Of a stretch of DNA of 64,000 bases, positions 1-64,000 are shown piece by piece; position 1 is the stretch's first letter; each line of letters starts with the position of its first letter. Below the pieces are notes generated by a model. It saw only the letters and a program-made list of their open reading frames with translations, was not told the DNA's origin and searched no databases. A program made the translations under genes and the position numbers. The DNA is from Acidobacteriota bacterium (GTDB lineage Bacteria; Acidobacteriota; Terriglobia; Terriglobales; SCQP01): positions 1 to 64,000 of the forward strand of contig SCQP01000020.1 in NCBI GenBank assembly GCA_004299485.1. Direction: 5' to 3'.

Positions 1-1
1 C

Positions 2-367
2 CACTGGATTGGCGTGCCCGAAGCGGCGCATTTTTGCGGCTTCATTCTGATTCTGGTGTTGGTGCTGATCGCCGCGGCCGTGATCGGCCGGCTGATTCGC
101 ACCGCGATGCACGCCGTCGGCCTGAAGCTGCCCGACCGATTGCTCGGCGCCGGTCTCGGCCTGGTCCGTGGCGTGCTGCTCTGCATGGCGGTGCTGGCGG
201 TGATGATCGCCTACCCGTTCCAACCCGGCCTGGTGCAGCAGTCGCGCCTGGCGCCCGACCTGCTCTGGGGCAGCCGCGCCCTGGTGCATGTCGTCCCCAC
301 CGAACTCGCCACCCGCTTCCAGCAAGGCGTCACCACCCTCACCGCCCGCGTCCGCTCGCTGCCATAG
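2..367 (+). CDS. CvpA family membrane protein, 5' end cut off by the window edge
   Basis: The reading frame is open from base 2 to a TAG at 365-367, so the N-terminal half lies outside the window. What is visible is a hydrophobic helix (FILILVLVLIAAAVIGRLI), a basic loop ending in LPDRLLGAGLGLVRG and a second helix (VLLCMAVLAVMIAYPF), followed by a short soluble tail. The pairing of a long hydrophobic segment with a GRLIR..LDRLLGA.LGLVRG-like stretch matches the C-terminal half of CvpA (colicin V production / membrane protein) family members, which are usually about 160-200 residues. In that family the role is poorly defined (envelope, or linked to purF in enterobacteria). A GTG at 14 could be mistaken for a start, but the family resemblance begins upstream of it. 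Confidence 0.7.
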   Translation, partial: HWIGVPEAAHFCGFILILVLVLIAAAVIGRLIRTAMHAVGLKLPDRLLGAGLGLVRGVLLCMAVLAVMIAYPFQPGLVQQSRLAPDLLWGSRALVHVVPTELATRFQQGVTTLTARVRSLP

Positions 368-470
368 CGGACCGCGGCTAGCGGCTAAGGTAAACGCGAA
401 GGCCTATCAGCTCGACGCCGCGGAATTGCGCGAGCGACAGCAATTCGTGCCGAGGTCCTGACATGATGCT

Positions 471-485
471 GTTGTATACTACAAC
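471..485. promoter_or_regulatory. Perfect inverted repeat overlapping a -10 box in front of the PIN toxin-antitoxin pair
   Basis: GTTGTA-TAC-TACAAC has 6-bp perfect arms. A TATACT hexamer (475-480) lies inside it and the ATG of the antitoxin follows at 488, 7 nt after the hexamer. This is the usual placement of an autoregulatory operator for a toxin-antitoxin complex. The transcript would start at or next to the ATG, so it would be leaderless. No Shine-Dalgarno sequence is present. Confidence 0.55.
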
Positions 486-487
486 GC

Positions 488-730
488 ATGGAGTTAACTA
501 TCCCTGCCGCGGCGAAGCGGTTGGGCCGTGATCCGGAGACCGTGCGGCGGTGGGTCAGGAGCGGGCGGCTGCGTGCGCGCAAACTCGGGACGCAGTACTT
601 TATTGACCCGGCGGATCTTCCCGAAGCCTCCGGGACTGTTCCGCTTCCCGACTGGCTGCGGAAAACGGTAACAGGCGAGCCGATGCCCGATGTGGTTGCC
701 GAATTGCGGCGGCAAAGATCGGAACATTAA
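488..730 (+). CDS. Excisionase/MerR-like HTH antitoxin
   Basis: An 80-residue protein. Residues 1-45 form a MerR/excisionase-type winged helix-turn-helix: a first segment ending PAAAKRLGRDPETVRRWVRSG, then the wing RLRARKLGTQYFIDPADL. The C-terminal part, with a PDVVAELRRQR segment, is the expected toxin-binding tail. It lies 6 bp upstream of a PIN-domain gene, which is the normal antitoxin-first order of type II modules. The known role of such proteins is to bind the toxin and repress their own promoter; the palindrome at 471-485 would be the operator. No ribosome-binding site is seen, and a -10 hexamer sits 7 nt before the ATG. Confidence 0.8.
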   Translation: MELTIPAAAKRLGRDPETVRRWVRSGRLRARKLGTQYFIDPADLPEASGTVPLPDWLRKTVTGEPMPDVVAELRRQRSEH

Positions 731-736
731 AAGGTC

Positions 737-1129
737 ATGCTCGTGGTCGACGCCAGTTTCGTCATTGGCGCAGTTATGGTGCCGGAAGGGCTGGGGCGAT
801 TGCGCCGGCATCAGGCAGTAGCGCCGGAACTGCTTTGGTCGGAAGTCACCTCCGCACTCCATTCGATGTTGTGGCGGCGCGCGATTTCGGCTGAACTCGC
901 CGAGGCCGCGCGGGCCACAGTGGCGCGTGCCCCCATCGCGCGACACAGCCACGCGCAGCTCCGGCAGGAAGCCTGGGCGATCGCCGAGCGCTTGGGATGG
1001 GCGAAGACCTACGATGCGGAGTATGTCGCACTGGCCCGGCTCATTCACTGCCCGTTGCTGACCGTGGACGCTCGACTCGCGCGAGGCGCGGCGGCGGAGG
1101 TCGAGATGCTATCACCATTCGACCTGTGA
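737..1129 (+). CDS. PIN-domain ribonuclease toxin (VapC-like)
   Basis: A 130-residue protein with the four acidic positions of PIN domains: Asp in LVVDASFVIG (about residue 5), Glu in ELLWSEVTSAL (about 39), Asp in KTYDAEYVALA (about 95) and Asp in LLTVDARLARGA (about 113). PIN toxins cleave RNA with divalent metal ions; VapC targets are often tRNA or rRNA, but the target cannot be read from sequence. It follows the HTH antitoxin by 6 bp and is very likely cotranscribed with it. Length is normal for VapC and no defect is seen, so the module looks intact. Confidence 0.87.
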   Translation: MLVVDASFVIGAVMVPEGLGRLRRHQAVAPELLWSEVTSALHSMLWRRAISAELAEAARATVARAPIARHSHAQLRQEAWAIAERLGWAKTYDAEYVALARLIHCPLLTVDARLARGAAAEVEMLSPFDL

Positions 1130-1198
1130 GCGTGCAGAGCACAGCCCCGCCGCGATGCTATACTGGCATCGGTCGCGGCTCCGCGGCCGCTCCCGTGC

Positions 1199-1276
1199 GG
1201 TGAGTGTAGCTCAGCTTGGTAGAGCGCTGGATTGTGGCTCCAGTGGCCGAGGGTTCGAATCCCTCCACTCACCCCA
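1199..1276 (+). tRNA. tRNA-His (anticodon GTG)
   Basis: A full cloverleaf can be drawn. The acceptor stem GTGAGTG (1200-1206) pairs with CACTCAC, the extra G at position -1 (1199) faces C73 as in bacterial tRNA-His, the anticodon loop TTGTGGC sits between CTGGA and TCCAG, the T-arm contains GGTTCGAATCC, and the CCA end is encoded (1274-1276). The 3' side borders a HicB gene remnant, consistent with past insertion or deletion at this tRNA. Confidence 0.96.
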
Positions 1277-1300
1277 ACTCCCGTTGTTGATCAAGAGCCC

Positions 1301-1405
1301 GGTTGCACCGTTGCTGAAGCAGCCCTGCAGGGCAGGGCAGTAGGCCAGGTAGCCGGGGTCGTCGATTTCTTTTTCGATCACGATTTGAAAATCGAATGAC
1401 CTCAT
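1301..1405 (-). pseudogene. Remnant of a HicB-family antitoxin (N-terminal 35 residues only)
   Basis: Read on the minus strand from the ATG at 1405, the sequence gives a HicB-type N-terminus: beta strand FDFQIVIEKEIDD, then PGYLAYCPALQGC and FSNGAT. In HicB the motif continues with an EEA-rich helix. Here the similarity stops abruptly after SNGAT and the frame runs into the tRNA-His 3' region. There is no C-terminal DNA-binding part and no HicA nearby. The fragment lies between trans-aconitate methyltransferase and tRNA-His and looks like what is left of a toxin-antitoxin module. Family assignment is by motif recognition only. Confidence 0.6.
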
Positions 1406-1427
1406 TCGCGCCTTGCCCTTATTTACG

Positions 1428-2219
1428 TCACTTGCCTCGGGCGATGACGAAGCGGCGGAGGAAGGGAAAGAGGACCGAGCCGTTGGCGCGGGGCGGGTAG
1501 GCGGCGCGGAGGGCGGCGAGGTAGGCTTGCTCGAAGCGGGTGCGGGAGGCGTCGTCGGGCAGGGCCTGGAGATAGACGCGCAGACCGCTGCCGCGATACC
1601 AGTCGAGGATAGCCTCGGGGCCAGAGACGATCTGGACGTAATCGGTGTCCCAGAGGTCGAGCGCGGCGGCGTGGGGCGCGAGCACGTCGTGATAGACCGC
1701 AAGACTTTCGGAATGCCAGGGGCGGATGCGGTTATCACCGAACCACTCGCGCCAGAGGGCTGAGGCGGCGAGCGTGCGTGGGATAGCGCAAGCGGGAGTG
1801 TCCACACCGGCGGGGACTTGAAAAGCCAGGACGCCGCCGGGGGCAACGCGCCGGAGTAGTTTGGGAAGCAGCACGGCGTGATCATCGGCCCATTGCAGCG
1901 CCGAATTGGAAAAGACCAGGTCGTGCGTGCCGGCGGGTCCGTCGGCCCAAGCGGTGATCTCGCCGATCTCGAAGCGCAGGCCGGGGTGCGCGGCGCGCGC
2001 GGCCTGCAGCATGGTTTCCGACTCGTCGAGGCCGCTCAGCTCGGCTTCAGGAAAGGTCTCGGCGAGCACCGCAGTACTATTGCCCGGGCCGCAGCCTAGA
2101 TCGACGGCATGCCGAACACTCCCAGGCGCAAGATGTCGCTGCAGCCGCGCCACCACGTCGCGGACCACGCGTGTGCGTGGCTCAGCGAAATGCAGGTATC
2201 TACCGGGATCCCACTCCAC
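1428..2219 (-). CDS. tam: Trans-aconitate 2-methyltransferase
   Basis: A 263-residue class I SAM methyltransferase. Motif I VDLGCGPGNSTAVL lies near residue 40 and the acidic post-I strand gives SGLDESETML. The Tam-specific signatures FSNSALQWADDH and VAPGGVLAFQVP follow, then DLWDTDYVQIVSGPEAILDWYRGSGLRVYL and a C-terminal AYPPRANGSVLFPFLRRF. Tam methylates trans-aconitate, a by-product that inhibits aconitase. The length is close to the E. coli enzyme (about 252). The start is a GTG at 2219; an in-frame TGA immediately upstream rules out a longer form. It has no obvious operon partner. Confidence 0.88.
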   Translation of the reverse strand: MEWDPGRYLHFAEPRTRVVRDVVARLQRHLAPGSVRHAVDLGCGPGNSTAVLAETFPEAELSGLDESETMLQAARAAHPGLRFEIGEITAWADGPAGTHDLVFSNSALQWADDHAVLLPKLLRRVAPGGVLAFQVPAGVDTPACAIPRTLAASALWREWFGDNRIRPWHSESLAVYHDVLAPHAAALDLWDTDYVQIVSGPEAILDWYRGSGLRVYLQALPDDASRTRFEQAYLAALRAAYPPRANGSVLFPFLRRFVIARGK

Positions 2220-2349
2220 TCATCAGAATACCCGGCGAACGGGAAAAATGTGCCGTCCCTGTCAGCGGGTGATGGGGCAATCCCTTTGCTGTCAGTAGTT
2301 TGTGCTTTGGCCAGTGTCTTGCAAGTAGAAGCGCACAGAGGAGGCTGAT

Positions 2350-3036
2350 ATGCGAGCAGTCAGACTGTTATTGGTCGTTGCCTTGGGAGCGGGGATGGCG
2401 TTCGCGCAGAGCCAGGCGAAGCTGGCAGCGGGCACCAGGGTAAACGCGAAGCTGCAATCCAGCTTGAATGCACAGCAGGCGAAGGTCGGTGATCGGGTTA
2501 GCGCGGTCACGACTTCAGCGGTGAAGGAACACGGCAAGGTCGTGCTGCCGAAAGGCACACGGCTAAGCGGCCGGGTGACTTCGGTGCTGGCCGCCAAGGA
2601 TGAGCACTCGCCCTCGCGTATTGGCGTGCTCTTTGATCAGGCCACCACCGCCCAGGGTGAAACGACGCCGGTGCACCTGGCGGTCATGAGCGTGACGCAG
2701 GCGGCTGCGGGCGCGGCTGCGATGCAGCCTATGCCGATGATGCCGCCGCCCATGCCAGTCATGGCGCCGCCCTCGCCGATGGCCAGCGGAGCAGCCGGTG
2801 GCGGGCTGAACCTCGGCGGCGCGGTTGGAGGACTGGGCGCGGCTGCGGGCGGTGCGCTCGGCGCGGCCGCGAATACGCGCACCATGGCTATGCCGATGCC
2901 CATGCCCCGCATTTCGGTCGGCAGCGGCGCTGAAGCCGGAGCCGGTAGCACGCTCAGCGTGCCGCAGGGCAATCTGATTCTGCACAGCGGTACGCAGGTG
3001 AAGCTGATCTCAACCGCCGGCGGCGGCGGCCAATAA
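2350..3036 (+). CDS. Secreted Ala/Gly/Met/Pro-rich protein of unknown function
   Basis: A 228-residue protein with a clear signal peptide (MRAVRLLLVVALGAGMAFAQ, cleavage after AFA). The mature N-terminal half has the pattern LAAGTRVNAKLQSSLNAQQAKVGDRVSAVTT and VLPKGTRLSGRVTSVLA, as seen in acidobacterial secreted proteins and reminiscent of the LPKGT..G beta-barrel of VirB10/TrbI-type proteins. The middle is low complexity: runs of Met-Pro followed by Gly-Gly-Ala. The C-terminus (LSVPQGNLILHSGTQVKLIS) repeats the same sort of beta motif. A strong SD (AGAGGAGG) sits 7-8 nt before the ATG. I do not recognise a function; it is probably periplasmic or surface-attached. Confidence 0.75.
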   Translation: MRAVRLLLVVALGAGMAFAQSQAKLAAGTRVNAKLQSSLNAQQAKVGDRVSAVTTSAVKEHGKVVLPKGTRLSGRVTSVLAAKDEHSPSRIGVLFDQATTAQGETTPVHLAVMSVTQAAAGAAAMQPMPMMPPPMPVMAPPSPMASGAAGGGLNLGGAVGGLGAAAGGALGAAANTRTMAMPMPMPRISVGSGAEAGAGSTLSVPQGNLILHSGTQVKLISTAGGGGQ

Positions 3037-3037
3037 A

Positions 3038-3157
3038 TTACAACGCGGCGCCGCCGGAGACTTCAATGCGCTGGGCATTGACCCAGTGATTGTCACCCGA
3101 GCGCAGCGAGGCGATCTTGGGGCCGATGTCGTCGGGAACGCCGGCTCGGCCCAAGGC
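3038..3157 (-). pseudogene. C-terminal scar of a short-chain dehydrogenase/reductase gene
   Basis: On the minus strand a 39-codon segment ending in TAA at 3038-3040 reads as the end of a classical SDR: GLGRAGVPDDIGPKIASL, then NHWVNAQRIEVSGGAAL. The R.G.PDDI..I..L and W(V/I)..Q.IEV.GG patterns are the standard SDR C-terminus around the tetramer interface. Nothing upstream (3160 onward) continues the Rossmann fold, so at least 200 residues are missing. A deletion has fused this tail to an unrelated fragment. Confidence 0.72.
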
Positions 3158-3159
3158 CG

Positions 3160-3699
3160 TTGGGTCTGGCAGGGGCAGCCGCCAAGCAGCCGCTAGCCGC
3201 TCAAGCTCGACAGCGAGGGGAACGTGACCACGGCCGCGCCAAAGCGGCGCCCGAGCTGGCTCTCGGCATTCTACTGTTCAACAGCGCCATCGCCGGCGAT
3301 GCCGACAACGCCTGGACTTTAAACGCAGCCTCGGGAACGCAACTGCGCATCTGGGGCACAGCCGTGGCGATGCTGATCGGCCACTTGCGGCCGCTGGCGG
3401 TGGGTCTGGGCTACGTCGGCTCCGCCCGCACAATTTATTCGCGATTTGTGGCGTGCGGCCAGAATATCGCCTTTCCCAAAGGCGCCGGACTCATCATCCG
3501 GCTGGCGCCAGCGCGGCACAACGGATCGGTACTGCCACTGCCGCAGGGCAACAGCCTGGGGCTGTACAGCAAGGAAATCCGCATGCGCATCCATTGGCTA
3601 CGGTTCGGGCGCGGCGGCAAGACAGGCAGGCATGCGCGCCAGTTGACGCAGTTCCGCCGGCGTCAGCGCACGCCGGAAAAGCATGAGTTCATCGAGTGA
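3160..3699 (+). other. Open frame with coding-like composition, probably a fragment of a lost secreted protein
   Basis: The plus-strand frame has strong third-position GC bias from about 3250 to 3530 and reads ALGILLFNSAIAGDADNAW.. and YSRFVACGQNIAFPKGAGLIIRLAP. The FPKG..L.IRLAP motif resembles the ends of some acidobacterial secreted proteins, but I cannot name the family. There is no convincing start codon or RBS. The upstream side is the SDR scar, and the last 100 bases run antisense to the end of the 3598-5574 gene, so the real 3' end is unclear. Best read as a gene fragment; low confidence. Confidence 0.35.
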
Positions 3700-5574
3700 G
3701 CCTCGCAAAAATTGATGCCGGGCGGAATCGGCGCCGGCATAGACGGGCAAGCGGGAGGCGGCTTGAAGCGGCGCGGCGGGCGCGGCGGCGACGGCATGTG
3801 CGTTGACAAAGAGCGCAAGCGCACCGCTGTCATTACCCGTCACGGCGATGTGGTGCCACACACCGGAGGCCAGCGTCACGCGGCTGCGCAGGCAGCCGGG
3901 TTGATTGACACCCTGGGGGCAGAACTCAAAAAGCCCCGCAGCATCGCGGCCCATATACCAGCCGCGCGCTTTGGTGAGGACAGGCGCCGCGCCGGCTGAG
4001 GTGAATTTCACCCACGCCGCGAGCGTGAAACGGTGGAGGCGGAAATCCAGGGCGCCGTCGGCGCCGAGGGTGAGGTAAGCGCCGGGCTGGGTGAGGTCGA
4101 AGGCCTGGCCGACGGGGCCCGGCTCGTAGGTAACCGCAGCAGAGGGACGGGCGTTGACCATGCCCCAGGCGTCGTCGGCGCTACCGTCGCCCGGCCACCA
4201 ATCCGTCAGGTCCTGCGTCGGCGGGGTGCAGGCGGCCGGGTTGGGGGTGAAGTCGGCGATCGTGGTCCGGCCCTGGTGGACCATAGCGAGGTACAAATGC
4301 GCGCCGTCGCGGGTGACGGCTGCGGCGCTAACATTCGAGAAACTGGACGGCAGAACTTCCAGGCGCGCGTAGCGGGTGCTGGAGAGCAGATAGTTGCCAT
4401 CGAGCAATCGTTCGCCGAAGGGCAGGAACGCGAGGGCGCCAAACTGCGGCTGCGGAGCGCGCGTGGTAATGGCGACGGTATGCTGCAGGCGCAAGCCGGG
4501 ACCGGTAAAGACTTGGAGCAGCGAGGCCGGCACAAATGGGCAGCCCCGATGATCGAACTGCGGGGCGGCGCAAGCACCGCTATTCGACCAGATTTCATTG
4601 CCGTCGGGAGACACCGCGAGCGGACTGCCGACGCGCGGTGGTCCCGCGAAATGGCTCAGCAGGACGCCGGTCGCGGCATCCAGAGCACCAATGGCATCGT
4701 GGCCATCCGAACCACCCGGGCCGCCGCACTGGAAGCCGACAAAGAGCCGCCGGCCGTCGGGTGAGGCAGCGAGCGATTGCGGGCAGGCACTGACATTCCA
4801 GTGCGTGCGCGCCAGCGTGCGCGTGTCCAGGCGATCGATGCCGGCGTAGGGAAAGGCAACATAGAGGAAACGGCCGTCGGGTGAAAGCGCCAGGCCTGCG
4901 GTAGAGCCCTCGAGTGCGAGCGTGCGCAGGCGTGCGCTGTGGAGATCGATCTCGGTCAGCCGAGAGTTTCCGGAGATGAGATAGGCCCAGCGGCCATCGG
5001 GGGAAACGACGAGGCTGGAAATTGGCGGCGCGAGACGCCACTGACGGAAAATGGCGCCCGAATGCGGGTCCAGAAGCGCGACTTCGCCCTTCCAACTTGC
5101 CGCCACCAGTCTGCGGCCGTCCGGGCTCACCGCCAGCAGATTGGCCGCAGGCGCGGCCAGCAGGCGCACGTGGCCGTGGATGCCAGTGGCCGCGGCGAAG
5201 TAGCGCTGCGCGAGCGGCACCGGCCGTGCGCTGACCCCGTTGGCGCGAGCGAAGCGCCAGCCGAGCAGGCCGGCGGCGACGACGGCGACACTGCAGCCGG
5301 CATAGACGAAGGCCTGTAGCCGCGGCCGGGGTGAATGTGGCAGTCCGGATGGCTCCGGGGACTCATCCGCTGGGGCAGCTCGTTTCACGCAAGCGGCGCG
5401 CGCCACCAGCCAGGCATCCAGCTCGGTCTTGTATGCGAACACCGAACCGAGCTTTGCGTGCTGCAGGCGATGAACCGGCAGGCCCTCGCGCGTTTCCCAG
5501 CCCTGGACGGTGCGCACCTGACGGCGCAGATAGACGGCGATCTCTTTCCAGGATTCCAGGCGCTCTTCCGCCAT
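3598..5574 (-). CDS. Membrane-spanning HTH protein with periplasmic beta-propeller and LamG-like domain
   Basis: A 658-residue protein. Residues 1-58 form a DNA-binding HTH of the excisionase type common in Acidobacteriota (SWKEIAVYLRRQVRTVQGWE..GLPVHRL...VFAYKTELDAWL). A Pro/Ser-rich linker and one membrane helix follow (about 88-108, FVYAGCSVAVVAAGLLGWRFA). Residues about 135-430 carry repeats built on VSPDGR/LSPDGRFLYVAF, a YVTN/WD-like beta-propeller. From about 450 the protein looks like a LamG/concanavalin-type jellyroll (DWWPGDGSADDAWG..., FTLAAWVKF, WHHIAVTGNDSGALALFVN, GSLDELMLFRRALTPAEL). The topology implies a cytoplasmic DNA-binding end and a periplasmic sensor end, that is a ToxR-like one-component regulator; this is inference. 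The start follows a TACAAT box by 9 nt. Confidence 0.82.
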   Translation of the reverse strand: MAEERLESWKEIAVYLRRQVRTVQGWETREGLPVHRLQHAKLGSVFAYKTELDAWLVARAACVKRAAPADESPEPSGLPHSPRPRLQAFVYAGCSVAVVAAGLLGWRFARANGVSARPVPLAQRYFAAATGIHGHVRLLAAPAANLLAVSPDGRRLVAASWKGEVALLDPHSGAIFRQWRLAPPISSLVVSPDGRWAYLISGNSRLTEIDLHSARLRTLALEGSTAGLALSPDGRFLYVAFPYAGIDRLDTRTLARTHWNVSACPQSLAASPDGRRLFVGFQCGGPGGSDGHDAIGALDAATGVLLSHFAGPPRVGSPLAVSPDGNEIWSNSGACAAPQFDHRGCPFVPASLLQVFTGPGLRLQHTVAITTRAPQPQFGALAFLPFGERLLDGNYLLSSTRYARLEVLPSSFSNVSAAAVTRDGAHLYLAMVHQGRTTIADFTPNPAACTPPTQDLTDWWPGDGSADDAWGMVNARPSAAVTYEPGPVGQAFDLTQPGAYLTLGADGALDFRLHRFTLAAWVKFTSAGAAPVLTKARGWYMGRDAAGLFEFCPQGVNQPGCLRSRVTLASGVWHHIAVTGNDSGALALFVNAHAVAAAPAAPLQAASRLPVYAGADSARHQFLRGSLDELMLFRRALTPAELRQLARMPACLAAAPEP

Positions 5575-5583
5575 AGTGAGCCA

Positions 5584-5589
5584 ATTGTA
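5584..5589 (-). promoter_or_regulatory. Putative -10 box (TACAAT) of the HTH-propeller gene
   Basis: TACAAT on the minus strand ends 9 nt before the ATG at 5574. No Shine-Dalgarno sequence is visible, so the mRNA would have almost no leader. Confidence 0.4.
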
Positions 5590-5726
5590 ACCCGCGAATT
5601 AGTGCGCAAAGTTAATCGTTGCGTGCCTTTACGCTTGCGCTTCCCCGGGGTGGAGGCGCCTACTCTCGCCAGCGGGGCCATTGGCGCCATAAGGTTCCGG
5701 GTCTCGCGCTAAGGAGAATCCCGATC

Positions 5727-8054
5727 ATGATGATGTGCCTGACATCTGCCAATTTGCGTGGTACCGCTGGGGCAGGAGCTCTTTTGCTGGTTTTAAGCTT
5801 CACCGCCTGCGGCGGGAGTTCCAGCTCCACCATCAACAAGCCGCAGCCGCCTCCGGCGGTTGCAGTGGCGCTGACGCCGGGCGCGGCACAGACCATAGAT
5901 CAGGGGCAGAGCGTGGCACTAATTGATACTGTCAGTAATGACTCATCGAATAAGGGAGTGACCTGGGCCGTGAGCGGAGGCGGGACGCTTGCGAATGAAA
6001 CCGGTACCACGGCGACGTATCAGGCTCCGGCCACCGTCAGCAGTGCCGTGACCGCCAAGGTGACCGCAACCTCGGCGGCCTCCACATCGGCATCCGCCAG
6101 TGTGAGCATCACCGTGAATCCGCCACCGGTGGTAACCACCTCCTCGCTTCCCGATGGAACCGTCGGCACGACCTACAGTGCCACGCTCGCCGCCAGCGGC
6201 GGGACGGGCACGCTGGCCTGGGCGGTGAGCTCGGGCTCGCTCCCGGCGGGGCTGAGTCTGACCTCGGGAGGGGTGGTCTCGGGCACGCCCACGGAGGCTG
6301 GAAAATCGAATTTTTCGGTGACGGCGACGGATGCGGCCAAGGTGAGTTCGGCTGCGGCCGCGTTCAGTCTGACCATCAGCGGGGCCACCACGGCGCTGAC
6401 GATCGCCACTACTGCTCTTGCCGGTGCGATTGCCGGCTCGGCCTACTCGGCTACGCTCGCGGCGACCGGAGGCACAGCGCCCTATAGCTGGAGCCTGGCC
6501 GCGGGCAGCACGCTGCCATCAGGGTTGACGCTGTCCCCGGGTGGTGTCATCAGCGGCACACCCCCCACGGTCGGGACCTCCAGCTTCACTGTGCAGGTGA
6601 CCGACAGCGCGGCGACACCGGCCAAGGCGACGAAGGCGCTGTCGCTGACGGTGAACGCGGCCGCCGGCGCCAACTTGGACGGCGAACTCAAGGGCCAGTA
6701 TGCTTTGCTGGCTTCGGATCCCGAGGCCACCGAGCAGTCCGCCATTGCCGGCAGCATTACTCTCGACGGCAGCGGTACTGTCACCGGAGGCGAATACGAC
6801 GTCAACGGCATGGTGACCGACCATGCTGCCACGGCGATCACCGGCGGAACCTATACGGTTGGCAGCAATGGCCTAGGCACGCTTGCCTTCCACGACGCCA
6901 GCGGCGCCTCCTACAGTTTTGCGATCGCAGCGGGCAGCTTGAGCAACGGTGTGGCCCTTGCGGGCGCGCTGGTTGAAACCGATGGCCACGCGCTCATGAC
7001 CGGCAGGCTGGGGCGGCAGAATTCCGCGGCCTTCAGCCTGACCGCCTTCAACGGCAGTTACGCCTATGAACTGAGCGGCGCGGACGCGACCTTCGTCGAG
7101 GCCGGCCGCCTCACGCTCGCCGCCAACGGCGTCATCAGCAATGGCCTGTTCGATGAAAATGACGGAGGGACGGCCACCACGAGTCAAGCCTTTACAGGCA
7201 CGGCGACCGCCATTGACGCCAACGGCCGGGGCACGGTGACGACCACCGCCGGGAGCACGAGCACCACGCTGGGATTCTATGTGCTTTCAGCTAAGACAGC
7301 GGTGCTGTTTGTCTCCAATACGACCGCACTGCCGGCACTGACGGGTGAGGTGAAGGCGCAAACGGGTGGGCCATACAGCACGGCGTCGCTCAGCGGCAAC
7401 GCGGTGATCGCAAACATGTCAGCCACCGCGACGGGTTCCGGACACATTGCCCTGGGCCTAGTGACGTTTGATGGCGTGAGCGCCGTGACCGGCGGCACTC
7501 TGGACACCAATGACGGTGGCACGGTCGCGCTGAATCAGCCCTTCGGCACGGGCCTCAGTTATGCGATAACCTCCGCCGCAAACGGGCGCTTCACCATCAC
7601 CGGCGCCGGCATCCAGACCATGGCGGGCTATCTCACCGGCCCCGATAGCGGCTTTGGTGTAAACCTCAGTGGCACCGCCAACCTGATGGTGCTCTATGCA
7701 CAATCCACAGGCCCCTTTACGCAGGCATCCTTAGCGGGAACCTTCGTGGAGAGCACGGAGGCGCCCTTGGCGGGGCCTGTAACTCCTACCAGCGGCGTTC
7801 AGCCCTACACGCTGGAGATCGGCGTGATCACGGTCGACAGCGCCGGAAATGTCACGGGTACCGTGGAGGACTTCTCGCGGGGCACGATCCCCTCACCGGT
7901 TGCCGCATCCGGGACTCTGACGGTGGCGAGCAACGGTCGTGTCACCAGTTCCAGTGGCACTTTCGTTACCTACATCATCTCTCCAACGCACGCGCGCAGC
8001 GTGTTGGTCATGCCTAACGATCCCAACCCCGTCATTTACGATATTGTTCAGTAG
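5727..8054 (+). CDS. Surface lipoprotein with Ig-like domains and glycine-rich beta repeats
   Basis: A 775-residue protein. The chosen ATG at 5727 is preceded by AAGGAG (5711-5716) and gives a lipoprotein signal (LLLVLSFTAC, lipobox Cys at about 29) followed by GGSSSS. Next come a BIG2-like segment (VALTPGAAQTIDQGQSVAL..) and two putative Ig (He_PIG) repeats of about 85 residues, each with VGTTYSATLAASGG..., LPAGLSL..GGVVSGTPTEAG and F.VTATD. The rest (about 320-775) is made of longer beta repeats with GQYALLAS, GSYAYELSG and VTGGTLDTNDGG motifs. It is likely exported and anchored in the outer membrane by lipid, perhaps for binding or adhesion. It lies divergently to the HTH-propeller gene, which could regulate it (inference). 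Confidence 0.8.
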   Translation: MMMCLTSANLRGTAGAGALLLVLSFTACGGSSSSTINKPQPPPAVAVALTPGAAQTIDQGQSVALIDTVSNDSSNKGVTWAVSGGGTLANETGTTATYQAPATVSSAVTAKVTATSAASTSASASVSITVNPPPVVTTSSLPDGTVGTTYSATLAASGGTGTLAWAVSSGSLPAGLSLTSGGVVSGTPTEAGKSNFSVTATDAAKVSSAAAAFSLTISGATTALTIATTALAGAIAGSAYSATLAATGGTAPYSWSLAAGSTLPSGLTLSPGGVISGTPPTVGTSSFTVQVTDSAATPAKATKALSLTVNAAAGANLDGELKGQYALLASDPEATEQSAIAGSITLDGSGTVTGGEYDVNGMVTDHAATAITGGTYTVGSNGLGTLAFHDASGASYSFAIAAGSLSNGVALAGALVETDGHALMTGRLGRQNSAAFSLTAFNGSYAYELSGADATFVEAGRLTLAANGVISNGLFDENDGGTATTSQAFTGTATAIDANGRGTVTTTAGSTSTTLGFYVLSAKTAVLFVSNTTALPALTGEVKAQTGGPYSTASLSGNAVIANMSATATGSGHIALGLVTFDGVSAVTGGTLDTNDGGTVALNQPFGTGLSYAITSAANGRFTITGAGIQTMAGYLTGPDSGFGVNLSGTANLMVLYAQSTGPFTQASLAGTFVESTEAPLAGPVTPTSGVQPYTLEIGVITVDSAGNVTGTVEDFSRGTIPSPVAASGTLTVASNGRVTSSSGTFVTYIISPTHARSVLVMPNDPNPVIYDIVQ

Positions 8055-8266
8055 GGCGGCGACGGCGGGTGCAATCGCGGGCGAGGCAGAGCATTCAATG
8101 AGGTCCACCGCGGAGCTGAACTCGACCGTCCGGGCGGGTTCGGCTCCTGTGCCGCGGCAAGAGTCGGTGGCAGGAGGGCAATCAGCAGCCAGCGTGGTTT
8201 CACGATCCACCTGCTGCAGATTTAGGACCGAGTAGGCGGGGCGGGTTCCCAAAGTCTCGCTCGGGA

Positions 8267-8272
8267 TATAAT
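8267..8272 (+). promoter_or_regulatory. Consensus -10 box (TATAAT) 6 nt before a start codon
   Basis: TATAAT at 8267-8272 is followed by ATTCCGG-type spacer bases and the ATG at 8279, leaving no space for an RBS. A leaderless mRNA is implied. I see no gene in the preceding gap 8055-8266. Confidence 0.55.
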
Positions 8273-8278
8273 TCCGGA

Positions 8279-9466
8279 ATGAGCTCGCTGCGGTTGCTGA
8301 TTGGGACGCGTAAAGGCGCGTTCATTTTAACGGCGGATGCGAAGCGGAAGAACTGGCGAGTGGACGGGCCGCACTTTCCGGGCTGGCCGGTGTATCACCT
8401 CAAAGGCTCCGCCGATGATCCCAACCGGATCTATGCCTCCCAGGTAAGTGACTGGTTTGGCCAGATCATCCAGCGCTCCGACGATGGCGGCAAGAGTTGG
8501 TTGCAGCCGGGCACGCCGCCGGGTGAGCAGGCCAAGGCGCCGAACGGCATGCCGAAGGGCGAGAGCAACAAATTCGTCTACGACACCTCGGAGGCGACGG
8601 GCAAGCCGCTGACCACGCACCAGTGGTACGACGGCACGCAGCATCCCTGGGAGTTCAAACGGGTGTGGCATCTGGAGCCGGCGCCGGGCAACCCGGACCA
8701 GGTCTATGCCGGCATCGAAGATGCGGCGCTGTTTCAGTCACGCGACGGCGGCAGGACGTGGCAGGAGTTGGCGGGCCTGCGCGGCCACGGCACCGGGCCG
8801 CGCTGGATGCCGGGCGCGGGGGGCATGTGCCTGCACACCATCATTGCTGATCCTGCCGATCCGCGGCGCATTTATGTTGCCATTTCCGCCGCAGGCGCCT
8901 TCCGCTCGCTGGATGGCGGTGCGAGCTGGACGCCGATCAACCGCGGGTTACGCTCCAACTTCTTACCGGATCCCACCGCGGAGATCGGGCATTGCGTCCA
9001 TCACGTGACCATGCATCCGGCACGGCCGCAGACGCTCTACATGCAGAAACACTGGGACGTGATGCGCACCGACGACGGCGGCGACAACTGGCGTGAGGTG
9101 AGCGGCAATCTGCCCACTGATTTTGGCTTCGTCATCGACGTGCATGCGCACGAACCGGAAACGATCTACGTCGTACCCATCAAGAGCGACAGCGAGCACT
9201 TTCCGCTTGAGGGCAAACTGCGCGTGTATCGCAGCCGCACGGGCGGCAACGAGTGGCAGGAGCTAAGCCGCGGATTGCCCGAGCGCGATTGCTATGTCAA
9301 TGTGCTGCGCGACGCCATGTCGGTCGACAAGCTGGATCCTTGCGGCGTGTACTTCGGCACGACCGGCGGGCAGGTGTACGGCTCGGCGGATGGCGGCGAG
9401 AGCTGGCAGGCGATTGTGCACGACCTGCCCGCAGTGTTGTCGGTCGAAGCACAGGTGATTCCGTAG
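8279..9466 (+). CDS. BNR/Asp-box beta-propeller protein (sialidase/sortilin-like fold), cytoplasmic
   Basis: A 395-residue protein with at least five Asp-boxes (S-x-D-x-G-x-x-W type): [36 protein letters not shown] and GSADGGESW. The N-terminus [14 protein letters not shown] has no signal peptide. The Asp-box defines the propeller fold of sialidases, sortilins and photosystem assembly factors, but the sialidase Arg triad is not evident, so 'exo-alpha-sialidase' would be over-annotation. The stop overlaps almost directly with the next gene: 2 nt separate the TAG from the ATG of a MoaD/ThiS-like protein. The tight coupling suggests a joint function. Its promoter is the TATAAT at 8267. Confidence 0.82.
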
Positions 9467-9468
9467 CG

Positions 9469-9768
9469 ATGGTGACCGTGGTGTTACCGCACCCGCTGCG
9501 GGTACTGGCGGGCCTTAGCGGCGATGCGCAGTTGGAGGTGGCGGCGCCGGTGACTACCCAACGGGTGCTGGACGCGCTGGAAGCCCGCTATCCCATGCTC
9601 TGCGGCACGGTGCGCGACCACGACACCGGCACGCGCCGGGCGTATGTGCGTTATTACGCTTGCGGCGAGGATTTGTCGCACGATGCGATCGACGCGCTTC
9701 TGCCGGAGGCGGTGGCCAACGGAAGCGAACCGTTCCTGATCATCGGCGCTATCGCCGGCGGGCGCTGA
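9469..9768 (+). CDS. MoaD/ThiS-family ubiquitin-like protein ending in Gly-Gly-Arg
   Basis: A 99-residue beta-grasp protein: VTVVLPHPLRVLAGLSGDAQLEV at the start, a helix TTQRVLDALEARYPML, VRYYACGEDL in the middle, and a C-terminus EPFLIIGAIAGGR. MoaD, ThiS and archaeal SAMP proteins end in Gly-Gly, which is adenylated and thiocarboxylated or conjugated. Here one Arg follows the Gly-Gly, so trimming would be needed before activation. No moaE, thiG, E1-like or JAMM protease gene lies in the window. It is cotranscribed with the BNR propeller (2-nt gap), which suggests a role other than molybdopterin synthesis; this is inference. Confidence 0.8.
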   Translation: MVTVVLPHPLRVLAGLSGDAQLEVAAPVTTQRVLDALEARYPMLCGTVRDHDTGTRRAYVRYYACGEDLSHDAIDALLPEAVANGSEPFLIIGAIAGGR

Positions 9769-9769
9769 G

Positions 9770-11044
9770 TCACTCGCCCAACCGGAAGCGCAGGAAAGCG
9801 GCCACGCCCTGCGGATGGGCGCCGTAGATCGGGCGTAATGAATCAGGCGTGCGATACAGCGTCCATTGGGCCCCCAGCATGGTCGTAAGCCAGGCGGGTG
9901 AGGGTAGGTTGTGGCCGTAGCCGAAGCTGAAGGCCTGCACGCGGGCGAGAAAGCGCTCGGCAAAGCCCGGAGGCTGGGGCACGCCGCCCAGCAGCAGATC
10001 ATCGCTGCGGTCCACGTTTTCGACCCGTGTCCAAAAGTGGTTGGGGGCGCGGTCGAGAGTTGATTCCAGTAGATACCCATTCAGAACGTTGCTGCCGCCC
10101 ACGCCACGCGTGCGGCCCCAAAGGATCGTGTTCGCCCAGTTGCCCGAAGAGAGTTTGCGGTTGTACATCACGCTCGCGGTCATGCGGATTTGATCTTCCT
10201 GCGGCTGCAGCGCTTCGGGGCTGTGAATGTGCGCCCATGAAAACTGTCCGCTCCAGTCGGGCGCCGGACTCGCGGTCAAGCGCCAGGAATAGGAATCAAG
10301 CGCGCCGGACTGGATGGCCCAGCGGTTTTCATTGGGTTCGCGGCCGTGAAAGGCCGAGCCTTCGAGGCGAACGAAGCGGTAGGCCAGACCAGCGGTAAGG
10401 ACGTCGGCGGCAATATGCGTGGAGTCTTCGAGGTGATGGCCGAGCGGAGCGATCGGATCATCAGCGGCCGAAGCGCGATGCGGAAAGGCCGTGGGACCAA
10501 TGGCGGGATCGCCCATGGGTGCGGCATAGAAACTCAGCAGCGTGTGATCGCCGAGCTTGCGGTCGTAGAGCGCGGCGATCTCCATGAAGAAGTTGTGCGG
10601 GTGCTGGGCATCGACGATCGGGTTTCCGAAAGCGGTTTCGCCGGTCTGCAAGAGCAGGGGATACCGCCGCCCGGTAATGGTCGCGGGCTCGAGGCTGAAC
10701 ATGGCGCGCAGGGTGAGTTGGCCCTGGCCCAATCGCCGGGAGGCCATGCCCATGATCCAGTTCGTCGAGAAAAACTTGTCATAGCCACGCGGTCCGCTCT
10801 GCTGCTGATCGGTAGCGAATGCCAGGCCGTGGAGCATAAACATCCAGCCGCCAGAGGAGGTCATGAGCATGGCCAGCGGCGTCGAAGCGGGCTCGGCGCT
10901 GGTGCCGGAGCCGCCATGTTGCAGGAGATAGCTGAGGAAGCGATCGGTCGAGGAGTGATCATGCGTTTCCATCGACATCTGCGCGTGCAAGGGCTGTGCC
11001 GCCAAGAGCAGCGCCGCGAAGAGCGCAATCGAGCCAAGCCGCAT
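9770..11044 (-). CDS. Predicted outer-membrane beta-barrel protein of unknown function
   Basis: A 424-residue protein. The ATG at 11044 gives a signal peptide (MRLGSIALFAALLLAAQPLHAQ). A TTG at 11059 would only prepend five residues. The mature protein starts with a His/Asp-rich stretch (METHDHSSTD) and is then built of amphipathic strands with aromatic girdles, e.g. FSLEPATITGRRYPLLLQTGE, HPHNFFMEIAALYDRKLG and RFVRLEGSAFHGREPNENRW, ending in AAFLRFRLGE, as expected for a barrel. A Met-rich/His-rich N-terminus and HPHNF motif could suggest metal handling, but there is no further support. It ends 1 nt from the convergent MoaD-like gene and starts 23 bp from the divergent M28 peptidase. Confidence 0.7.
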   Translation of the reverse strand: MRLGSIALFAALLLAAQPLHAQMSMETHDHSSTDRFLSYLLQHGGSGTSAEPASTPLAMLMTSSGGWMFMLHGLAFATDQQQSGPRGYDKFFSTNWIMGMASRRLGQGQLTLRAMFSLEPATITGRRYPLLLQTGETAFGNPIVDAQHPHNFFMEIAALYDRKLGDHTLLSFYAAPMGDPAIGPTAFPHRASAADDPIAPLGHHLEDSTHIAADVLTAGLAYRFVRLEGSAFHGREPNENRWAIQSGALDSYSWRLTASPAPDWSGQFSWAHIHSPEALQPQEDQIRMTASVMYNRKLSSGNWANTILWGRTRGVGGSNVLNGYLLESTLDRAPNHFWTRVENVDRSDDLLLGGVPQPPGFAERFLARVQAFSFGYGHNLPSPAWLTTMLGAQWTLYRTPDSLRPIYGAHPQGVAAFLRFRLGE

Positions 11045-11054
11045 TTGACCAGTG

Positions 11055-11060
11055 TACAAT
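11055..11060 (+). promoter_or_regulatory. Putative -10 box (TACAAT) of the M28 peptidase gene
   Basis: TACAAT is separated by 7 nt from the ATG at 11068; no SD sequence is visible. It lies in the 23-bp divergent gap shared with the beta-barrel gene. Confidence 0.45.
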
Positions 11061-11067
11061 CCGGCCT

Positions 11068-13365
11068 ATGCGACTGTCCCCCACCGCGGACCGCTGGGCA
11101 GCCGCCGGCTGCCTGATTGCGCTGGTGCTGGTCGCGGCCTTGCAGATTTTGCTGCAAGCACCGCCGCGCCCCGAGACGGCCGATGCGCCGGCACGCGAGT
11201 TTTCCGCCGCACGGACACTGGCGCTGCTGCAGAGTTGGGATCGCGCCCCGCATTCTCTGGGTACGGCGGCGCATGATGCAGTGCGTGACGGCATCCTGGC
11301 GCAACTGCGCGACCTCGGGCTGCAAGGGACGGTGCACGCGGGCACGTCATATTTGCCGCTGCAAGGTCCCCATTTCGATGCCGGTTATGTGGAAAACATC
11401 ACCGCAGTGCTGCCTGGCACCGAGCCTGCGGGCAAAGCGGTGATGCTGGTGGCGCATTATGATTCCGTGCCGCGCGGCCCGGGCGCGGGCGATGATGGCG
11501 CCAATGTGGCCGCGATGCTGGAGACTCTGCGGGCGTTGCGTGCCGGCTCACCGCTGCGGCACGACGTGATCGCGCTTTTCAGTGATGGCGAGGAAGCCGG
11601 CATGCTGGGCGCGGCGCGCTTTGTGGCCCACGACCCGTTGCGGCCGCGCGTGGGCGTGGTGGTGAACTTCGAGGGACGCGGCAACGCCGGTCCGAGCTAC
11701 ATGTTCGAGACCAGCCGGGGCAATAGCTGGCTGGTGCATGAATTTGCCGCCGCCCATACCGGCGCCAACGCCAGCTCGCTCATGTACGCTATTTACCAGC
11801 GCCTACCCAACGACACCGATCTTTCGGTCTTTAAGCACGCCGGACTGGCTGGCTTGAACTTCGCCTACACCGGCGGGTTCGACTATTACCATTCGCCGCT
11901 CGACTCGCCCGCCAATCTCAGTTTGCGCACGCTGCAGAACCAGGGGCATGCCATGCTGGCGATGGCGCGTACGCTGGGCAACGCTGACCTGAACCATCCG
12001 CGCGGGCACGACCGCGCCTATTTTGCTCCCGTCGGTCACGCGCTGGTGACCTACTCATTCAACCAGATGAACGCCTTTGCGCTGCTGGCGATCTTGCTGT
12101 TCATCGCCGCCTGCATTGTGGGCATTACGCGCAAGGCCGTAAGCGGCGGCAGTTTGTTGGCGGGCGCCGGTATTGGTCTGCTGGTGCTGCTCGCCTGTGC
12201 CGTGTCCGGGGCTGGCGTCTGGACGCTGCTGCAGTGGCTGCATCCGGGCTGGCGCTGGATTCCGCAAGGCCAGCCCTATCGCCCCGTGCTGCTTGGGTTG
12301 GCGATTCTGGCGTGGGCGCTGCTGGTGGCATCAGTGATCTACAACGTCTTCGGCCGGCGGGTGCGCGCCGCTGGCCTAGGCTTGGGTGCGTTGCTATGGT
12401 TGCTGGTGAGCGCGGTCGCATTGGCGGAGGCGCTGCCGGGCGGCGCGTTCGGATTCTTGTGGCCATTGCTGGCGCTGCTCGCCGCCTGGATTGTAATCTT
12501 CTTCGCGCCCGGAGCCGGTGAGCGCGCGGCTTTCCGTCAAGGCGGCCTGTTGGGGCTGGGAGCGCTGCCGCTGGCGCTTTTGCTGGCGCCGCTGACCTGG
12601 ATGTTCCTGATGCTGCTGCCTTGGGCGCAGGCGGGTGCTGGACTGGCGGTGTTCGCGCTCGTTCTGATTGCGCTGTCACCCTATCTGGTCCGGCTGGGTT
12701 GGAAGCTGACCGCAGCGGCGCTGGCGCTGTGCATGGGGCTGGGCGTCGCCGGTTTGGCACGCAATGGGCTTGCCGCGCAGCGGGCGCAGCCGGATAGCAT
12801 CGTCTATCGCGAGCACTGGAAGGGAACGCAAGCGACGGCGCGATGGGTGAGCTACGATCCTGCGCCGGATACCTTCACGGCGCAATTCCTCGGCGCTCGT
12901 CCGGCGCGCGACGGTCGCATGCTGACAGCCTCCGCGCCCGCACTGCCATTGCCGCCGCCCACGGCCCAGATCGAGAGTGATACGGCCGCGCACGGTTTCC
13001 GCACGCTCTGGTTGCACTTCGCCTCGCTGCGTGGGGCCGAGACGCTTTCGGTGGAGTTGCAACCGGGCATGATCCCGCTGGGGGCGGTGCTCAACGGCGA
13101 GGCCGTCCGGCTGGATCCGCCCAGCAAGCGCTATCCGGCCGATGGCATCGTCTGGGGATTTGCCTATCACGGCTTGACTCCTGCGGGCATCGACCTGGTG
13201 CTGACGCTGCGCGCCGGTCAACGCTTCCGGCTGACGCTTACGGACGCCCTCTTTGGTCTGCCGCCGGTGCCGGGCATGGATCCGAAGCCGAGGGCGGCAT
13301 GGCAGACTTCGGCGCCGTTTGAGCGCACAGATGAATCAATCGTCAGCGCTGACTATCGATTCTAA
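11068..13365 (+). CDS. Membrane-anchored M28 family zinc aminopeptidase
   Basis: A 765-residue protein. It has an N-terminal signal-anchor (about 12-32), then an M28 peptidase domain (about 45-335) with the metal-ligand motifs VMLVAHYDSVPRGPGAGDDGANVA, LFSDGEEAGMLGA, NFEGRGNAG and DYYHSPLD (His, Asp, Glu, Glu/Asp, His). About eight hydrophobic helices follow (residues 345-590) and a C-terminal periplasmic beta-rich domain of about 170 residues. This layout resembles ERMP1/Fxna-like M28 peptidases. The likely activity is removal of N-terminal residues from peptides outside the cytoplasm. The ATG at 11068 was chosen because it opens the membrane anchor and follows a -10 box; longer forms would run into the divergent gene. 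Confidence 0.85.
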   Translation: MRLSPTADRWAAAGCLIALVLVAALQILLQAPPRPETADAPAREFSAARTLALLQSWDRAPHSLGTAAHDAVRDGILAQLRDLGLQGTVHAGTSYLPLQGPHFDAGYVENITAVLPGTEPAGKAVMLVAHYDSVPRGPGAGDDGANVAAMLETLRALRAGSPLRHDVIALFSDGEEAGMLGAARFVAHDPLRPRVGVVVNFEGRGNAGPSYMFETSRGNSWLVHEFAAAHTGANASSLMYAIYQRLPNDTDLSVFKHAGLAGLNFAYTGGFDYYHSPLDSPANLSLRTLQNQGHAMLAMARTLGNADLNHPRGHDRAYFAPVGHALVTYSFNQMNAFALLAILLFIAACIVGITRKAVSGGSLLAGAGIGLLVLLACAVSGAGVWTLLQWLHPGWRWIPQGQPYRPVLLGLAILAWALLVASVIYNVFGRRVRAAGLGLGALLWLLVSAVALAEALPGGAFGFLWPLLALLAAWIVIFFAPGAGERAAFRQGGLLGLGALPLALLLAPLTWMFLMLLPWAQAGAGLAVFALVLIALSPYLVRLGWKLTAAALALCMGLGVAGLARNGLAAQRAQPDSIVYREHWKGTQATARWVSYDPAPDTFTAQFLGARPARDGRMLTASAPALPLPPPTAQIESDTAAHGFRTLWLHFASLRGAETLSVELQPGMIPLGAVLNGEAVRLDPPSKRYPADGIVWGFAYHGLTPAGIDLVLTLRAGQRFRLTLTDALFGLPPVPGMDPKPRAAWQTSAPFERTDESIVSADYRF

Positions 13366-13383
13366 GGTGGATACACATCCACC
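13366..13383. terminator. Hairpin directly after the M28 peptidase stop codon
   Basis: GGTGGAT-ACAC-ATCCACC is a perfect 7-bp stem with a 4-nt loop starting at the base after TAA. No T-run follows, so it is not a textbook intrinsic terminator; it may stabilise the mRNA end. Confidence 0.4.
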
Positions 13384-13388
13384 CAAAT

Positions 13389-13406
13389 AGGTCAGTCATG
13401 TGACCT
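13389..13406. promoter_or_regulatory. Perfect inverted repeat AGGTCA-N6-TGACCT, candidate operator
   Basis: The repeat lies 25 bp before the start of the secreted-protein/amine-oxidase operon at 13432, next to an extended -10-like TGCTAGCAT (13418-13426). Its position and symmetry fit a dimeric regulator site; the regulator is unknown. Confidence 0.45.
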
Positions 13407-13431
13407 GCACGCGCCAATGCTAGCATGAGGA

Positions 13432-14286
13432 ATGCGGCATCCAGTCCTGCTGACCGCTTTCGCGGTGGCCCTGGCTTCAGGGTCACTGGCGGCGCAGGCG
13501 CCGGAGCAGCTTTCGGCCTATCAAGTTATCCAGCGCGCCGCGGCGCGCGCCCTGCAAGATGATGCGGCGCTCGAAAACTATGCTTACCACGAACGCGACA
13601 TTATCTCATCGCCGGGCAAGGATGGCCAACCACCGAACGTGCGATCTGATGAAACCGAGGCCGTTTCCGAGGTGGACGGCGTTGAATATGACGAAGTGAT
13701 TGCCCGCAAGGGTAAGCCGCTCTCACCGGAGGACGCGGCAAAGCAGGCGCGCAAAGCAGCCGCATTTATCCGCAAGCACAGCGGACCGCAGGCGCACGCG
13801 AAGGCGCTCGCGGAACAGGCGGAAGAGCACAAAGAGAGACAGGAGCTGCTCGAGGCGATCCCGGATGCGTTTGACGTGGCGTTTGCGCAGGAGCAGGCGC
13901 CGGCCGGGTGCTACTGCTATGCCGTGACGCTGACGCCCCGAGCCGGCTACCATCCGCGTGACAAGCATCTGAAGCTGCTGCAACGTGTGGCGGCAACCGT
14001 GTGGGTCAGCAAGGGCAGCTTTGCCACATCGCAGGTGTTTATCCGTATTCTCCAGACGGTGAGCGTGGGATGGGTGCTGGCGCGGATTGAACCGAACAGC
14101 TTTCTCACCATCACCAACCAGTACGTGGATGGACACTGGTTCGAAAAGAGCCTTAGCGGGCACATCGTGGCGCGGTTTCTCCTCGTCAAGCAATTCAATC
14201 TGCTGATGGATGAGACCTGCAGCGACTATCGCCAGTTCCGGGTCACGACGAAAGTGTTAACCAGCAAGGCAACGGTGCCCCACTAA
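13432..14286 (+). CDS. Secreted protein of unknown function coupled to an amine oxidase
   Basis: A 284-residue protein with a signal peptide (LLTAFAVALASGSLAAQ). The mature part begins with a helix containing AYQVIQRAAARAL, then LENYAYHERDI, a charged helical region (about 95-140, rich in Lys/Glu/Ala), and beta strands such as CYCYAVTLTPRAGY and WVSKGSFATSQVFIRILQ. The order of a helix, YAYHERD-like strands and a long basic helix is reminiscent of the LolA-like 'outer-membrane lipoprotein-sorting' domain found in acidobacterial secreted proteins, but I cannot assign it firmly. The stop overlaps the next start as TAATG, so translation is probably coupled. Confidence 0.7.
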   Translation: MRHPVLLTAFAVALASGSLAAQAPEQLSAYQVIQRAAARALQDDAALENYAYHERDIISSPGKDGQPPNVRSDETEAVSEVDGVEYDEVIARKGKPLSPEDAAKQARKAAAFIRKHSGPQAHAKALAEQAEEHKERQELLEAIPDAFDVAFAQEQAPAGCYCYAVTLTPRAGYHPRDKHLKLLQRVAATVWVSKGSFATSQVFIRILQTVSVGWVLARIEPNSFLTITNQYVDGHWFEKSLSGHIVARFLLVKQFNLLMDETCSDYRQFRVTTKVLTSKATVPH

Positions 14287-15527
14287 TGTTTGGCGTGATC
14301 GTGGTGGGCGCGGGGGCGGCAGGACTGGCGGCGTTCCAGAAGCTGAGGGAAGCCGGCTGCGATGCACTGCTGCTCGAGGCGCGCGAGCGCGTGGGCGGCC
14401 GTATCTGGACGATCAAGCCCCATGGCTGGCCGGCGCCTGTCGAGCTGGGCGCGGAATTTATCCACGGCGGCGTTACTGAACCGGAAGCCGCAGCGACAGC
14501 GGAAGGACAGGACTGGTCGGTAGTCGACGGCGAGCTGGTTCCTGTAGGCCAATTGGCCGAGGGCGCCGATGAAGTGTCCAAGCGCCTGGAGGCAGCTCGC
14601 GGGCCGGATCAGTCGTTCGCCGAATTTCTGAACGATCACTGCCGGGACCTGCCGGAAGAGGCACGCACGCGGGCACTGGCTTTCATTGAAGGCTACGAGG
14701 CAGCGGATCCCGCCCGCATCAGCGTTACGTCGCTGCAGCGGGAGTTCGCGGCGGATGGGGAGTGGGGTCAGCCGCGGCGGCCGCGCGGTGGCTACTCACA
14801 GTGGCTCGGGCGGCTGCACGCTGCGGGCGAGATCCAATTGGCCAGCCCTGTGCGCCGGATCGCCTGGGGGCCGGGATCGGTGGTCGTAGCCACACCGGCA
14901 CAGGAAATCGCCGCCCGGGCAGCGATCATTACGCTGCCGCTCAGCATTTTGCAGCGCAACGAGGTGACGTTTGTGCCGCCGCTGACGAGCAAGCGCGCCG
15001 CGCTCGAGGCCCTGGCGATGGGCGGCGCGGTGCGCGCGGTGCTGCGGTTGGAGAGCCGCATCTGGAGGGACATCCGGGGAGCGACCGGCGGCTCGCTGGC
15101 GGACTTGCGCTTCCTGTTTGGCGGCCCCGGAGCCTTTCCGACCTGGTGGAAGGATCCGCACGCGGAGCAGATTACTGGTTGGGCCGGAGGACCGCACGCG
15201 GCCGCCCTTGCCGGAATGACGCAAACGGAGATCGGCGCGCGGGCGCTGGACAGCCTGGCGGGACTATTGCGCGTGTCGCGGCGTTTCCTCGATCGCAATC
15301 TGATTGAAGTCCACACGCACGACTGGCAAGCCGATCCCTGGTCGCGCGGCGCCTACAGCTACGCTTGCGTCGGCGGCGCCGATGCCCACGCCGCCCTCGC
15401 CCAGCCGCTCTCGCAATCCCTGTTTTTTGCCGGTGAGGCGACGGACAATAGCGGTCACCATGCCACCGTGGGCGGCGCGGTCGCCAGCGGACAGCGGGCA
15501 GCAGCCGAAGTGCTTGGCGCCATCTAA
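14286..15527 (+). CDS. FAD-dependent amine oxidase (flavin monoamine oxidase family)
   Basis: A 413-residue protein. The N-terminal Rossmann motif [13 protein letters not shown], then LLLEARERVGGRIWT and VELGAEFIHGG are the hallmarks of the MAO/polyamine-oxidase family. C-terminal motifs GAYSYACVGG and LFFAGEATDNSGHHATVGGAVASGQRAA complete the FAD site. No signal peptide is seen, so it should be cytoplasmic. These enzymes oxidise primary or secondary amines to imines and H2O2; the substrate is unknown. It is cotranscribed with the upstream secreted protein (TAATG overlap), an odd pairing for a cytoplasmic enzyme. Confidence 0.87.
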   Translation: MFGVIVVGAGAAGLAAFQKLREAGCDALLLEARERVGGRIWTIKPHGWPAPVELGAEFIHGGVTEPEAAATAEGQDWSVVDGELVPVGQLAEGADEVSKRLEAARGPDQSFAEFLNDHCRDLPEEARTRALAFIEGYEAADPARISVTSLQREFAADGEWGQPRRPRGGYSQWLGRLHAAGEIQLASPVRRIAWGPGSVVVATPAQEIAARAAIITLPLSILQRNEVTFVPPLTSKRAALEALAMGGAVRAVLRLESRIWRDIRGATGGSLADLRFLFGGPGAFPTWWKDPHAEQITGWAGGPHAAALAGMTQTEIGARALDSLAGLLRVSRRFLDRNLIEVHTHDWQADPWSRGAYSYACVGGADAHAALAQPLSQSLFFAGEATDNSGHHATVGGAVASGQRAAAEVLGAI

Positions 15528-15585
15528 CGATCCATCGCGGGCATCCAGCGCGGCGAGGCCGCGCGGCCCACAGGGTGGGATTACC

Positions 15586-15876
15586 GTGGCGAAGCCGCAA
15601 AAACGGAAGTATTGGTCGCAGGAAGTTACGCGCAACAGCAATGCGCTGGACCTGGAGCCGGGCGTGTTCAAACTCAATACGCCGCGGGCAATTGCGGCCT
15701 CTCTGCAACGTTCGGCGCTGGCCAGCTCCCGGCGCAAGGGCACGCCCCTGCAGTCCGCTATGTCCATGCTGAACTTTTACATCAATCGCGCCGGCCGCAA
15801 TCTGCCTGTGTCGCGGCAGCGCATTCTGCAGGCCGCGAAGCCGGAGTTACGCCGCCAGTTCGGGCGCGCCGCTTAG
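15586..15876 (+). CDS. DUF3175 family protein
   Basis: A 96-residue basic protein from a GTG at 15586. It contains KRKYWSQEVTRNSNALDLEPGVF, PRAIAASLQRSALASSRRKGTP and SAMSMLNFYINRAGRNLP, the pattern of DUF3175 (small proteins of unknown function often near DNA-repair or plasmid-like genes). The last 30 bases overlap antisense with the end of the phosphoketolase gene. The start is uncertain; the conserved region begins a few residues after it. Confidence 0.75.
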   Translation: MAKPQKRKYWSQEVTRNSNALDLEPGVFKLNTPRAIAASLQRSALASSRRKGTPLQSAMSMLNFYINRAGRNLPVSRQRILQAAKPELRRQFGRAA

Positions 15877-18261
15877 GGGCACCGGCTCGGTCCATGTCCA
15901 GTTCCGAATTTCGGGTGCGTCCTCAAAATGGATTCCGGCATAAGCCACCGCGTCCCGGATGGCCTGTTCGCACTGACGGACCAGCGCGTCCCGCCGCGCG
16001 CCTTCCGGATATGCGCGCCGTAGAGCCTCGGCAGCGAGGTCGAAGCGGCTCATGTGGTTCAACGCCACCATGTCAAAGGGCGTGGTGGTGGTGCCCTGTT
16101 CGACGAAGCCGCGCACGTGAAAACGGTCGGCGTGCGGACGTCCGTGCAACACCGAATGGACGGCACGCTGATAGCCATGGAAGGCAAAGATGACGTGCTT
16201 CGAGGCGGTGAAAAGCTCAGCAAAGCGCTCCTCGCTCAGACCGTGGGGATGCACGTCCGGGGTGAACAGGCACATCAGATCGCATATGTTGACCACACGC
16301 AGCCGCAGCTCCGGGGCATAGTGGCGCAGCCACCAGGCGGCGGCGACGGTCTCCAGTGTCGGCACATCGCCGCAGGCGGCGAGGACGACATCGACTTGTT
16401 CGGCCTCGGGCGTGCTTGCCCAGTCCCAGGCGCTGGCGCCGGCGGCGGCGTGTGCCTCGGCTGCGGCGGCATCAAGCCATTGCAGTTGCGGCTGTTTGTC
16501 GATCACCAGGAGATTCACGGTGTTGCGTTCCGTGAAGCAGCGTTGCGCCAGGGCCAGCAGCGAATTGGCGTCAGGTGGAAAGTAAATGCGGGCAACCGTG
16601 CCGCGCTTGCTGAGCAGCACGTCAATCAGACCGGGACCCTGATGGCTGAAACCGTTGTGATCCTGCCGCCAGCAGGTCGAGGTGAGCAACAGGTTGAGCG
16701 GAGCCACCGGCGCGCGCCAAGGCAGCGCCAGGGAGGCTTCGAGCCACTTCGTGTGCTGCACCAGCATGGAGGCGGCAATCATGGCGAAGGCCTCGTACGT
16801 GGCAAACAGGCCGTGACGCCCGGTCAGCAAATAGCCTTCAAGCCAGCCTTCGCAGAGATGTTCGCTGAGGACTTCGAACACGCGTCCTTCCGCGTCGAGG
16901 TGGTCGTCGAATGGCAATCGTGTCAGCGCCCAGCGGCGGCCGGTGGCCGTCAGCACGTCATCGAGACGGTTGGAGGCCAGCTCATCCGGGCAGGTCAGTA
17001 GAAAATTTGTGGTATTGGCGCGTACCAGCTCGCGCAGCCAGCGGCCCAGTTGGCGCGTGGATTCGTGGTGCTCACGCGCCGGCTGTGGCACCGGCAGCGC
17101 CTGCGCATGCCAATCGGGAAGCTGCAGCGCGTGCAGGAGCTTGCCCCCGTTCGCGTGAGGATTAGCACCCATGCGGCGGTCGCCTTGTGGCGCCCAGGCA
17201 GTGATAGCGGGCTGTGGTGCGCCCTTGCCATCGAAGAGTTCCTCCGGCTTGTAGGAGCGCATCCAGGTCTCCAGCGCGGCCAGTTGTGCCGGGTTGCTAC
17301 GTACGTCTTTGAGCGGCACCTGATGGGCGCGGAAGGTGCCCTCAATCGGCACACCGTTCCATTCTTTCGGCCCCGTCCAACCTTTGGGCGTGCGCAGCAG
17401 GATCATCGGCCAGCGCCGCTGCGCTCCGTGCAGCTCGCCCCGGCGGAGCGCCGCGAGCCGGTCGGCGGCATAATCCAAAGCTGCAGCCAGGCGTTGATGC
17501 ACCGGCTCCGGTTCATCACCGGCGACCAGCAGAGGTTCGTAGCCGTAGCCCGCAAACAGCGCGAACAGCCGCGCATCGGGTGTGCGGCCGGAAATGGTGG
17601 GGCTGGCAATCTTGTACCCGTTCAGGTGCAGGATCGGCAAAACTGCGCCGTCGCGCGCCGGGTCGAGAAAGTCCACGCTCTTCCAGGAGCCGGCCAGCGG
17701 CCCGGTTTCCGATTCGCCGTCGCCCACAACCGCGACGGCCAGCAAGTCCGGATTGTCGAGCACGGCGCCAAAGGCGTGCGCAAGCACGTAACCTAACTCG
17801 CCGCCTTCGTGAATGGAACCGGGCGTGGGCACGCTGACGTGGCTGGGCACGCCTCCGGGAGTGGAAAACTGCCGGAAGAGGCGCAGCATACCGGCTGTAT
17901 CCCGTGCGATTGCAGGGTAGATCTCGCTGTACGTGCCTTCAAGGTAGACGTTAGCGAGCAGCGCCGGGCCGCCATGGCCGGGGCCGGCAAGGTAGATGGC
18001 ATCCAGCTCGCGCTTACGGATCAGACGATTCAAGTGGGCATAGATCAGGTTCAATCCCGGCGAGGTGCCCCAGTGACCCAAGAGGCGAGGCTTGATATGC
18101 TCCGGCCACAGCGGTTCGCGCAACAGGGGATTGTCCTGGAGGTAGATCTGCCCGACCGTGAGGTAATTGGCGGCACGCCAGTAGTGGTCAAGCGCGGCCA
18201 GTGCTTCCGGGGAGAGTGGACCAGTAACCGCGCTGGAAAGCTGTGGATCAAAACGGAACAT
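15847..18261 (-). CDS. xfp: Phosphoketolase (xylulose-5-phosphate/fructose-6-phosphate)
   Basis: An 804-residue thiamine-diphosphate enzyme, full length for Xfp. Recognisable motifs include YLTVGQIYLQDNPLL, GHWGTSPGLNLIYAHLNR, AGPGHGGPALLANVYLEG, TPGSIHEGGELGYVL, the ThDP motif VVGDGESETGPLAGSWK, and TSTCWRQDHNGFSHQGPGL. It splits xylulose-5-P or fructose-6-P with phosphate into acetyl phosphate plus an aldose phosphate. The acetate kinase gene lies 9 bp upstream, so acetyl phosphate can be turned into acetate and ATP. A strong AAGGAGG ribosome-binding site precedes the ATG. It is the last gene of purS-glmS-ackA-xfp. Confidence 0.95.
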   Translation of the reverse strand: MFRFDPQLSSAVTGPLSPEALAALDHYWRAANYLTVGQIYLQDNPLLREPLWPEHIKPRLLGHWGTSPGLNLIYAHLNRLIRKRELDAIYLAGPGHGGPALLANVYLEGTYSEIYPAIARDTAGMLRLFRQFSTPGGVPSHVSVPTPGSIHEGGELGYVLAHAFGAVLDNPDLLAVAVVGDGESETGPLAGSWKSVDFLDPARDGAVLPILHLNGYKIASPTISGRTPDARLFALFAGYGYEPLLVAGDEPEPVHQRLAAALDYAADRLAALRRGELHGAQRRWPMILLRTPKGWTGPKEWNGVPIEGTFRAHQVPLKDVRSNPAQLAALETWMRSYKPEELFDGKGAPQPAITAWAPQGDRRMGANPHANGGKLLHALQLPDWHAQALPVPQPAREHHESTRQLGRWLRELVRANTTNFLLTCPDELASNRLDDVLTATGRRWALTRLPFDDHLDAEGRVFEVLSEHLCEGWLEGYLLTGRHGLFATYEAFAMIAASMLVQHTKWLEASLALPWRAPVAPLNLLLTSTCWRQDHNGFSHQGPGLIDVLLSKRGTVARIYFPPDANSLLALAQRCFTERNTVNLLVIDKQPQLQWLDAAAAEAHAAAGASAWDWASTPEAEQVDVVLAACGDVPTLETVAAAWWLRHYAPELRLRVVNICDLMCLFTPDVHPHGLSEERFAELFTASKHVIFAFHGYQRAVHSVLHGRPHADRFHVRGFVEQGTTTTPFDMVALNHMSRFDLAAEALRRAYPEGARRDALVRQCEQAIRDAVAYAGIHFEDAPEIRNWTWTEPVPLSGAPELAA

Positions 18262-18270
18262 AAAGCCTCC

Positions 18271-19296
18271 TTACGGGTCAGCCAGCACCGCGGCGGCCTG
18301 GCGGGCCATGACGAGTTCTTCGTTGGCGGGAATAACGCGGACAGAGAGGGAGCGATGGGGCGCGAGCCAATCCATGCCGGCACAGATGCGCTCGCGGATG
18401 ACAGCGGAATTTTCTCCCATGCCGCCGGTGAAGACCACCAGGTCTACACCCCCGAGCACCGCAGCCAGCGCGCCCAGGTGCTTGCGCGCCTGATGCACAA
18501 ACACCGCGGCGGCGAGCTGCGCCTCCGGGCGCGCATCGGCGAGTAGCGCCTTCATGTCGCCGCTGATGCCGGAAAGACCCTTCAGGCCAGCTTCCTGATT
18601 CAACAGGAGGTTGAGCGCATCCGGCGTGTAGCCGGCGGCGCGCAGCAGGTAGAGCAGCACGCCGGGATCGAGATCACCGCTGCGCGTGGACATGACCAGG
18701 CCGCCCAGCGGCGTGAAGCCCATCGTCGTTTCTACGCTCCGGCCGTCGCGCACGGCAGTAAGACTGCAGCCGTTGCCGAGATGGGCGATGACGAGGCGCC
18801 CGGGAAGCGGGCCTTCGGCACGCAACGCCGCCAACGCCGACTCGCACGAAAGCCCGTGGTAGCCATAGCGGGCTAAGCCGCGCTGGCGCAGCTCGCGCGG
18901 CAGCGCGATCTGGCGGGCCACTTCGGGCAACGTGCGGTGAAAGCTGGAATCGGAACACGCCAACTGCGGTAGAGCCGGGAAGGCGGCTTGCGCCGCGCGG
19001 ATGGCGGCCAGCGCCTGCGGCAGATGGTCGGGCGCCAGCGGCGCCCGCGTTTCCAGCTCCTGCAGGAGCGCGGCGTCCAGCCGCCGGGCGCCGGGCCAGG
19101 CAGTATCTGCGGCGACGATGCGGTGCGCGACGGCGTCGGGCGCGGCAGGAAGCGAGTGCAGCGAAGAGGTGACGGCGGCGTCAAATTGCGCTTCGCCGCG
19201 CAGGGTCTCGGCCTTGGCACGGAGCAGCTCCTGCGTGCCGTCCCACAGTACCAGCTTGACGCTGGAGGAGCCGGTGTTGACGCACAAGATGCGCAC
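18271..19296 (-). CDS. ackA: Acetate/propionate kinase, short form
   Basis: A 341-residue ASKHA-fold kinase. Conserved: NTGSSSVKLVLW, AHLGNGCSLTAV, MGFTPLGGLVMSTRSGDLDPG, GISGDMKALL, FTGGMGENSAVIRE and ANEELVMAR. It converts acetyl phosphate plus ADP to acetate plus ATP. It is about 60 residues shorter than usual. The substrate-pocket motif normally HRVVHGG reads HRIVAADT, and the APLHNP motif is changed to APLAPDHLP; the Arg of HR, the Asp before FH, the RSGD Arg and the C-terminal Glu are kept. The GTG start follows AGAGG closely. It sits between glmS and xfp, so phosphoketolase-derived acetyl phosphate is the expected substrate. Confidence 0.9.
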   Translation of the reverse strand: MRILCVNTGSSSVKLVLWDGTQELLRAKAETLRGEAQFDAAVTSSLHSLPAAPDAVAHRIVAADTAWPGARRLDAALLQELETRAPLAPDHLPQALAAIRAAQAAFPALPQLACSDSSFHRTLPEVARQIALPRELRQRGLARYGYHGLSCESALAALRAEGPLPGRLVIAHLGNGCSLTAVRDGRSVETTMGFTPLGGLVMSTRSGDLDPGVLLYLLRAAGYTPDALNLLLNQEAGLKGLSGISGDMKALLADARPEAQLAAAVFVHQARKHLGALAAVLGGVDLVVFTGGMGENSAVIRERICAGMDWLAPHRSLSVRVIPANEELVMARQAAAVLADP

Positions 19297-19316
19297 ACAA
19301 CCTCTGATGCCGCGCG

Positions 19317-21191
<1,875 letters not shown>

Positions 21192-21200
21192 GTCGCGCTG

Positions 21201-21446
21201 CTACGCCTCCCAGCGGATGGAGAAATCTTCAATAACCGGATTGGTCAGCACTTCGCGCGCGGCGCGTTCCACCTGGCGCCTGGCTTCCGCTTCATCGACG
21301 CCGTCCGGCAAGCGCACCTCGAACAGTTTCGCCTGCCGCAGTTCGGTAATCGCGCCGTAGCCCAGCCGCTGTAAGGCGTCCTGAATCGCCTTGCCCTGCG
21401 GATCGAGCACCGTTTTTTTCAGGCCAACTTGTACCCAGGCGGTCAT
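21201..21446 (-). CDS. purS: Phosphoribosylformylglycinamidine synthase subunit PurS
   Basis: An 81-residue protein from the ATG at 21446. WVQVGLKKTVLDPQGKAIQDALQRLG, then LRQAKLFEVRLP and ARREVLTNPVIEDFSI are typical of PurS, the small subunit that bridges PurL and PurQ in the purine pathway. PurL and PurQ are not in the window. It is unusual that purS leads a glmS-ackA-xfp cluster (9 bp to glmS). Both PurQL and GlmS use glutamine as nitrogen donor, a possible reason for co-regulation (inference). Confidence 0.92.
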   Translation of the reverse strand: MTAWVQVGLKKTVLDPQGKAIQDALQRLGYGAITELRQAKLFEVRLPDGVDEAEARRQVERAAREVLTNPVIEDFSIRWEA

Positions 21447-21481
21447 TCCAGATCCCCTACTCAGGCTAACATGGGGCTGCC

Positions 21482-21931
21482 ATGCCGGGTCTGAAGCTCG
21501 CCCTCGTTTGGGTGGGGAAGACGAAATCGCCGCTGACGCGCGCCGCAACCGAGGAGGCGCTGGGCCGTTTGGCGGCATTTTCCCGGTTTGCTACGCTGCG
21601 CACGGAAGAATTGGCGGGCCGCGAGCCGGAGCGGCAGCTTTTGCGCCGGACAGAAGGCACCCGGCTTTGGCTGCTCGACCCGGCCGGCCGCGCCTTCACA
21701 TCGCCTCAGTTCGCCGCGTTTCTGGAGCGCGAAGCCACGGCGCACGCCGGCCAGGAGGTCGTCTTTGCGGTAGGCGGTGCCGACGGCTTCTCTGCCGCGG
21801 TCACGCACGCAGCCGCCGGCCGTGTATCGCTTTCGCCGCTGACGCTCTCGCACGAGCTGGCCCGGCTGGTGGCGCTGGAGCAGATCTATCGCGCCTGCGC
21901 CATTCTGACGCACCACCCCTACCCCCACTGA
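21482..21931 (+). CDS. rlmH: 23S rRNA (pseudouridine1915-N3)-methyltransferase RlmH
   Basis: A 149-residue SPOUT-class methyltransferase. LALVWVGKTKSPLT at the N-terminus, LWLLDPAGRAFTSPQFAAFLE in the middle, and the family signatures FAVGGADGFS and LSPLTLSHELARLVALEQIYRACAILTHHPYPH at the end, where the knotted SAM site is formed. It modifies pseudouridine 1915 in helix 69 of 23S rRNA. It is transcribed divergently from purS across a 35-bp gap. Confidence 0.95.
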   Translation: MPGLKLALVWVGKTKSPLTRAATEEALGRLAAFSRFATLRTEELAGREPERQLLRRTEGTRLWLLDPAGRAFTSPQFAAFLEREATAHAGQEVVFAVGGADGFSAAVTHAAAGRVSLSPLTLSHELARLVALEQIYRACAILTHHPYPH

Positions 21932-21940
21932 CCGGTGGCG

Positions 21941-22540
21941 CTATTCGGCCTGTAGCTTCTGGACTTCGGCCAGTGCCTTGGCGACGTGCTGGGCGGCGCT
22001 GATGTGATCGGCCTGACTCGAGTAGACGGCGACGATGCGGCCGGCCTTATTAATGACGAAAGTGGTGCGCTCGATGAAGGGGTGGCCGATGTCCACGCCA
22101 CGCACGTCCTTCATGCCGGGCCGACCCGCAAAGGTCTTTAAGCCATATTCTTTGGCGATTTTGAGGCCGGCATCCGAGGCCACGGCAAACTGCTTGGCGC
22201 AGTACTTGGGGTCAACGGAAAAGGCGTTCAAACGCTGGATGCTGTCGGCTGAAACGCCAATGACGGTGGCGCCCACGGCGGTGAATTTGGCCTTTTCGGT
22301 GGCGAAGGTGTGGGCTTCAATGTCGCAGCCCTGGGTGAAGGCAGAAGGGAAGAAATAAACCACCACCGGCCCTTTCGCCAGCGCCTGGCGCAGCGAGAAG
22401 GTGAAGTCCTTGCCCGCGAGGCTCGCCTGAGCGGTAAACTTCGGCGCCTGCTCGCCCGGCTTCAAGGCCGCAAACGCTCCCACCGTCAGCGCGGCCGTAA
22501 TCATTGCCCCCATAAATGCACGCTGCCATTTTCCGTTCAT
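21941..22540 (-). CDS. Exported BCP-type peroxiredoxin
   Basis: A 199-residue protein with an N-terminal signal peptide (MGAMITAALTVGAFAA) and a thioredoxin-fold peroxiredoxin domain. The active-site motif PSAFTQGCDIEA (P-x3-T-x2-C) holds the peroxidatic Cys, and VIGVSADSIQRLNAF follows as in bacterioferritin comigratory proteins. A second Cys in DPKYCAKQF could be the resolving residue. It reduces peroxides, here in the periplasm. It ends 9 bp from the convergent rlmH stop. Confidence 0.88.
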   Translation of the reverse strand: MNGKWQRAFMGAMITAALTVGAFAALKPGEQAPKFTAQASLAGKDFTFSLRQALAKGPVVVYFFPSAFTQGCDIEAHTFATEKAKFTAVGATVIGVSADSIQRLNAFSVDPKYCAKQFAVASDAGLKIAKEYGLKTFAGRPGMKDVRGVDIGHPFIERTTFVINKAGRIVAVYSSQADHISAAQHVAKALAEVQKLQAE

Positions 22541-22659
22541 ACCAAATCCTCCTAGGCTAACTCCTTGATCTTAGGCTACTTCCGTCTTCGATTCCCGGCT
22601 GCGGCGCCGGATGCACAATCTTGGACCGGAAGACCGGAAGAGTTGTTGAAAATAGAAGC

Positions 22660-23187
22660 ATGGCTTTCGATCCACAGCCCACGCTCACCGGGACCTTAGT
22701 GCAACTGCGGCCGCTGCGGCCGGACGACTTTGAGGCGCTGTACGCCGCCGCGAGCGACCCCCTCATTTGGGAGCAGCACCCCGAGTCCATCCGCTACACG
22801 CGGCCGGTGTTTCAGAAATACTTCGACGGCGCTCTCGCCTCCGGCGGCGCCTTCGTAGTGATCGATCGTGCGAACGGCCACATCATCGGCAGCACGCGTT
22901 ACTACGAGTACAAGCCAGGCCCGCCCAGCCAAATTGAAATTGGCTACACGTTTTTGCAGCGCGCCTACTGGGGCGGCCGCTACAACGGCGAAATGAAACG
23001 GCTGCTGGTCGCCCACGCTCTGCAGTCGCTCGACCGCGTTGTCTTCCGCGCCGGCGAAAACAACCAGCGCTCGCGCCATGCCCTGGAAAAAATTGGCGCC
23101 CGCCTCGTCGGCCCCGTTGACCGCCCCGCGCAGGACGGCAGCGTGAATCTGCTCTACGAAATCACCCGCGGCACGGTGGCATCATAA
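22660..23187 (+). CDS. GNAT-family N-acetyltransferase (RimJ/RimL type)
   Basis: A 175-residue protein from the ATG at 22660; an upstream TTG would add 13 residues of no family match. It contains LVQLRPLRPDDFEALYAAASDP, GHIIGSTRYYEYKPG, then the acetyl-CoA-binding region EIGYTFLQRAYWGGRYNGEMKRLLVAHAL and FRAGENNQRSRHALEKIGAR. The N-Q-R-S-x-x-A-L-E-K-I-G-A motif is diagnostic. It acetylates an N-terminal amine or small-molecule amine; the substrate is unknown. Confidence 0.87.
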   Translation: MAFDPQPTLTGTLVQLRPLRPDDFEALYAAASDPLIWEQHPESIRYTRPVFQKYFDGALASGGAFVVIDRANGHIIGSTRYYEYKPGPPSQIEIGYTFLQRAYWGGRYNGEMKRLLVAHALQSLDRVVFRAGENNQRSRHALEKIGARLVGPVDRPAQDGSVNLLYEITRGTVAS

Positions 23188-23532
23188 GGCTGTGGACCGC
23201 GTGGGTTTGTGTCGCTGACCAGCTCGGCATTCGGCGCGCGCCCTATCGTCGGATCCTTTGCCTCTGTCTGCGCTGCTGCTTGACGGGCTGGTCAGCCACG
23301 GGAACTCCCGCCGACAATACTCCTCGAAGGTGGGCGGTGCCGATGGGGCGGTAGCGGATGCAGGTTCCCGGTCTTGCCTGTCGATCACGAATTTGAGGAT
23401 GCGCTGTACGCACCACACGCAGATACGCACTGACAACACTGCCGCGCCCAGAATGACCGCCGCGGTGATGGCGCTACCCGTGATCTGAATAATCGCAAGC
23501 GCGACCAAGACGGCCAAGATAATCCCAAGCAT
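23182..23532 (-). CDS. Small predicted membrane protein, no recognised family
   Basis: A 116-residue frame with two adjacent hydrophobic helices (MLGIILAVLVALAIIQITG and AVILGAAVLSVRICVWCVQ) and a charged C-terminal tail containing TFEEYCRREFPWL. The coding composition looks acceptable, but there is no clear RBS. Its end overlaps the GNAT gene by 6 bp in convergent orientation. It may be real, with no function to assign. Confidence 0.45.
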   Translation of the reverse strand: MLGIILAVLVALAIIQITGSAITAAVILGAAVLSVRICVWCVQRILKFVIDRQDREPASATAPSAPPTFEEYCRREFPWLTSPSSSSADRGKGSDDRARAECRAGQRHKPTRSTAL

Positions 23533-23622
23533 GCAGCGACTCTACGACGCGGCGGGCCACCGGGCTAGCCCCCCTTCGCGGTAGCGGCTTCCCGTTTCGG
23601 GCACGCGGCAGTGAGCCTGTCG

Positions 23623-25536
23623 CTACTGTTGCCGCGCGACCGGCAGGTCGATGTAGGTGGCGTGGCCGGGCGCGTGGTAGATGCGCTGGGTGGCTTTGAC
23701 GTAATCCGCAGGCCTGGCCTTGAAAATATTGGAGACGAAGGTCTGCGGGTCGCGGTCGTAGAGCGGGAACCAGCTCGACTGAATCTGCACCATGATGCGA
23801 TGGCCGGGCAGGAAGACGTGGTTGGCCACGGGCAGGTTGAACTGGTACAGCAGCGGCTCGTTCGGTGTCAGCGGCGCCGGATGTGACCAGCTCGTGCGGT
23901 AGCGACCGCGGAAAATGTCCATGGCCACAGCCAGCTCGTAGCTGCTCATGTCGGGCTCTACGAAATCGCGGTTGGGATAGACGTCAATGAGCTTGACCAC
24001 CCAGTCGGAATCGGTGCCGCTGGTGGAAGCTACCAGATGAACTTTGGGAATGCCGCTGACGCGCACGGCATGGGTGAGCACCGGGGTTTCATAAATCTCG
24101 ACGTCGGGGCGGCCGGAGACCAAACGCTGATCGCCCACCAGCCACTCGTGCCAGGTGGCTGATTGTGCCGCCGGCACCGGACGCGGCCGGTACGGCACCG
24201 GGTTGGCAGGATCGGAGACGTACTGGTTGTAGGCCTTGCCGCTGGCCGCCGGCTTCTCGAAACCGAGGCCGTGGTCCGCCTGCAAATAGAGCGGCTGGTA
24301 CTGAATGCTGCAATCGCCGCCGCAGGCGGGCCAGCTTGCGAGCTGCTCCCAGCGATTGGCGCCCGTTACGTACGCATTCACGTGCGCCAGATGCGCATCG
24401 GGGCCATCGGCATTGAGGTGCTGCGCCAGAAAGGGCAGCAGGATGTGTTCGGTGAAATAGGCCGAGGTGTCCGAGCCGAACTGAATCGCGCCCAGGTGCG
24501 TGCCGCCGCGCGCTTCCTGACCGTGATACCACGGCCCCATGGCCAAATACAAGTTGGGGCGGTCGGAGGGAATCGCGTCGAGCGCGCGATAGATGGCGAG
24601 ACCGCCGTAAATGTCTTCCTGGTCCCACTCGCCGGCGACCAGCAGCGTGGGTACGGTCAGCGGCTCCTGGGCCAGAATCCTGTCGACCGCCTGTCCCTGC
24701 CAGAACGCGTCGTACGACGGGTGCTCGACCAGCTTGCGCCAGAAGCCCACTTGCTGCATGCCGTGCTCCTCGGCGACTGTGCTGGCGTTACCCGCCTTCA
24801 ACCACATGGTGTAGTCGTCGGTGTAGTTCTGCCACCATTTATGAACGCCGCCGCGCGAGGAGTCCTGCTGATAAATGTAGGGAAGAAACTGTTCGCGAAA
24901 CGCGCCGTAGTGAAACCAGTCATCGCCGCGCCAGCCATCGACCATCGGATTTTCCGGAATCGCCGCCGCCAGATGCGGATTGGGATGTACTAGCGACATC
25001 GCCGCCTCGAAGCCGTCGTAGGAAATGCCGATGGTGGCGACCCGGCCGTTGCTTTCGGGCACGTTCTTGACCAGCCAGGAGATGGTATCCGAGCAGTCGG
25101 TGGCATCGGAAACGGGCGTCGGGTTCAACGGCCCGAGCACATAACGGTTCATGATGTAGTCGCCCTCGGAGCCGTACTTGCCGCGCACATCCTGAATGAC
25201 GCGGATGTAGCCCGCGCGCAGGATGGGATCGTTGGCCGCAGAGCGCAGCCGGCCGTCGGCGTTGTAGGGCGTGCGGGTGAGCACGATGCCGGCATGGGTG
25301 ACACCCTTGGGAATAAGGATGACGGTGTTGAGCTTAGTGCCGTCGCGCATGGGCACTGCGGCGATGCGCACGGTGTAGGGCTGCGGCTGCTGCGGTGGAA
25401 GGAAGTCCGCTGGGAACTCCGACGGCAGCACCGGGTACTGCGAATGTTGCGGGGCTTGCGCGACCGCGGCGGCGACGCAAAGCGTCGCAACGAGCAGAAC
25501 CGTTGCGTGGCGGGTGTAGGCGCGTGGGGTAGCCAT
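23623..25536 (-). CDS. CocE/NonD family serine hydrolase, exported (X-Pro dipeptidyl-peptidase-like)
   Basis: A 637-residue protein from the ATG at 25536, with a signal peptide (TVLLVATLCVAAAVAQ). An alpha/beta-hydrolase core follows: VPMRDGTKLNTVILIPKG, RGKYGSEGDYI, the nucleophile elbow ATIGISYDGFEAAMSL (Ser), VAGEWDQEDIYGG (Asp) and a His in ARGGTHLG. A C-terminal jellyroll domain (about 430 onward) ends with NLPVANHVFLPGHRIMVQIQSSWFPLYDRDP, as in CocE and X-Pro dipeptidyl-peptidases. It is expected to hydrolyse an ester or amide (glutaryl-7-ACA acylase and cocaine esterase are relatives). The start codon follows a TACAAT box by 9 nt. Confidence 0.88.
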   Translation of the reverse strand: MATPRAYTRHATVLLVATLCVAAAVAQAPQHSQYPVLPSEFPADFLPPQQPQPYTVRIAAVPMRDGTKLNTVILIPKGVTHAGIVLTRTPYNADGRLRSAANDPILRAGYIRVIQDVRGKYGSEGDYIMNRYVLGPLNPTPVSDATDCSDTISWLVKNVPESNGRVATIGISYDGFEAAMSLVHPNPHLAAAIPENPMVDGWRGDDWFHYGAFREQFLPYIYQQDSSRGGVHKWWQNYTDDYTMWLKAGNASTVAEEHGMQQVGFWRKLVEHPSYDAFWQGQAVDRILAQEPLTVPTLLVAGEWDQEDIYGGLAIYRALDAIPSDRPNLYLAMGPWYHGQEARGGTHLGAIQFGSDTSAYFTEHILLPFLAQHLNADGPDAHLAHVNAYVTGANRWEQLASWPACGGDCSIQYQPLYLQADHGLGFEKPAASGKAYNQYVSDPANPVPYRPRPVPAAQSATWHEWLVGDQRLVSGRPDVEIYETPVLTHAVRVSGIPKVHLVASTSGTDSDWVVKLIDVYPNRDFVEPDMSSYELAVAMDIFRGRYRTSWSHPAPLTPNEPLLYQFNLPVANHVFLPGHRIMVQIQSSWFPLYDRDPQTFVSNIFKARPADYVKATQRIYHAPGHATYIDLPVARQQ

Positions 25537-25545
25537 AACGCGCCC

Positions 25546-25551
25546 ATTGTA
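25546..25551 (-). promoter_or_regulatory. Putative -10 box (TACAAT) of the CocE-type hydrolase
   Basis: TACAAT on the minus strand, 9 nt before the ATG at 25536 and just before the comEC stop. No SD sequence is visible. Confidence 0.38.
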
Positions 25552-25555
25552 ATCG

Positions 25556-28168
25556 CTAAGTTCCGGGAATGCGACGGAATAAAAATACGTGCAGGCGGCC
25601 ATTTTGCAGCCGGCACTGGATGGCGCCATCGCGGTCGGTACGGAAAACCCGCGCGCCGGCACGGCGCAGGTCGGCCAGAACCTGGGGTGCGGGCTGGCCG
25701 TAGGAATTATCGGCGCCGACGGAAATGATGGCCGCCTGGGGATGCACGGCGGCCAGAAACTGTGGCGTCGAAGAGGTCTTGCTGCCGTGATGGCCGACCT
25801 TGAGCACCGCGCTCAGCAGGTGCAGGTGGTGATCGACCATCCAGTGCTCGCCGACGCCTTCGGCGTCGCCTTCGAGCAGCATGCTCTCACCGTTGTAGGT
25901 TACACGCACAACCATCGAGTCATCGTTGCTGGGCGCGGGGCCGGCCTGATACGCGGGCCGCGGCAGCAGCACCGCAATCTGGCTGGCGCCCACGCGGAAG
26001 ACATCGCCGGTGTCGAGCCGGCGCAGCCGGGAATTGCCGGCGGCGACCTCGCGCAGAAAGGCGTGCGTGGGCGCATCGGTAGGCAGCGTACGCGTGACCC
26101 AGACTTCGCGCGGGCGAAAATCATCGAGTACGGTGCGGAGGCCGCCAAGATGATCGTTGTGCGCGTGGGTGAGCAGTACCGCGTCCACGCGATGCAGGCC
26201 GAGCGACCACAGAAAGGGCGCGATGATTTCCTGGCCGGTATCCCAGCGCGGGCTGCGCGGCCCGCCATCAACCAGCATGGTGCGTCCATCGGGAAAGGAG
26301 ACAAAGATCGAGTCGCCCTGGCCGACATCAAGGATCGTCGCGCTCAGCCCAGGCGGCAGCCGCGGGGAAAAAGGCGCCAGCGCCAGCCCCAGTGCGAGCG
26401 CGGCGGCGACGGCGCTGAAAACGGCCACCTGCCGCCCCAAACGCTGGCGCTGTTTCCCCGCAGTGCAGGCCATCAGCCAGGCGATCAAGCCCGCGCCGCA
26501 CAGCAGCAGAAACCAGCTCGGCGGCGAGGGCATGCGCCAGTTCGCTGCCGGCCAGCGCGCCATCCAGGCGGCGAACCACAGCATGGCTTTGGCGAAGCCG
26601 GTTGCGGCAGCGCCGACCCTGTTCCAGGGCAGCAGAACCGCCAGCCAACCCAGCGGAATCAAAATTCCGGCGCCAGTCACCAGCACCGCATTGGCCAGCA
26701 CCGACCAGGGGTTGGCGCGATGGAAATAGACGGTGTTGAACACTGCGAGGCCCACTTGCAGCACCAGCGAAATCAGAGCGACGTCGTAGATGAAAATGAC
26801 AAAGCGCAACGCCGAAGGCCACACGCGCCAGCCCAAAGGCTTCCAGATCGTCGCGAGATTTTCAGCGATGCGCCGCAAGTCGAGCCGCAACTGCGCCAGC
26901 TTGGGCGCAAAGGCCTCATCGTAAGCCACGTTCTGCAAGCGCTTGGTGGCGCGCCGCCAGCCATGCGAGCCGGCGAGCAGCAGCGGCAGCGCCACCCCGG
27001 CGAGCAGCAGCGCCGCGCCAAACGACATTTGAAACCCGGCGCTGTACAAATCGAGCGGGCGCCAGAGCAACAGGATCAGTGCCGCCGCGCCTACCGCGTT
27101 CAGTGCCTGTCTCTCGCGGTACCATAATCGGGCGCAAGCGTAGAGCGCCAGCATCAGCAGCGCACGTAGCGTAGGCGTGCGCCCGGCAATCACCCAGGCG
27201 TAGCCGGAGAGCAGCAAGAGGCAAATCAGACCCGTGACCACCGGCGAGCAGCGCAGCCATTTGAGCAGCGTCCAAAGAACCCACGCCAGCACGCCGATAT
27301 GCAGCCCGGCAACCACCAGCAGGTGGTAAACGCCATCAATCTGAAAGTCGGTGCGCGTGGTTTCGTCGAGCCGCGCCACGTCGCCCAGCAGCATGCCGCG
27401 CAGCAGGGCGTTGGCGCGGGGAGCGCGCGCCGGCGGCGCCAAGGCATCGAGCCGCGCGCTGAGCCATCCCCATACGCGCGCGCGGGCCGCAGCGATCGGG
27501 CTGCGGCGCTGTGCCATCGGCCAGCGCCGCCAGGCGTCGAGCGGCAGCGTCGCGGTGACCACGATGCCCTGGCGCTGTTCCTTGGCGCTGAAATCCGGCA
27601 CACCAGGATCGCCATACGAGCGCAGCGGCCGCAGATGCACATTGACCGCCAGCCCCGCGCCCGCCTGCAATTGCAGCAGTGCCGAATCCCAGTGCAGGCC
27701 GTTCCCCTTGCGCGGCGGATAGGCGTAGAGCCGCACGCCGCCGCGAGCAGGCCGTATGTCGCGGCTGGCGTCGCCGGCCGACAGACTAATGGCTTGCAAG
27801 TCGAGCCGCACGGCGCTGGGCGTGCCGCTGTCGTACAGTAGCGTGGGCCGGTCGCGAAGATAGCCGGTGACAAACACGCGCTCCCGCGGCTGCTGCTCAA
27901 GCACCCAGGCCGTGGCAACCAGCGCGCCGCCCGCGTGTGGTGGCTGCCGCAGCGCGCCGCTCGCGCGCGCATAACCAAGCAGCAGGCAAAAGGTCAGCGC
28001 CAGCGCCGCCGCCGTTCGCCGCCGCTCACGCCACACCGCCACCAGCGCCGCAGCCGCAAGCAATAACAGAAGCCACAGCGCTCCATGCGCCAGCCAAAGG
28101 TCTGAACCGCTGGCCGCCACCGCGATGCCGCAGGCGAGCGCCAGCGCCGCATAAAGCAAGGGTTGCAC
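25556..28168 (-). CDS. comEC: ComEC/Rec2 DNA-uptake channel protein
   Basis: An 870-residue membrane protein. It has N-terminal helices (1-60), an OB-like soluble region, then the 'Competence' membrane domain, with GDVARLDETTRTDFQIDGVYHLLVVAGLHIGVLAWVLW and LLLLSGYAWVIAGRTPTLRALLM. The C-terminal metallo-beta-lactamase domain (about 600-860) carries ILDVGQGDSIFVSFPDGRTMLVDGG, LLTHAHNDHLGGLR and VLKVGHHGSKTSSTPQFL. It forms the inner-membrane channel for single-stranded DNA uptake in competent bacteria, and the MBL domain is thought to be a nuclease. No other competence gene is in the window. Confidence 0.95.
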   Translation of the reverse strand: MQPLLYAALALACGIAVAASGSDLWLAHGALWLLLLLAAAALVAVWRERRRTAAALALTFCLLLGYARASGALRQPPHAGGALVATAWVLEQQPRERVFVTGYLRDRPTLLYDSGTPSAVRLDLQAISLSAGDASRDIRPARGGVRLYAYPPRKGNGLHWDSALLQLQAGAGLAVNVHLRPLRSYGDPGVPDFSAKEQRQGIVVTATLPLDAWRRWPMAQRRSPIAAARARVWGWLSARLDALAPPARAPRANALLRGMLLGDVARLDETTRTDFQIDGVYHLLVVAGLHIGVLAWVLWTLLKWLRCSPVVTGLICLLLLSGYAWVIAGRTPTLRALLMLALYACARLWYRERQALNAVGAAALILLLWRPLDLYSAGFQMSFGAALLLAGVALPLLLAGSHGWRRATKRLQNVAYDEAFAPKLAQLRLDLRRIAENLATIWKPLGWRVWPSALRFVIFIYDVALISLVLQVGLAVFNTVYFHRANPWSVLANAVLVTGAGILIPLGWLAVLLPWNRVGAAATGFAKAMLWFAAWMARWPAANWRMPSPPSWFLLLCGAGLIAWLMACTAGKQRQRLGRQVAVFSAVAAALALGLALAPFSPRLPPGLSATILDVGQGDSIFVSFPDGRTMLVDGGPRSPRWDTGQEIIAPFLWSLGLHRVDAVLLTHAHNDHLGGLRTVLDDFRPREVWVTRTLPTDAPTHAFLREVAAGNSRLRRLDTGDVFRVGASQIAVLLPRPAYQAGPAPSNDDSMVVRVTYNGESMLLEGDAEGVGEHWMVDHHLHLLSAVLKVGHHGSKTSSTPQFLAAVHPQAAIISVGADNSYGQPAPQVLADLRRAGARVFRTDRDGAIQCRLQNGRLHVFLFRRIPGT

Positions 28169-28250
28169 TCGGCGCCATCATAGCGGCCCAGGGCTTGCGG
28201 GCGCATCCCCCCGCTCGGGTGTATTTCGAACTGACTTACTGAAATACTTC

Positions 28251-30011
28251 TCACCCCTCCAGCCGGAACCGCGTATCCGCCAGCCGGTACAGCGGCCGCC
28301 ACACCAGCCGGTTCAGCAGCACGACGACCACGGCCAGCGCGACTGTTGCGGCCAGCAGCAGGCGGAAATTGCCGGTGTCGGTGGCGTGGCTGATCAGCGC
28401 GCCGATGCCGACGGTCGCAAAAATGCGGCCGCGGAAGTGAAAATACTCGGCAATGATGCTGGCGTTCCAGGCGCCGCCGGAGGCGGTAATCAGGCCGGTC
28501 ACGAGATAGGGAAAAATGCCCGGCAGAATCAGCCGCCGCCACCGGTCCCAGCGCCGGAAGCGGAACACGCGCGCCGCCTCGCGCAGTTCGGTGGGTAGCG
28601 CGGTGGCTCCGGCGATCACATTAAAGAGGATGTACCATTGCGTGCCCAGCAGCATAAGCACGATCGCGGCCAGCTCCATGCCGCGTCCCCAGCCGATGAG
28701 CAGCAGCAGCACCACCGGGAACAGCGCCGTCGCCGGAATGGACGCGGCGATTTGCGCCAGCGGCTGGGCGATGCGCGCGAGCCTCGGGTTCAACCCGATG
28801 GCGACGCCGGTGGGGATGGCCCAGGCGGCGCCAATCGCCAGCGTCACGAAGACGCGCACCAGCGTCGTGCCCAGGCCCTTGCCCACGTCGGCGACCTCGG
28901 CAGGGCTCAGCCCGCCCAGCAGCATCGCCGCGCGCGCTACCGCGTAGGCGATGACCAGAATGCCGGCGGCGGCAAGGCTACGCCGCGCCCAGCGTCGCAC
29001 GCCGCTGGGGGGCGCGCCGGACTGCTCGGGCGGAATACGCGCGGCCCGCATGGCGATGCGCTCGGTGAGCGGCGCGACCACGGCATCGTGCAAGCGCGCC
29101 AGCATTTGCGACTGACGCAGCCAGTCCAGCATCCAGGAACTGGCCGATTCGGCGCTCGCGCCCTGCTCCAGCTTGAATTTCTGGGACCAGGCGATCAGCG
29201 GCCGCCACAGCACCTGGTCGAGCAGCACGATCACGATAACCATGGCGGCGATGCCCCAGAGGATGGCATGCGTGTCGCCGGCGCCGGCTGCCGTTTGCAG
29301 GTACGATCCCAGGCCGGGCAGGCGGAAGTCGCGGTTGCCCAGCTCGAACTGCTCGCACGCCATCAGGAAAAACCAGCCGCCCGCGACCGACATCATCGAG
29401 TTCCACACCAGCCCGATCGTCGCCGCCGGCATCTCGATTTGCCGGTAACGCTGCCACCAGGTAAAGCCATAAAGGCGCGAAGCTTCGCGCATTTCGCTGG
29501 GAATGCTGCGCAGCGAGGCGTAAAAGCTGAACGCCAAATTCCACACCTGGCCGGTAAAGATCAGCAGAATGGCGCCCATTTCGATGCCGATCTGCTGGCC
29601 CGGAAACAGCGCCACCATGCCCAGCATCACGCCCGGCAAAAAGCTCAGCACCGGGATCGACTGCAGAATGTCGAGTAGCGGGATCAGCAGCCGTTCGGCC
29701 GTCGCACTGCTGGCGGCCCAGTAGCCGTAGGCGATGGCGAACGCCAGGCTGAGCACGTAGGCAATGAGCATGCGCAGCAGCGATGCGCCCGCATAGCCAA
29801 ACAGAAACCATGGATTGCTCTCGATGACGACGTGCGGCGCCGCCGGCCCGAGCCAGTTACTCGCCACGTGGGCGAAGGCGTAGATGCCCGCGAAGACGGC
29901 GGCAAAGAGAAAAATATCACTGACGTGCGGCCACGCGCCCAGCGGCAGCAGCGACCACGGCCCCCCTCGCGCGCCGCTCGGCTGCTCCGCGGGCTGGCGG
30001 CGCTCGCTCAT
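28251..30011 (-). CDS. ABC transporter permease with two fused BPD-transport domains
   Basis: A 586-residue protein made of two homologous permease halves, about 1-290 and 330-586, each with five to six membrane helices and an EAA-type loop (EMREASRLYGFTWWQRYRQIEMPAATIGLVWNSM; ELREAARVFRFRRWDRWRRLILPGIFPYLVTGL). Halves of this kind occur in nitrate/sulfonate/taurine-type importers. The fusion gives both membrane subunits in one chain. The start overlaps the ATPase stop by 4 bp. No periplasmic binding-protein gene lies beside it, so the substrate is unknown. Confidence 0.88.
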   Translation of the reverse strand: MSERRQPAEQPSGARGGPWSLLPLGAWPHVSDIFLFAAVFAGIYAFAHVASNWLGPAAPHVVIESNPWFLFGYAGASLLRMLIAYVLSLAFAIAYGYWAASSATAERLLIPLLDILQSIPVLSFLPGVMLGMVALFPGQQIGIEMGAILLIFTGQVWNLAFSFYASLRSIPSEMREASRLYGFTWWQRYRQIEMPAATIGLVWNSMMSVAGGWFFLMACEQFELGNRDFRLPGLGSYLQTAAGAGDTHAILWGIAAMVIVIVLLDQVLWRPLIAWSQKFKLEQGASAESASSWMLDWLRQSQMLARLHDAVVAPLTERIAMRAARIPPEQSGAPPSGVRRWARRSLAAAGILVIAYAVARAAMLLGGLSPAEVADVGKGLGTTLVRVFVTLAIGAAWAIPTGVAIGLNPRLARIAQPLAQIAASIPATALFPVVLLLLIGWGRGMELAAIVLMLLGTQWYILFNVIAGATALPTELREAARVFRFRRWDRWRRLILPGIFPYLVTGLITASGGAWNASIIAEYFHFRGRIFATVGIGALISHATDTGNFRLLLAATVALAVVVVLLNRLVWRPLYRLADTRFRLEG

Positions 30012-31333
30012 TCTTTTCCTGGTGGAGAAACCGGTTCGGCCGCGGTCAGCAGCCCGGTTTCGGCGTCATAGTCGAAGAGTTCGGCGTAGCGGCCCCAGTT
30101 TAACGCGGTGTCGAGCTGGCGCTGCACTTCGGCTTCGCTGAAGTGCTCGTCGAGCAGATCGTGGAAGAAATCCTCCGGCATGGTATGGTCCGCCTTGGCG
30201 CGCAGCGTGCCTTCCATCAATCGCAGCAGCGCCACATGTTCCAGAGCCGCGTGGCGGAACAGTTCCTTGCGCTGCAAAATGTCGGCGGCGGCAAAGGCTC
30301 GGCCCTCGGGCGTGATGTCGGCATCACCCTCGGTGAGTTTTACAAAGCCCAGCAGCGAGGCGGCTTCGAGTGTGGGCAGCAGGTCGTCGAGTTCCATCTG
30401 CAGGTCGTCGGCCAACTGGTACAGATCGGCGTGGCCGCCGCGGTCGACCAGCAGCTCGAGTAGACCGCTAATGCCGCCCGGCAGCGCATGCGGCAGCATG
30501 GGGTAGCTGGGTGCGCCCGGTCGCGCTGCCGCGGGAACGCCAGGGGCGGGCGGCAACTCGGCCTCCGGTCGGGTCATGATGGTGTAGATGTAATCGACGT
30601 ATTCGGTGAAGCGCGCTTCTTTGCGTTCGCGCGGGTGCGCCAGCGGCACCGCAAAATCGGCGCGGATGCGGCCAGGATTGCGCGCCAGCACGATGACGCG
30701 ATCCGCCAGCAGCACGGCTTCTTCAATATTGTGGGTCACCAGGAAGATAGCCCGCGTCGGCAGCTTGTGCTGCAGCCACAAATCCATCAGCTCGCCGCGC
30801 AGGTTTTCGGCGGTGAGCACGTCGACGGCCGAAAATGGCTCGTCCATAAACAGGACTTCGGGCTCGACCGCCAGCGCCCGCGCCAGGCCCACGCGCTGCT
30901 TCATGCCACCGGAAAGCTCTTTGGGAAAGGCGGTTTCAAAGCCGTCGAGGCCGACGGTGTCAAGCATGCGCAGCGCCCGCGCTGTGCGCGCCCCTGCATC
31001 CAGGCCGCGCGCTTCCAGCGGCGCTTCGACATTTTCCTGCACCGTCAGCCAGGGAAACAGCGCGAAGCCCTGAAACACGATGGCGGCGTTTGGGACCTGG
31101 CCGCGCAGCGGTTCGCCATGCCAGAGCACCGTGCCGCTCGATGGCGCTGCCAGCCCGGCGAGCATGCGCAGCAGTGTCGATTTGCCCGATCCCGACGGTC
31201 CCAGCAGCGCCAGCACCTGCTCCGGGTACACGGCCAGATCGGTCGGCGCGATGACCTCGATGCGCCGTCCTTCCGGACCCGGGAACCACTTTTGCACGCT
31301 CCGGGCTTCGATGATGGCGGGCGCCGCGGCCAA
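30008..31333 (-). CDS. ABC transporter ATPase (nitrate/sulfonate type) with AAA-associated C-terminal domain
   Basis: A 441-residue protein. The N-terminal ATPase has Walker A LLGPSGSGKSTLLRML, Q-loop VFQGFALFPWLTV, signature LSGGMKQRVGLARALAVEP, Walker B VLFMDEPFSAVD and the H-loop VTHNIEEAVLLADRV. From about 290 it continues as the AAA_assoc_C domain (GISGLLELLVDRGGHADLYQLADDL, FFHDLLDEHFSEAEVQRQLDTALNWGRYAELF). That C-terminal domain is found only with this importer subtype and may be regulatory. It forms an operon with the fused permease. Confidence 0.9.
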   Translation of the reverse strand: MAAAPAIIEARSVQKWFPGPEGRRIEVIAPTDLAVYPEQVLALLGPSGSGKSTLLRMLAGLAAPSSGTVLWHGEPLRGQVPNAAIVFQGFALFPWLTVQENVEAPLEARGLDAGARTARALRMLDTVGLDGFETAFPKELSGGMKQRVGLARALAVEPEVLFMDEPFSAVDVLTAENLRGELMDLWLQHKLPTRAIFLVTHNIEEAVLLADRVIVLARNPGRIRADFAVPLAHPRERKEARFTEYVDYIYTIMTRPEAELPPAPGVPAAARPGAPSYPMLPHALPGGISGLLELLVDRGGHADLYQLADDLQMELDDLLPTLEAASLLGFVKLTEGDADITPEGRAFAAADILQRKELFRHAALEHVALLRLMEGTLRAKADHTMPEDFFHDLLDEHFSEAEVQRQLDTALNWGRYAELFDYDAETGLLTAAEPVSPPGKE

Positions 31334-31346
31334 ACTCCGGGCCCCG

Positions 31347-31775
31347 CTATCCCCGCGCTGCTTGCGCTGTCTGCTTCTGGTTTTCGCGCATGCGGTTCAG
31401 GATTTCCTGGGCGTTCGGCCGCGCCAGGACCACCTTCTCCAGATTGGTCAGCATGTTGGGAGAATTCTGCTTCTTTCTCAGTTCTGCGAGGAACGGCTGG
31501 ATTTTAGCAAACACGAACATGTGCTCGCCGTTGGTGGCGTTAAACATCTCCTGGTCGATGGCGCCCTGCAGCACCAGTGCGCAGGCCATGTCCCAGAACG
31601 ACACGACTTGGCGCAGGTAGGCACTGTTATCGCTGCGTAGCGTAGCCATGTAGTCGTCGGCGCTGGCCGGGTGAAACTCCTGCGCAAACCAGGTGCGCGC
31701 CTTGCGCATCACCGTTTCGCGGCGCAAATCGTACAGTTTCAAAATCAACCGGGCGTCTTCGTGTTTTGGCGGCAT
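31347..31775 (-). CDS. Conserved helical protein of unknown function
   Basis: A 142-residue, fully alpha-helical, soluble protein. The first 60 residues (DARLILKLYDLRRETVMRKARTWFAQEF, SADDYMATLRSDNSAYLRQV) and the middle (SFWDMACALVLQGAIDQEMFNATNGEHMFVFAKIQPFLAELRKK) match a recurring acidobacterial family as I remember it (possibly DUF4760-like, not certain). It lies 13 bp upstream of the ABC ATPase gene on the same strand, so it may be the first gene of that operon. Divergent gene: FecR-like protein. Confidence 0.72.
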   Translation of the reverse strand: MPPKHEDARLILKLYDLRRETVMRKARTWFAQEFHPASADDYMATLRSDNSAYLRQVVSFWDMACALVLQGAIDQEMFNATNGEHMFVFAKIQPFLAELRKKQNSPNMLTNLEKVVLARPNAQEILNRMRENQKQTAQAARG

Positions 31776-31822
31776 GAAATTCCTCCGCCTTTCACGCTAC
31801 CATGTCCCGAGGAGCTACTCGC

Positions 31823-32461
31823 ATGCGCCTTCGCTGCCCTGTCACTGCCCTGAGCCTGATTGTCCTTGTTGCCGGCCTGCCGCTCGTTGCTGCGCCGGGC
31901 GCCATCGTCACACCGACGGCAGGGACAGTTGCCATCAATGGCCAAACGGCCAGCGCCGGCTCGGCACTCCTGCCCGGCGACGTGATTGCCACCAACGCCA
32001 ACGGCAGCGCGCGGCTGGTGCTGCCCGGCGCCTCGCTTCTGGCCGCCGCCAACACCCGTTTTCGGATGGAGAACGCCGGTGGTACGACGCAAATCCGCCT
32101 GCGATCGGGCCTGGTCGAAATTGCCGGCCAGTTGCCGGTTGCGGTGGCGGCGCGCATCGTGTGGCCCGCGAGCGCCCGCAGCCGCTTCAATGTCTATGAT
32201 TTCTCCGGTGAAGTCTATGTGACCGCCGTGACGGGTGCGGTCGCCATCCGCTCCGCCGCCGGCGCTTACGCCGTACCGGCGGGCAAGACCGTCAAGTTCC
32301 GCGATCCACAGGCGCTGCCGCCGCCGGTCGCCATGAAAGGCCCCGGCGTGCCGTTGCTCACCGTCGCCGGCGAAGCCCTGGCCGCTGCCGCCGCCAGCGG
32401 CGCCATTGTCTACTTCGCCAGCCGTTGCAAGCACTGCGTCGTCAGCCCCGCGTCGCTGTAG
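31823..32461 (+). CDS. Secreted FecR-domain protein
   Basis: A 212-residue protein from the ATG at 31823, chosen over the ATG at 31802 because GAGGAG lies 8 nt upstream of it. It has a signal peptide (PVTALSLIVLVAGLPLVAAP), then a FecR-type beta region: TPTAGTVAINGQTASAGSALLPGDVIATNANGSARLVLPG, then LRSGLVEIAGQL, and a hydrophobic C-terminal helix (VAGEALAAAAASGAIVYFA) with two Cys (CKHC). Stand-alone FecR proteins in Acidobacteriota are periplasmic and unlinked to iron uptake; the function is unknown. Confidence 0.72.
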   Translation: MRLRCPVTALSLIVLVAGLPLVAAPGAIVTPTAGTVAINGQTASAGSALLPGDVIATNANGSARLVLPGASLLAAANTRFRMENAGGTTQIRLRSGLVEIAGQLPVAVAARIVWPASARSRFNVYDFSGEVYVTAVTGAVAIRSAAGAYAVPAGKTVKFRDPQALPPPVAMKGPGVPLLTVAGEALAAAAASGAIVYFASRCKHCVVSPASL

Positions 32462-32546
32462 GCTGGGGTTGCTGAGTGCGCTGGGGCGCCCTAACTACGG
32501 GCACAAAGTACGCCGGACCCCTCAGGCTTGCGGCCATGCTGTGGAA

Positions 32547-32552
32547 TATACT
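32547..32552 (+). promoter_or_regulatory. Putative -10 box (TATACT) of the RHH/MazF module
   Basis: TATACT is followed by GTGGT and then the ATG at 32558, again with no room for an RBS. It supports the longer antitoxin start. Confidence 0.42.
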
Positions 32553-32557
32553 GTGGT

Positions 32558-32947
32558 ATGGGTTCAACAGCAAAACGCGGGGGCCGCGCCGTTCGCACGG
32601 CGGGCCGCGCATCTCGCGCAGTAGCGAACCGCCCACGGCAAAAAACACGGCGTGGATCCAGCAACGCTGGGGCTGCCAGGTTCACCGTGGACGATCCACG
32701 CGAGGCTCCGCGCCCGTCGATGATCGTGCAGGTGGTGCTCGACGACAAGCTTCTGCAGGCGGCCAATCTTGAGGCGCGCCGCACCAAACGCAATCGTTCG
32801 GCGCTGATACGCGAGGCGTTGCGCGAGTACCTAAGGCGGCAACAGATCAAGGCATGGGAAGATCAGGAGCGCGAAGGTTATAAGCGCATTCCCGAAGACA
32901 TCGAAGAAGCCAAGTTTTGGGAAAGTCAGGCCGTCTCTGAGGACTGA
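32558..32947 (+). CDS. Ribbon-helix-helix antitoxin with Arg-rich N-terminal extension
   Basis: A 129-residue protein if started at 32558, 75 residues from an internal ATG at 32720. The C-terminal part is a CopG/MazE-like RHH: IVQVVLDDKLLQAANLEARRTKRNRSALIREALREYLRRQQIK, then an acidic toxin-binding tail (RIPEDIEEAKFWES). The first 50 residues are rich in Arg, Ala and Ser (KRGGRAVRTAGRASRAVANR), unlike ordinary antitoxins; they may bind DNA non-specifically or be untranslated. The -10 hexamer 5 nt before 32558 supports the long form. The MazF gene follows 9 bp downstream. Confidence 0.72.
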   Translation: MGSTAKRGGRAVRTAGRASRAVANRPRQKTRRGSSNAGAARFTVDDPREAPRPSMIVQVVLDDKLLQAANLEARRTKRNRSALIREALREYLRRQQIKAWEDQEREGYKRIPEDIEEAKFWESQAVSED

Positions 32948-32956
32948 TATGCGGCG

Positions 32957-33280
32957 ATGGTGAAGCGAGGGGAGGTGCGGCTCTACACCTTTGCTCCCCC
33001 GGACAAGCGCCGGCCGGTTGTCGTTCTCACCCGCGACAGTGCGCTGGGGCTGCTGTCGATGGCTACGGTCGCGCCGGTTACTTCATCGATTCGCGGCGTG
33101 CCCTCGGAAGTCGTGCTCAACGAGGATGACGGCATGAAATTCCCTTGTGCGGTGAATTTGCACGGCGCGATCACCGTCCGCCAGGACCGCTTGGGGCCGC
33201 TGCTCGCCCAGCTCAGCCCGAAGCGCATGGAACAGGTTTGCGCCGCGCTGCGCTTTGCGCTCGGCTGTGATTCCGACTGA
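32957..33280 (+). CDS. MazF/PemK-family endoribonuclease toxin
   Basis: A 107-residue protein with the MazF signatures KRGEVRLYTFAPPDKRRPVVVLTRDSAL, TVAPVTSSIRGVPSEVVL and DGMKFPCAVNLHGAITVRQDRL, then the C-terminal helix MEQVCAALRFALGC. MazF enzymes cleave RNA at short motifs. The gene is 9 bp after the RHH antitoxin and looks intact; the module is probably active. Confidence 0.9.
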   Translation: MVKRGEVRLYTFAPPDKRRPVVVLTRDSALGLLSMATVAPVTSSIRGVPSEVVLNEDDGMKFPCAVNLHGAITVRQDRLGPLLAQLSPKRMEQVCAALRFALGCDSD

Positions 33281-33288
33281 AGTGAGGC

Positions 33289-34812
33289 TCAGAAGGTCGG
33301 GCCCAGCGTCAGGAACCAGCGGTGGCCTTCATCGGGCGTGATGCCGAAGTAGAGCTTGAAAAACGTCTTCCGGCGGTTGTCGTTGAATAGCAGGCCCGCG
33401 CCCCAGGTGTGGCGCATGTTCGAGCGCGTGAGCTGGGAGCGGACGTCGTAGACCTGACCGATGTCGCCGAACAGGAAGGCGCCGAAATCGTCGGAGAAAT
33501 AATGCCGGTATTCGAGGCTCGAAGCGACCGCGTTCAGGCCATAGAAGCGATAGGGCCGGTAGCCGCGCAGGAGGGAGCTGTCGCCCAGCCGCGCCAGATC
33601 GAAGAAGGGCACCTGTTCGCCCGGCTTGGCGACGTTCCAGATGCTGAGGCCGCGCCAGGCGAGCCCATCGCTGAACTCCGTCAGCGGCAGATAGCCGCGC
33701 GCGTCGGCCTGATAATGCCAGTAACCGAAGTTGCTGTGGCCGGTGCCGTTATTGTCCGACGCGCTTAGGCGCAGGTAAACGCCGCGATGTGGGCTGAGCG
33801 GAAAATCGCGCGTGTCGAGCTGGAAATAACCGAAGGTGCTGAGTAGATTGGCGCCGCGCGCCAGGCCGGGAATCGCGCTCGTCGCAAAGATCGCCTGGGC
33901 GTTGGCGAAGCCGCCCTCGCGGCCGCCAAACACGCGGGTGCCGGAGTAGTCTTCGCCCACGCCGAAGCTGAGCGCCTGCGCCGGCCGTACGCCAAACGTC
34001 AGCCGCAGGCCGCGCTCCTGCAAGTCGTACATGGCGCGCTGCGCCGGGCTGGTGGGACCGAGGCCGAAGAAATCTTCATTGGGGCTGACCTGATAGCGGC
34101 CGGTCAGATCGAGGCTATAGGTCTGCAGGTTGCCGCCCGTGGGATCGAAGCGGAAGCCGAGCGTGGTCTTGAGATAATTCTCAAACGTGACCTGCGCGCT
34201 GCCGTGCACCTGCACCATGTTGATTACGCCCGCAGGTGTAGCGAAGGCGATGCCAGGCCCGAAGCCGGAGCCATCGCCCAGGCCGCCCCACAGGCCCCGC
34301 ACCACGGACTTGTTGCCCCAGAGAATGATGCCCTCGCCTTGCAGACTGTCAAGCACGGCCTGCGGATCGGCGTTGGCCATCACCAGCGTGGCCTGGCCGC
34401 GTTCGAGCAGGCAGACGACGGTGGTCACACGCGCGCCTTCGGGACGCGCGAAAATCCAGGTCTCCTTTTCGCCGTAGCGCGCGGTGCGATGCTCGAGCAA
34501 CTGCCACGGCGGTGTGAGCGCGGCTGCCAGCACCGCGTTGAGTTGCGCACGTTCGGAGGGCGACGCCTCGCCGGGCAGATCGAACAGCGCCAGATGGGTA
34601 TCCTTCGAGCCGATATGGCCAGCGCCACGCACGAGCAACTGCGAGACGCCGATCAGGCGGCGGTGATGCGGCTGCGCGTGCAGTGCCCGTGAGACGCGCT
34701 GGGTGAGCTGCGCGAAATCGGTGGGCGCAGCGGCGGCTTGCGCGGCGAGTGCCGCCGGCGTAAGGGCGGCGAGAGCGAGGGTGAGGATCGGGACGAGCGT
34801 ACGGTTTTTCAT
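33289..34812 (-). CDS. Omp85-type barrel protein with N-terminal DUF4252-like domain
   Basis: A 507-residue protein with a signal peptide (TLALAALTPAALAAQ). Residues about 30-165 resemble DUF4252 (DFAQLTQRVSRALH..., SQLLVRGAG.., WIFARPEGARVTTVVCLLERGQATLVMANADP), the same domain as the free-standing next gene. Residues about 170-507 are a surface-antigen/Omp85-like barrel (GNKSVVRGLWGGLGDGSGFGPGIAF, DTRDFPLSPHRGVYLRLS, GDSSLLRGYRPYRFYGLNAVASSLEYRH, GAGLLFNDNRRKTFFKLYFG) ending in LTLGPTF with a terminal Phe. It is the last gene of the sigma/anti-sigma/DUF4252 operon and presumably sits in the outer membrane. Confidence 0.82.
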   Translation of the reverse strand: MKNRTLVPILTLALAALTPAALAAQAAAAPTDFAQLTQRVSRALHAQPHHRRLIGVSQLLVRGAGHIGSKDTHLALFDLPGEASPSERAQLNAVLAAALTPPWQLLEHRTARYGEKETWIFARPEGARVTTVVCLLERGQATLVMANADPQAVLDSLQGEGIILWGNKSVVRGLWGGLGDGSGFGPGIAFATPAGVINMVQVHGSAQVTFENYLKTTLGFRFDPTGGNLQTYSLDLTGRYQVSPNEDFFGLGPTSPAQRAMYDLQERGLRLTFGVRPAQALSFGVGEDYSGTRVFGGREGGFANAQAIFATSAIPGLARGANLLSTFGYFQLDTRDFPLSPHRGVYLRLSASDNNGTGHSNFGYWHYQADARGYLPLTEFSDGLAWRGLSIWNVAKPGEQVPFFDLARLGDSSLLRGYRPYRFYGLNAVASSLEYRHYFSDDFGAFLFGDIGQVYDVRSQLTRSNMRHTWGAGLLFNDNRRKTFFKLYFGITPDEGHRWFLTLGPTF

Positions 34813-34814
34813 GG

Positions 34815-35360
34815 CTAATTCCTCGGGTTCACGCTGGGGATGCCAAAGTGCCCGCCAAGCTGGCTGAGCGCGGCCGGATCAATCGGCCCCACCAGGTTCA
34901 CCACCCGCAGCTCGCGCGGGTAGGCGGCAATGATCACCATGCCGGCCACGCCTTTGCCGGCGGCCATCAGGTAAATGTCCACGGTGCGGCAGCCGCGGTG
35001 GCTGTGGACGCTCATAATGCGCGACCACCCCGGTGCGTCAAGCTGGTGGTGAATTGCGGCGAGGTCGCGGGACGAATAGTCGTCGCGGTGGCCGAAGCGG
35101 AAGCTTTTGACGTAGACGCCCTGGAGTTGCTGCAGAACACGGCGCGCCTGGCCGTTGCCGTCGTTTGCCTCCTTGGCCGAGAGCATCCGGATGCCGACTT
35201 GCAGCATGGGACCGTCGAGGGTCACGTCGCTGACCTCCGCGGCGCGCTGCGCCAGGCCGTTGAAGGTGAGCTGAATGCGGCCCGGCTGCTGGGCTGCGAG
35301 CGCGCCTGCTAGCGCGGCCACCGTGAGCATGGCGTACAGACAATGGACGAGCTTTTTCAT
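34815..35360 (-). CDS. Exported DUF4252 protein
   Basis: A 181-residue protein with a signal peptide (LTVAALAGALAAQ). The mature part LTFNGLAQRAAEVSDVTLDGPMLQ, VYVKSFRFGHRDDYSSRDLAAIHHQL, WSRIMSVHSH and VDIYLMAAGKGVAGMVIIAAYPRELRVVNLVG is typical of DUF4252, small periplasmic proteins often encoded by ECF sigma operons. The stop lies 2 nt before the Omp85 gene and the start overlaps the preceding membrane-protein stop (ATGA). Function unknown. Confidence 0.83.
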   Translation of the reverse strand: MKKLVHCLYAMLTVAALAGALAAQQPGRIQLTFNGLAQRAAEVSDVTLDGPMLQVGIRMLSAKEANDGNGQARRVLQQLQGVYVKSFRFGHRDDYSSRDLAAIHHQLDAPGWSRIMSVHSHRGCRTVDIYLMAAGKGVAGMVIIAAYPRELRVVNLVGPIDPAALSQLGGHFGIPSVNPRN

Positions 35361-35707
35361 CGGTCTGCCCCTCTCTGGCCGGCGTGCATGTCCTCGGCGA
35401 TTTGCGCTTCAGCCCAATTCAGCTCGCCGGTCGTGATCTGTAGCGCATACGCCAGCCGCGCTTGCGCTTCCTGCGCCCGTTGCGCCTGGACTTGCCGCCG
35501 GTGCACCACACCGATAGCGATATACGCACACGCCGCCAGCAGCAGGGCGCAGAGGCTGACCAGGGCCGCGCGCTGCTGCAGCCAGGGGCCATGGGTGCGC
35601 GCGCGGGCCTTGCGGGCATGTGCCAGAATGCGCCCGGTCAACACCGCAGGCGGGTCCTCGCTGCGGTACAGATCATGCAAATGTTGTTCCAGTTCGGCTT
35701 CAGTCAT
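35357..35707 (-). CDS. Single-pass membrane protein, probable anti-sigma factor
   Basis: A 116-residue protein: an acidic cytoplasmic part (MTEAELEQHLHDLYRSEDPP..), one membrane helix (ALVSLCALLLAACAYIAIGVV) and a coiled-coil-like periplasmic tail (RRQVQAQRAQEAQARLAYALQ, then NWAEAQIAEDM). Position directly after an ECF sigma gene with ATGA overlap, size and topology all fit an anti-sigma factor, although no zinc-binding HxxxCxxC motif is present. The YALQITTGELNWAEAQ segment is seen in acidobacterial relatives as I recall. Confidence 0.68.
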   Translation of the reverse strand: MTEAELEQHLHDLYRSEDPPAVLTGRILAHARKARARTHGPWLQQRAALVSLCALLLAACAYIAIGVVHRRQVQAQRAQEAQARLAYALQITTGELNWAEAQIAEDMHAGQRGADR

Positions 35708-36234
35708 TGCTGCTCCAGGTGGGCTTCCGCCACGTCCGATGGCCGTGGCGGCGTGAGACGTAATTTCAAACTCGTGAGGGCGTGCCGTAGTTTCTTGCGG
35801 ACGGCGTTTTCCGGGATGCCGAGCACCCGCCCGATATCGGCCGGCTCCAGGTCTTCCTGATAGCGCAGTACCAGCGCGACGCGCGTCGCCGCCGGCAGGG
35901 CGGCAATCAGCCGTGCCAGCCGCTGCGACAGCAGCGGATCACGCCCGGGCGCCCCGGCTGCCGGGCTCGCGGCCGCGTGCACGTCGCGTAACGGCAGCCA
36001 GCGCCGGAAGCGTTGCCGCCGCATCTGGTCAATGCAGCGCCGCGCGGTAACGCGCCGGAGCCAATACACCAGGTGCGCAGCCGACTCGATCCGGCCGCCA
36101 TGTTCGAGCAGCGCCAGGAACACATCCTGGGCGATCTCTTCGGCGAGCGCGCGGTTGCGCAACGCGTTCAGCGCCATGCTGAACACCATCCGCTGGTGCT
36201 CCCGCACCGCCTGCTCGAATGCCTCCGTCTCCAT
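35704..36234 (-). CDS. ECF-family RNA polymerase sigma factor
   Basis: A 176-residue sigma-70 family protein. Region 2 covers EHQRMVFSMALNALRNRALAEEIAQDVFLALLEHG and HLVYWLRRVTARRCIDQMRRQR. Region 4 covers RLIAALPAATRVALVLRYQEDLEPADIGRVLGIPENAVRKKLRHALTSLK. It starts the operon sigma / membrane protein / DUF4252 / Omp85; all junctions overlap or are within 2 bp. The operon probably answers envelope conditions and controls itself (inference). Confidence 0.9.
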   Translation of the reverse strand: METEAFEQAVREHQRMVFSMALNALRNRALAEEIAQDVFLALLEHGGRIESAAHLVYWLRRVTARRCIDQMRRQRFRRWLPLRDVHAAASPAAGAPGRDPLLSQRLARLIAALPAATRVALVLRYQEDLEPADIGRVLGIPENAVRKKLRHALTSLKLRLTPPRPSDVAEAHLEQQ

Positions 36235-36353
36235 CGGCTTCTACTGTGGAATACGCACCAGCCCCGCCCACCCGCAGATTTATTTTGTGCGAATGTGAAA
36301 TCGTTGAAGGAAAAGCCTGCGAAAGATCGATCCCTATTGCCGAGGTGGTCCAA

Positions 36354-37691
36354 ATGGGCCTTGGAGGCAACCGCTTCGGATTCCGGACGGCAATACTGAC
36401 TGTCGCGGTAGCTTTGGCGCCGTGTCTGGCTGGGCAGATTACCGGTTCCCGAGAGGGGCCCCGCACGGCCGCTCGTGTGTCGCCGGGGAACGTGGCGCAA
36501 CCGAGCGCACGTGACCAGGGGATTACGGTGAAAATGAAAGATCAGTCGATCTGGCTGCCCTTGAACAGCTCGGCGCCGGTGCACATCAGCATGACCAATA
36601 GCAAACCCGACCGGGCCTGGTACATAAGCGCCGTGTCGTTCCGCGACCCGTCCGGCGCTGCAGATACCAGTTTTCTGACCGGCTCCGCAGTCAATGCCTT
36701 CGCTATGTGCCAGGACGCGGCCGGAAAAAAGGGTGCAACCTGCGCCAGTCCCCTACCCGTAACCACCTGCCCGGAAAATATTCTCAGCAAGACCTGTGAC
36801 CTGATCGTCTGGTTCAGCCCGCGCCAGATAGGCCTGACGGAGGAAGCTTTGGCGGTGACATTTGTCGAGTACCCGCAGCAAGGGGGTTCCGTCACGCGCA
36901 CAACGATCTCGGTGCCGGTGCTGGGAGGCGCGGCGGATGGCTGCCCCGCGCCGGCGCATACCTGGCTGCCGCTCATGGGCGCACCAGCGCCGGTGGTACA
37001 GTGCTGGTTCGACGACGCCTCGGGTTCGTCGCCTATCGCACTCGCTACCCAGATGAGCTTCTTGTACTCGGCTTCGGCCAGCACCTTGACCGTAGGCGCC
37101 AATCTCGTATCGCTACGCTTCGCACCCGGCTTCGATTTGACCCTGAGCGGCAAGGTCAACTCGGTCGGCTGCCCGGACGCGTCGAACTGCCCCGCCGGCA
37201 GCAGCACCGCGAAGCCGACGGCACAACAGGAGAGTGTGGAGCAGCTCCTTCACGGCGGCAATCTCGTGATCCGGGGCCAGTGGCCGCTGTTGCAGAAGGG
37301 CCTTGGCCCTGCTCAGGTCCTCGCTATTTTCGCACCTTCGCTTGGCGCCAACGTGTCGGGCTCGGGGGCGAGATCCAACGTCACTGCCGGAATCGTGCAA
37401 CTGCCCGTTGAGGTCTATAGCGATGTTTTCTCGCTGAACAACACCGGCGACATTTTCTGTGATTTCAGTTTCGGGCGCGAAATTGCTCCTGAGGCGATTG
37501 CCACGCAAGCCGGCATTGGCAATCATACATTTTGGCTTCGCATGTTCGGCGCGGGAGTCGATTTCGGCAGTGTCCGCTTTTCCGCCCAATACTCCTGGGG
37601 ACCGAACGCAAGTGGTTCCCAGCCAAAGCCTTTCAACCAACTGATTCTTTCCCTACAAGCTTCCCCGGGGAAATTGCTGAGCTCGCACTGA
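36354..37691 (+). CDS. Large secreted protein of unknown function
   Basis: A 445-residue protein from the ATG at 36354, with a signal peptide (AILTVAVALAPCLAG). It is rich in beta strands and small residues. A VKMKDQSIWLPLNSSAPVHISM segment starts the mature protein. Cys residues are spread in pairs (CQDAAGKKGATCASPLPVTTCPENILSKTC; CPDASNCPAG), suggesting disulfide bonds outside the cytoplasm. I recognise no family. It lies 119 bp from the divergent sigma factor and 67 bp before another large secreted protein in the same direction. Confidence 0.68.
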   Translation: MGLGGNRFGFRTAILTVAVALAPCLAGQITGSREGPRTAARVSPGNVAQPSARDQGITVKMKDQSIWLPLNSSAPVHISMTNSKPDRAWYISAVSFRDPSGAADTSFLTGSAVNAFAMCQDAAGKKGATCASPLPVTTCPENILSKTCDLIVWFSPRQIGLTEEALAVTFVEYPQQGGSVTRTTISVPVLGGAADGCPAPAHTWLPLMGAPAPVVQCWFDDASGSSPIALATQMSFLYSASASTLTVGANLVSLRFAPGFDLTLSGKVNSVGCPDASNCPAGSSTAKPTAQQESVEQLLHGGNLVIRGQWPLLQKGLGPAQVLAIFAPSLGANVSGSGARSNVTAGIVQLPVEVYSDVFSLNNTGDIFCDFSFGREIAPEAIATQAGIGNHTFWLRMFGAGVDFGSVRFSAQYSWGPNASGSQPKPFNQLILSLQASPGKLLSSH

Positions 37692-37758
37692 TGGCCGCCG
37701 GTCGTTGGACTCGCTACTCCCGCTACAATAGACCTATTCGGTTCTGGCGAGAGCAGCT

Positions 37759-40197
37759 ATGCGAGTTTTCGGCGCACGATATCCCGTTTCGTTTGCCTGC
37801 TTTGTGCTTGCGCTGGGCCTTTTGACGGCCTCCGGCGCCGCTGCGCAGGGCGCTCCCTGCCCGGGCGGGCGTTTCGTGACCGGATTTCAGTTGCAGGTCA
37901 GTGCGCCGGGGCGAAGCGCCGCGATCCCGTTTACCCAAATCAACAATCTGGATCAGGGTGACGTCCTGCACTACGCGCCGCAGGCGCTGCCGCCGGAGTG
38001 GCGGAAATCAGCGCGTGTCGCAGCGCTGCTGGTGCCGGCCGCCTATAGCGCCAGCGCCCATCTCGCGGTCTTTACTGGACGCGCCGACCGGACCGCGTCC
38101 TGGAAAGTGCCCGAACAGACGGCTGCGATTGCATTTCTGTTTGGCCCCAAGGGCCTGAACGCGAACAATACGCGCCGCATGCTCGACCAGCATCCTGAGT
38201 TGGTAGCTCATTTCATCACCTACGCTGAGCAGGCCTCACGCGTCGAAGCGCTGGTGGCACTGCTGGCGCGCTATGAGAACTCGCCGCCGGGTACGCTCGA
38301 CCTGAATACACTGCTCAAGCAGTATTCGCGGGAATATGGCGTCGCGATGCCTAAGGCGAACCCGGCACTGCCGCCGGATCAGGAGGCCGCGGTGATGCTG
38401 GCCGCGGTGGCGCCGCCGACGGCCGAGCCTGGCCCCTCGAAGCATGCCGACCTCACTGCCGGTTCGACCAGCACGGCGACCGCGTTGGCTACGCTCTATT
38501 ACGGTCCGGTGATGGGGCTGGCCAGCGACGCCATGCCGCTTTTCCGCGCCCTGCACAAGACCATGTTTCCGGGAATGCAGTTTCAGGGCGCCTTCGCGCA
38601 GCCCGACGCGGGTGGCGCGCGCTTGTGCGGCGCCAACACTGCGCCGCCGCCCAACAAGCATACCGTCTATATATGGATGGCGAACTTGCCAACCGGCACA
38701 GCGCCGTCGGTGCGCTTGGCCAAAGCCACAACCGCGACGCTCGCAGCGGGCACCAATGCGCGCCTGCAGGTCACCTGTGCCAGCGTGGCGCAATTGCGTG
38801 ACCTGATGCGTGCGCGGCAGTGGGAATTGGTTCCGGTCAAGGGCAAGCCCGTGTCCATCAAGGTCCAGGTTGCTCCCGGAGCTTTAAACGATACGCTCAC
38901 GCTCGATCTGACGCATGATTCCCATTTGACCGGCGATTATTACCTTGCCGCCATGTGGGATTGGACGCCGGTCAACGTCGCCGGCACGATCGCCGTGCAG
39001 GCGCCGACCGGACTGCAAGGCGCCACGCTCGCGCCCGGCGATGCGGCCAGGCTGATTGCCGAGGGGGGCGTAGTCACAGTGACAGTGGCCGGCACCAATT
39101 TCTCGCTCGTGAACAAGGTCGAGCTGGCCGGCGCGAGCGAGCCGTTCGCACTGGCCGACGGCGGCAAGCAGTTACACGTGACGATCGACACCGCGCAACT
39201 GGCCGCTGGCGTGCATCAATTGCGACTGGAGCAGGCCGCCGGCAGTGCGCGTGAGCTAGCGCTTACGGTGCTGCCGCCCAACCCACGCGTCGATGCTTTT
39301 CGCGCCAACGTGGATGAGGGCTCACAGAGGATCACGCTTCACGGCACGCACCTGGAGCGGATTGCACGTCTGACCAGCGCGGATGCAGACATCACGCTGG
39401 CCAGGCTGCCGGCCTCGATTCCCGCGAATGGCCTCGACCAGCGCCCAGCAATCGTTCACTTGACCGCCAGCGCGCAGCCCGGCCAGGTTCTTTCCGCCAA
39501 GGTCTACGTCGTCGGCTCAGCCGACCCGCTCGGGCTAGCCCACGCAATCAACGTACTCGGTCCGCGGCCACGCATCAGTGCAGTCGATCAAAGCGTGAAC
39601 GCCGGCCAAACGGTGGCGCTGAAGCCCAAGGAGCTGCCCGCCGACGCCACCGTGAATTTTGCCTTCACCATCGAGCACGCGCCGCCCGTGACCGAGGTAC
39701 ATCTGCGCTGCCAGTCACCCAATGACCAGATTCAGCCGCTGACCCTGCACGCCGGCGACACCTCCGGCACCGCCGAGCTGGAATCGAGCGGCAACGGACG
39801 TTACTACCTCGCCGCCGTGGCTGGCAAAATCGGCGCCCCTGGCTGCGACCTGCAGATGATCGTTCCCGACGCCTCCGCCGGCAACTCGAACGCCTACCTC
39901 CTCGGCCGCGTGGTGCTGCTGCCCCGCATTCATTCCCTGACGCTTTCCGATCAGAGTGCCGCGCCCGGCGAATTTGCCGGCACGCTGAGCGGCGACAACC
40001 TGCAGTTGATCGCTAAAACCGGCTGGAACGCCTCGACCGGCATCCCCGTCACCAGCGTCCCCATGCGCGTCAATCCGTCCTCTGCCGCGCAGACGCTGGC
40101 CATCGCCATGCCCTGGCCGCCGCCCTCGCCCCACGCCCCGCTCTACATCTGGCTGCGCGGCGAATCCCGCGGCCGCGCCACCACCGTCACGCAATAG
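37759..40197 (+). CDS. Large secreted multi-domain beta protein of unknown function
   Basis: An 812-residue protein with a signal peptide (SFACFVLALGLLTASGAAAQG). The N-terminal region is alpha/beta (about 30-190), followed by a Pro/Ala linker (about 205-235). The rest is several beta-sandwich-like units; one, LIAEGGVVTVTVAGTNFSLVNKVELAG, looks like an IPT/TIG-type repeat, and NVDEGSQRITLHGTHLERIARL and DQSVNAGQTVALKP repeat the pattern. No catalytic motif is visible. It overlaps the convergent vapB gene by 11 bp. Probably a periplasmic or surface protein. Confidence 0.66.
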   Translation: MRVFGARYPVSFACFVLALGLLTASGAAAQGAPCPGGRFVTGFQLQVSAPGRSAAIPFTQINNLDQGDVLHYAPQALPPEWRKSARVAALLVPAAYSASAHLAVFTGRADRTASWKVPEQTAAIAFLFGPKGLNANNTRRMLDQHPELVAHFITYAEQASRVEALVALLARYENSPPGTLDLNTLLKQYSREYGVAMPKANPALPPDQEAAVMLAAVAPPTAEPGPSKHADLTAGSTSTATALATLYYGPVMGLASDAMPLFRALHKTMFPGMQFQGAFAQPDAGGARLCGANTAPPPNKHTVYIWMANLPTGTAPSVRLAKATTATLAAGTNARLQVTCASVAQLRDLMRARQWELVPVKGKPVSIKVQVAPGALNDTLTLDLTHDSHLTGDYYLAAMWDWTPVNVAGTIAVQAPTGLQGATLAPGDAARLIAEGGVVTVTVAGTNFSLVNKVELAGASEPFALADGGKQLHVTIDTAQLAAGVHQLRLEQAAGSARELALTVLPPNPRVDAFRANVDEGSQRITLHGTHLERIARLTSADADITLARLPASIPANGLDQRPAIVHLTASAQPGQVLSAKVYVVGSADPLGLAHAINVLGPRPRISAVDQSVNAGQTVALKPKELPADATVNFAFTIEHAPPVTEVHLRCQSPNDQIQPLTLHAGDTSGTAELESSGNGRYYLAAVAGKIGAPGCDLQMIVPDASAGNSNAYLLGRVVLLPRIHSLTLSDQSAAPGEFAGTLSGDNLQLIAKTGWNASTGIPVTSVPMRVNPSSAAQTLAIAMPWPPPSPHAPLYIWLRGESRGRATTVTQ

Positions 40198-40402
40198 GCT
40201 GCCTCGGCCTGCGTCGTGCGATCTTGTAGTCGTAGGCCGGATCGAAGTCCACCTGTCCGAACATCTCGATCAGGCGCAGCCGCTCCTGATGTGCGATGTA
40301 CTCGCGCAGCGCGGCGGTCGCAGCTTCTTTTTTAGTCCGGTGCCCGCCGACTCGCTTCGCCGCCTCGATCAGCCGGTCATCGATGGTAACCCGGGTGGGC
40401 AT
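40187..40402 (-). CDS. Orphan VapB-type antitoxin
   Basis: A 71-residue protein: an RHH-like N-terminus (TRVTIDDRLIEAAKRVGGHRTKKEAATAALREYIAHQERLRLIEMFG) and a C-terminal motif QVDFDPAYDYKIARRR typical of VapB antitoxins that wrap around VapC. The region downstream on the same strand is the 3' end of the opposite-strand 37759-40197 gene, so no VapC follows. The ATG is preceded by TTGACC, not by an RBS. It may be an orphan that responds to toxins elsewhere, or a module that has lost its toxin. Confidence 0.78.
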   Translation of the reverse strand: MPTRVTIDDRLIEAAKRVGGHRTKKEAATAALREYIAHQERLRLIEMFGQVDFDPAYDYKIARRRPRQPIA

Positions 40403-40460
40403 AGGTCAACAGTAGCGCACCGACGGCGTACAATTACGTCCAGAGCGGGAGGCAAGGCGA

Positions 40461-40943
40461 ATGCGAAAGGCACAACGTACCGCGGTGATGGCAATTCTTC
40501 TGGGCGGCGTGCTGGCGCTGGGCAGCGTAACCGTCGGCGCGCAGAAAAGCGCCCAGCGCTGGACGACAGCCGAGACGGTCATGCCCGATGCACTCGTGAA
40601 GGAACTCAAGAATCCAGACCGTACTGCGCGCCCAGTCGTAGTCTGCGCTGGCTTTCAGGTCCTCTATCGCGGCGCGCATGTTCCCGGCGCCGCGTTTGCC
40701 GGACCCCCCTCGCGTCCGCAAGGCCTGGCCGCCTTGAAGGCATGGGCCGCCCCGCTGCCGCGGACAACCAATCTGGTGGTCTACTGCGGTTGCTGCCCCA
40801 TGACCAAGTGCCCCAACATCCGCCCCGCGTTTGCCGCCCTGCACGCCATGGGCTTCACCCGCCTGCGCGTCCTCGTGCTCCCTCGCAGCTTCGCCAAAGA
40901 CTGGGTCTATCGCCACCTCCCCATCGCCCGCGGCACCATGTGA
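40461..40943 (+). CDS. Exported rhodanese-like protein with Cys-rich active loop
   Basis: A 160-residue protein with a signal peptide (AVMAILLGGVLALGSVTVGAQ), then a rhodanese fold: PVVVCAGFQVLYRGAHVPGAAFAGP, then NLVVYCGCCPMTKCPNIRPAFAALHAMGFTRLRVL. In rhodaneses the loop after VVYC holds the single catalytic Cys and an Arg six residues on; here the loop is CGCCPMTKCPN with four Cys. This could bind metal or persulfide. It has a GGGAGG-type ribosome-binding site about 10 nt before the ATG, in contrast to many neighbours. It stands alone in a gap after vapB. Confidence 0.75.
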   Translation: MRKAQRTAVMAILLGGVLALGSVTVGAQKSAQRWTTAETVMPDALVKELKNPDRTARPVVVCAGFQVLYRGAHVPGAAFAGPPSRPQGLAALKAWAAPLPRTTNLVVYCGCCPMTKCPNIRPAFAALHAMGFTRLRVLVLPRSFAKDWVYRHLPIARGTM

Positions 40944-41057
40944 CCCCCGCGAGTCGACAGGCTTTCAGAAATAAGTCGGAACAGGTGCTTCGTCCTTCGC
41001 CAACTGACTGCAGAGTCAGTGTGCCATACGAACCTCTTGGGAGGTGGCCGCACCGGA

Positions 41058-42014
41058 TCATTTCGCTGTCGAGACGCCGGTCGGCGGGTCACCCCGCTTC
41101 GAAAACGCGAGCTGGTCGAGATACTTCTCAACCGTCGCGCGTTGGTCGATGAACTTGGCTCGCATATCCCGGTCCTGGAGAATTATCCCAAGCGCCCGCC
41201 GTACGCATGTCTCGAGTCCGTAAAGACTCTCTTCAGAGATGCCCATTTCGTGAGCGGCACCCGCACGAACGCCGTGTACGATCTTCGAGCGCAGACCGTA
41301 GCTGCGCTTCATGAACGCGAAGATCTTGCGCGAATCTAGGTCATCGTCGCCGATGAAAAATGCTATGCGCTGGGAGATCCTGAATGCCAGCTCTCCGGAA
41401 CTCGTGCCAAACAGAGATTCCAGCGCCATCCAAAAAAGAAGGAAGCGCAGGTCGTACGCCATCGTACGCAGCGCAATCGTTAGCGTTCGGATTGCCGCCC
41501 ACGGCGAGGAGGCGCGTGGGATCGCAACCAGCGTTTCGTAAAATGCGGCGGCAGCCTCCAGATCTGGCTCGCTGTACTGCTGATCACGTTCCCTGCGGAG
41601 ACACAAGAACGGCTGATGCCCTGCCTCAACGCTCTGTATGACGAACTCGCCGTTCGACTCTGGGGCATGGGCGACAAAAGTGAAACCGACGGGTGTGGGA
41701 CGACGCAGCCACAGCGCGAGATTAACGATGAATGCCTGCTCTGCTTTGGCGTCCTGGATAGAGTGTGGCATTCCCTGCACCCACCCAGGGTCAGGCGCGT
41801 GCAGCGCCTCGGCCGCGTAATCGAACAACAGACAATGCGAACATTCCTTGAGGAGCGCGCGATCGTTTCCGCTCAAGCAGCGGTTAAGGATTCCGGTGTC
41901 GCCCCGTAGCCAATCGGGGATCGGGGCGATCGTCAAGCCCGGTACAAACGGGTAGGTGCGGCCGGCGTCGAGACGCAGCCAAAGCAGGGGCACTGCCGTG
42001 TTAAACCGAGGCAT
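41058..42014 (-). CDS. HEPN-domain protein (ApeA-like)
   Basis: A 318-residue protein. The N-terminal 150 residues are mixed and unassigned. The C-terminal 130 residues match a HEPN helical bundle: LRFLLFWMALESLFGTSSGELAFRISQRIAFFI, DSRKIFAFMKRSYGLRSKIVHG with the R-x4-H catalytic motif (RSKIVH), then ESLYGLETCVRRALGIIL. HEPN proteins with this LESLFG / RSKIVHG pair are RNases in anti-phage and toxin modules, including ApeA. It sits next to the HigBA module and tRNA-Ser, which favours a defence or accessory role. Confidence 0.72.
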   Translation of the reverse strand: MPRFNTAVPLLWLRLDAGRTYPFVPGLTIAPIPDWLRGDTGILNRCLSGNDRALLKECSHCLLFDYAAEALHAPDPGWVQGMPHSIQDAKAEQAFIVNLALWLRRPTPVGFTFVAHAPESNGEFVIQSVEAGHQPFLCLRRERDQQYSEPDLEAAAAFYETLVAIPRASSPWAAIRTLTIALRTMAYDLRFLLFWMALESLFGTSSGELAFRISQRIAFFIGDDDLDSRKIFAFMKRSYGLRSKIVHGVRAGAAHEMGISEESLYGLETCVRRALGIILQDRDMRAKFIDQRATVEKYLDQLAFSKRGDPPTGVSTAK

Positions 42015-42099
42015 AACCCAGCTTACACGTCACTTTGATGCGCTGAAGCGCCAACGGGCACGCTGCCCGCGCCGGGATGCGTGCCGTGATTAGCCCGTT

Positions 42100-42402
42100 C
42101 TACGCTGCTCGATTGCGGCGTATCCGTACCCGGACTTCGACCCTTGCGCCCAGCCGGTTCAGGATGAGCATAAGCCGGTCCACGGTGAACCGGCCCAGGT
42201 TCGCATTGCGGATGCTCGAAAAATCCGCGGCGGCGATGCCGGTTCGTCGATTTGCTGCCCGCACGCTCAGATGCTCACGGTCGGTAGCCTTGATGATCTC
42301 AGCCGCGAGGAGCGCCTTGAACTGCTCTACGTCGGCGCTGTCGCGCTTCAGGTCGCGAAAGACATTTCCGCTCCCTCGCACCACGTCGGTTTTATCTTTC
42401 AT
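42100..42402 (-). CDS. HigA-like XRE-family antitoxin
   Basis: A 100-residue protein with a helix-turn-helix region EHLSVRAANRRTGIAAADFSSIRNANLGRFTVDRLMLILNRLGARVEVRV. The pattern R.A...TGI..A..S.I...RF..D.L...L..LG..V.V is characteristic of HigA/HTH_37 antitoxins. Its ATG overlaps the toxin stop (ATGA). In higBA modules the toxin comes first, as here. Confidence 0.85.
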   Translation of the reverse strand: MKDKTDVVRGSGNVFRDLKRDSADVEQFKALLAAEIIKATDREHLSVRAANRRTGIAAADFSSIRNANLGRFTVDRLMLILNRLGARVEVRVRIRRNRAA

Positions 42403-42751
42403 GCCAGCATCTCCTTCAACCTTTTCAGCCGTTCTTTGATCAGTTCGATCTCGAGTTCCGGCGTTGCACGGCCCTTTTTCGCCTTTTTCTGGAACGCGTG
42501 TAGCACCCAGATGTCATCGTCGAGCTGTACGGCATAGACGGCCCGGTACGCTTCGCCCTTAAACGGCAAGGCGATTTCGAAGATACCGGAGTCGAGACCC
42601 TGCATTGGTTTGGCGACGTCGGCCTTGGCGTCCTCGGCGGCAATTGTCAGTGCGCCGAGACATACGGAGTGCACGCCTGCGGGGACCTCTCAAAGTCCCG
42701 CAAAGCAGGTTTAAACCACGAGATTGTCCCGGTGTTCCTAGTTTCCCCCAC
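42399..42751 (-). pseudogene. HigB/gp49-like toxin gene interrupted by a 1-nt frameshift
   Basis: The open part (from a GTG at 42674) gives a 91-residue protein: LGALTIAAEDAKADVAKPMQGLDSGIFEIALPF, then YRAVYAVQLDDDIWVLHAFQKKAKKGRATPELEIELIKERLKRL, the HigB/gp49 RelE-like core. The missing N-terminus lies just upstream in another frame (ISWFKPALRDFE), after a GTG at 42751. Adding one G near 42688 would join it as RDFEEVPAGVHSVCLGAL, which aligns well with the family's L..F..EV....G.AL. The gene is therefore frameshifted, either as a real pseudogene or by a sequence error. If the short product is made it probably lacks activity. Confidence 0.72.
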
Positions 42752-42861
42752 GGCTCCCGCGCTAGGCCCACGAGTGTTGCTATATATGACAACAAATGCC
42801 AACGAGCCTTGGCATAGGACAGTCAGGATGCGGATTGAATTGGCTGAAATCGACTGAAATC

Positions 42862-42954
<93 letters not shown>

Positions 42955-43014
42955 GGCTTTCCTGAATAGTACGGCTCGCCCCTCATCATAGCAGGAGGGT
43001 CGCCCGCGCCGCGC

Positions 43015-43263
43015 TCATGCCGTTTCCTTGAGAGCCGTGACCTCGCCGGCAGGGATGCTGTACACGAGCGCCCCAAAGCCGGCCGAGCGTCGCGGCAGAC
43101 GGTGCTCGCTACGGATGACGTGGGCGACCTCAGCAGCGGGGAACAGCGAGGTCTGCCAGGCGTAGGCGCGCCGGTCACCAAACTCCAGCACTCGCGCAAT
43201 GGCGTTCCGGCTCGAAGTCCGCTTGTTTTGCGTCCCCCAAAAGCGCTGCCAAGTCGCTAAAGC
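43015..43263 (-). other. Coding-like remnant without start codon
   Basis: On the minus strand the frame reads ALATWQRFWGTQNKRTSS, AIARVLEFGDRRAYAWQTS, LFPAAEVAHVIRSEHRLPRR and SAGFGALVYSIPAGEV, to a TGA at 43015-43017. It is closed by a stop upstream and has no ATG; a GTG would leave fewer than 60 residues. The codon composition looks coding, so it is probably the 3' end of a lost gene. I do not recognise the family. It fills most of the gap between tRNA-Ser and the next gene. Confidence 0.35.
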
Positions 43264-43305
43264 CGCATCTAACCGTCAATATGACGGAAACGAAATCCGC
43301 GTCCT

Positions 43306-44121
43306 GTGCGTCTGCCTATTAGATTGAGCTTTACCAAATTGACCAACCGACCGCGCGTTCCCAGCGTCTTGATCTGTGCCGGCCTAACGGTCGTGGCTCT
43401 GTCCTTGACCGGATTGTTGCCTCGGGCCGCGTGCCAACAGAGTACGCCGCCAGCCAGCAAAGGGGCGGCCTTGCCCGGCCCGCAGCAGGCCCATAAGAAG
43501 CAGAGCAAGAAGCAGCCCAAACCCGCAACGGAGAAGTCGCCCAAGCACATCTTCTTCGTGATCCCTGCCTACAACGTGGATTACCAGCACAAGTTCGTGC
43601 CGATGACGCAGCACGAAAAATTCCTCGAATGGGCGCAAGGCGCCTACGACCCCATCGGCCGGGCGGCGGATGCGGTCGAGGCCGGCCTCGAACACTCCCG
43701 CAAAGACGGCTTTTGCGGCTACGGCAGCGGCCTGGATAGTTACGGCAAATGTTACGGCTCGGCTATGCTCGATGCCAATATTTCCAGCTTCTTTGGCGAT
43801 TACCTGTTCATCTCCTGGCTGCACCAGGACCCGCGCTACTTCCGTCTGGGGCCGCAGGCGAGCTTCCGCGCGCGCGTCTGGTACGCGGTGTCGCGGGTCT
43901 TCGTCACCCGAACCGACAGCGGCGGCTGGACCTTCGCCAGCGGCGCCACCGCAGGTTCGTTGCTGGCCGCCACTGGCTCAAACCTGTACTACCCGAAAGA
44001 CGAGCGCAACTTCAATCACACCGTTTCCCGCCTCTATTGGGACTTCGGCGGCACCGCGATCTTCAATCTTGAGGCTGAATTTTGGCCCGATATCGAGCAC
44101 GGAGTCGGGAAGATCTTCTGA
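43306..44121 (+). CDS. Exported protein of unknown function (acidobacterial type)
   Basis: A 271-residue protein from a GTG at 43306. The N-terminus contains a hydrophobic segment (VPSVLICAGLTVVALSLTGLL) followed by a Lys/Gln/Pro-rich linker (KKQSKKQPKP). The rest, with IFFVIPAYNVDYQHKFVPMTQHEKFLEWA, YGKCYGSAMLDANISSFFGDYLFISWLHQDPRYFRLG and SRVFVTRTDSGGWTFASGATAGSLLAATGSNLYYP, has amphipathic helices and aromatic strands, as in acidobacterial envelope proteins I have seen without a named function. The start is uncertain. The following 228 bases (44122-44349) hold nothing I can support. Confidence 0.65.
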   Translation: MRLPIRLSFTKLTNRPRVPSVLICAGLTVVALSLTGLLPRAACQQSTPPASKGAALPGPQQAHKKQSKKQPKPATEKSPKHIFFVIPAYNVDYQHKFVPMTQHEKFLEWAQGAYDPIGRAADAVEAGLEHSRKDGFCGYGSGLDSYGKCYGSAMLDANISSFFGDYLFISWLHQDPRYFRLGPQASFRARVWYAVSRVFVTRTDSGGWTFASGATAGSLLAATGSNLYYPKDERNFNHTVSRLYWDFGGTAIFNLEAEFWPDIEHGVGKIF

Positions 44122-44349
44122 CGGAGGCCGCGTCGCGCCGGTCGGCAACCGAATGGCAAGAAGGGGACTGGTACATCCCGTTGTGGCTCGCCACTTTTTG
44201 CCCTGGTCGCTCCCGTTGGTCGCTTGGAATGCGGGCTTCGATTCCCGGCAGGGTCCGCCCGCTGGCGCTCAGGACTCCTCCAAGCTGCCGCCAGATGTTG
44301 CCAAGCGCACCTCAGCGCCGGTGAGTGCGAACGGCTCGCCTGAGCGCCC

Positions 44350-45930
44350 CTACTGCGCCTTCGGCGCTGACGCGGCGATGAAGGCATCGATGTTCTTATG
44401 CAGCGCGGGCAGCGCCTCCGGGTTTATGTATAGCATGTGGCCCACCGGGTAGTACTTGAACTCGATGTGGCTGCGCTCCGACGGCGCCACTGGCATGTGC
44501 GCTACGGTGTACTCGGTAGCGAAAAACGGCGTCGCCATGTCGTAGTAGCCGTTGTTGAACAGCACGTGCATCGCGGGGTCGTTATTCATGGCCACCGCCA
44601 GCGCGGGCGCCACGTTCGGAGCGCTGCCAAAACCGCCGTGCAGCGCGCTCAACGGCGGCTGGTATTTCAAGCTCCACTGCCGGTTCACCTCGAAGCTGAG
44701 CTGCGCGTAGAGGCGCTTGCTGGTGTAATGCAGCGTCTGGCTTAAGTAATGATTGAACGCTGCCGTGACCGCACCCATTACCGCATTGGACGAAGGTTCC
44801 CCGCTGCCGTCGCCGGGCACGGGCATCAGCGGCTCCAGCTCGGGACCGGTGAAGCGGGAATCGTAACGGCCGATTTCCGGGCCTTCCGGACCCATCAGCC
44901 GGCGCATGAACATGCCCAGCGAAATGCGCAGATGCGACTTCATCCACAGATCGGCGGGAACGCCGGTGAAGTGCTGAAGTTGATCGGCGATAGCTTTCTC
45001 CTGCATTTCCGGCAGAGTGTCGCCGGCAAACAGCGCCGTGGCATACGGCCCGGCGGCGAACTTGCGCGCCTGCTCGACGAAAGTTTCGAGACTCGCCGGC
45101 TGCGGCGTGACCCGGTGGTGATACCACGCCGCGGCGGCGTACGAAGGCAGGTAAGTTTCGTATCCCAGATCGTTGCCGAAGCTCGATGTAGCGAAGTTCA
45201 ACACCGTCGAGCACATGACGACGCCGTTAAGATACACGCCGTCGTTGACCAGATCGTAGGCCAGCACCGCGTTGCGCGTGGTGCCGTAGCTTTCGCCGAG
45301 CAGGAACTTGGGCGAATTCCAGCGATGGAAGTGCTTCAGGTAGCGCTCGATGAACTGCGCGAAGGTAGCGCCGTCCTCGCTGATGCCGTAGAACATCTTC
45401 GGATTGCCGGCCTGGAGAATGCGGCTGTAGCCGGTGCCCACGGCATCGACAAAGACCAGATCGGTCGCGTCGAGAATGCTGTCGCCGTTATCCACCAGGC
45501 GATAGGGCGGCGCATAGGCGGCGAAGTCGCCGGGCTTGGGAAAATCAATCCGGCGGGGACCGAATCCGCCGATATCCACCAGTGCCGACGCTCCGCCCGG
45601 GCCACCATTGTAGGCAAACATGACCGGCCGCGTCGCAGGATCCGCGACACCGTCTTTGGTATAGGCGATGTAGAAAACGCTGGCGGTAGGCTCCTGCTTG
45701 TCGTTATAGAGCAGCAGCGTCCCCGCGGTCGCGGTGTAATGAATCGTCTGACCGTTGATCGTAACCGTGGCGTGGCTGACCTCAGCTCGCTCTTGGGGAG
45801 CTTTCGCCGTCTGCGCCTCTTTGGCCGCCGTGGGCGCCTCTGCTTGTTTCCCTTGCTGTGCTGCAGCGCTCAGCGGCAGCGCCGCCAGCAGAACGGTTAA
45901 AACCCAACCAGACATCGGCCACTTTCTCAT
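44350..45930 (-). CDS. Exported serine carboxypeptidase (peptidase family S10)
   Basis: A 526-residue protein with a signal peptide (GWVLTVLLAALPLSAAAQQ), then a Lys/Ala-rich linker. The catalytic features are PVMFAYNGGPGGASALVDIGGFGP (oxyanion region), the nucleophile motif FLLGESYGTTRNAVLAY, FNNGYYDMATPF for the Asp and PVGHMLYINPEA for the His. S10 enzymes remove C-terminal residues at acidic pH; in Acidobacteriota they are periplasmic or secreted. A clear AAGGGA RBS precedes the ATG. Confidence 0.9.
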   Translation of the reverse strand: MRKWPMSGWVLTVLLAALPLSAAAQQGKQAEAPTAAKEAQTAKAPQERAEVSHATVTINGQTIHYTATAGTLLLYNDKQEPTASVFYIAYTKDGVADPATRPVMFAYNGGPGGASALVDIGGFGPRRIDFPKPGDFAAYAPPYRLVDNGDSILDATDLVFVDAVGTGYSRILQAGNPKMFYGISEDGATFAQFIERYLKHFHRWNSPKFLLGESYGTTRNAVLAYDLVNDGVYLNGVVMCSTVLNFATSSFGNDLGYETYLPSYAAAAWYHHRVTPQPASLETFVEQARKFAAGPYATALFAGDTLPEMQEKAIADQLQHFTGVPADLWMKSHLRISLGMFMRRLMGPEGPEIGRYDSRFTGPELEPLMPVPGDGSGEPSSNAVMGAVTAAFNHYLSQTLHYTSKRLYAQLSFEVNRQWSLKYQPPLSALHGGFGSAPNVAPALAVAMNNDPAMHVLFNNGYYDMATPFFATEYTVAHMPVAPSERSHIEFKYYPVGHMLYINPEALPALHKNIDAFIAASAPKAQ

Positions 45931-46079
45931 GAGCGATCCCTTTTCACCCCCCAGCAGTCACTTGCGTCAGTGTACACGGGATCGGCACCCCGCTACGCTG
46001 CAAAGTGTACCTCTTGTCCATTTTGCGGCAGCGCCGATTATCCGTGCATAGCCTCGCTAATGCGACTACCATCGCAGCA

Positions 46080-47630
46080 GTGCGCATTCACCTTATCAAC
46101 CCAAGCCATCTTTCCTTTGGCACTGCGGTGATCACGCCGCGCTGGCTGTTTGTACTGGCCGCGGCCACCCCGGCACGCTATGGCGATCCGATCATCAGCG
46201 ATGAATGTCTGGCGGCGCTTGACCCGCTGACGGTTCAGCCGGGCGATATTTGTGGCATTGGAATCCACACCGGCAACGCGCTGCGCGGCTACGAGCTGGG
46301 GCGCCAGCTCCGTGCGCGCGGAGCGACGGTGATTTTTGGCGGCATACATGCCACCTTGTTCCCTGAGGAAGCGCGCACCGAAGGCCAGGCGCACGCCATC
46401 GTGCGTGGCGACGGCGATGTCATCTGGCGGCGCGTGCTCGATGATTGCGCTTCCGGTTTGCTGCAGGCGACCTATGATGGTGGCCGGGTGGGCGCGGAGG
46501 AGTTCCTGCCGGCGCGATGGGACTTGCTGCCGCCGGGGCGCTACATGTGGGGTTCGGTGCAAACCGTGCGGGGCTGTCCGAAGCATTGCTCCTTCTGTTC
46601 GGTGTGGCGCACTGACGGCCAGAAGCCCCGCCAGCGCACGGCCGAGCTGGTGGTGGGCGAAGTGGTCGAGCTGCGGCGCCGCGGCTACCGCTTCATCGCC
46701 CTCGCGGACGATAACTTCTACCCCGCCTCACTCAATGATTTGCGGCTGGCGGAGCGGCAGGTGCAAACCCGGAGTTCGCCGGAAGCAGTTGCCCGGCTGG
46801 CCGAGCTGCGCGCCATCCGCAGCGAACGCTTCGAGTTGATGCGCCAGCTTGCCGAACTGCCGGCGGATCTGGTTTTCTTCACCCAGATCACGATGGAGGC
46901 GGCCGATGATGCCGAATTTCTCCAGGCGATGCGCAAGGCCCACATCTGCGGCGCCCTGGTGGGCATCGAAGCGGTCACTCCTGCGGGCCTCAAAGACGTG
47001 TACAAAGACTTCAACTCCAGCGGCGAGGAGCTGGTCCGGCGGCTGGCAGCGTTCCGCGAGAATGACCTGCACGTTCTCGGCTCGTTCATCTTTGGGCTGC
47101 CCAGCGACCGGCCTGCGACGTTTGCCACCACCCTCGATGTCGCCTTGCGCGCCCACATCACCTTCGCCCAGTTTGTCATGCTGACGCCGTTTCCCGGCAC
47201 GCTCGATTTCAAGAAATGGGAAGATACGGTTGCCTCGAAAGCGCCGCCCATAGCCGGCGTGCCGCTCTCCCGGCACTGGCTCATTCCCCAGGCCCTGCGT
47301 CCCAAGGTGTACGTGCCGCATCCCACCATGCCGGCCGAGGAGATCCGCTCCCGCACGCAGGGGGTGTGGGATCAGTTCTACAGCATGCAGGCGATCTGGG
47401 GGCGCTCCCGCTGCGTCGGCAGCCTGAAGGGACGGCTGGCGTTCCTGCTGATTTCGAAGCTCTACCGCCAGATGTACGCCAACACTGGCATTTCCAGCGA
47501 CAGCGCGCGCGTCAGCAAATCGGCGCACTGGGCGGCACTGTTGGCCCGCCCCACGCGGCGGCTTTTCTCCGCCGCCCCTATGCCCGAGCTGCAGGCTCCC
47601 GCCGGGCGCGGCCCTGCGGCGTCAGCCTAG
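46080..47630 (+). CDS. B12-binding-domain radical SAM protein
   Basis: A 516-residue protein from the GTG at 46080 (a GTG at 46005 would add 25 residues). The N-terminal cobalamin-binding-type Rossmann domain (IHLINPSHLSFGTAVITPRWLFVLAAATP, GYELGRQLRARGATVIFGGIHATLFPEEA) precedes the radical SAM core with VRGCPKHCSFCSVWR (Cx3Cx2C), then ALADDNFYPAS and GSFIFGLPSDRPATF. Families with this architecture include hopanoid, pigment and RNA methylthio- or methyltransferases; the product here is unknown. No DxHxxG Cbl motif is obvious, so B12 may not bind tightly. Confidence 0.82.
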   Translation: MRIHLINPSHLSFGTAVITPRWLFVLAAATPARYGDPIISDECLAALDPLTVQPGDICGIGIHTGNALRGYELGRQLRARGATVIFGGIHATLFPEEARTEGQAHAIVRGDGDVIWRRVLDDCASGLLQATYDGGRVGAEEFLPARWDLLPPGRYMWGSVQTVRGCPKHCSFCSVWRTDGQKPRQRTAELVVGEVVELRRRGYRFIALADDNFYPASLNDLRLAERQVQTRSSPEAVARLAELRAIRSERFELMRQLAELPADLVFFTQITMEAADDAEFLQAMRKAHICGALVGIEAVTPAGLKDVYKDFNSSGEELVRRLAAFRENDLHVLGSFIFGLPSDRPATFATTLDVALRAHITFAQFVMLTPFPGTLDFKKWEDTVASKAPPIAGVPLSRHWLIPQALRPKVYVPHPTMPAEEIRSRTQGVWDQFYSMQAIWGRSRCVGSLKGRLAFLLISKLYRQMYANTGISSDSARVSKSAHWAALLARPTRRLFSAAPMPELQAPAGRGPAASA

Positions 47631-47641
47631 TCCAGCGTGCC

Positions 47642-48454
47642 TTAGGCCCGGCGCATGCCCAGCGTAAGCAGGTACTTGCGCGGCAGCGCGAAGCCCAGTG
47701 CCGTGGCGTGGGCGTCGTGCAGGGCGGCAAATTTCTCTGCCAGTTCCGCGCGCCGCGCTCCATCGAGCGAAGCTGCCAGTTTTTTGACCGGGCCGTAACC
47801 GGTGACGAAGGCTTCCCAGGCGGCAGCGCCGTTCGGTCCGTAATACATGCTGACGCCTTCCTCAAATTTCAAATCGAACGCCCGGCAAAGCAGCACACAC
47901 AGATGATCGGAACTGCCCCAGGCAAAGGGCGAGGGCGGCGCGGGCACCGGCGGCGCCGGCATGTACTCCTTCAGGATTTTGAACATGTCAAACACCGAGC
48001 TGTCGGTCGGCCAGGTGACCAGCGCCAGCCGTCCGCCCGGACGGCACACGCGCGCCAGCTCGGCCGCCGCGGCTTCCTGGTGGCTGGCGAACATCACGCC
48101 GCAGGTGGAAACCACCGCATCGAACTGCGCGTCGGCGTAGGGGAGCCGCTCGGCATCGCCCAAATCGTAGGTGATGTCGAGATGCTCCGCCTGCGCCAGC
48201 GTGCGGGCGGTGGCGAGAGCGTCGGCGGCGAAATCGCAGCCGGTCACCCGGGCGCCACGCCGGGCCAGCAGGCGCGAAGTCCAGCCGGTGCCGGTGGCGA
48301 CGTCGAGAATGCGCTCGCCCGGCTGCGGCGCCAGCCGCTCCACGCAGTGCTCCAGCGCACTGGCGATTTGCCGGCTGATCTGGTCGTAGTTGGCCCCGCC
48401 GGAACTCCAGACGGCGGCCGGCCCCTGGTTATGTTGCAGGATGGACTCACCCAT
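47642..48454 (-). CDS. Class I SAM-dependent methyltransferase (UbiE-like)
   Basis: A 270-residue protein. Motif I ERILDVATGTGWTSRLLARRGARVTGCDFA, motif II QFDAVVSTCGVMFA and post-motif III VCRPGGRLALVTW are those of the UbiE/Methyltransf_11 group. The C-terminal half (PFAWGSSDHLCVLLCRAFDLKFEEGVSMYYGPNGAAAWEAFVTGYGPVKKL) matches many unannotated methyltransferases. SD GAGAGG and a TATACT box lie upstream. Substrate unknown. Its stop is 11 bp from the convergent radical SAM gene. Confidence 0.85.
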   Translation of the reverse strand: MGESILQHNQGPAAVWSSGGANYDQISRQIASALEHCVERLAPQPGERILDVATGTGWTSRLLARRGARVTGCDFAADALATARTLAQAEHLDITYDLGDAERLPYADAQFDAVVSTCGVMFASHQEAAAAELARVCRPGGRLALVTWPTDSSVFDMFKILKEYMPAPPVPAPPSPFAWGSSDHLCVLLCRAFDLKFEEGVSMYYGPNGAAAWEAFVTGYGPVKKLAASLDGARRAELAEKFAALHDAHATALGFALPRKYLLTLGMRRA

Positions 48455-48497
48455 AAGCGTTACCTCTCGGAGAGTATATACGAGCTACGCCTTAGCG

Positions 48498-48517
48498 GGC
48501 CCCGCGCCAGTCAATAG
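48498..48517. repeat. 20-bp direct repeat, copy 1
   Basis: GGCCCCGCGCCAGTCAATAG occurs here, covering the stop of the epoxide hydrolase, and again exactly at 52339-52358. A 20-bp exact match is not expected by chance in 64 kb. Confidence 0.7.
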
Positions 48518-49616
48518 GAGGCGCGGATGTCGGCGGCCAGCAGTTCCGGCGCCTCCAGGGCGGCAAAGTGGCCGCCGTGCGGCATTTCCGTCCAGCGGGT
48601 GACGTTGTAGCCCCGCTCCACCCAGGCGCGTGGCGGCGAGGAAATCTCCTGCGGAAACCGCGCGAAGGCCATCGGGGGTGCAATGCGCTCGCCTGCACCG
48701 AGCGCGAGCGGCGCGCCGGCGCACTCGCGGTACAGCCGGCAGGAGGAAGCGATGGTCCCCGTCAGCCAATACAGCGACACGTTGGCCAGCAGGTCATCCA
48801 GGGGGAAGCAGTCGCGCAGCGGTCCCGCGCCGTCGCTCCAGTCCCGGAATCGCTGCAAAATCCACGCCGCCAGCCCGGCCGGTGAATCGTTCAGGCCATA
48901 GCCGAGCGTTTGCGGTTCGGTGCTCTGCACATGCTCGTACCCGCCGTGCGCTTCTGCCCAACGCACCTGTGCTGCAAAGAATGCCTCTTCTTCTGCGCTC
49001 AGGCGCTCACCCGCGCGGATCCGCGGCCGGTAGGAGCCCGGCAAGTAATTGAGGTGAATGCCGAGCACACGTTCGGGGTGTTTCCACGCCAGAATCGTGC
49101 TCACGCTGGCGCCGATGTCACCGCCCTGCACGCCGAAGCGCTCATAGCCGAGCGCGGTCATGAGCTGCGCCCACACCTCGGCAATCGCGAAAGTGTTGCA
49201 GCCGAGCGCCTGCGGGATGCTGGAAAAACCAAATCCGGGCAGACTGGGGACGACCAGGTCAAAATCATCGAGCAGCGGCAGCAATGGCAGAAATTCGAGA
49301 AATGATCCCGGCCAACCGTGCGTCAGCAGTAGCGCCCTTGCCCTCGGTCGCGCGCTGCGCACATGTACGAAGTGAATGCGATAGCCGTCGATCGCGGCGG
49401 TAAACTGCGGCGTGGCGGCGATCGCCCGCTCCGCCGCCGTCCAGTCAAACTCCTCGGCCCAGGTGCGGCAAATCGCCTGCAGCTCCCCCAGCGGAAAGCC
49501 ATACGCACCTCGTCGGAGCCGGCGAGGGCATGCGGCCAGCGCGTGGCCCGCAGCCGCGCCCGCAGATCGGCAACCGCAGTTGCGTCCGGCCGCCAAACAA
49601 AGGGAGTCACCACCAT
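48511..49616 (-). pseudogene. Epoxide hydrolase gene interrupted by a 1-nt frameshift
   Basis: The main frame gives a complete alpha/beta-hydrolase: LLLTHGWPGSFLEFLPLLP, GVQGGDIGASVSTILAW (nucleophile Asp) and PHGGHFAALEAPE (His), with the EHN cap before it (LGELQAICRTWAEEFDWTAAE, PQFTAAIDGYRIHFVHVRS). The beginning of EHN, VVTPFVWRPDATAVADLRARLRATRWPHALAGSDE, is in another frame from the ATG at 49616. Inserting one G near 49509 would join them as AGSDEGAYGFPLGEL, which matches the family spacing. So the gene is frameshifted, in reality or by a base error. The enzyme would hydrolyse epoxides to diols. Confidence 0.8.
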
Positions 49617-49747
49617 CCTGCGCATTCTAGCGCAGTGACGCTGAGCCCGGCCGGCCGATTGCGGGGCGGCATGATGGCGGCTCTGTAGTATCTATTGATA
49701 TACTGTGACCCGCGCGCGGGCGCTACTTCGATCATGGAGATTACGTT

Positions 49748-50713
49748 CTGACCCAAAATAACTTTTGCCGCTCTTTCGGCCTGGCCGCCCTGCTCAGCTT
49801 CGCCCTGGCCATTTCGGCTTTCGCGCAGTCTCGGCTGACGGTCGTTTCCGCCCTGCCCGATTACACGCATGGCACGCTCACCCTTGCGATTACCGGGCCC
49901 CTCGCAGCCAATCCGGCGGCGCCCGCGGTGCTGCTGGACGGCAGCCCCTTGAGCGTGCTGCAATTCAGCACTGCACCGGTGTCTCCAACCAAGGCCAAGG
50001 ATCACCGCCATCACAACGAGGAGAGCACCGGCCTGATTGAAGTCTCGCTGCCCTCTCCGGTTCCGGTCGGCAGCCTCACGCTGGGCGTGAATTGGGGTCA
50101 CGAGCGCGCAACGTTCGATTTGTCGCTGGGGGCCAATGGTCCGCAGGGTCCGCAAGGCCCGCAAGGCGTGCAGGGCGCCATCGGCGCCACCGGTTTGCAG
50201 GGTCCACAAGGCCCGGCCGGTCCGCAAGGCCCCGCCGGCACACCGGCTGCAAGCGTCGGCGCTACCTATGCCGGCAGCTTGGAGGATCCCAGCAACGATA
50301 TGATTGACCTGCCCCTGACCGCTGGTACCTATGTGCTCCATGCTGAGATCACGGCGAGGGGTGCCACGGCGCTTTTCTGCAAACTATCCAGTGATGGTCT
50401 GCCGGCAACCGGCAAAACCCTGGTGCAATATCTCCCGCCTCCGGCGAACCTGGTCTTGACTGCGGGCACAAGCGAAACGCTGACCGGGATTCTTACGGTG
50501 CCCGCTGGCTTCACTGTCCAGGCCCACCTTAGTTGCTCCTTGACGCAATCCGCCTTGAACAATTTCGCGAAAGCCCTGTTCGTCGCGACGCCGATCACCT
50601 TCTCTCAATTCGGAACCTTCACCGGTCCCGGCACCGGGGTCCCTCCTGGCAGCAGTTGGAACCGCGTAGGAAACACCGGCAACTTCGGCTCCATCCCTGG
50701 CGGCAACCTCTAG
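49748..50713 (+). CDS. Secreted collagen-like protein with probable CTG start
   Basis: A 321-residue frame. An in-frame TGA at 49706 and the absence of ATG, GTG or TTG before the signal peptide leave CTG at 49748 as the likely start. It is preceded by GGAG (49736-49739) with an 8-nt spacing and followed by a normal signal peptide ([18 protein letters not shown]). The mature protein has a beta region, then about 14 Gly-X-Y triplets ([19 protein letters not shown]...), then a beta domain ([62 protein letters not shown]). A later ATG (49928 frame) would lose the signal. Bacterial collagen-like proteins form trimeric stalks. Likely surface-exposed. Confidence 0.7.
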
Positions 50714-50776
50714 CAGCAAGGGGCGGACGTGCGGCTGGGGTATCCTTGAAAGTTGCCCCACGAAAGGATGCTTGGA

Positions 50777-52204
50777 ATGCCCACGCCCGCCCCGAATTCG
50801 CAATCTGCAACTACTTACGATCTTGTCGTCATTGGCAGCGGCCCGGGAGGCTACTGGGCCGCCATCCGTGCAGGCGAGTATGGGTTGAAAACACTCTGCA
50901 TTGAGAAAGATCCCAAGCTCGGCGGCACCTGCCTGCACGTCGGCTGCATCCCCACCAAGGCGCTGCTTTATGGCGCCGACGTGATGGATACTTTCAATAA
51001 CGCCAAAGAGCTGGGTTTTGACGTCAGCTCGGTGGCCGTCAACTGGGCGCAAATCCTGGCGCGCAAGGACAAAATCGTCGCCAAGCACGCCAAGGGTATC
51101 GAGTTTCTCTACCGCAAGAACAAGGTCGAATGGATGCAGGGCACCGCGGGTTTTTCTGGTCCGGGCGAGCTGCACGTGCATAAACCCGACGGCACCAAGC
51201 AGACCGTCCGCGCCAAGAACATCATCGTTGCCACCGGCTCGACCGCGCGGATGCTGCCCGGCCTGAAGGCCGATGACCGCATCCTGACGAACATCGAGAT
51301 CCTGAAGCTGCCGGAAATCCCGAAAAAGCTGGTGATCATCGGCGCCGGTGCCGTCGGCGTCGAGTTTGCCTCGATCTACCGCCGTTTTGGCAGCGAAGTG
51401 CTCATCCTCGAAATGCTGCCGCGCATCGTGCCGGTCGAGGACGAGGAAATCTCCAAAGAGCTCGAAAAATCGCTCAAAAAGCAGGGCATTCAGATCGAAA
51501 CCCGAGCCAAGTTCGAAAAGGTCGAAAAGACCGTCGCCGGCGTCAAGGTCACTTACTCCAACGCTGAAGGCAAGCCGCAGGTAGTCGAGGCCGATCACCT
51601 CCTGGTCGCGGTCGGCCGTGCCCCGGTGACCGAAGGTCTGCACCTGGAGCGCACCAAAATCCAGACCGAGCGCGGCTTCATCAAAACTGACCATTACATG
51701 CGCACCGCCGAGCCCAACGTCTACGCCATCGGCGACGTTGTGGCCGGCTCGCCGCTGCTCGCGCATGTCGGCTCCATGGAGGGCATGGTTGCCGTCGCGC
51801 ACATGGCTGGCAAGCCCTTCCGCACCATGGATTACACCCGCGTGCCCAATTGCACCTACTGCGAGCCGCAGGTGGCCAGCGTCGGGCTGACCGAGGCGGC
51901 CGCGAAGGCGCAGGGCATCAACGTCAAGATCGGCAAGTTTCCCTTTATCGGCAATTCCAAAGCCACGATTCTGGGCATGCACGAAGGCTTCATCAAGATG
52001 GTCGCCGACGCCAGGGATGGCACGCTGCTCGGTGTGCACATGATCGGCCCGATAGTCACCGAACTGGTCAGTGAAGCCACCCTCGCCTTGCAGTTGAACG
52101 CCTCGGCCGACGAGCTGATGGAGACCATCCACGCGCATCCCACGGTGTATGAAGCGATGCTCGATGCCGCGAACAGCGTCTACGGATTGACGATTAACGC
52201 ATAA
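50777..52204 (+). CDS. lpdA: Dihydrolipoyl dehydrogenase (E3)
   Basis: A 475-residue protein from the ATG at 50777, chosen because AAAGGA (50763-50768) lies 8 nt before it. FAD motif DLVVIGSGPGGYWAAIRAG, redox-active disulfide GGTCLHVGCIPTKALL, NAD motif KLVIIGAGAVGVEFASIY, second FAD motif YAIGDVVAGSPLLAH, and C-terminal His-Glu dyad in TIHAHPTVYEAML. It reoxidises the lipoamide of 2-oxoacid dehydrogenase or glycine cleavage complexes. lipB and an E2 gene follow on the same strand after a structured gap of about 170 bp. Confidence 0.95.
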   Translation: MPTPAPNSQSATTYDLVVIGSGPGGYWAAIRAGEYGLKTLCIEKDPKLGGTCLHVGCIPTKALLYGADVMDTFNNAKELGFDVSSVAVNWAQILARKDKIVAKHAKGIEFLYRKNKVEWMQGTAGFSGPGELHVHKPDGTKQTVRAKNIIVATGSTARMLPGLKADDRILTNIEILKLPEIPKKLVIIGAGAVGVEFASIYRRFGSEVLILEMLPRIVPVEDEEISKELEKSLKKQGIQIETRAKFEKVEKTVAGVKVTYSNAEGKPQVVEADHLLVAVGRAPVTEGLHLERTKIQTERGFIKTDHYMRTAEPNVYAIGDVVAGSPLLAHVGSMEGMVAVAHMAGKPFRTMDYTRVPNCTYCEPQVASVGLTEAAAKAQGINVKIGKFPFIGNSKATILGMHEGFIKMVADARDGTLLGVHMIGPIVTELVSEATLALQLNASADELMETIHAHPTVYEAMLDAANSVYGLTINA

Positions 52205-52207
52205 GAG

Positions 52208-52238
52208 CAGTGTTCAGTGATCAGTGGTCAGTGTTCAG
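52208..52238. repeat. Short tandem heptamer array (CAGTGNT, 4.4 copies)
   Basis: Units CAGTGTT, CAGTGAT, CAGTGGT, CAGTGTT and a partial CAG follow each other just after the lpdA stop. Too short for CRISPR; perhaps a binding array or a repetitive intergenic element. Confidence 0.6.
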
Positions 52239-52246
52239 AATGCGGA

Positions 52247-52282
52247 GGCCGGGCTGGGGCTCCCGGGGCCCCCAGCCCGGCC
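52247..52282. terminator. Strong GC-rich hairpin downstream of lpdA
   Basis: A 13-bp perfect stem (52247-52259 with 52270-52282) encloses a 10-nt loop. No T-run follows, so termination may need Rho; it could instead act as a processing or boundary structure. Confidence 0.5.
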
Positions 52283-52292
52283 GAGCGTCAAG

Positions 52293-52322
52293 CGGCGAAC
52301 GACGCACGTGCGTCGTTCGCCG
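52293..52322. repeat. Perfect 30-bp palindrome between lpdA and lipB
   Basis: The arms CGGCGAACGACGCAC and GTGCGTCGTTCGCCG (15 bp each) meet without a spacer. It could be a dimeric protein site or a cruciform or REP-like element. It lies 50-80 bp before the lipB coding region and ends 17 bp before the second copy of the 20-bp repeat. Confidence 0.75.
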
Positions 52323-52338
52323 TGGTGCAGCCACGCCC

Positions 52339-52358
52339 GGCCCCGCGCCAGTCAATAG
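52339..52358. repeat. 20-bp direct repeat, copy 2
   Basis: Identical to 48498-48517; lies just before the lipB start region and after the 30-bp palindrome. Confidence 0.7.
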
Positions 52359-52375
52359 TCGCGACGGAACTTCGG

Positions 52376-53104
52376 GTGGCTCACCTCGGGCGCGTAGGGT
52401 ATGCCGCGGCGGAGGGGCTGCAGAAGGCTCTGGTCGTTCGACGGCAGGCAGGCGAGATCCCCGATACGCTATTGCTGCTCGAACACGATCCGGTGATCAC
52501 GCTCGGGCGCAACGCCCACGCCGAAAACGTGCTGCACAGTGCCGCAGCGCTGGGGGCGCGGGGTATCGAAGTCACCGAGTGCGACCGCGGCGGTGATGTT
52601 ACCTATCACGGTCCCGGCCAGATCGTCGGTTATCCGATTTTAGATTTGCATTCGTGCCCGCGGCCCGCCTTTCTGCCGCCACGCTCCGGCAGGCTCGATC
52701 TGGGGCCGGTCGATTATGTCCGTGCTCTCGAGGAGGTTCTGATTCGCGCGGCCGCCGCCTGCGGCGTCGCCTGCAAGCGTCTGCCAGGCATGACCGGCGT
52801 CTGGACGGCAAGCGAGCCGGCGAACAAATTGGCCGCCATTGGCGTGCATGTGGCGCGCGGCGTCACCAGCCACGGTTTTGCGCTGAACGTGAACAACGAC
52901 CTGAGCGGCTTCGACTTCATCATCCCGTGTGGCATCCGCGATCACGGCGTGACGTCACTGCGGCGGGAAACCGGACGAAGCTGGGATTTGGGAGCCATCG
53001 AGACAATTCTCGAGGGCGAATTTGTCGAAGTTTTCGCACGGGTCTTGGTGCCAGCGCCTGATTTGTGGGACGATAAGAAGCTGGCAAAACTCTTTGGCAA
53101 GTGA
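52376..53104 (+). CDS. lipB: Octanoyltransferase (lipoate synthesis)
   Basis: About 242 residues from a GTG at 52376; an upstream in-frame ATG exists at 52217 but it would run through the repeats and palindrome. LipB motifs: LLLLEHDPVITLGRNAHAENVL, VTECDRGGDVTYHGPGQIVGYPILDL, GVWTASEPANKLAAIGVHVARGVTSHGFALNVNNDLSGFDFIIPCGI (the K-L-A-A-I-G and C-G-I catalytic Lys/Cys elements). It moves octanoyl from ACP to lipoyl domains, matching the E2 and E3 genes around it. It ends 8 bp before the E2 start. Confidence 0.9.
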   Translation: MAHLGRVGYAAAEGLQKALVVRRQAGEIPDTLLLLEHDPVITLGRNAHAENVLHSAAALGARGIEVTECDRGGDVTYHGPGQIVGYPILDLHSCPRPAFLPPRSGRLDLGPVDYVRALEEVLIRAAAACGVACKRLPGMTGVWTASEPANKLAAIGVHVARGVTSHGFALNVNNDLSGFDFIIPCGIRDHGVTSLRRETGRSWDLGAIETILEGEFVEVFARVLVPAPDLWDDKKLAKLFGK

Positions 53105-53112
53105 GGACAGGT

Positions 53113-54453
53113 ATGGCTGTGGACGTGGTGATGCCCCAGATGGGCGAATCGGTGGTCGAGGGTACGGTAACCAAGTGGTTGCGCAAACCCGGCGATGCGG
53201 TGCGGCAAGATGAGCCGCTGTTTGAAATTTCCACCGACAAGGTCGATGCCGAAATTCCGTCGCCCGCCACCGGCGTGCTCAAGGAGATCAAGGTCAACGC
53301 CGGGCAAACCGTCGAGGTCAACACCATTGTGGCCGTGATCGACGCTGGCGCCACCGCCGGTGCCCCCGTGCCTACGCCTGCAGCAGCCGCCCCCGCGCCG
53401 CCGCCGCCGCAAAGCGGCGGCGCCCTGCGTAGCGCAGAGCGCGAAGCAGGGCCCTCTCCGTCCGCCCCGGCTCCTGTTGCCGCGCCCGCACCTTCCGCTC
53501 CTGCCACCCAGGCCGAAGTGCGCTCCTCCCCGCTCGTGCGCCGCTTAGCCTCCGAGCATCAGGTGGATCTTTCGCAAGTGCCCGCCACCGGCGATGGCGG
53601 CCGCGTGTCGAAACGCGACCTCATGAACTTTATTGAATCGGGTGCGAAACCGGCGGCTGCAGCTCCGGCCGCAGTTCCCGTGCCGCGGCCGCCTGCACCC
53701 GCCGCGCCCGCGCCTGCCGCACCCAGCTACACCCCTCCGCCGCCGGTGCGCTACGCGCCCGGCTCGGTGCGTATCGAGCCCATGTCGACCATGCGCAAGC
53801 GCATCGCCGAGCACATGGTGCTGAGCAAGCGCACCTCGCCGCACGTTTATACGATTTTTGCCGTGGATGTGACCAACATCGACAACCTCCGCCGGCAGGA
53901 AAAGGCCCGTTTCGAGTCCACCACCGGCCAGAAGCTGACCTTCATGCCCTTCTTCTGCCAGGCGACGGTCGCCATGCTGCGCCAGTTCCCGGTGATCAAC
54001 TCCTCGATGCAGGAGGAATCGATCGTTTACAAGAACGACATCAACCTCGGCATCGCCGTCTCGCTCGACTGGGGCCTGATCGTACCCGTCATCAAGCACG
54101 CGGAAGAGAAGAACTTCCTCGGCCTGCAGCACGCCATCAATGATCTCTCCAGCCGCGCCCGCAGCAAGAAGCTCTCGCCCGATGAAGTCCAGGACGGCAC
54201 CTTCTCGATCAGCAATTACGGCATCTACGGCGGGCTGCTGGGCACGCCCATCATCAACCAGCCGCAGGCGGCGATTCTCGGCATCGGCGGCATTCACAAA
54301 ACGCCGGTGGTCATCAACGACGCCATCGCCATCCGTTCGGTCGTCTACCTCACCCTCAGCTTCGATCACCGCATCGTGGATGGCGCTACCGCCGAGCAGG
54401 CCATGGCCTTCCTCCGCGACCGCCTCGAGGGCTGGGACGCGCCCATCCTGTAG
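53113..54453 (+). CDS. 2-oxoacid dehydrogenase dihydrolipoamide acyltransferase (E2)
   Basis: A 446-residue protein. The lipoyl domain VVMPQMGESVVEGTVTKWLRKPGDAV..., with modified Lys in FEISTDKVDAEI, is followed by an Ala/Pro linker, a peripheral subunit-binding domain (SSPLVRRLASEHQVDLSQVPATGDGGRVSKRDLMNF) and a second Ala/Pro linker. The catalytic domain has RIEPMSTMRKRIAEHMVLSK, GLQHAINDLSSRARSKKL and the active site LSFDHRIVDGATAEQAM (H-x3-D-G). It belongs to pyruvate, 2-oxoglutarate or branched-chain complexes; one lipoyl domain and the VMPQMGESVVEGT start do not settle which. No E1 is nearby. AGGACAGG precedes the ATG. Confidence 0.92.
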   Translation: MAVDVVMPQMGESVVEGTVTKWLRKPGDAVRQDEPLFEISTDKVDAEIPSPATGVLKEIKVNAGQTVEVNTIVAVIDAGATAGAPVPTPAAAAPAPPPPQSGGALRSAEREAGPSPSAPAPVAAPAPSAPATQAEVRSSPLVRRLASEHQVDLSQVPATGDGGRVSKRDLMNFIESGAKPAAAAPAAVPVPRPPAPAAPAPAAPSYTPPPPVRYAPGSVRIEPMSTMRKRIAEHMVLSKRTSPHVYTIFAVDVTNIDNLRRQEKARFESTTGQKLTFMPFFCQATVAMLRQFPVINSSMQEESIVYKNDINLGIAVSLDWGLIVPVIKHAEEKNFLGLQHAINDLSSRARSKKLSPDEVQDGTFSISNYGIYGGLLGTPIINQPQAAILGIGGIHKTPVVINDAIAIRSVVYLTLSFDHRIVDGATAEQAMAFLRDRLEGWDAPIL

Positions 54454-54477
54454 GAGCGGGCGGTCAACGCGCCTAAC

Positions 54478-54690
54478 CTAAGCCGTGCTGCCAGCCGTTT
54501 CGGGGAAGTCAACCCTCCGCGCATCGGTCATGCGCCGCGACGCGTCCATGATCTCAAGCGACACCAGATCACCCTCGGCGTCGTACTCGAGGATGACGCC
54601 GGGTTTGTCCTCGTCGCTTTCCGCTACCACCGCCTCCTCCTTTAGGATTACGGTGAGGGAGTCGGTGGCCGCATCATAAGCAACTCTCAT
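54478..54690 (-). CDS. DUF2283 family small protein
   Basis: A 70-residue protein: MRVAYDAATDSLTVILKEE, then ESDEDKPGVILEYDAEGDLVSLEIMDASRRMTD, the DUF2283 pattern (D..D.L.I......E..E..PG...D.D..G....EI.DAS). These proteins usually pair with a DUF4258 gene in a two-gene toxin-antitoxin-like unit. Here the DUF4258 partner just upstream is broken (54687-54871); its final TGA overlaps the ATG of this gene. Confidence 0.85.
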   Translation of the reverse strand: MRVAYDAATDSLTVILKEEAVVAESDEDKPGVILEYDAEGDLVSLEIMDASRRMTDARRVDFPETAGSTA

Positions 54691-54871
54691 CGCTCGCGCC
54701 TCCAGTACTTGTCCAGTTTACTCGTTCAGTAGGCGGTGACCACCACGGCCAGAGGCTCGTTCAGGAGGCCAATACCCCACGCACGACAGCTTCCAGCAAC
54801 TCGCGCCGTCGCATCTCTCCATGCGCGTGCGCGCTGAACTCGAAGTCTGCGATAGGTGCTGCCGCACTCAT
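54687..54871 (-). pseudogene. Decayed DUF4258 gene (nonsense codon plus internal deletion)
   Basis: From the ATG at 54871 the frame reads MSAAAPIADFEFSAHAHGEM, then RRRELLEAVVRGVLAS, and stops. The typical C-terminal end EPLAVVVTAY-stop-TSKLDKYWRRER is in another frame just after, with TGA where a Trp codon (TGG) is expected in AYWTSK. The middle of the usual fold (about 25-30 residues) is missing. The end overlaps the DUF2283 start as ATGA and the start overlaps the dehydratase stop as ATGA, so this was once a translationally coupled operon. Confidence 0.68.
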
Positions 54872-55806
54872 TTACTTGTCAGCTCGGCAAACTTGGCGAG
54901 ATCAATGTTGCCGCCGCTGGCGATAGCAACCACCGGACCTTCGCCGGCGCGGCCGCTGAGGGCGGCGGCCACGGCGCAGGCCGCAGCGCCTTCGAGAATC
55001 ACGCGGTTGCGCTCGGCGGCCAGCTTCATCGCCGCCGCAGCCTCTGCCAGCGAGACCACGAGGGAGCCGGCCAGCAGCTCTTGCGCCAGCGCAAACATGC
55101 TCGGGAATACCGACTTGCTACCGATGCCATCCACGAACGACGGCTCGTAACTCACCACAACGGGTTTGCCGGCGGCGAGCGAGGCGGTCAGCGGCGCTGC
55201 GGTTTCAACCTCAGCGGCGTAGACCTTGACCTGAGGCGCCAGTTCGCGCAGCACTGCCGCGATGCCGCACGCCAGCCCGCCGCCGCCCCACGGCACAACC
55301 ACGGCTTGCACCTTCGGCAAGTCCTCAAACAGCTCAAGGGCGATGGTTCCGTTGCCGGCGCGCACGGCAGAATCATCGAACGCGTGAATAAACGTGGCAT
55401 CCACGCCTGGCCAGGTGCGGTCGGCAAAGCACTGCCACCATTGCGCAAACGGCGCCTGAATAATGCGCGCGCCCAGCCGCGTGATCGCGTCCAGCTTCGT
55501 GCGGGGCGCTGTATCAGGCGCGACCACAGTAGCCGGAATCCCCATCCGCCGCGCGCAGTACGCCACCCCCTGGGCCATATTGCCCGCCGATGCCGTCAGC
55601 ACGCCTTTGGCCAGCCGCTCGCGCCCAAGCTGCAGCATGGCGTTAGCCGCGCCGCGAATCTTGAACGACCCGATGGGCTGCAAATTCTCCAGCTTCAACC
55701 ACACCTCCGGCGCCTCTTCCCGCCCCAGTCGTACCAGCGGCGTCCGGATCGCCAGCCCCGCCATCCGGGCGCGTGCTGCTTCGGCATCGGAAATTGCACT
55801 TTGCAT
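54868..55806 (-). CDS. PLP-dependent threonine/serine dehydratase
   Basis: A 312-residue fold-type II enzyme from the ATG at 55806. VWLKLENLQPIGSFKIRGAANAM holds the PLP Lys, SAGNMAQGVAYCARRMGIPATVV the phosphate/substrate loop, WGGGGLACGIAAVLRE the glycine loop and GPVVAIASGGNIDL the C-terminal loop. There is no ACT regulatory domain, so it resembles catabolic threonine dehydratase or serine racemase more than biosynthetic IlvA. It deaminates Thr or Ser to an oxoacid. TACAAT sits 7 nt before the start. Confidence 0.87.
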   Translation of the reverse strand: MQSAISDAEAARARMAGLAIRTPLVRLGREEAPEVWLKLENLQPIGSFKIRGAANAMLQLGRERLAKGVLTASAGNMAQGVAYCARRMGIPATVVAPDTAPRTKLDAITRLGARIIQAPFAQWWQCFADRTWPGVDATFIHAFDDSAVRAGNGTIALELFEDLPKVQAVVVPWGGGGLACGIAAVLRELAPQVKVYAAEVETAAPLTASLAAGKPVVVSYEPSFVDGIGSKSVFPSMFALAQELLAGSLVVSLAEAAAAMKLAAERNRVILEGAAACAVAAALSGRAGEGPVVAIASGGNIDLAKFAELTSK

Positions 55807-55813
55807 GGGAACT

Positions 55814-55819
55814 ATTGTA
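55814..55819 (-). promoter_or_regulatory. Putative -10 box (TACAAT) of the dehydratase gene
   Basis: TACAAT on the minus strand, 7 nt before the ATG at 55806. No SD sequence. Confidence 0.45.
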
Positions 55820-55839
55820 CGCACCCCTGCGTAAGTGTA

Positions 55840-55856
55840 ATATCGGTAGTCGATAT
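55840..55856. promoter_or_regulatory. Inverted repeat, candidate PadR operator
   Basis: ATATCG-GTAGT-CGATAT is perfect with 6-bp arms and lies between the divergent dehydratase and padR-type genes, 28 bp before the PadR start. It overlaps a TAATAT -10-like box (55838-55843). PadR proteins typically repress their own gene through such sites. Confidence 0.5.
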
Positions 55857-55883
55857 CGAACTGCGACACGAAAACGCCATCCC

Positions 55884-56219
55884 ATGACCAAAACCACCGA
55901 TCTGCTGCCCGGAACCCTTGATCTCCTCATTCTCAACACCCTCGCGCTGCAATCGCGCCACGGCGTAGGCGTTGCCGACCGCCTGGCGCAGCTTACGCGC
56001 GGCACCTTTCAGGTCGGCCCCGGTTCGCTGTTTACCTCGCTGCACCGCATGGAAGCGCGCGGTTGGCTGGCCTCGGAGTGGAGCACCACCGAGGAAGGCC
56101 GCCGGGCGAAGTTTTACCGTCTGACCGCTTCCGGCCGCCGGCAACTGCAACAGGAGACCGCTCGCTGGAAAACCATCTCCGGCGCCGTCAATCAGGCGCT
56201 GGCGCTGCCACAGGAGTAG
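55884..56219 (+). CDS. PadR-family transcriptional regulator
   Basis: A 111-residue winged-helix protein. LLPGTLDLLILNTLALQSRHGVGVADRLAQLTRGTFQVGPGSLFTSLHRMEARGWLASEWSTTEEGRRAKFYRLTASGRRQLQQE is the PadR signature. It lies 6 bp upstream of an orphan permease, the normal acidobacterial layout in which the regulator controls the permease gene. The start at 55884 gives the family-length protein. Confidence 0.92.
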   Translation: MTKTTDLLPGTLDLLILNTLALQSRHGVGVADRLAQLTRGTFQVGPGSLFTSLHRMEARGWLASEWSTTEEGRRAKFYRLTASGRRQLQQETARWKTISGAVNQALALPQE

Positions 56220-56225
56220 TGCACC

Positions 56226-58802
56226 ATGGCTTGGCTCAAAACGCTCACCCGCAACCTGCTGCATTGCCGCGCCGCCGACCGCGACCTCGATGCAGAAATC
56301 GGCGCCTACGCCGACGAAATGAACGCCCGCCGCGCGCACAGCGTGTACGCCGAACCACTGCGCGAGCAAGTGCGAGCGGCGCGTCCCGGCGCCGGCATCG
56401 AATCCTGCGCCCGCGATCTCCGCTATTCCCTGCGCATGCTGCGCAAAACCCCCTGGCTCTCGCTCGCCTGCGTCCTCACCTTCGCCGTAGGCGTCGCTGC
56501 GACCACCGTGGTCTTCAGCATGGCCAACGCGCTCATCTGGCATCCCTTGCCCGTGGCGAACCCGGCCCAGTTGCACCTGCTTAGTCTGAGGGTTCAGAAT
56601 TCCGATGCGGCTACACCATCGCTTACCGCTTCGGATCTGCGCGCTCTTGCGGCTCAGGCACGCAACGCCTTCAGCGCCGTCACTACGGCTTCGCTGGACG
56701 GCGTTGGTATAAGCGCCGACGGCCAGGCACGTATCGCGATGGGGGGCTTTGTCGGCGGCAATTTTTTTGCTGTGATGGGCATTCGTCCTGCCCTCGGTCA
56801 TTTTTTCAGCCGCGATGACGCCTCTGCCGTCGTGCTCAGCTACGATTACTGGTGCTCGCGGTTCCATGCCAATCCCGCCGTGATCGGCACTGCCGCAGTG
56901 GTTGAAGGTCGCGCCGTCACCATCACCGGCGTAGCGCCGCAAGGGTTTCACGGCATTACCAATGTGATTGATAGCCAGGTATACGTGCCGGTCGGCCTGG
57001 CGCCGAACGGCAACGCAGGCTTTCTGCCTGCGTTTGGGATTCCCATCGTGCGCCTGCGGCCCGGCGTGACGGTTGCTGCGGCACAGGCCGAGCTGGCCGT
57101 ATATGCCCGACGGATGGCGGTCGAGCACCCCAAGGCCGACCAGGACCTTTCCATTCAGATGTGGCCGATCGGCAATGGGATGACGAGCAGCCAGGGCGGC
57201 CCCAGTCCGTTCGCGACAGTTGCGGCGCTATTCTTTGTACTCTCTGGACTGGTGCTGTTACTGGCGGCAGCCAACATCATGGGCGTGCTGCTGGCGCGGG
57301 CCCGGACCCGCGAGCGCGAAATGGCGGTACGTTCTGCCCTCGGCGCCGGACGCCGGCGACTGGCCCGCCAGGTTTTTCTGGAAGCGCTGGTGCTCGCCCT
57401 GGGTGGCTGCGCCGCGGGCATGGTGTTCGGGATGGGCGCCAGCCGTGCGCTGAGCACTCTGCCGCCGCAGTTCGGTTTGCCCGTGGTCATTCGCTTCACC
57501 TTTGACTGGCGCGTCTTTGGCTTCGGTTGCGCGATGGCGCTCGTTATGGCCGTGGCAGCCGGCCTACTGCCAGCGTGGCGCGCGGCCTCGGCCGACCCTA
57601 ACCAATCCCTGCGCGGCCCGGAGGCCAACGCCACTGGACGTCGGCGTCAGTGGCTGCGCAGCTCGCTTGTCGTCGCACAGGTCGCTGGTTCGCTCATGCT
57701 GCTGATCGTGGGCGGTTTATTCGTCCGCAGCCTGCAATACGCGCAGCATCGGCCTCTCGGCTTTCAAGCCGAAGGACTCTGGAATTTTGAGCTGAACGTC
57801 AGCGGCGCCGGCTACACCACCGCGCAGGGTCAACGTTTTTTCGCTCAACTCCTGCCCGCGGTGCGCGCGCTGCCGGGCGTACGTGGCGCCAGTCTGGCGA
57901 TGACGCATCCGTTCGGAACCGATCAGGACGACGGCCCGGTTCACCAGCAGGGCAAGTCTACCCCCTCTATCGACTCCACCATCAATCGCGTTTCGCCGGA
58001 GTACTTCAAAACCATGGAAATTCCGCTTCTGCAGGGTCGCGCCATCACCGCAAATGATACGGCACACTCGCCCTCGGTAGCCGTCGTCAGCGCCCGTCTG
58101 GCGCAGGCGCTCTGGCCCGGCAAAAGCGCAGTCGGGCAGCAAGTCGCTCTCGGCGGAGCCGGCCAGCTCACCACCGTGGTCGGCGTTGCCGCTGAGGTAC
58201 TCCAGAACTCTTTCAGCGCAGCACAGCCGGCGATCTACTTTGCGCTCGCGCAGCATTACATTCCGCGCGAGATACTGCAGGTGCGCACCTCGGGCGCGAC
58301 GCCCGTGTCTGAAGTCGAGCAGTGGCTCGCCCGTATGGCTCCCAATGTTACCATCGGCCTGGTGCAGCCGATGTCGGCCGCCCAGCAGGGCCTCAATGGC
58401 CTGTTCATCTTCAACCTCGGCGCACGCCTCGCCACCGCGCTCGGCCTGCTCGGCTTATTCCTGGCCGTCATCGGTGTCTATGGCGTGGTGGCCTACGCGG
58501 CCGCGCAGCGCACGCATGAAATTGGCATCCGCGTCGCCCTCGGTGCGCGCCCGCGCCAGGTCATCGTCGCCATCCTGCGCAGCGCCGGCCTGATCATCGC
58601 CTCCGGCATCGTCATCGGCCTGCTCCTCGCCGCCGCCATTGGTAAGCTCGCCGGCGCATTCCTGGTCGGCGTCTCCGGCCTCGACCCGCTCACCTTTATC
58701 GCCGCCACGGTGCTGCTGGCGCTCGTTGCCGTCGCCGCCTCACTGCTGCCCGCCCTCCGTGCCAGCCGCGCCGATCCCCTCGCCGCCCTCCGCTGCGAGT
58801 AG
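56226..58802 (+). CDS. Acidobacterial duplicated orphan permease (MacB/FtsX-like, ADOP)
   Basis: An 858-residue membrane protein. After a short N-terminal amphipathic region it contains two MacB-PCD plus FtsX units. Unit 1 starts at DLRYSLRMLRKTPWLSLACVLTFAVGVAATTVVFSMANAL and has a large periplasmic loop and three helices near 340-480. Unit 2 starts near RQWLRSSLVVAQVAGSLMLLIVGGLFVRS and ends with ARLATALGLLGLFLAVIGVYGVVAYAAAQRTHEIGIRVALGARPRQV and a final ASLLPALRASRADPLAALR. No ATPase partner is present, which is typical for these orphan permeases. Function unknown; it may expel a toxic compound. Confidence 0.9.
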   Translation: MAWLKTLTRNLLHCRAADRDLDAEIGAYADEMNARRAHSVYAEPLREQVRAARPGAGIESCARDLRYSLRMLRKTPWLSLACVLTFAVGVAATTVVFSMANALIWHPLPVANPAQLHLLSLRVQNSDAATPSLTASDLRALAAQARNAFSAVTTASLDGVGISADGQARIAMGGFVGGNFFAVMGIRPALGHFFSRDDASAVVLSYDYWCSRFHANPAVIGTAAVVEGRAVTITGVAPQGFHGITNVIDSQVYVPVGLAPNGNAGFLPAFGIPIVRLRPGVTVAAAQAELAVYARRMAVEHPKADQDLSIQMWPIGNGMTSSQGGPSPFATVAALFFVLSGLVLLLAAANIMGVLLARARTREREMAVRSALGAGRRRLARQVFLEALVLALGGCAAGMVFGMGASRALSTLPPQFGLPVVIRFTFDWRVFGFGCAMALVMAVAAGLLPAWRAASADPNQSLRGPEANATGRRRQWLRSSLVVAQVAGSLMLLIVGGLFVRSLQYAQHRPLGFQAEGLWNFELNVSGAGYTTAQGQRFFAQLLPAVRALPGVRGASLAMTHPFGTDQDDGPVHQQGKSTPSIDSTINRVSPEYFKTMEIPLLQGRAITANDTAHSPSVAVVSARLAQALWPGKSAVGQQVALGGAGQLTTVVGVAAEVLQNSFSAAQPAIYFALAQHYIPREILQVRTSGATPVSEVEQWLARMAPNVTIGLVQPMSAAQQGLNGLFIFNLGARLATALGLLGLFLAVIGVYGVVAYAAAQRTHEIGIRVALGARPRQVIVAILRSAGLIIASGIVIGLLLAAAIGKLAGAFLVGVSGLDPLTFIAATVLLALVAVAASLLPALRASRADPLAALRCE

Positions 58803-58818
58803 CAATGCCCATGCTAAG

Positions 58819-58835
58819 GTAGTGAGAACCACTAC
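58819..58835. promoter_or_regulatory. Inverted repeat GTAGTG-N5-CACTAC, candidate toxin-antitoxin operator
   Basis: A perfect 6-bp-arm repeat, 14 bp before the ATG of the Phd-type antitoxin at 58850 and after the permease stop. A GAGG ribosome-binding site lies between. Position fits autoregulation by the Phd/VapC complex. Confidence 0.55.
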
Positions 58836-58849
58836 TTGTGAGGTGCGTC

Positions 58850-59098
58850 ATGGCAACTATCACAGCGACTGAGGCCAACCGAAAGTTCTCCGAATTGCTG
58901 CGCGGGGTGAAAAAAGGTCGAACCTACGTCATAACGAGCCGGGGCGAAGCGGTTGCGGAACTGCGCCCGGTGGCGAGTGAATCCGAAGCCGAAAAAGCGC
59001 GCCGCAAAAAGGCGTTGGGCGAGCTTTTGGACCGGCTCAAATCGCAGCCCGCCATGAACCTGCCTCACATTACGCGGGATGAAATGCACGACGTGTGA
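58850..59098 (+). CDS. Phd/YefM-family antitoxin
   Basis: An 82-residue protein: ATITATEANRKFSELLRGVKKGRTYVITSRGEAVAELRPVASE is the Phd/YefM N-terminal DNA-binding fold, and the rest (KKALGELLDRLKSQPAMNLPHITRDEMHD) is the toxin-wrapping tail. The stop overlaps the toxin's GTG start by 4 bp. The ATG at 58850 gives the family-standard N-terminus. Confidence 0.9.
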   Translation: MATITATEANRKFSELLRGVKKGRTYVITSRGEAVAELRPVASESEAEKARRKKALGELLDRLKSQPAMNLPHITRDEMHDV

Positions 59099-59541
59099 CC
59101 GCCGCGATTGATACCAACGTGCTCGCCTACGCGCAGGGCGTCAACGATCCCGCGCGCCTGAGCGAAGCAGAGGCCCTGTTGCGCGCCATCGGCACGAACG
59201 CCGTGCTCCCCACGATCGTGCTGGCGGAACTGTTTTACGTGCTTATACGCAAAGGCCGGCGCACTCACGCCGAAGCCCGCGACATTGTTCTGGAGTGGGC
59301 GCGCGTGATCCCGGTTCTGCAACAGCGTCCGCACTGGCTGAACGCTGCTGTCGAGCTCGCCGCCGCTCACCGGTTGGGCATCTGGGATGCCGCCATTCTC
59401 GACGCCGCGGCCGATGCCGGCTGCGAGCTGCTGCTGTCCGAAGACATGCAGCACGGTTTCCGCTGGCGCGGCGTGACGGTGGTCGATCCCTTCGCGCAAC
59501 CCGACCATCCCCTGCTCGAGCGCCTTCGCGCGGAATCGTAA
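59095..59541 (+). CDS. PIN-domain toxin (VapC-like)
   Basis: A 148-residue protein from a GTG that overlaps the antitoxin stop. PIN acidic residues: Asp in AAIDTNVLAYA, Glu in VLAELFYVLIRKG, Asp in IWDAAILDAAADAGC and the downstream Asp in LLSEDMQHGF. It is expected to be a metal-dependent RNase. The module with Phd looks intact. Confidence 0.88.
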   Translation: MTAAIDTNVLAYAQGVNDPARLSEAEALLRAIGTNAVLPTIVLAELFYVLIRKGRRTHAEARDIVLEWARVIPVLQQRPHWLNAAVELAAAHRLGIWDAAILDAAADAGCELLLSEDMQHGFRWRGVTVVDPFAQPDHPLLERLRAES

Positions 59542-59544
59542 AAT
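59539..59544 (+). promoter_or_regulatory. Putative -10 box (TAAAAT) before the DsrE-like gene
   Basis: TAAAAT overlaps the end of the PIN toxin gene and lies 6 nt before the ATG at 59551. Only a weak AGG is present, so the gene may be read from a leaderless mRNA. Confidence 0.35.
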
Positions 59545-59550
59545 AGGTAC

Positions 59551-59964
59551 ATGAAAGTCGCTTATCTTTTCGTCACTTCCGGTCACACCGCCGACTACAA
59601 GCTGGGCAAGATGATTCTGCCGCAGCTCGAAGCCGGCACCCACGGCGTGGAGGTGGTTGGCATGTTCTTTTTCGACGACAACGCTTATATTTTGCGCAAG
59701 GGTGACCCGATCGGCGAGCGCCTGGCCAAGGTCGCCAAAGAGAAAAACATCTGGCTGGGCGTGTGCGACATGTGCGCGCTCGACCGTGGCCTCGCTGCGG
59801 GCGAGCCGGTCTGGTGCCAGCCCGACCGCAAATCCGCGCGCCCGGCCGCAGCACCCGGGAAGATCAAACTGCAAAGCGCCATCGAGGGCCTGCACGTCGG
59901 CTGCTTCCCGGACGTTTACAAAGCTCTTAGCGGCAACCCTCCGGATCTGGTCATCAGCCTGTAG
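59551..59964 (+). CDS. DsrE-family sulfur-relay-like protein
   Basis: A 137-residue protein. KVAYLFVTSGHTADYKLGKMILPQLE and VEVVGMFFFDDNAYILRKGDPIGERLAKVAKEKNIWLGVCDMCALDRG give a DsrE/TusD-type alpha/beta fold with a CxxC pair (CDMC). The C-terminal VGCFPDVYKALSG holds a third conserved Cys. DsrE-like proteins carry persulfide sulfur or act in sulfur trafficking. It ends opposite the ECF42 sigma gene with an 11-bp convergent overlap. Confidence 0.82.
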   Translation: MKVAYLFVTSGHTADYKLGKMILPQLEAGTHGVEVVGMFFFDDNAYILRKGDPIGERLAKVAKEKNIWLGVCDMCALDRGLAAGEPVWCQPDRKSARPAAAPGKIKLQSAIEGLHVGCFPDVYKALSGNPPDLVISL

Positions 59965-61213
59965 GCGCAGCTTCCACCCCAGCCAGGCGCCGCCGCAAAA
60001 ACGTCTGCTCGACGGGATTTGAGGCTAGCGCCAGCGCGCGCCGGTAGGCCAATGCAGCTTCGGTGTTGCGCCCCTGCCGCCGCAGCAGGTCGGCACGCGC
60101 AGCATGCAGCAGGTAGTAGTCCGCTAGGGCGCTTGCAATCTCGGGTGCGTCGATGAGCGCCAGCCCGCGTTCCGGCCCCTCGGCCATGGCAATCGCAACC
60201 GCACGGTTGAGAGCAACCACCGGCGACGGCGTCAGCCGCTCGAGAACGCCGTAAAGCGCCGCAATCTCCCGCCAGTCGGTCTCAGCGGCGCTTTCCGCCC
60301 GGTCGTGCAGTGCGGCGATAGCGCCCTGCAACTGATATGGCCCGGCGGCGTGCTGTGCCAAAGCCTGTTCCAGCAGCGCCGCACCCTCCGCAATCTGCGC
60401 GTGATCCCAAAGTTTGCGGTCCTGCTCTTCCAGCGGCACCAACTCACCCGCAGCGTCGATGCGCGCGTGACGCCGGGCGTCGTGCAGCAGCATCAGCGCC
60501 AGCAGTCCGGAATTTTCCGGTTCCTCCGGTTGCAAGCTGCAGAGCATCCGCCCCAGCCGGATGGCCTCGGCGCACAAATCCGCACGCACCAGACGGTCCC
60601 CGGTCCTCGACGCGTAGCCCTCGTTGAAAATCAGGTAGATAACCGCCTGCACGGCTTCCAGCCGTTCGCGCAAGGCCGCGCGCGCCGGGATTTCATAGGG
60701 AATATTGGCGTCCCGGATCTTCTGCTTGGCGCGCACAATGCGCTGCGCCAGGGACGGCTCCGCCAGAAAAAACGCCCGCGCAATTTCGGGCGTAGTCAAC
60801 CCGCCCAGGGTCCGCAGCGTCAGTGCGACTTGCGCTTCGCGGTTGAGCGCCGGATGGCAGCAGGTGAAGATCAGCCGCAAGCGCTCATCGGGGCAAATGC
60901 TCGTCATCTCGTCCGCGGAAATATCGTCGTTCGCGCCGCGCTGCGTTTCGTATGCGACGGCATCTTGCTTCTCCATCTGCGTGCTCTGCCGCCGTACGCG
61001 GTCGACGAGCTTGCGGCGGGCGACGGCGGTGACCCACGCACCCGGGTTTTGCGGCGCCCCACGCGTGGGCCAGACCGCCAGCGCCGCCGTAAAGGCATCC
61101 TGCAGCGCTTCTTCGGCCAGATCAAAGGAGCCGGAGAACCGGATCAGAAACGCCAGGATCCGGCCCGACTCCTCGTGATACGTGGTCTCGACGAGCTGGC
61201 TCACCGCGGTCAC
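59954..61213 (-). CDS. ECF42-type RNA polymerase sigma factor with C-terminal TPR-like extension
   Basis: A 419-residue protein. Sigma regions 2 (RILAFLIRFSGSFDLAEEALQDAFTAALAVWP) and 4 (LTLRTLGGLTTPEIARAFFLAEPSLAQRIVRAKQKIR) occupy the first 180 residues. The long C-terminal part (IYLIFNEGYASRTGDRLVRADLCAEAIRLGRMLCSLQPEEPE, RLTPSPVVALNRAVAIAMAEGP) is the DUF6596/TPR-like extension of ECF42. This group has no anti-sigma factor and is linked to DGPF proteins; two lie directly upstream and one stop overlaps this start by 4 bp. Confidence 0.92.
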   Translation of the reverse strand: MTAVSQLVETTYHEESGRILAFLIRFSGSFDLAEEALQDAFTAALAVWPTRGAPQNPGAWVTAVARRKLVDRVRRQSTQMEKQDAVAYETQRGANDDISADEMTSICPDERLRLIFTCCHPALNREAQVALTLRTLGGLTTPEIARAFFLAEPSLAQRIVRAKQKIRDANIPYEIPARAALRERLEAVQAVIYLIFNEGYASRTGDRLVRADLCAEAIRLGRMLCSLQPEEPENSGLLALMLLHDARRHARIDAAGELVPLEEQDRKLWDHAQIAEGAALLEQALAQHAAGPYQLQGAIAALHDRAESAAETDWREIAALYGVLERLTPSPVVALNRAVAIAMAEGPERGLALIDAPEIASALADYYLLHAARADLLRRQGRNTEAALAYRRALALASNPVEQTFLRRRLAGVEAAPTG

Positions 61214-61545
61214 GAAAATTTCATGACCGGTCGCACTTCCACGCAGCCAAAGCGCACGCCCGGAATCCTGGCGGCCATGGCCGTGGCCTCGTCGAGATCC
61301 TTGGCCTCGACCAGGTAGAAGCCGCCTAGCTGCTCCTTGGTCTCCGCGAACGGACCGTCGGTGAGCGCCGTTTTGCCATTGCGCACCCGCACTGTGGTCG
61401 CCGCCCGCGTGGGCTGCAGGGCTTTGCCGGCCCGGAGCGCGTTGGCGTGAGTTTTGCCGAAGGCAATGTATTCGTTGAATTCGTCAGAGTCGAACCCCTG
61501 TGCGAATCGCTTTTCATCTTCGTAAATCAGCAGTAAGTACTCCAT
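61210..61545 (-). CDS. DGPF/YCII-domain protein, first partner of the ECF42 sigma factor
   Basis: A 111-residue protein from the ATG at 61545, which has a perfect AGGAGG at ideal spacing. EYLLLIYEDEKRFAQGFDSDEFNEYIAFGK, then the DGPF motif LTDGPFAETKEQLGGFYLVEAKDLDEATAMAARIP and VEVRPVMKF. In ECF42 clusters these proteins are required partners of the sigma factor, though their biochemical role is unclear. The stop overlaps the sigma start (ATGA). Confidence 0.9.
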   Translation of the reverse strand: MEYLLLIYEDEKRFAQGFDSDEFNEYIAFGKTHANALRAGKALQPTRAATTVRVRNGKTALTDGPFAETKEQLGGFYLVEAKDLDEATAMAARIPGVRFGCVEVRPVMKFS

Positions 61546-61564
61546 GGTTTGTTTCCTCCTGCGC

Positions 61565-61984
61565 CTACGACGCGCGAGGCGGACCAATTCGACGGCCGCT
61601 CTCCAGAAATTCTGGCGTGCCGGGCTGGGGGCTGGGGATCAGCGGCCGGATCTCGATGCAGCCTTCGCCGCCCTTGCATGCGGTCGGGATTTGCTTTGCC
61701 CAGGCGATGGCTTCCTCCCGGCTGGCACAGTCCAGAATGTAGTAGCCCGCGAGCTGTTCTTTGGTTTCCGCAAACGGCCCGTCGGTGACGAACGCCTTGC
61801 CCGCCCGCGTCCGCACCGTTGTGGCTGTGAGCGTGGATGCGAGCGGCTCGGCGCCATGGAAAACGCCGCCTTCGGCCGCCGCGTTCATCACCGCCCAGTG
61901 CGCCGCGCGAATCTGCTGCTTTTCCTCCGGCGGCAGGCTTTGCATCTGGGTTTCCCGCGAATAAACCAGTAGCATATAGCGCAT
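61565..61984 (-). CDS. DGPF/YCII-domain protein, second ECF42 partner
   Basis: A 139-residue protein from the ATG at 61984 (GGAG 5 nt upstream). RYMLLVYSRETQMQSLPPEEKQQI, then DGPFAETKEQLAGYYILDCASREEAIAWAKQIPTACKGGEGCIEIRPL. It ends 19 bp before the first DGPF gene and is the first gene of the three-gene operon. The extra C-terminal tail (PSPQPGTPEFLESGRR) distinguishes it from the other copy. Confidence 0.9.
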   Translation of the reverse strand: MRYMLLVYSRETQMQSLPPEEKQQIRAAHWAVMNAAAEGGVFHGAEPLASTLTATTVRTRAGKAFVTDGPFAETKEQLAGYYILDCASREEAIAWAKQIPTACKGGEGCIEIRPLIPSPQPGTPEFLESGRRIGPPRAS

Positions 61985-62070
61985 CGCATCTCCTGTTTCG
62001 GGCAGGTCTTCTGGGGACGACGGTCGAAGCGGGCCCAATCGACAGCCCGCAATAAAAAATGTTGAGGCGC

Positions 62071-64000
62071 TTAGCTGCTTCGGTCCTTGAGGATTTCGTC
62101 CTCGTCTTTGCCGGAAGCGCTTAGTTTTAGCAGCACGGAATAATCTTCAATCGTCGTCGTGTCGCCTTCAATCTTGTGCGTGGTCACCAACTCGCGCAGC
62201 AGCCGTCGCATAATCTTGCCGCTGCGGGTCTTGGGCAGTCCCTCGACCAGCCGCACCTCTTCCGGCCGCGCAAAGGCCCCAATCTCGGTCGCCACCCACG
62301 CGCGCAGCTCCTCCGCCAGCTTGGTATCGGCTTGGCTGCTGCCCTTGATCGTGGCAAATACGACCAGCGCCTGGCCTTTGATCTCATCCGGCCGGCCGAC
62401 CGCCGCGGCCTCAGCCACCGCCGGATGCTGCACCATCACCGATTCCACTTCCATGGTGCTCATGCGATGCCCGCTGACGTTAATGACGTCATCAACGCGC
62501 CCCAGCACCCAGAAATAGCCGTCGGCATCGCGCCGTGCCGCATCGCCGGTGAAGTACAGGCCGGGGTAGCGCGACCAGTATGCCTCCTGGTAGCGTTCCG
62601 GGTCGCGGTATAGGCCGCGCAGCATCGAAGGCCACGGCTTGCGGATGATCAGATACCCTTGCTGATTTTCGGCAACGCGCTCGCCTCGCAGATTGACCAC
62701 GTCGGCGTCGATGCCCGGCAGCGGCAGCGTCGCCGATCCGGGCTTGGTGGCGACCGCCCCCGGAACCGGCGAAATCAGAATGCCGCCGGTTTCCGTCTGC
62801 CACCAGGTGTCCACAATCGGACAGCGGCCGTGGCCGATTACGCGGTGATACCACTCCCACGCGGCCGGCTGGATCGGCTCGCCCACCGAGCCGAGCAGCC
62901 GCAGACTTGACAGGTCGTGCTTTGCCGGCAAAGCATCCCCGGCGCGAATAAAGCTGCGGATCGCCGTCGGCGAGGTATAGAAAAGATTGACGCGGTACTT
63001 GGCGATGATCTCCCAAAAGCGGTCCGGCGCCGGGTAATCCGGTGCGCCCTCATACATCAGCGTCGTCGCGCCGGCGGCGAGCGGCCCATAAATGATGTAG
63101 CTGTGGCCCGTCACCCAGCCGATATCGGCCGTACACCAGTAGGTGTCCTCCTCGTGCAGGTCGAAAACCCACTCCATCGTGGCCTGCGCCTCAACCAGAT
63201 AGCCCGCGGTCGAATGCACCACCCCTTTGGGTTTGCCAGTGGTGCCGCTGGTATAAAGCACATACAGCGGATGCTCGCTATCCACTGGCACAGCCTCACA
63301 CTGTGCCGGCGCTTTGGCGATGAGTTCGCTCCATTCCAGGTCGCGCGCCGGATTCATGGTGATGGGGCTGCCGGTGTGCCGGAACACAATCGAGTGCTTC
63401 ACGCCGGGGCAATGCTCCAGCGCCGCATCCACATTCTTCTTGAGCGGTACTTCGCGCCCGCGCCGCCGCCCGCCGTCGGCGGTGATGACAAGCTGCGCTT
63501 CCAGGTCATCCATGCGCGTCCGCAGCGCCTCGCTTGAAAACCCGGCAAACACCACGGAATGAATGATGCCCAGGCGCGCGCAGCCCAGCATGGCCACCGC
63601 CGCTTCGGGAATCATGGGCAGATAAATGATGGCCCGGTCGCCTTTCTTGTATCCCAGATCTGCCAGCGCGCGCGCGAATTGGCACACCCGCCGGTGCAGC
63701 TCGTTATAGGTGAGGATCTGCTGCTCGCCGTTTTCGCCCTCCCAGATCAGCGCAGCCTTGTTGCGCCGCGGTCCGGTCAAATGCCGGTCGAGGCAGTTGA
63801 AGCTGGCATTGGTTTCACCGCCCACAAACCATTGCGCAAACGGTGCCTTCCACTGCAGCACTTTGGTGAAGGGCGTAAACCAATGCAGGCTTGCTCGTGC
63901 GCGGGCACTCCAGAATGCTTCCGGATCGGCCAGCGCCGCGTGCCGTAGTTCATCATAGGCGGCGCTGGTTTTTACATGCGCATTGACAGAAAACCCCTGC
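62071..64000 (-). CDS. acs: Acetyl-CoA synthetase, 5' end beyond the window
   Basis: The minus-strand frame is open from the window edge to a TAA at 62071-62073 (about 640 residues visible). The first visible residues (SVNAHVKTSAAYDELRHAALADPEAFWSARA, LHWFTPFTKVLQW) already match the Acs N-terminus, so only a short piece is missing. Motifs: WFVGGETNASFNCLDRHL, LYVLYTSGTTGKPKGVVHS (AMP-binding), DTWWQTETGG, YFTGDAARRDADGYFWVLGRVDDVINVSGHRMST and the C-terminal PKTRSGKIMRRLLRE with the acetylatable Lys. It activates acetate to acetyl-CoA, complementing the acetate produced by ackA/xfp elsewhere in the window. Confidence 0.95.
   Translation of the reverse strand, partial: QGFSVNAHVKTSAAYDELRHAALADPEAFWSARARASLHWFTPFTKVLQWKAPFAQWFVGGETNASFNCLDRHLTGPRRNKAALIWEGENGEQQILTYNELHRRVCQFARALADLGYKKGDRAIIYLPMIPEAAVAMLGCARLGIIHSVVFAGFSSEALRTRMDDLEAQLVITADGGRRRGREVPLKKNVDAALEHCPGVKHSIVFRHTGSPITMNPARDLEWSELIAKAPAQCEAVPVDSEHPLYVLYTSGTTGKPKGVVHSTAGYLVEAQATMEWVFDLHEEDTYWCTADIGWVTGHSYIIYGPLAAGATTLMYEGAPDYPAPDRFWEIIAKYRVNLFYTSPTAIRSFIRAGDALPAKHDLSSLRLLGSVGEPIQPAAWEWYHRVIGHGRCPIVDTWWQTETGGILISPVPGAVATKPGSATLPLPGIDADVVNLRGERVAENQQGYLIIRKPWPSMLRGLYRDPERYQEAYWSRYPGLYFTGDAARRDADGYFWVLGRVDDVINVSGHRMSTMEVESVMVQHPAVAEAAAVGRPDEIKGQALVVFATIKGSSQADTKLAEELRAWVATEIGAFARPEEVRLVEGLPKTRSGKIMRRLLRELVTTHKIEGDTTTIEDYSVLLKLSASGKDEDEILKDRSS

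Follow-up and report, generated by a model that had tools for sequence, protein, structure and literature searches.

An acidobacterial ECF sigma factor operon with a DUF4252-related domain fused to an Omp85 barrel

Described systems and how the locus compares with them

In the FecA–FecR–FecI system, an outer-membrane barrel with an N-terminal periplasmic domain is combined with a single-pass regulator and an ECF sigma factor. The RpoE–RseA–RseB operon comprises an autoregulated sigma factor, a membrane anti-sigma factor and an exported partner. The operon analyzed here lies in a stretch of 64,000 nucleotides of an acidobacterial genome (the window) and has features of both. Like the first system, it encodes a barrel with an N-terminal periplasmic domain, a single-pass membrane protein and an ECF sigma factor; however, the barrel is of the Omp85 rather than the TonB-dependent type, its N-terminal domain is related to DUF4252 (the B type defined below) rather than STN, and an extra, free DUF4252 protein is present. 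Like the second, it joins a probably autoregulated sigma factor, a candidate membrane anti-sigma factor and an exported partner in one operon, whereas its regulon is apparently very small and none of its proteins matched an RseA or RseB family in Pfam or NCBIfam above threshold.

DUF4252 proteins adjoin ECF sigma factors in Bacteroidota and Acidobacteriota, and the literature found, as far as it was accessible, assigns them no function. In Porphyromonas gingivalis, two operons of this kind (PG0214-0218 and PG0985-0987) are jointly upregulated when a diguanylate cyclase is mutated, and peroxide strengthens the effect (PMC10101095); the sigma–DUF4252 operons show altered expression in sphingolipid mutants (PMC9045371), and they belong to the iron stimulon (PMC10434189). 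By analogy, these responses would fit a role in envelope or redox stress. The P. gingivalis operons resemble the one in the window in that an ECF sigma factor, a hypothetical protein and a DUF4252 protein form one co-regulated run. They belong to another phylum, however, and are compared here by their published description, the available parts of which mention no Omp85 fusion.

The Omp85/TpsB superfamily has been divided into ten subfamilies, with N-terminal domains of the WD40, patatin, metallo, POTRA or lipoprotein type or with none (PMC4104836). The barrel protein of the window shares with the “noNterm” and other non-POTRA subfamilies a barrel with the L6 RGY and FGDxG motifs and the lack of POTRA domains (PMC4104836). 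It differs from the subfamilies as they are published there in its DUF4252-B N-terminal domain and in the location of its gene in a sigma factor operon. A published description of the DUF4252–Omp85 architecture was not found, including in the accessible text of that survey, which is weak evidence given that subscription journals lay mostly outside the search. Sigma–DUF4252 operons and POTRA-less Omp85 proteins are thus already known, each separately.

The operon and its putative promoter

Four genes on the minus strand at 33289-36234 form one transcription unit that reads sigma factor, membrane protein (TM), DUF4252 protein (A) and barrel fusion (Table 1). The sigma and TM genes overlap by 4 nt (ATGA), as do the TM and DUF4252 genes, and the barrel gene starts 2 nt past the stop codon of the DUF4252 gene. 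The gene coordinates therefore bear out the compact four-gene arrangement proposed in the initial annotation, and Pfam matches and hydropathy agree with the four products that it named: a sigma factor, a single-pass membrane protein, an exported DUF4252 protein and an Omp85-type barrel.

Table 1. Features of the operon, with positions in the window
Feature	Position	Strand	Size and evidence
ECF sigma factor, regions 2 and 4	35704..36234	-	176 aa; PF04542, PF08281 and TIGR02937 over cut-off
Single-pass membrane protein, candidate anti-sigma factor	35357..35707	-	116 aa; hydropathy, conserved family A5
DUF4252 protein A, exported	34815..35360	-	181 aa; PF14060 E 4.5e-11
Fusion protein: signal peptide, DUF4252-B domain and Omp85 barrel	33289..34812	-	507 aa
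DUF4252-B domain, residues ~27-165, at the POTRA position	34318..34734	-	Free-B HMM E 2e-23; alignment with 19 free B proteins
Omp85 beta-barrel, residues 174-507	33292..34293	-	PF01103 E 3.5e-13; RGY and FGDxG motifs
Putative autoregulatory ECF promoter, AAAATAAATCTGCGGG...GGTGCGTATTCC	36249..36286	-	Conserved in L043 and L044 although the upstream DNA has diverged

The sigma factor matches Sigma70_r2 (8e-12), Sigma70_r4_2 (1e-12) and TIGR02937 (71.2 bits against a cut-off of 42.9), and the restriction to Sigma70 regions 2 and 4 identifies it as an ECF sigma factor. The product of the next gene has no Pfam family match and no recognized anti-sigma domain; an NCBIfam anti-sigma model gives a weak, sub-threshold match (E 5e-4). 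Its hydropathy peaks at 2.54 at residue 50, with a transmembrane segment at about residues 50-68, and its topology was read as a cytoplasmic N-terminal part and a periplasmic tail of ~45 aa. The single-pass protein encoded beside the sigma gene constitutes a conserved family, and its features and position make it a candidate anti-sigma factor. Two further regions of the window were recorded. Just downstream, on the opposite strand (32528-33280, +), are two ORFs that by eye resemble genes for an antitoxin and a MazF/PemK-type toxin. At 59954-61213 (-), a 419-aa ORF shows a weak ECF-sigma match (E 1.5e-5) and has a long C-terminal part.

Of 37 operons, 23 have the motif TTTTTGCATCC-N15/16-TGCGKAT upstream of the sigma gene at fixed spacing. 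The most frequent exact dyad occurs in 12 of the 37, against at most 5 in shuffled sequences. In its strict form, the motif is found in 11 of 15 relative genomes, with 11 of its 12 sites at the sigma–TM–A–B operon described below, and the reversed pattern used as a control gives 0-1 matches per genome. A relaxed form finds additional sites in the relatives, so the regulon may be wider; some of these sites belong to one nearly identical sequence that recurs (TGCATCATGGCAATTTTG...) and may be coding.

The lineage with the fusion carries a variant, AAATAAATYTGYGGG...GCGTATT, that is conserved in the window and in the related loci L043 and L044 and ends, in the window, ~14 nt before the sigma start codon. 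Sigma control of the operon, as the initial annotation suggested, is supported by this conserved motif, and the search that it proposed upstream of 36234 located a conserved promoter candidate of which the -10 half fits the relatives' consensus well and the -35 half poorly. Autoregulation in the window is thus likely rather than proven. The strict motif of the relatives is absent from the window's own genome, and a looser motif yields 26 sites there against 10 for the reversed pattern; no further targets in that genome are therefore claimed.

The fused domain, the barrel and protein A

Protein A is a DUF4252 protein by Pfam (43.4 bits against the PF14060 cut-off of 23.9), and a lipobox was not seen in it. 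To the initial annotation, the N-terminal 135 residues of the barrel protein looked like a second DUF4252 domain. Residues 1-170 of the barrel protein have no Pfam match. They align with a free exported protein of ~170 aa, here named B, whose gene comes after the A gene in other acidobacteria and follows it in the same operon at ~40 acidobacterial loci. An HMM of 27 free B proteins, built without any fusion protein, matches the N-termini of all four barrel fusions found (E 2e-22 to 2e-24). In hhalign comparisons, B matches the fused N-domain with a probability of 99.3 (E 2e-20) and A matches B with 98.1 (E 9e-14), whereas A against the N-domain directly gives 55.8 (E 1e-4); column-shuffled controls give E values of at least 0.03. 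Single B proteins score at most 20.6 bits against PF14060 among those tested, below the cut-off of 23.9. By profile similarity, the fused domain is therefore a DUF4252-related B domain and not a PF14060 member by the curated Pfam threshold. “B subfamily” is a name coined here for this profile relationship, of the domain to free B and of B to A. The kinship with DUF4252 proposed in the initial annotation stands by this bridge through B; as a direct relationship or a Pfam match, it does not.

The annotation had also named a POTRA fold as a finding that would overturn its reading. Against a POTRA profile made from the Omp85 proteins of this genome, the N-domain gives an hhalign probability of 0.1, whereas two sets of the genome's own POTRAs find each other at 96.8. 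A POTRA identity was rejected on this comparison; nor does the fusion protein have a Pfam POTRA match, and the N-terminal POTRA domains of the BamA/TamA type were thus not detected in it. The bridge through B, together with the missing POTRA signal, points to a distant DUF4252 relative that is not detectably POTRA, and this domain of ~140 residues occupies the POTRA position of the barrel protein. An origin as a copy of the adjacent A gene was likewise rejected because the N-domain is most closely related to the free B proteins, which form a subfamily of their own throughout the phylum. The barrel therefore does carry a relative of its periplasmic partner's domain, as had been suggested, though one descended from a second gene, B. 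Prediction for the whole fusion protein from four sequences reached a pLDDT of 32.8, and no claim on the fold of the fused domain is made from it.

The barrel belongs to the Omp85 family (PF01103, 50.2 bits against a cut-off of 24, residues 248-477). The L6 motif RGY (R416 G417 Y418) and FGDxG (448-452) are invariant in the four aligned fusion proteins. Only Omp85 families were matched in Pfam and NCBIfam, with neither an STN domain nor a TonB-dependent receptor in the barrel protein. Much of the class also has barrels of this family as independent proteins that lack POTRA and are encoded away from sigma operons of this kind (L115-L134), the closest being in genome G287 (E 2e-105). At L117 (7682-9400, +) and L115 (2389-4104, +), and also at L116 and L120, such a stand-alone barrel gene is followed by the gene for a related ~570-aa protein, which in the case tested (L117) has no Pfam or NCBIfam match. 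Plasmid records gave one distant barrel-only match and no DUF4252 match.

The AlphaFold2 model of protein A (pLDDT 80.8) has an alpha/beta fold. Among solved structures, DcrB matches it best (Foldseek E 6e-4, prob 1.00, TM 0.37/0.43; VIA Z 9.4, rmsd 3.8 over 105 residues), with the effector chaperones EagT6 and SciW and with PsbP ranking behind. DcrB belongs to the Mog1p/PsbP family and is a periplasmic protein anchored to the membrane (PMC7716261). Unlike DcrB, protein A shows no lipobox, and a profile search of the PDB with it returned no sequence relatives; the TM-score is modest. The predicted resemblance to DcrB and the Mog1-PsbP proteins is a lead on the fold only. A sequence similarity of DUF4252-A to TamA (E 0.15) was not significant and was set aside.

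The chaperones among these matches, the DcrB match itself and the invariant Omp85 motifs would suit an outer-membrane assembly or translocation factor, in which B substitutes for POTRA in passing clients to the barrel and sigma induces the protein when assembly fails. Protein assembly or export is the general role of Omp85 members, and N-domains other than POTRA have been described in the superfamily as surveyed (PMC4104836). We consider this role unlikely, since just four genomes have the fusion and one relative has lost it, B is widespread without a barrel, and the genome encodes separate POTRA-bearing Omp85 proteins; the structural match, moreover, is modest and concerns A, not the fused B domain.

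Distribution of the fusion and the proposed circuit

Several families of the phylum have the order sigma–TM–A–B, which is found at 36 loci in plain form and at further loci with minor variations. The fusion of B to the barrel occurs in four genomes of two genera, namely in the window and at L043, L044 and L045 (records JAKASR010000001, JAJYIU010000063 and JANWLQ010000086, all acidobacterial MAGs). The four fused N-domains form one clade (support 100/100). Gene order and fusion recur in the relatives at 63-71% identity, with the full operon in two and only the A–barrel end in the third, where the contig begins. Such recurrence is explained neither by chance nor by a single assembly error. Relatives keep the operon together; a split operon there was the other outcome that the initial annotation had named as speaking against its reading. 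From these comparisons, we infer an ancestral sigma–TM–A–B operon, with an old A/B pair, whose B gene became fused to the barrel.

In the N-domain, the junction and the barrel, dN is lower than dS, which indicates that the fused frame is maintained by purifying selection. A fifth relative, genome G009, keeps only a remnant of the fused barrel, its last 44 codons, beside other genes (L046, 7374-7505, +); thus, the fusion is dispensable. This decay, the narrow distribution and the many stand-alone POTRA-less barrels of the same family in the class (L115-L134) are what would be expected if a near-neutral accident had joined B to a stand-alone barrel as a mere outer-membrane anchor, the barrel bringing no new function. 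That account is very unlikely in our estimate, as the barrel has kept its Omp85 motifs and changes at a lower rate than the B domain (dN 0.13-0.21 against 0.17-0.45).

When the whole phylum was searched, B also turned up in long reading frames in three genomes of a single further family; these frames have a VWA domain as their C-terminal part (TIGR03436, E 1.6e-58 to 8e-63). These B–VWA fusions (L189, 5031-6761, -; L190, 5437-7125, +; L191, 5442-7157, +) lie in sigma–TM–A–B operons or beside A, with extra copies of A in two. B has thus been fused independently, at least twice, to unrelated C-terminal modules, an Omp85 barrel and a VWA domain, and is portable between such modules. An in-frame B–A fusion at L107 (5294-6232, -; genome G202) was set aside because its halves are near-identical to the neighboring genes, so that it is either a tandem duplication of recent date or an artefact of assembly. 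The window's genome has a second operon (L002, 1456-3101, -; G000:C18) with sigma, TM and A and without B or barrel, and such operons without B also occur in other members of its family.

The reading that we prefer, at about even confidence, is a self-contained, autoregulated ECF-sigma feedback circuit for envelope stress. Its products would be A and B, the latter anchored to the outer membrane in this lineage. The single-pass protein would hold sigma at the inner membrane until an envelope disturbance released it to transcribe mainly its own operon. The related periplasmic proteins A and B would then rise. They would bind each other or one common target in the envelope, and by way of the membrane protein they would also attenuate the signal. 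If the regulon is truly this limited, A and B must themselves constitute the response. In most acidobacteria, B is a soluble exported protein; in the window's lineage, a POTRA-less Omp85 barrel would suspend the B domain from the outer membrane on its periplasmic side, where the A–B pair could bridge to the inner-membrane regulator. The anti-sigma role, the stress signal, A–B contact and the direction of the feedback are inferred in this scheme. Direct contact between A and the fused domain is plausible because the two share a domain and are co-conserved.

The same parts could be wired the other way, with B as the input. As in FecA–FecR–FecI signaling, the barrel would sense an event at the outer membrane and B would relay it, directly or via A, to the membrane anti-sigma factor. 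The matching parts are all in one operon (a barrel with an N-terminal periplasmic domain, a single-pass regulator and an ECF sigma factor), and the portability of B between C-terminal modules would suit such a relay. Most relatives, however, have a free B and an operon without a barrel, so the barrel cannot be a general sensor; the periplasmic tail of the membrane protein is just ~45 aa, and an Omp85 barrel is expected to have neither TonB box nor plug. On balance, signaling of this type seems rather unlikely. The sequences themselves are compatible with a B that relays to sigma as in FecA, damps it as RseB does or handles clients as POTRA does, and B may do any of these.

The gene fusions provide a physical clue beyond operon structure: of the A/B pair, one protein functions at a site where a barrel in the outer membrane can retain it. 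It is doubtful, though conceivable, that DUF4252-B is a portable periplasmic signaling domain that plugs envelope modules (free, Omp85 barrel or VWA) into one ECF-sigma circuit, which would amount to a new, Omp85-based form of cell-surface signaling. With the fusion, the Omp85 superfamily gains an N-terminal domain not represented in the ten subfamilies as published, and the defined promoter motif gives a read-out for the circuit. The fusion also makes the binding of A to B, the binding of B to the anti-sigma factor and the outer-membrane location of B concretely testable.
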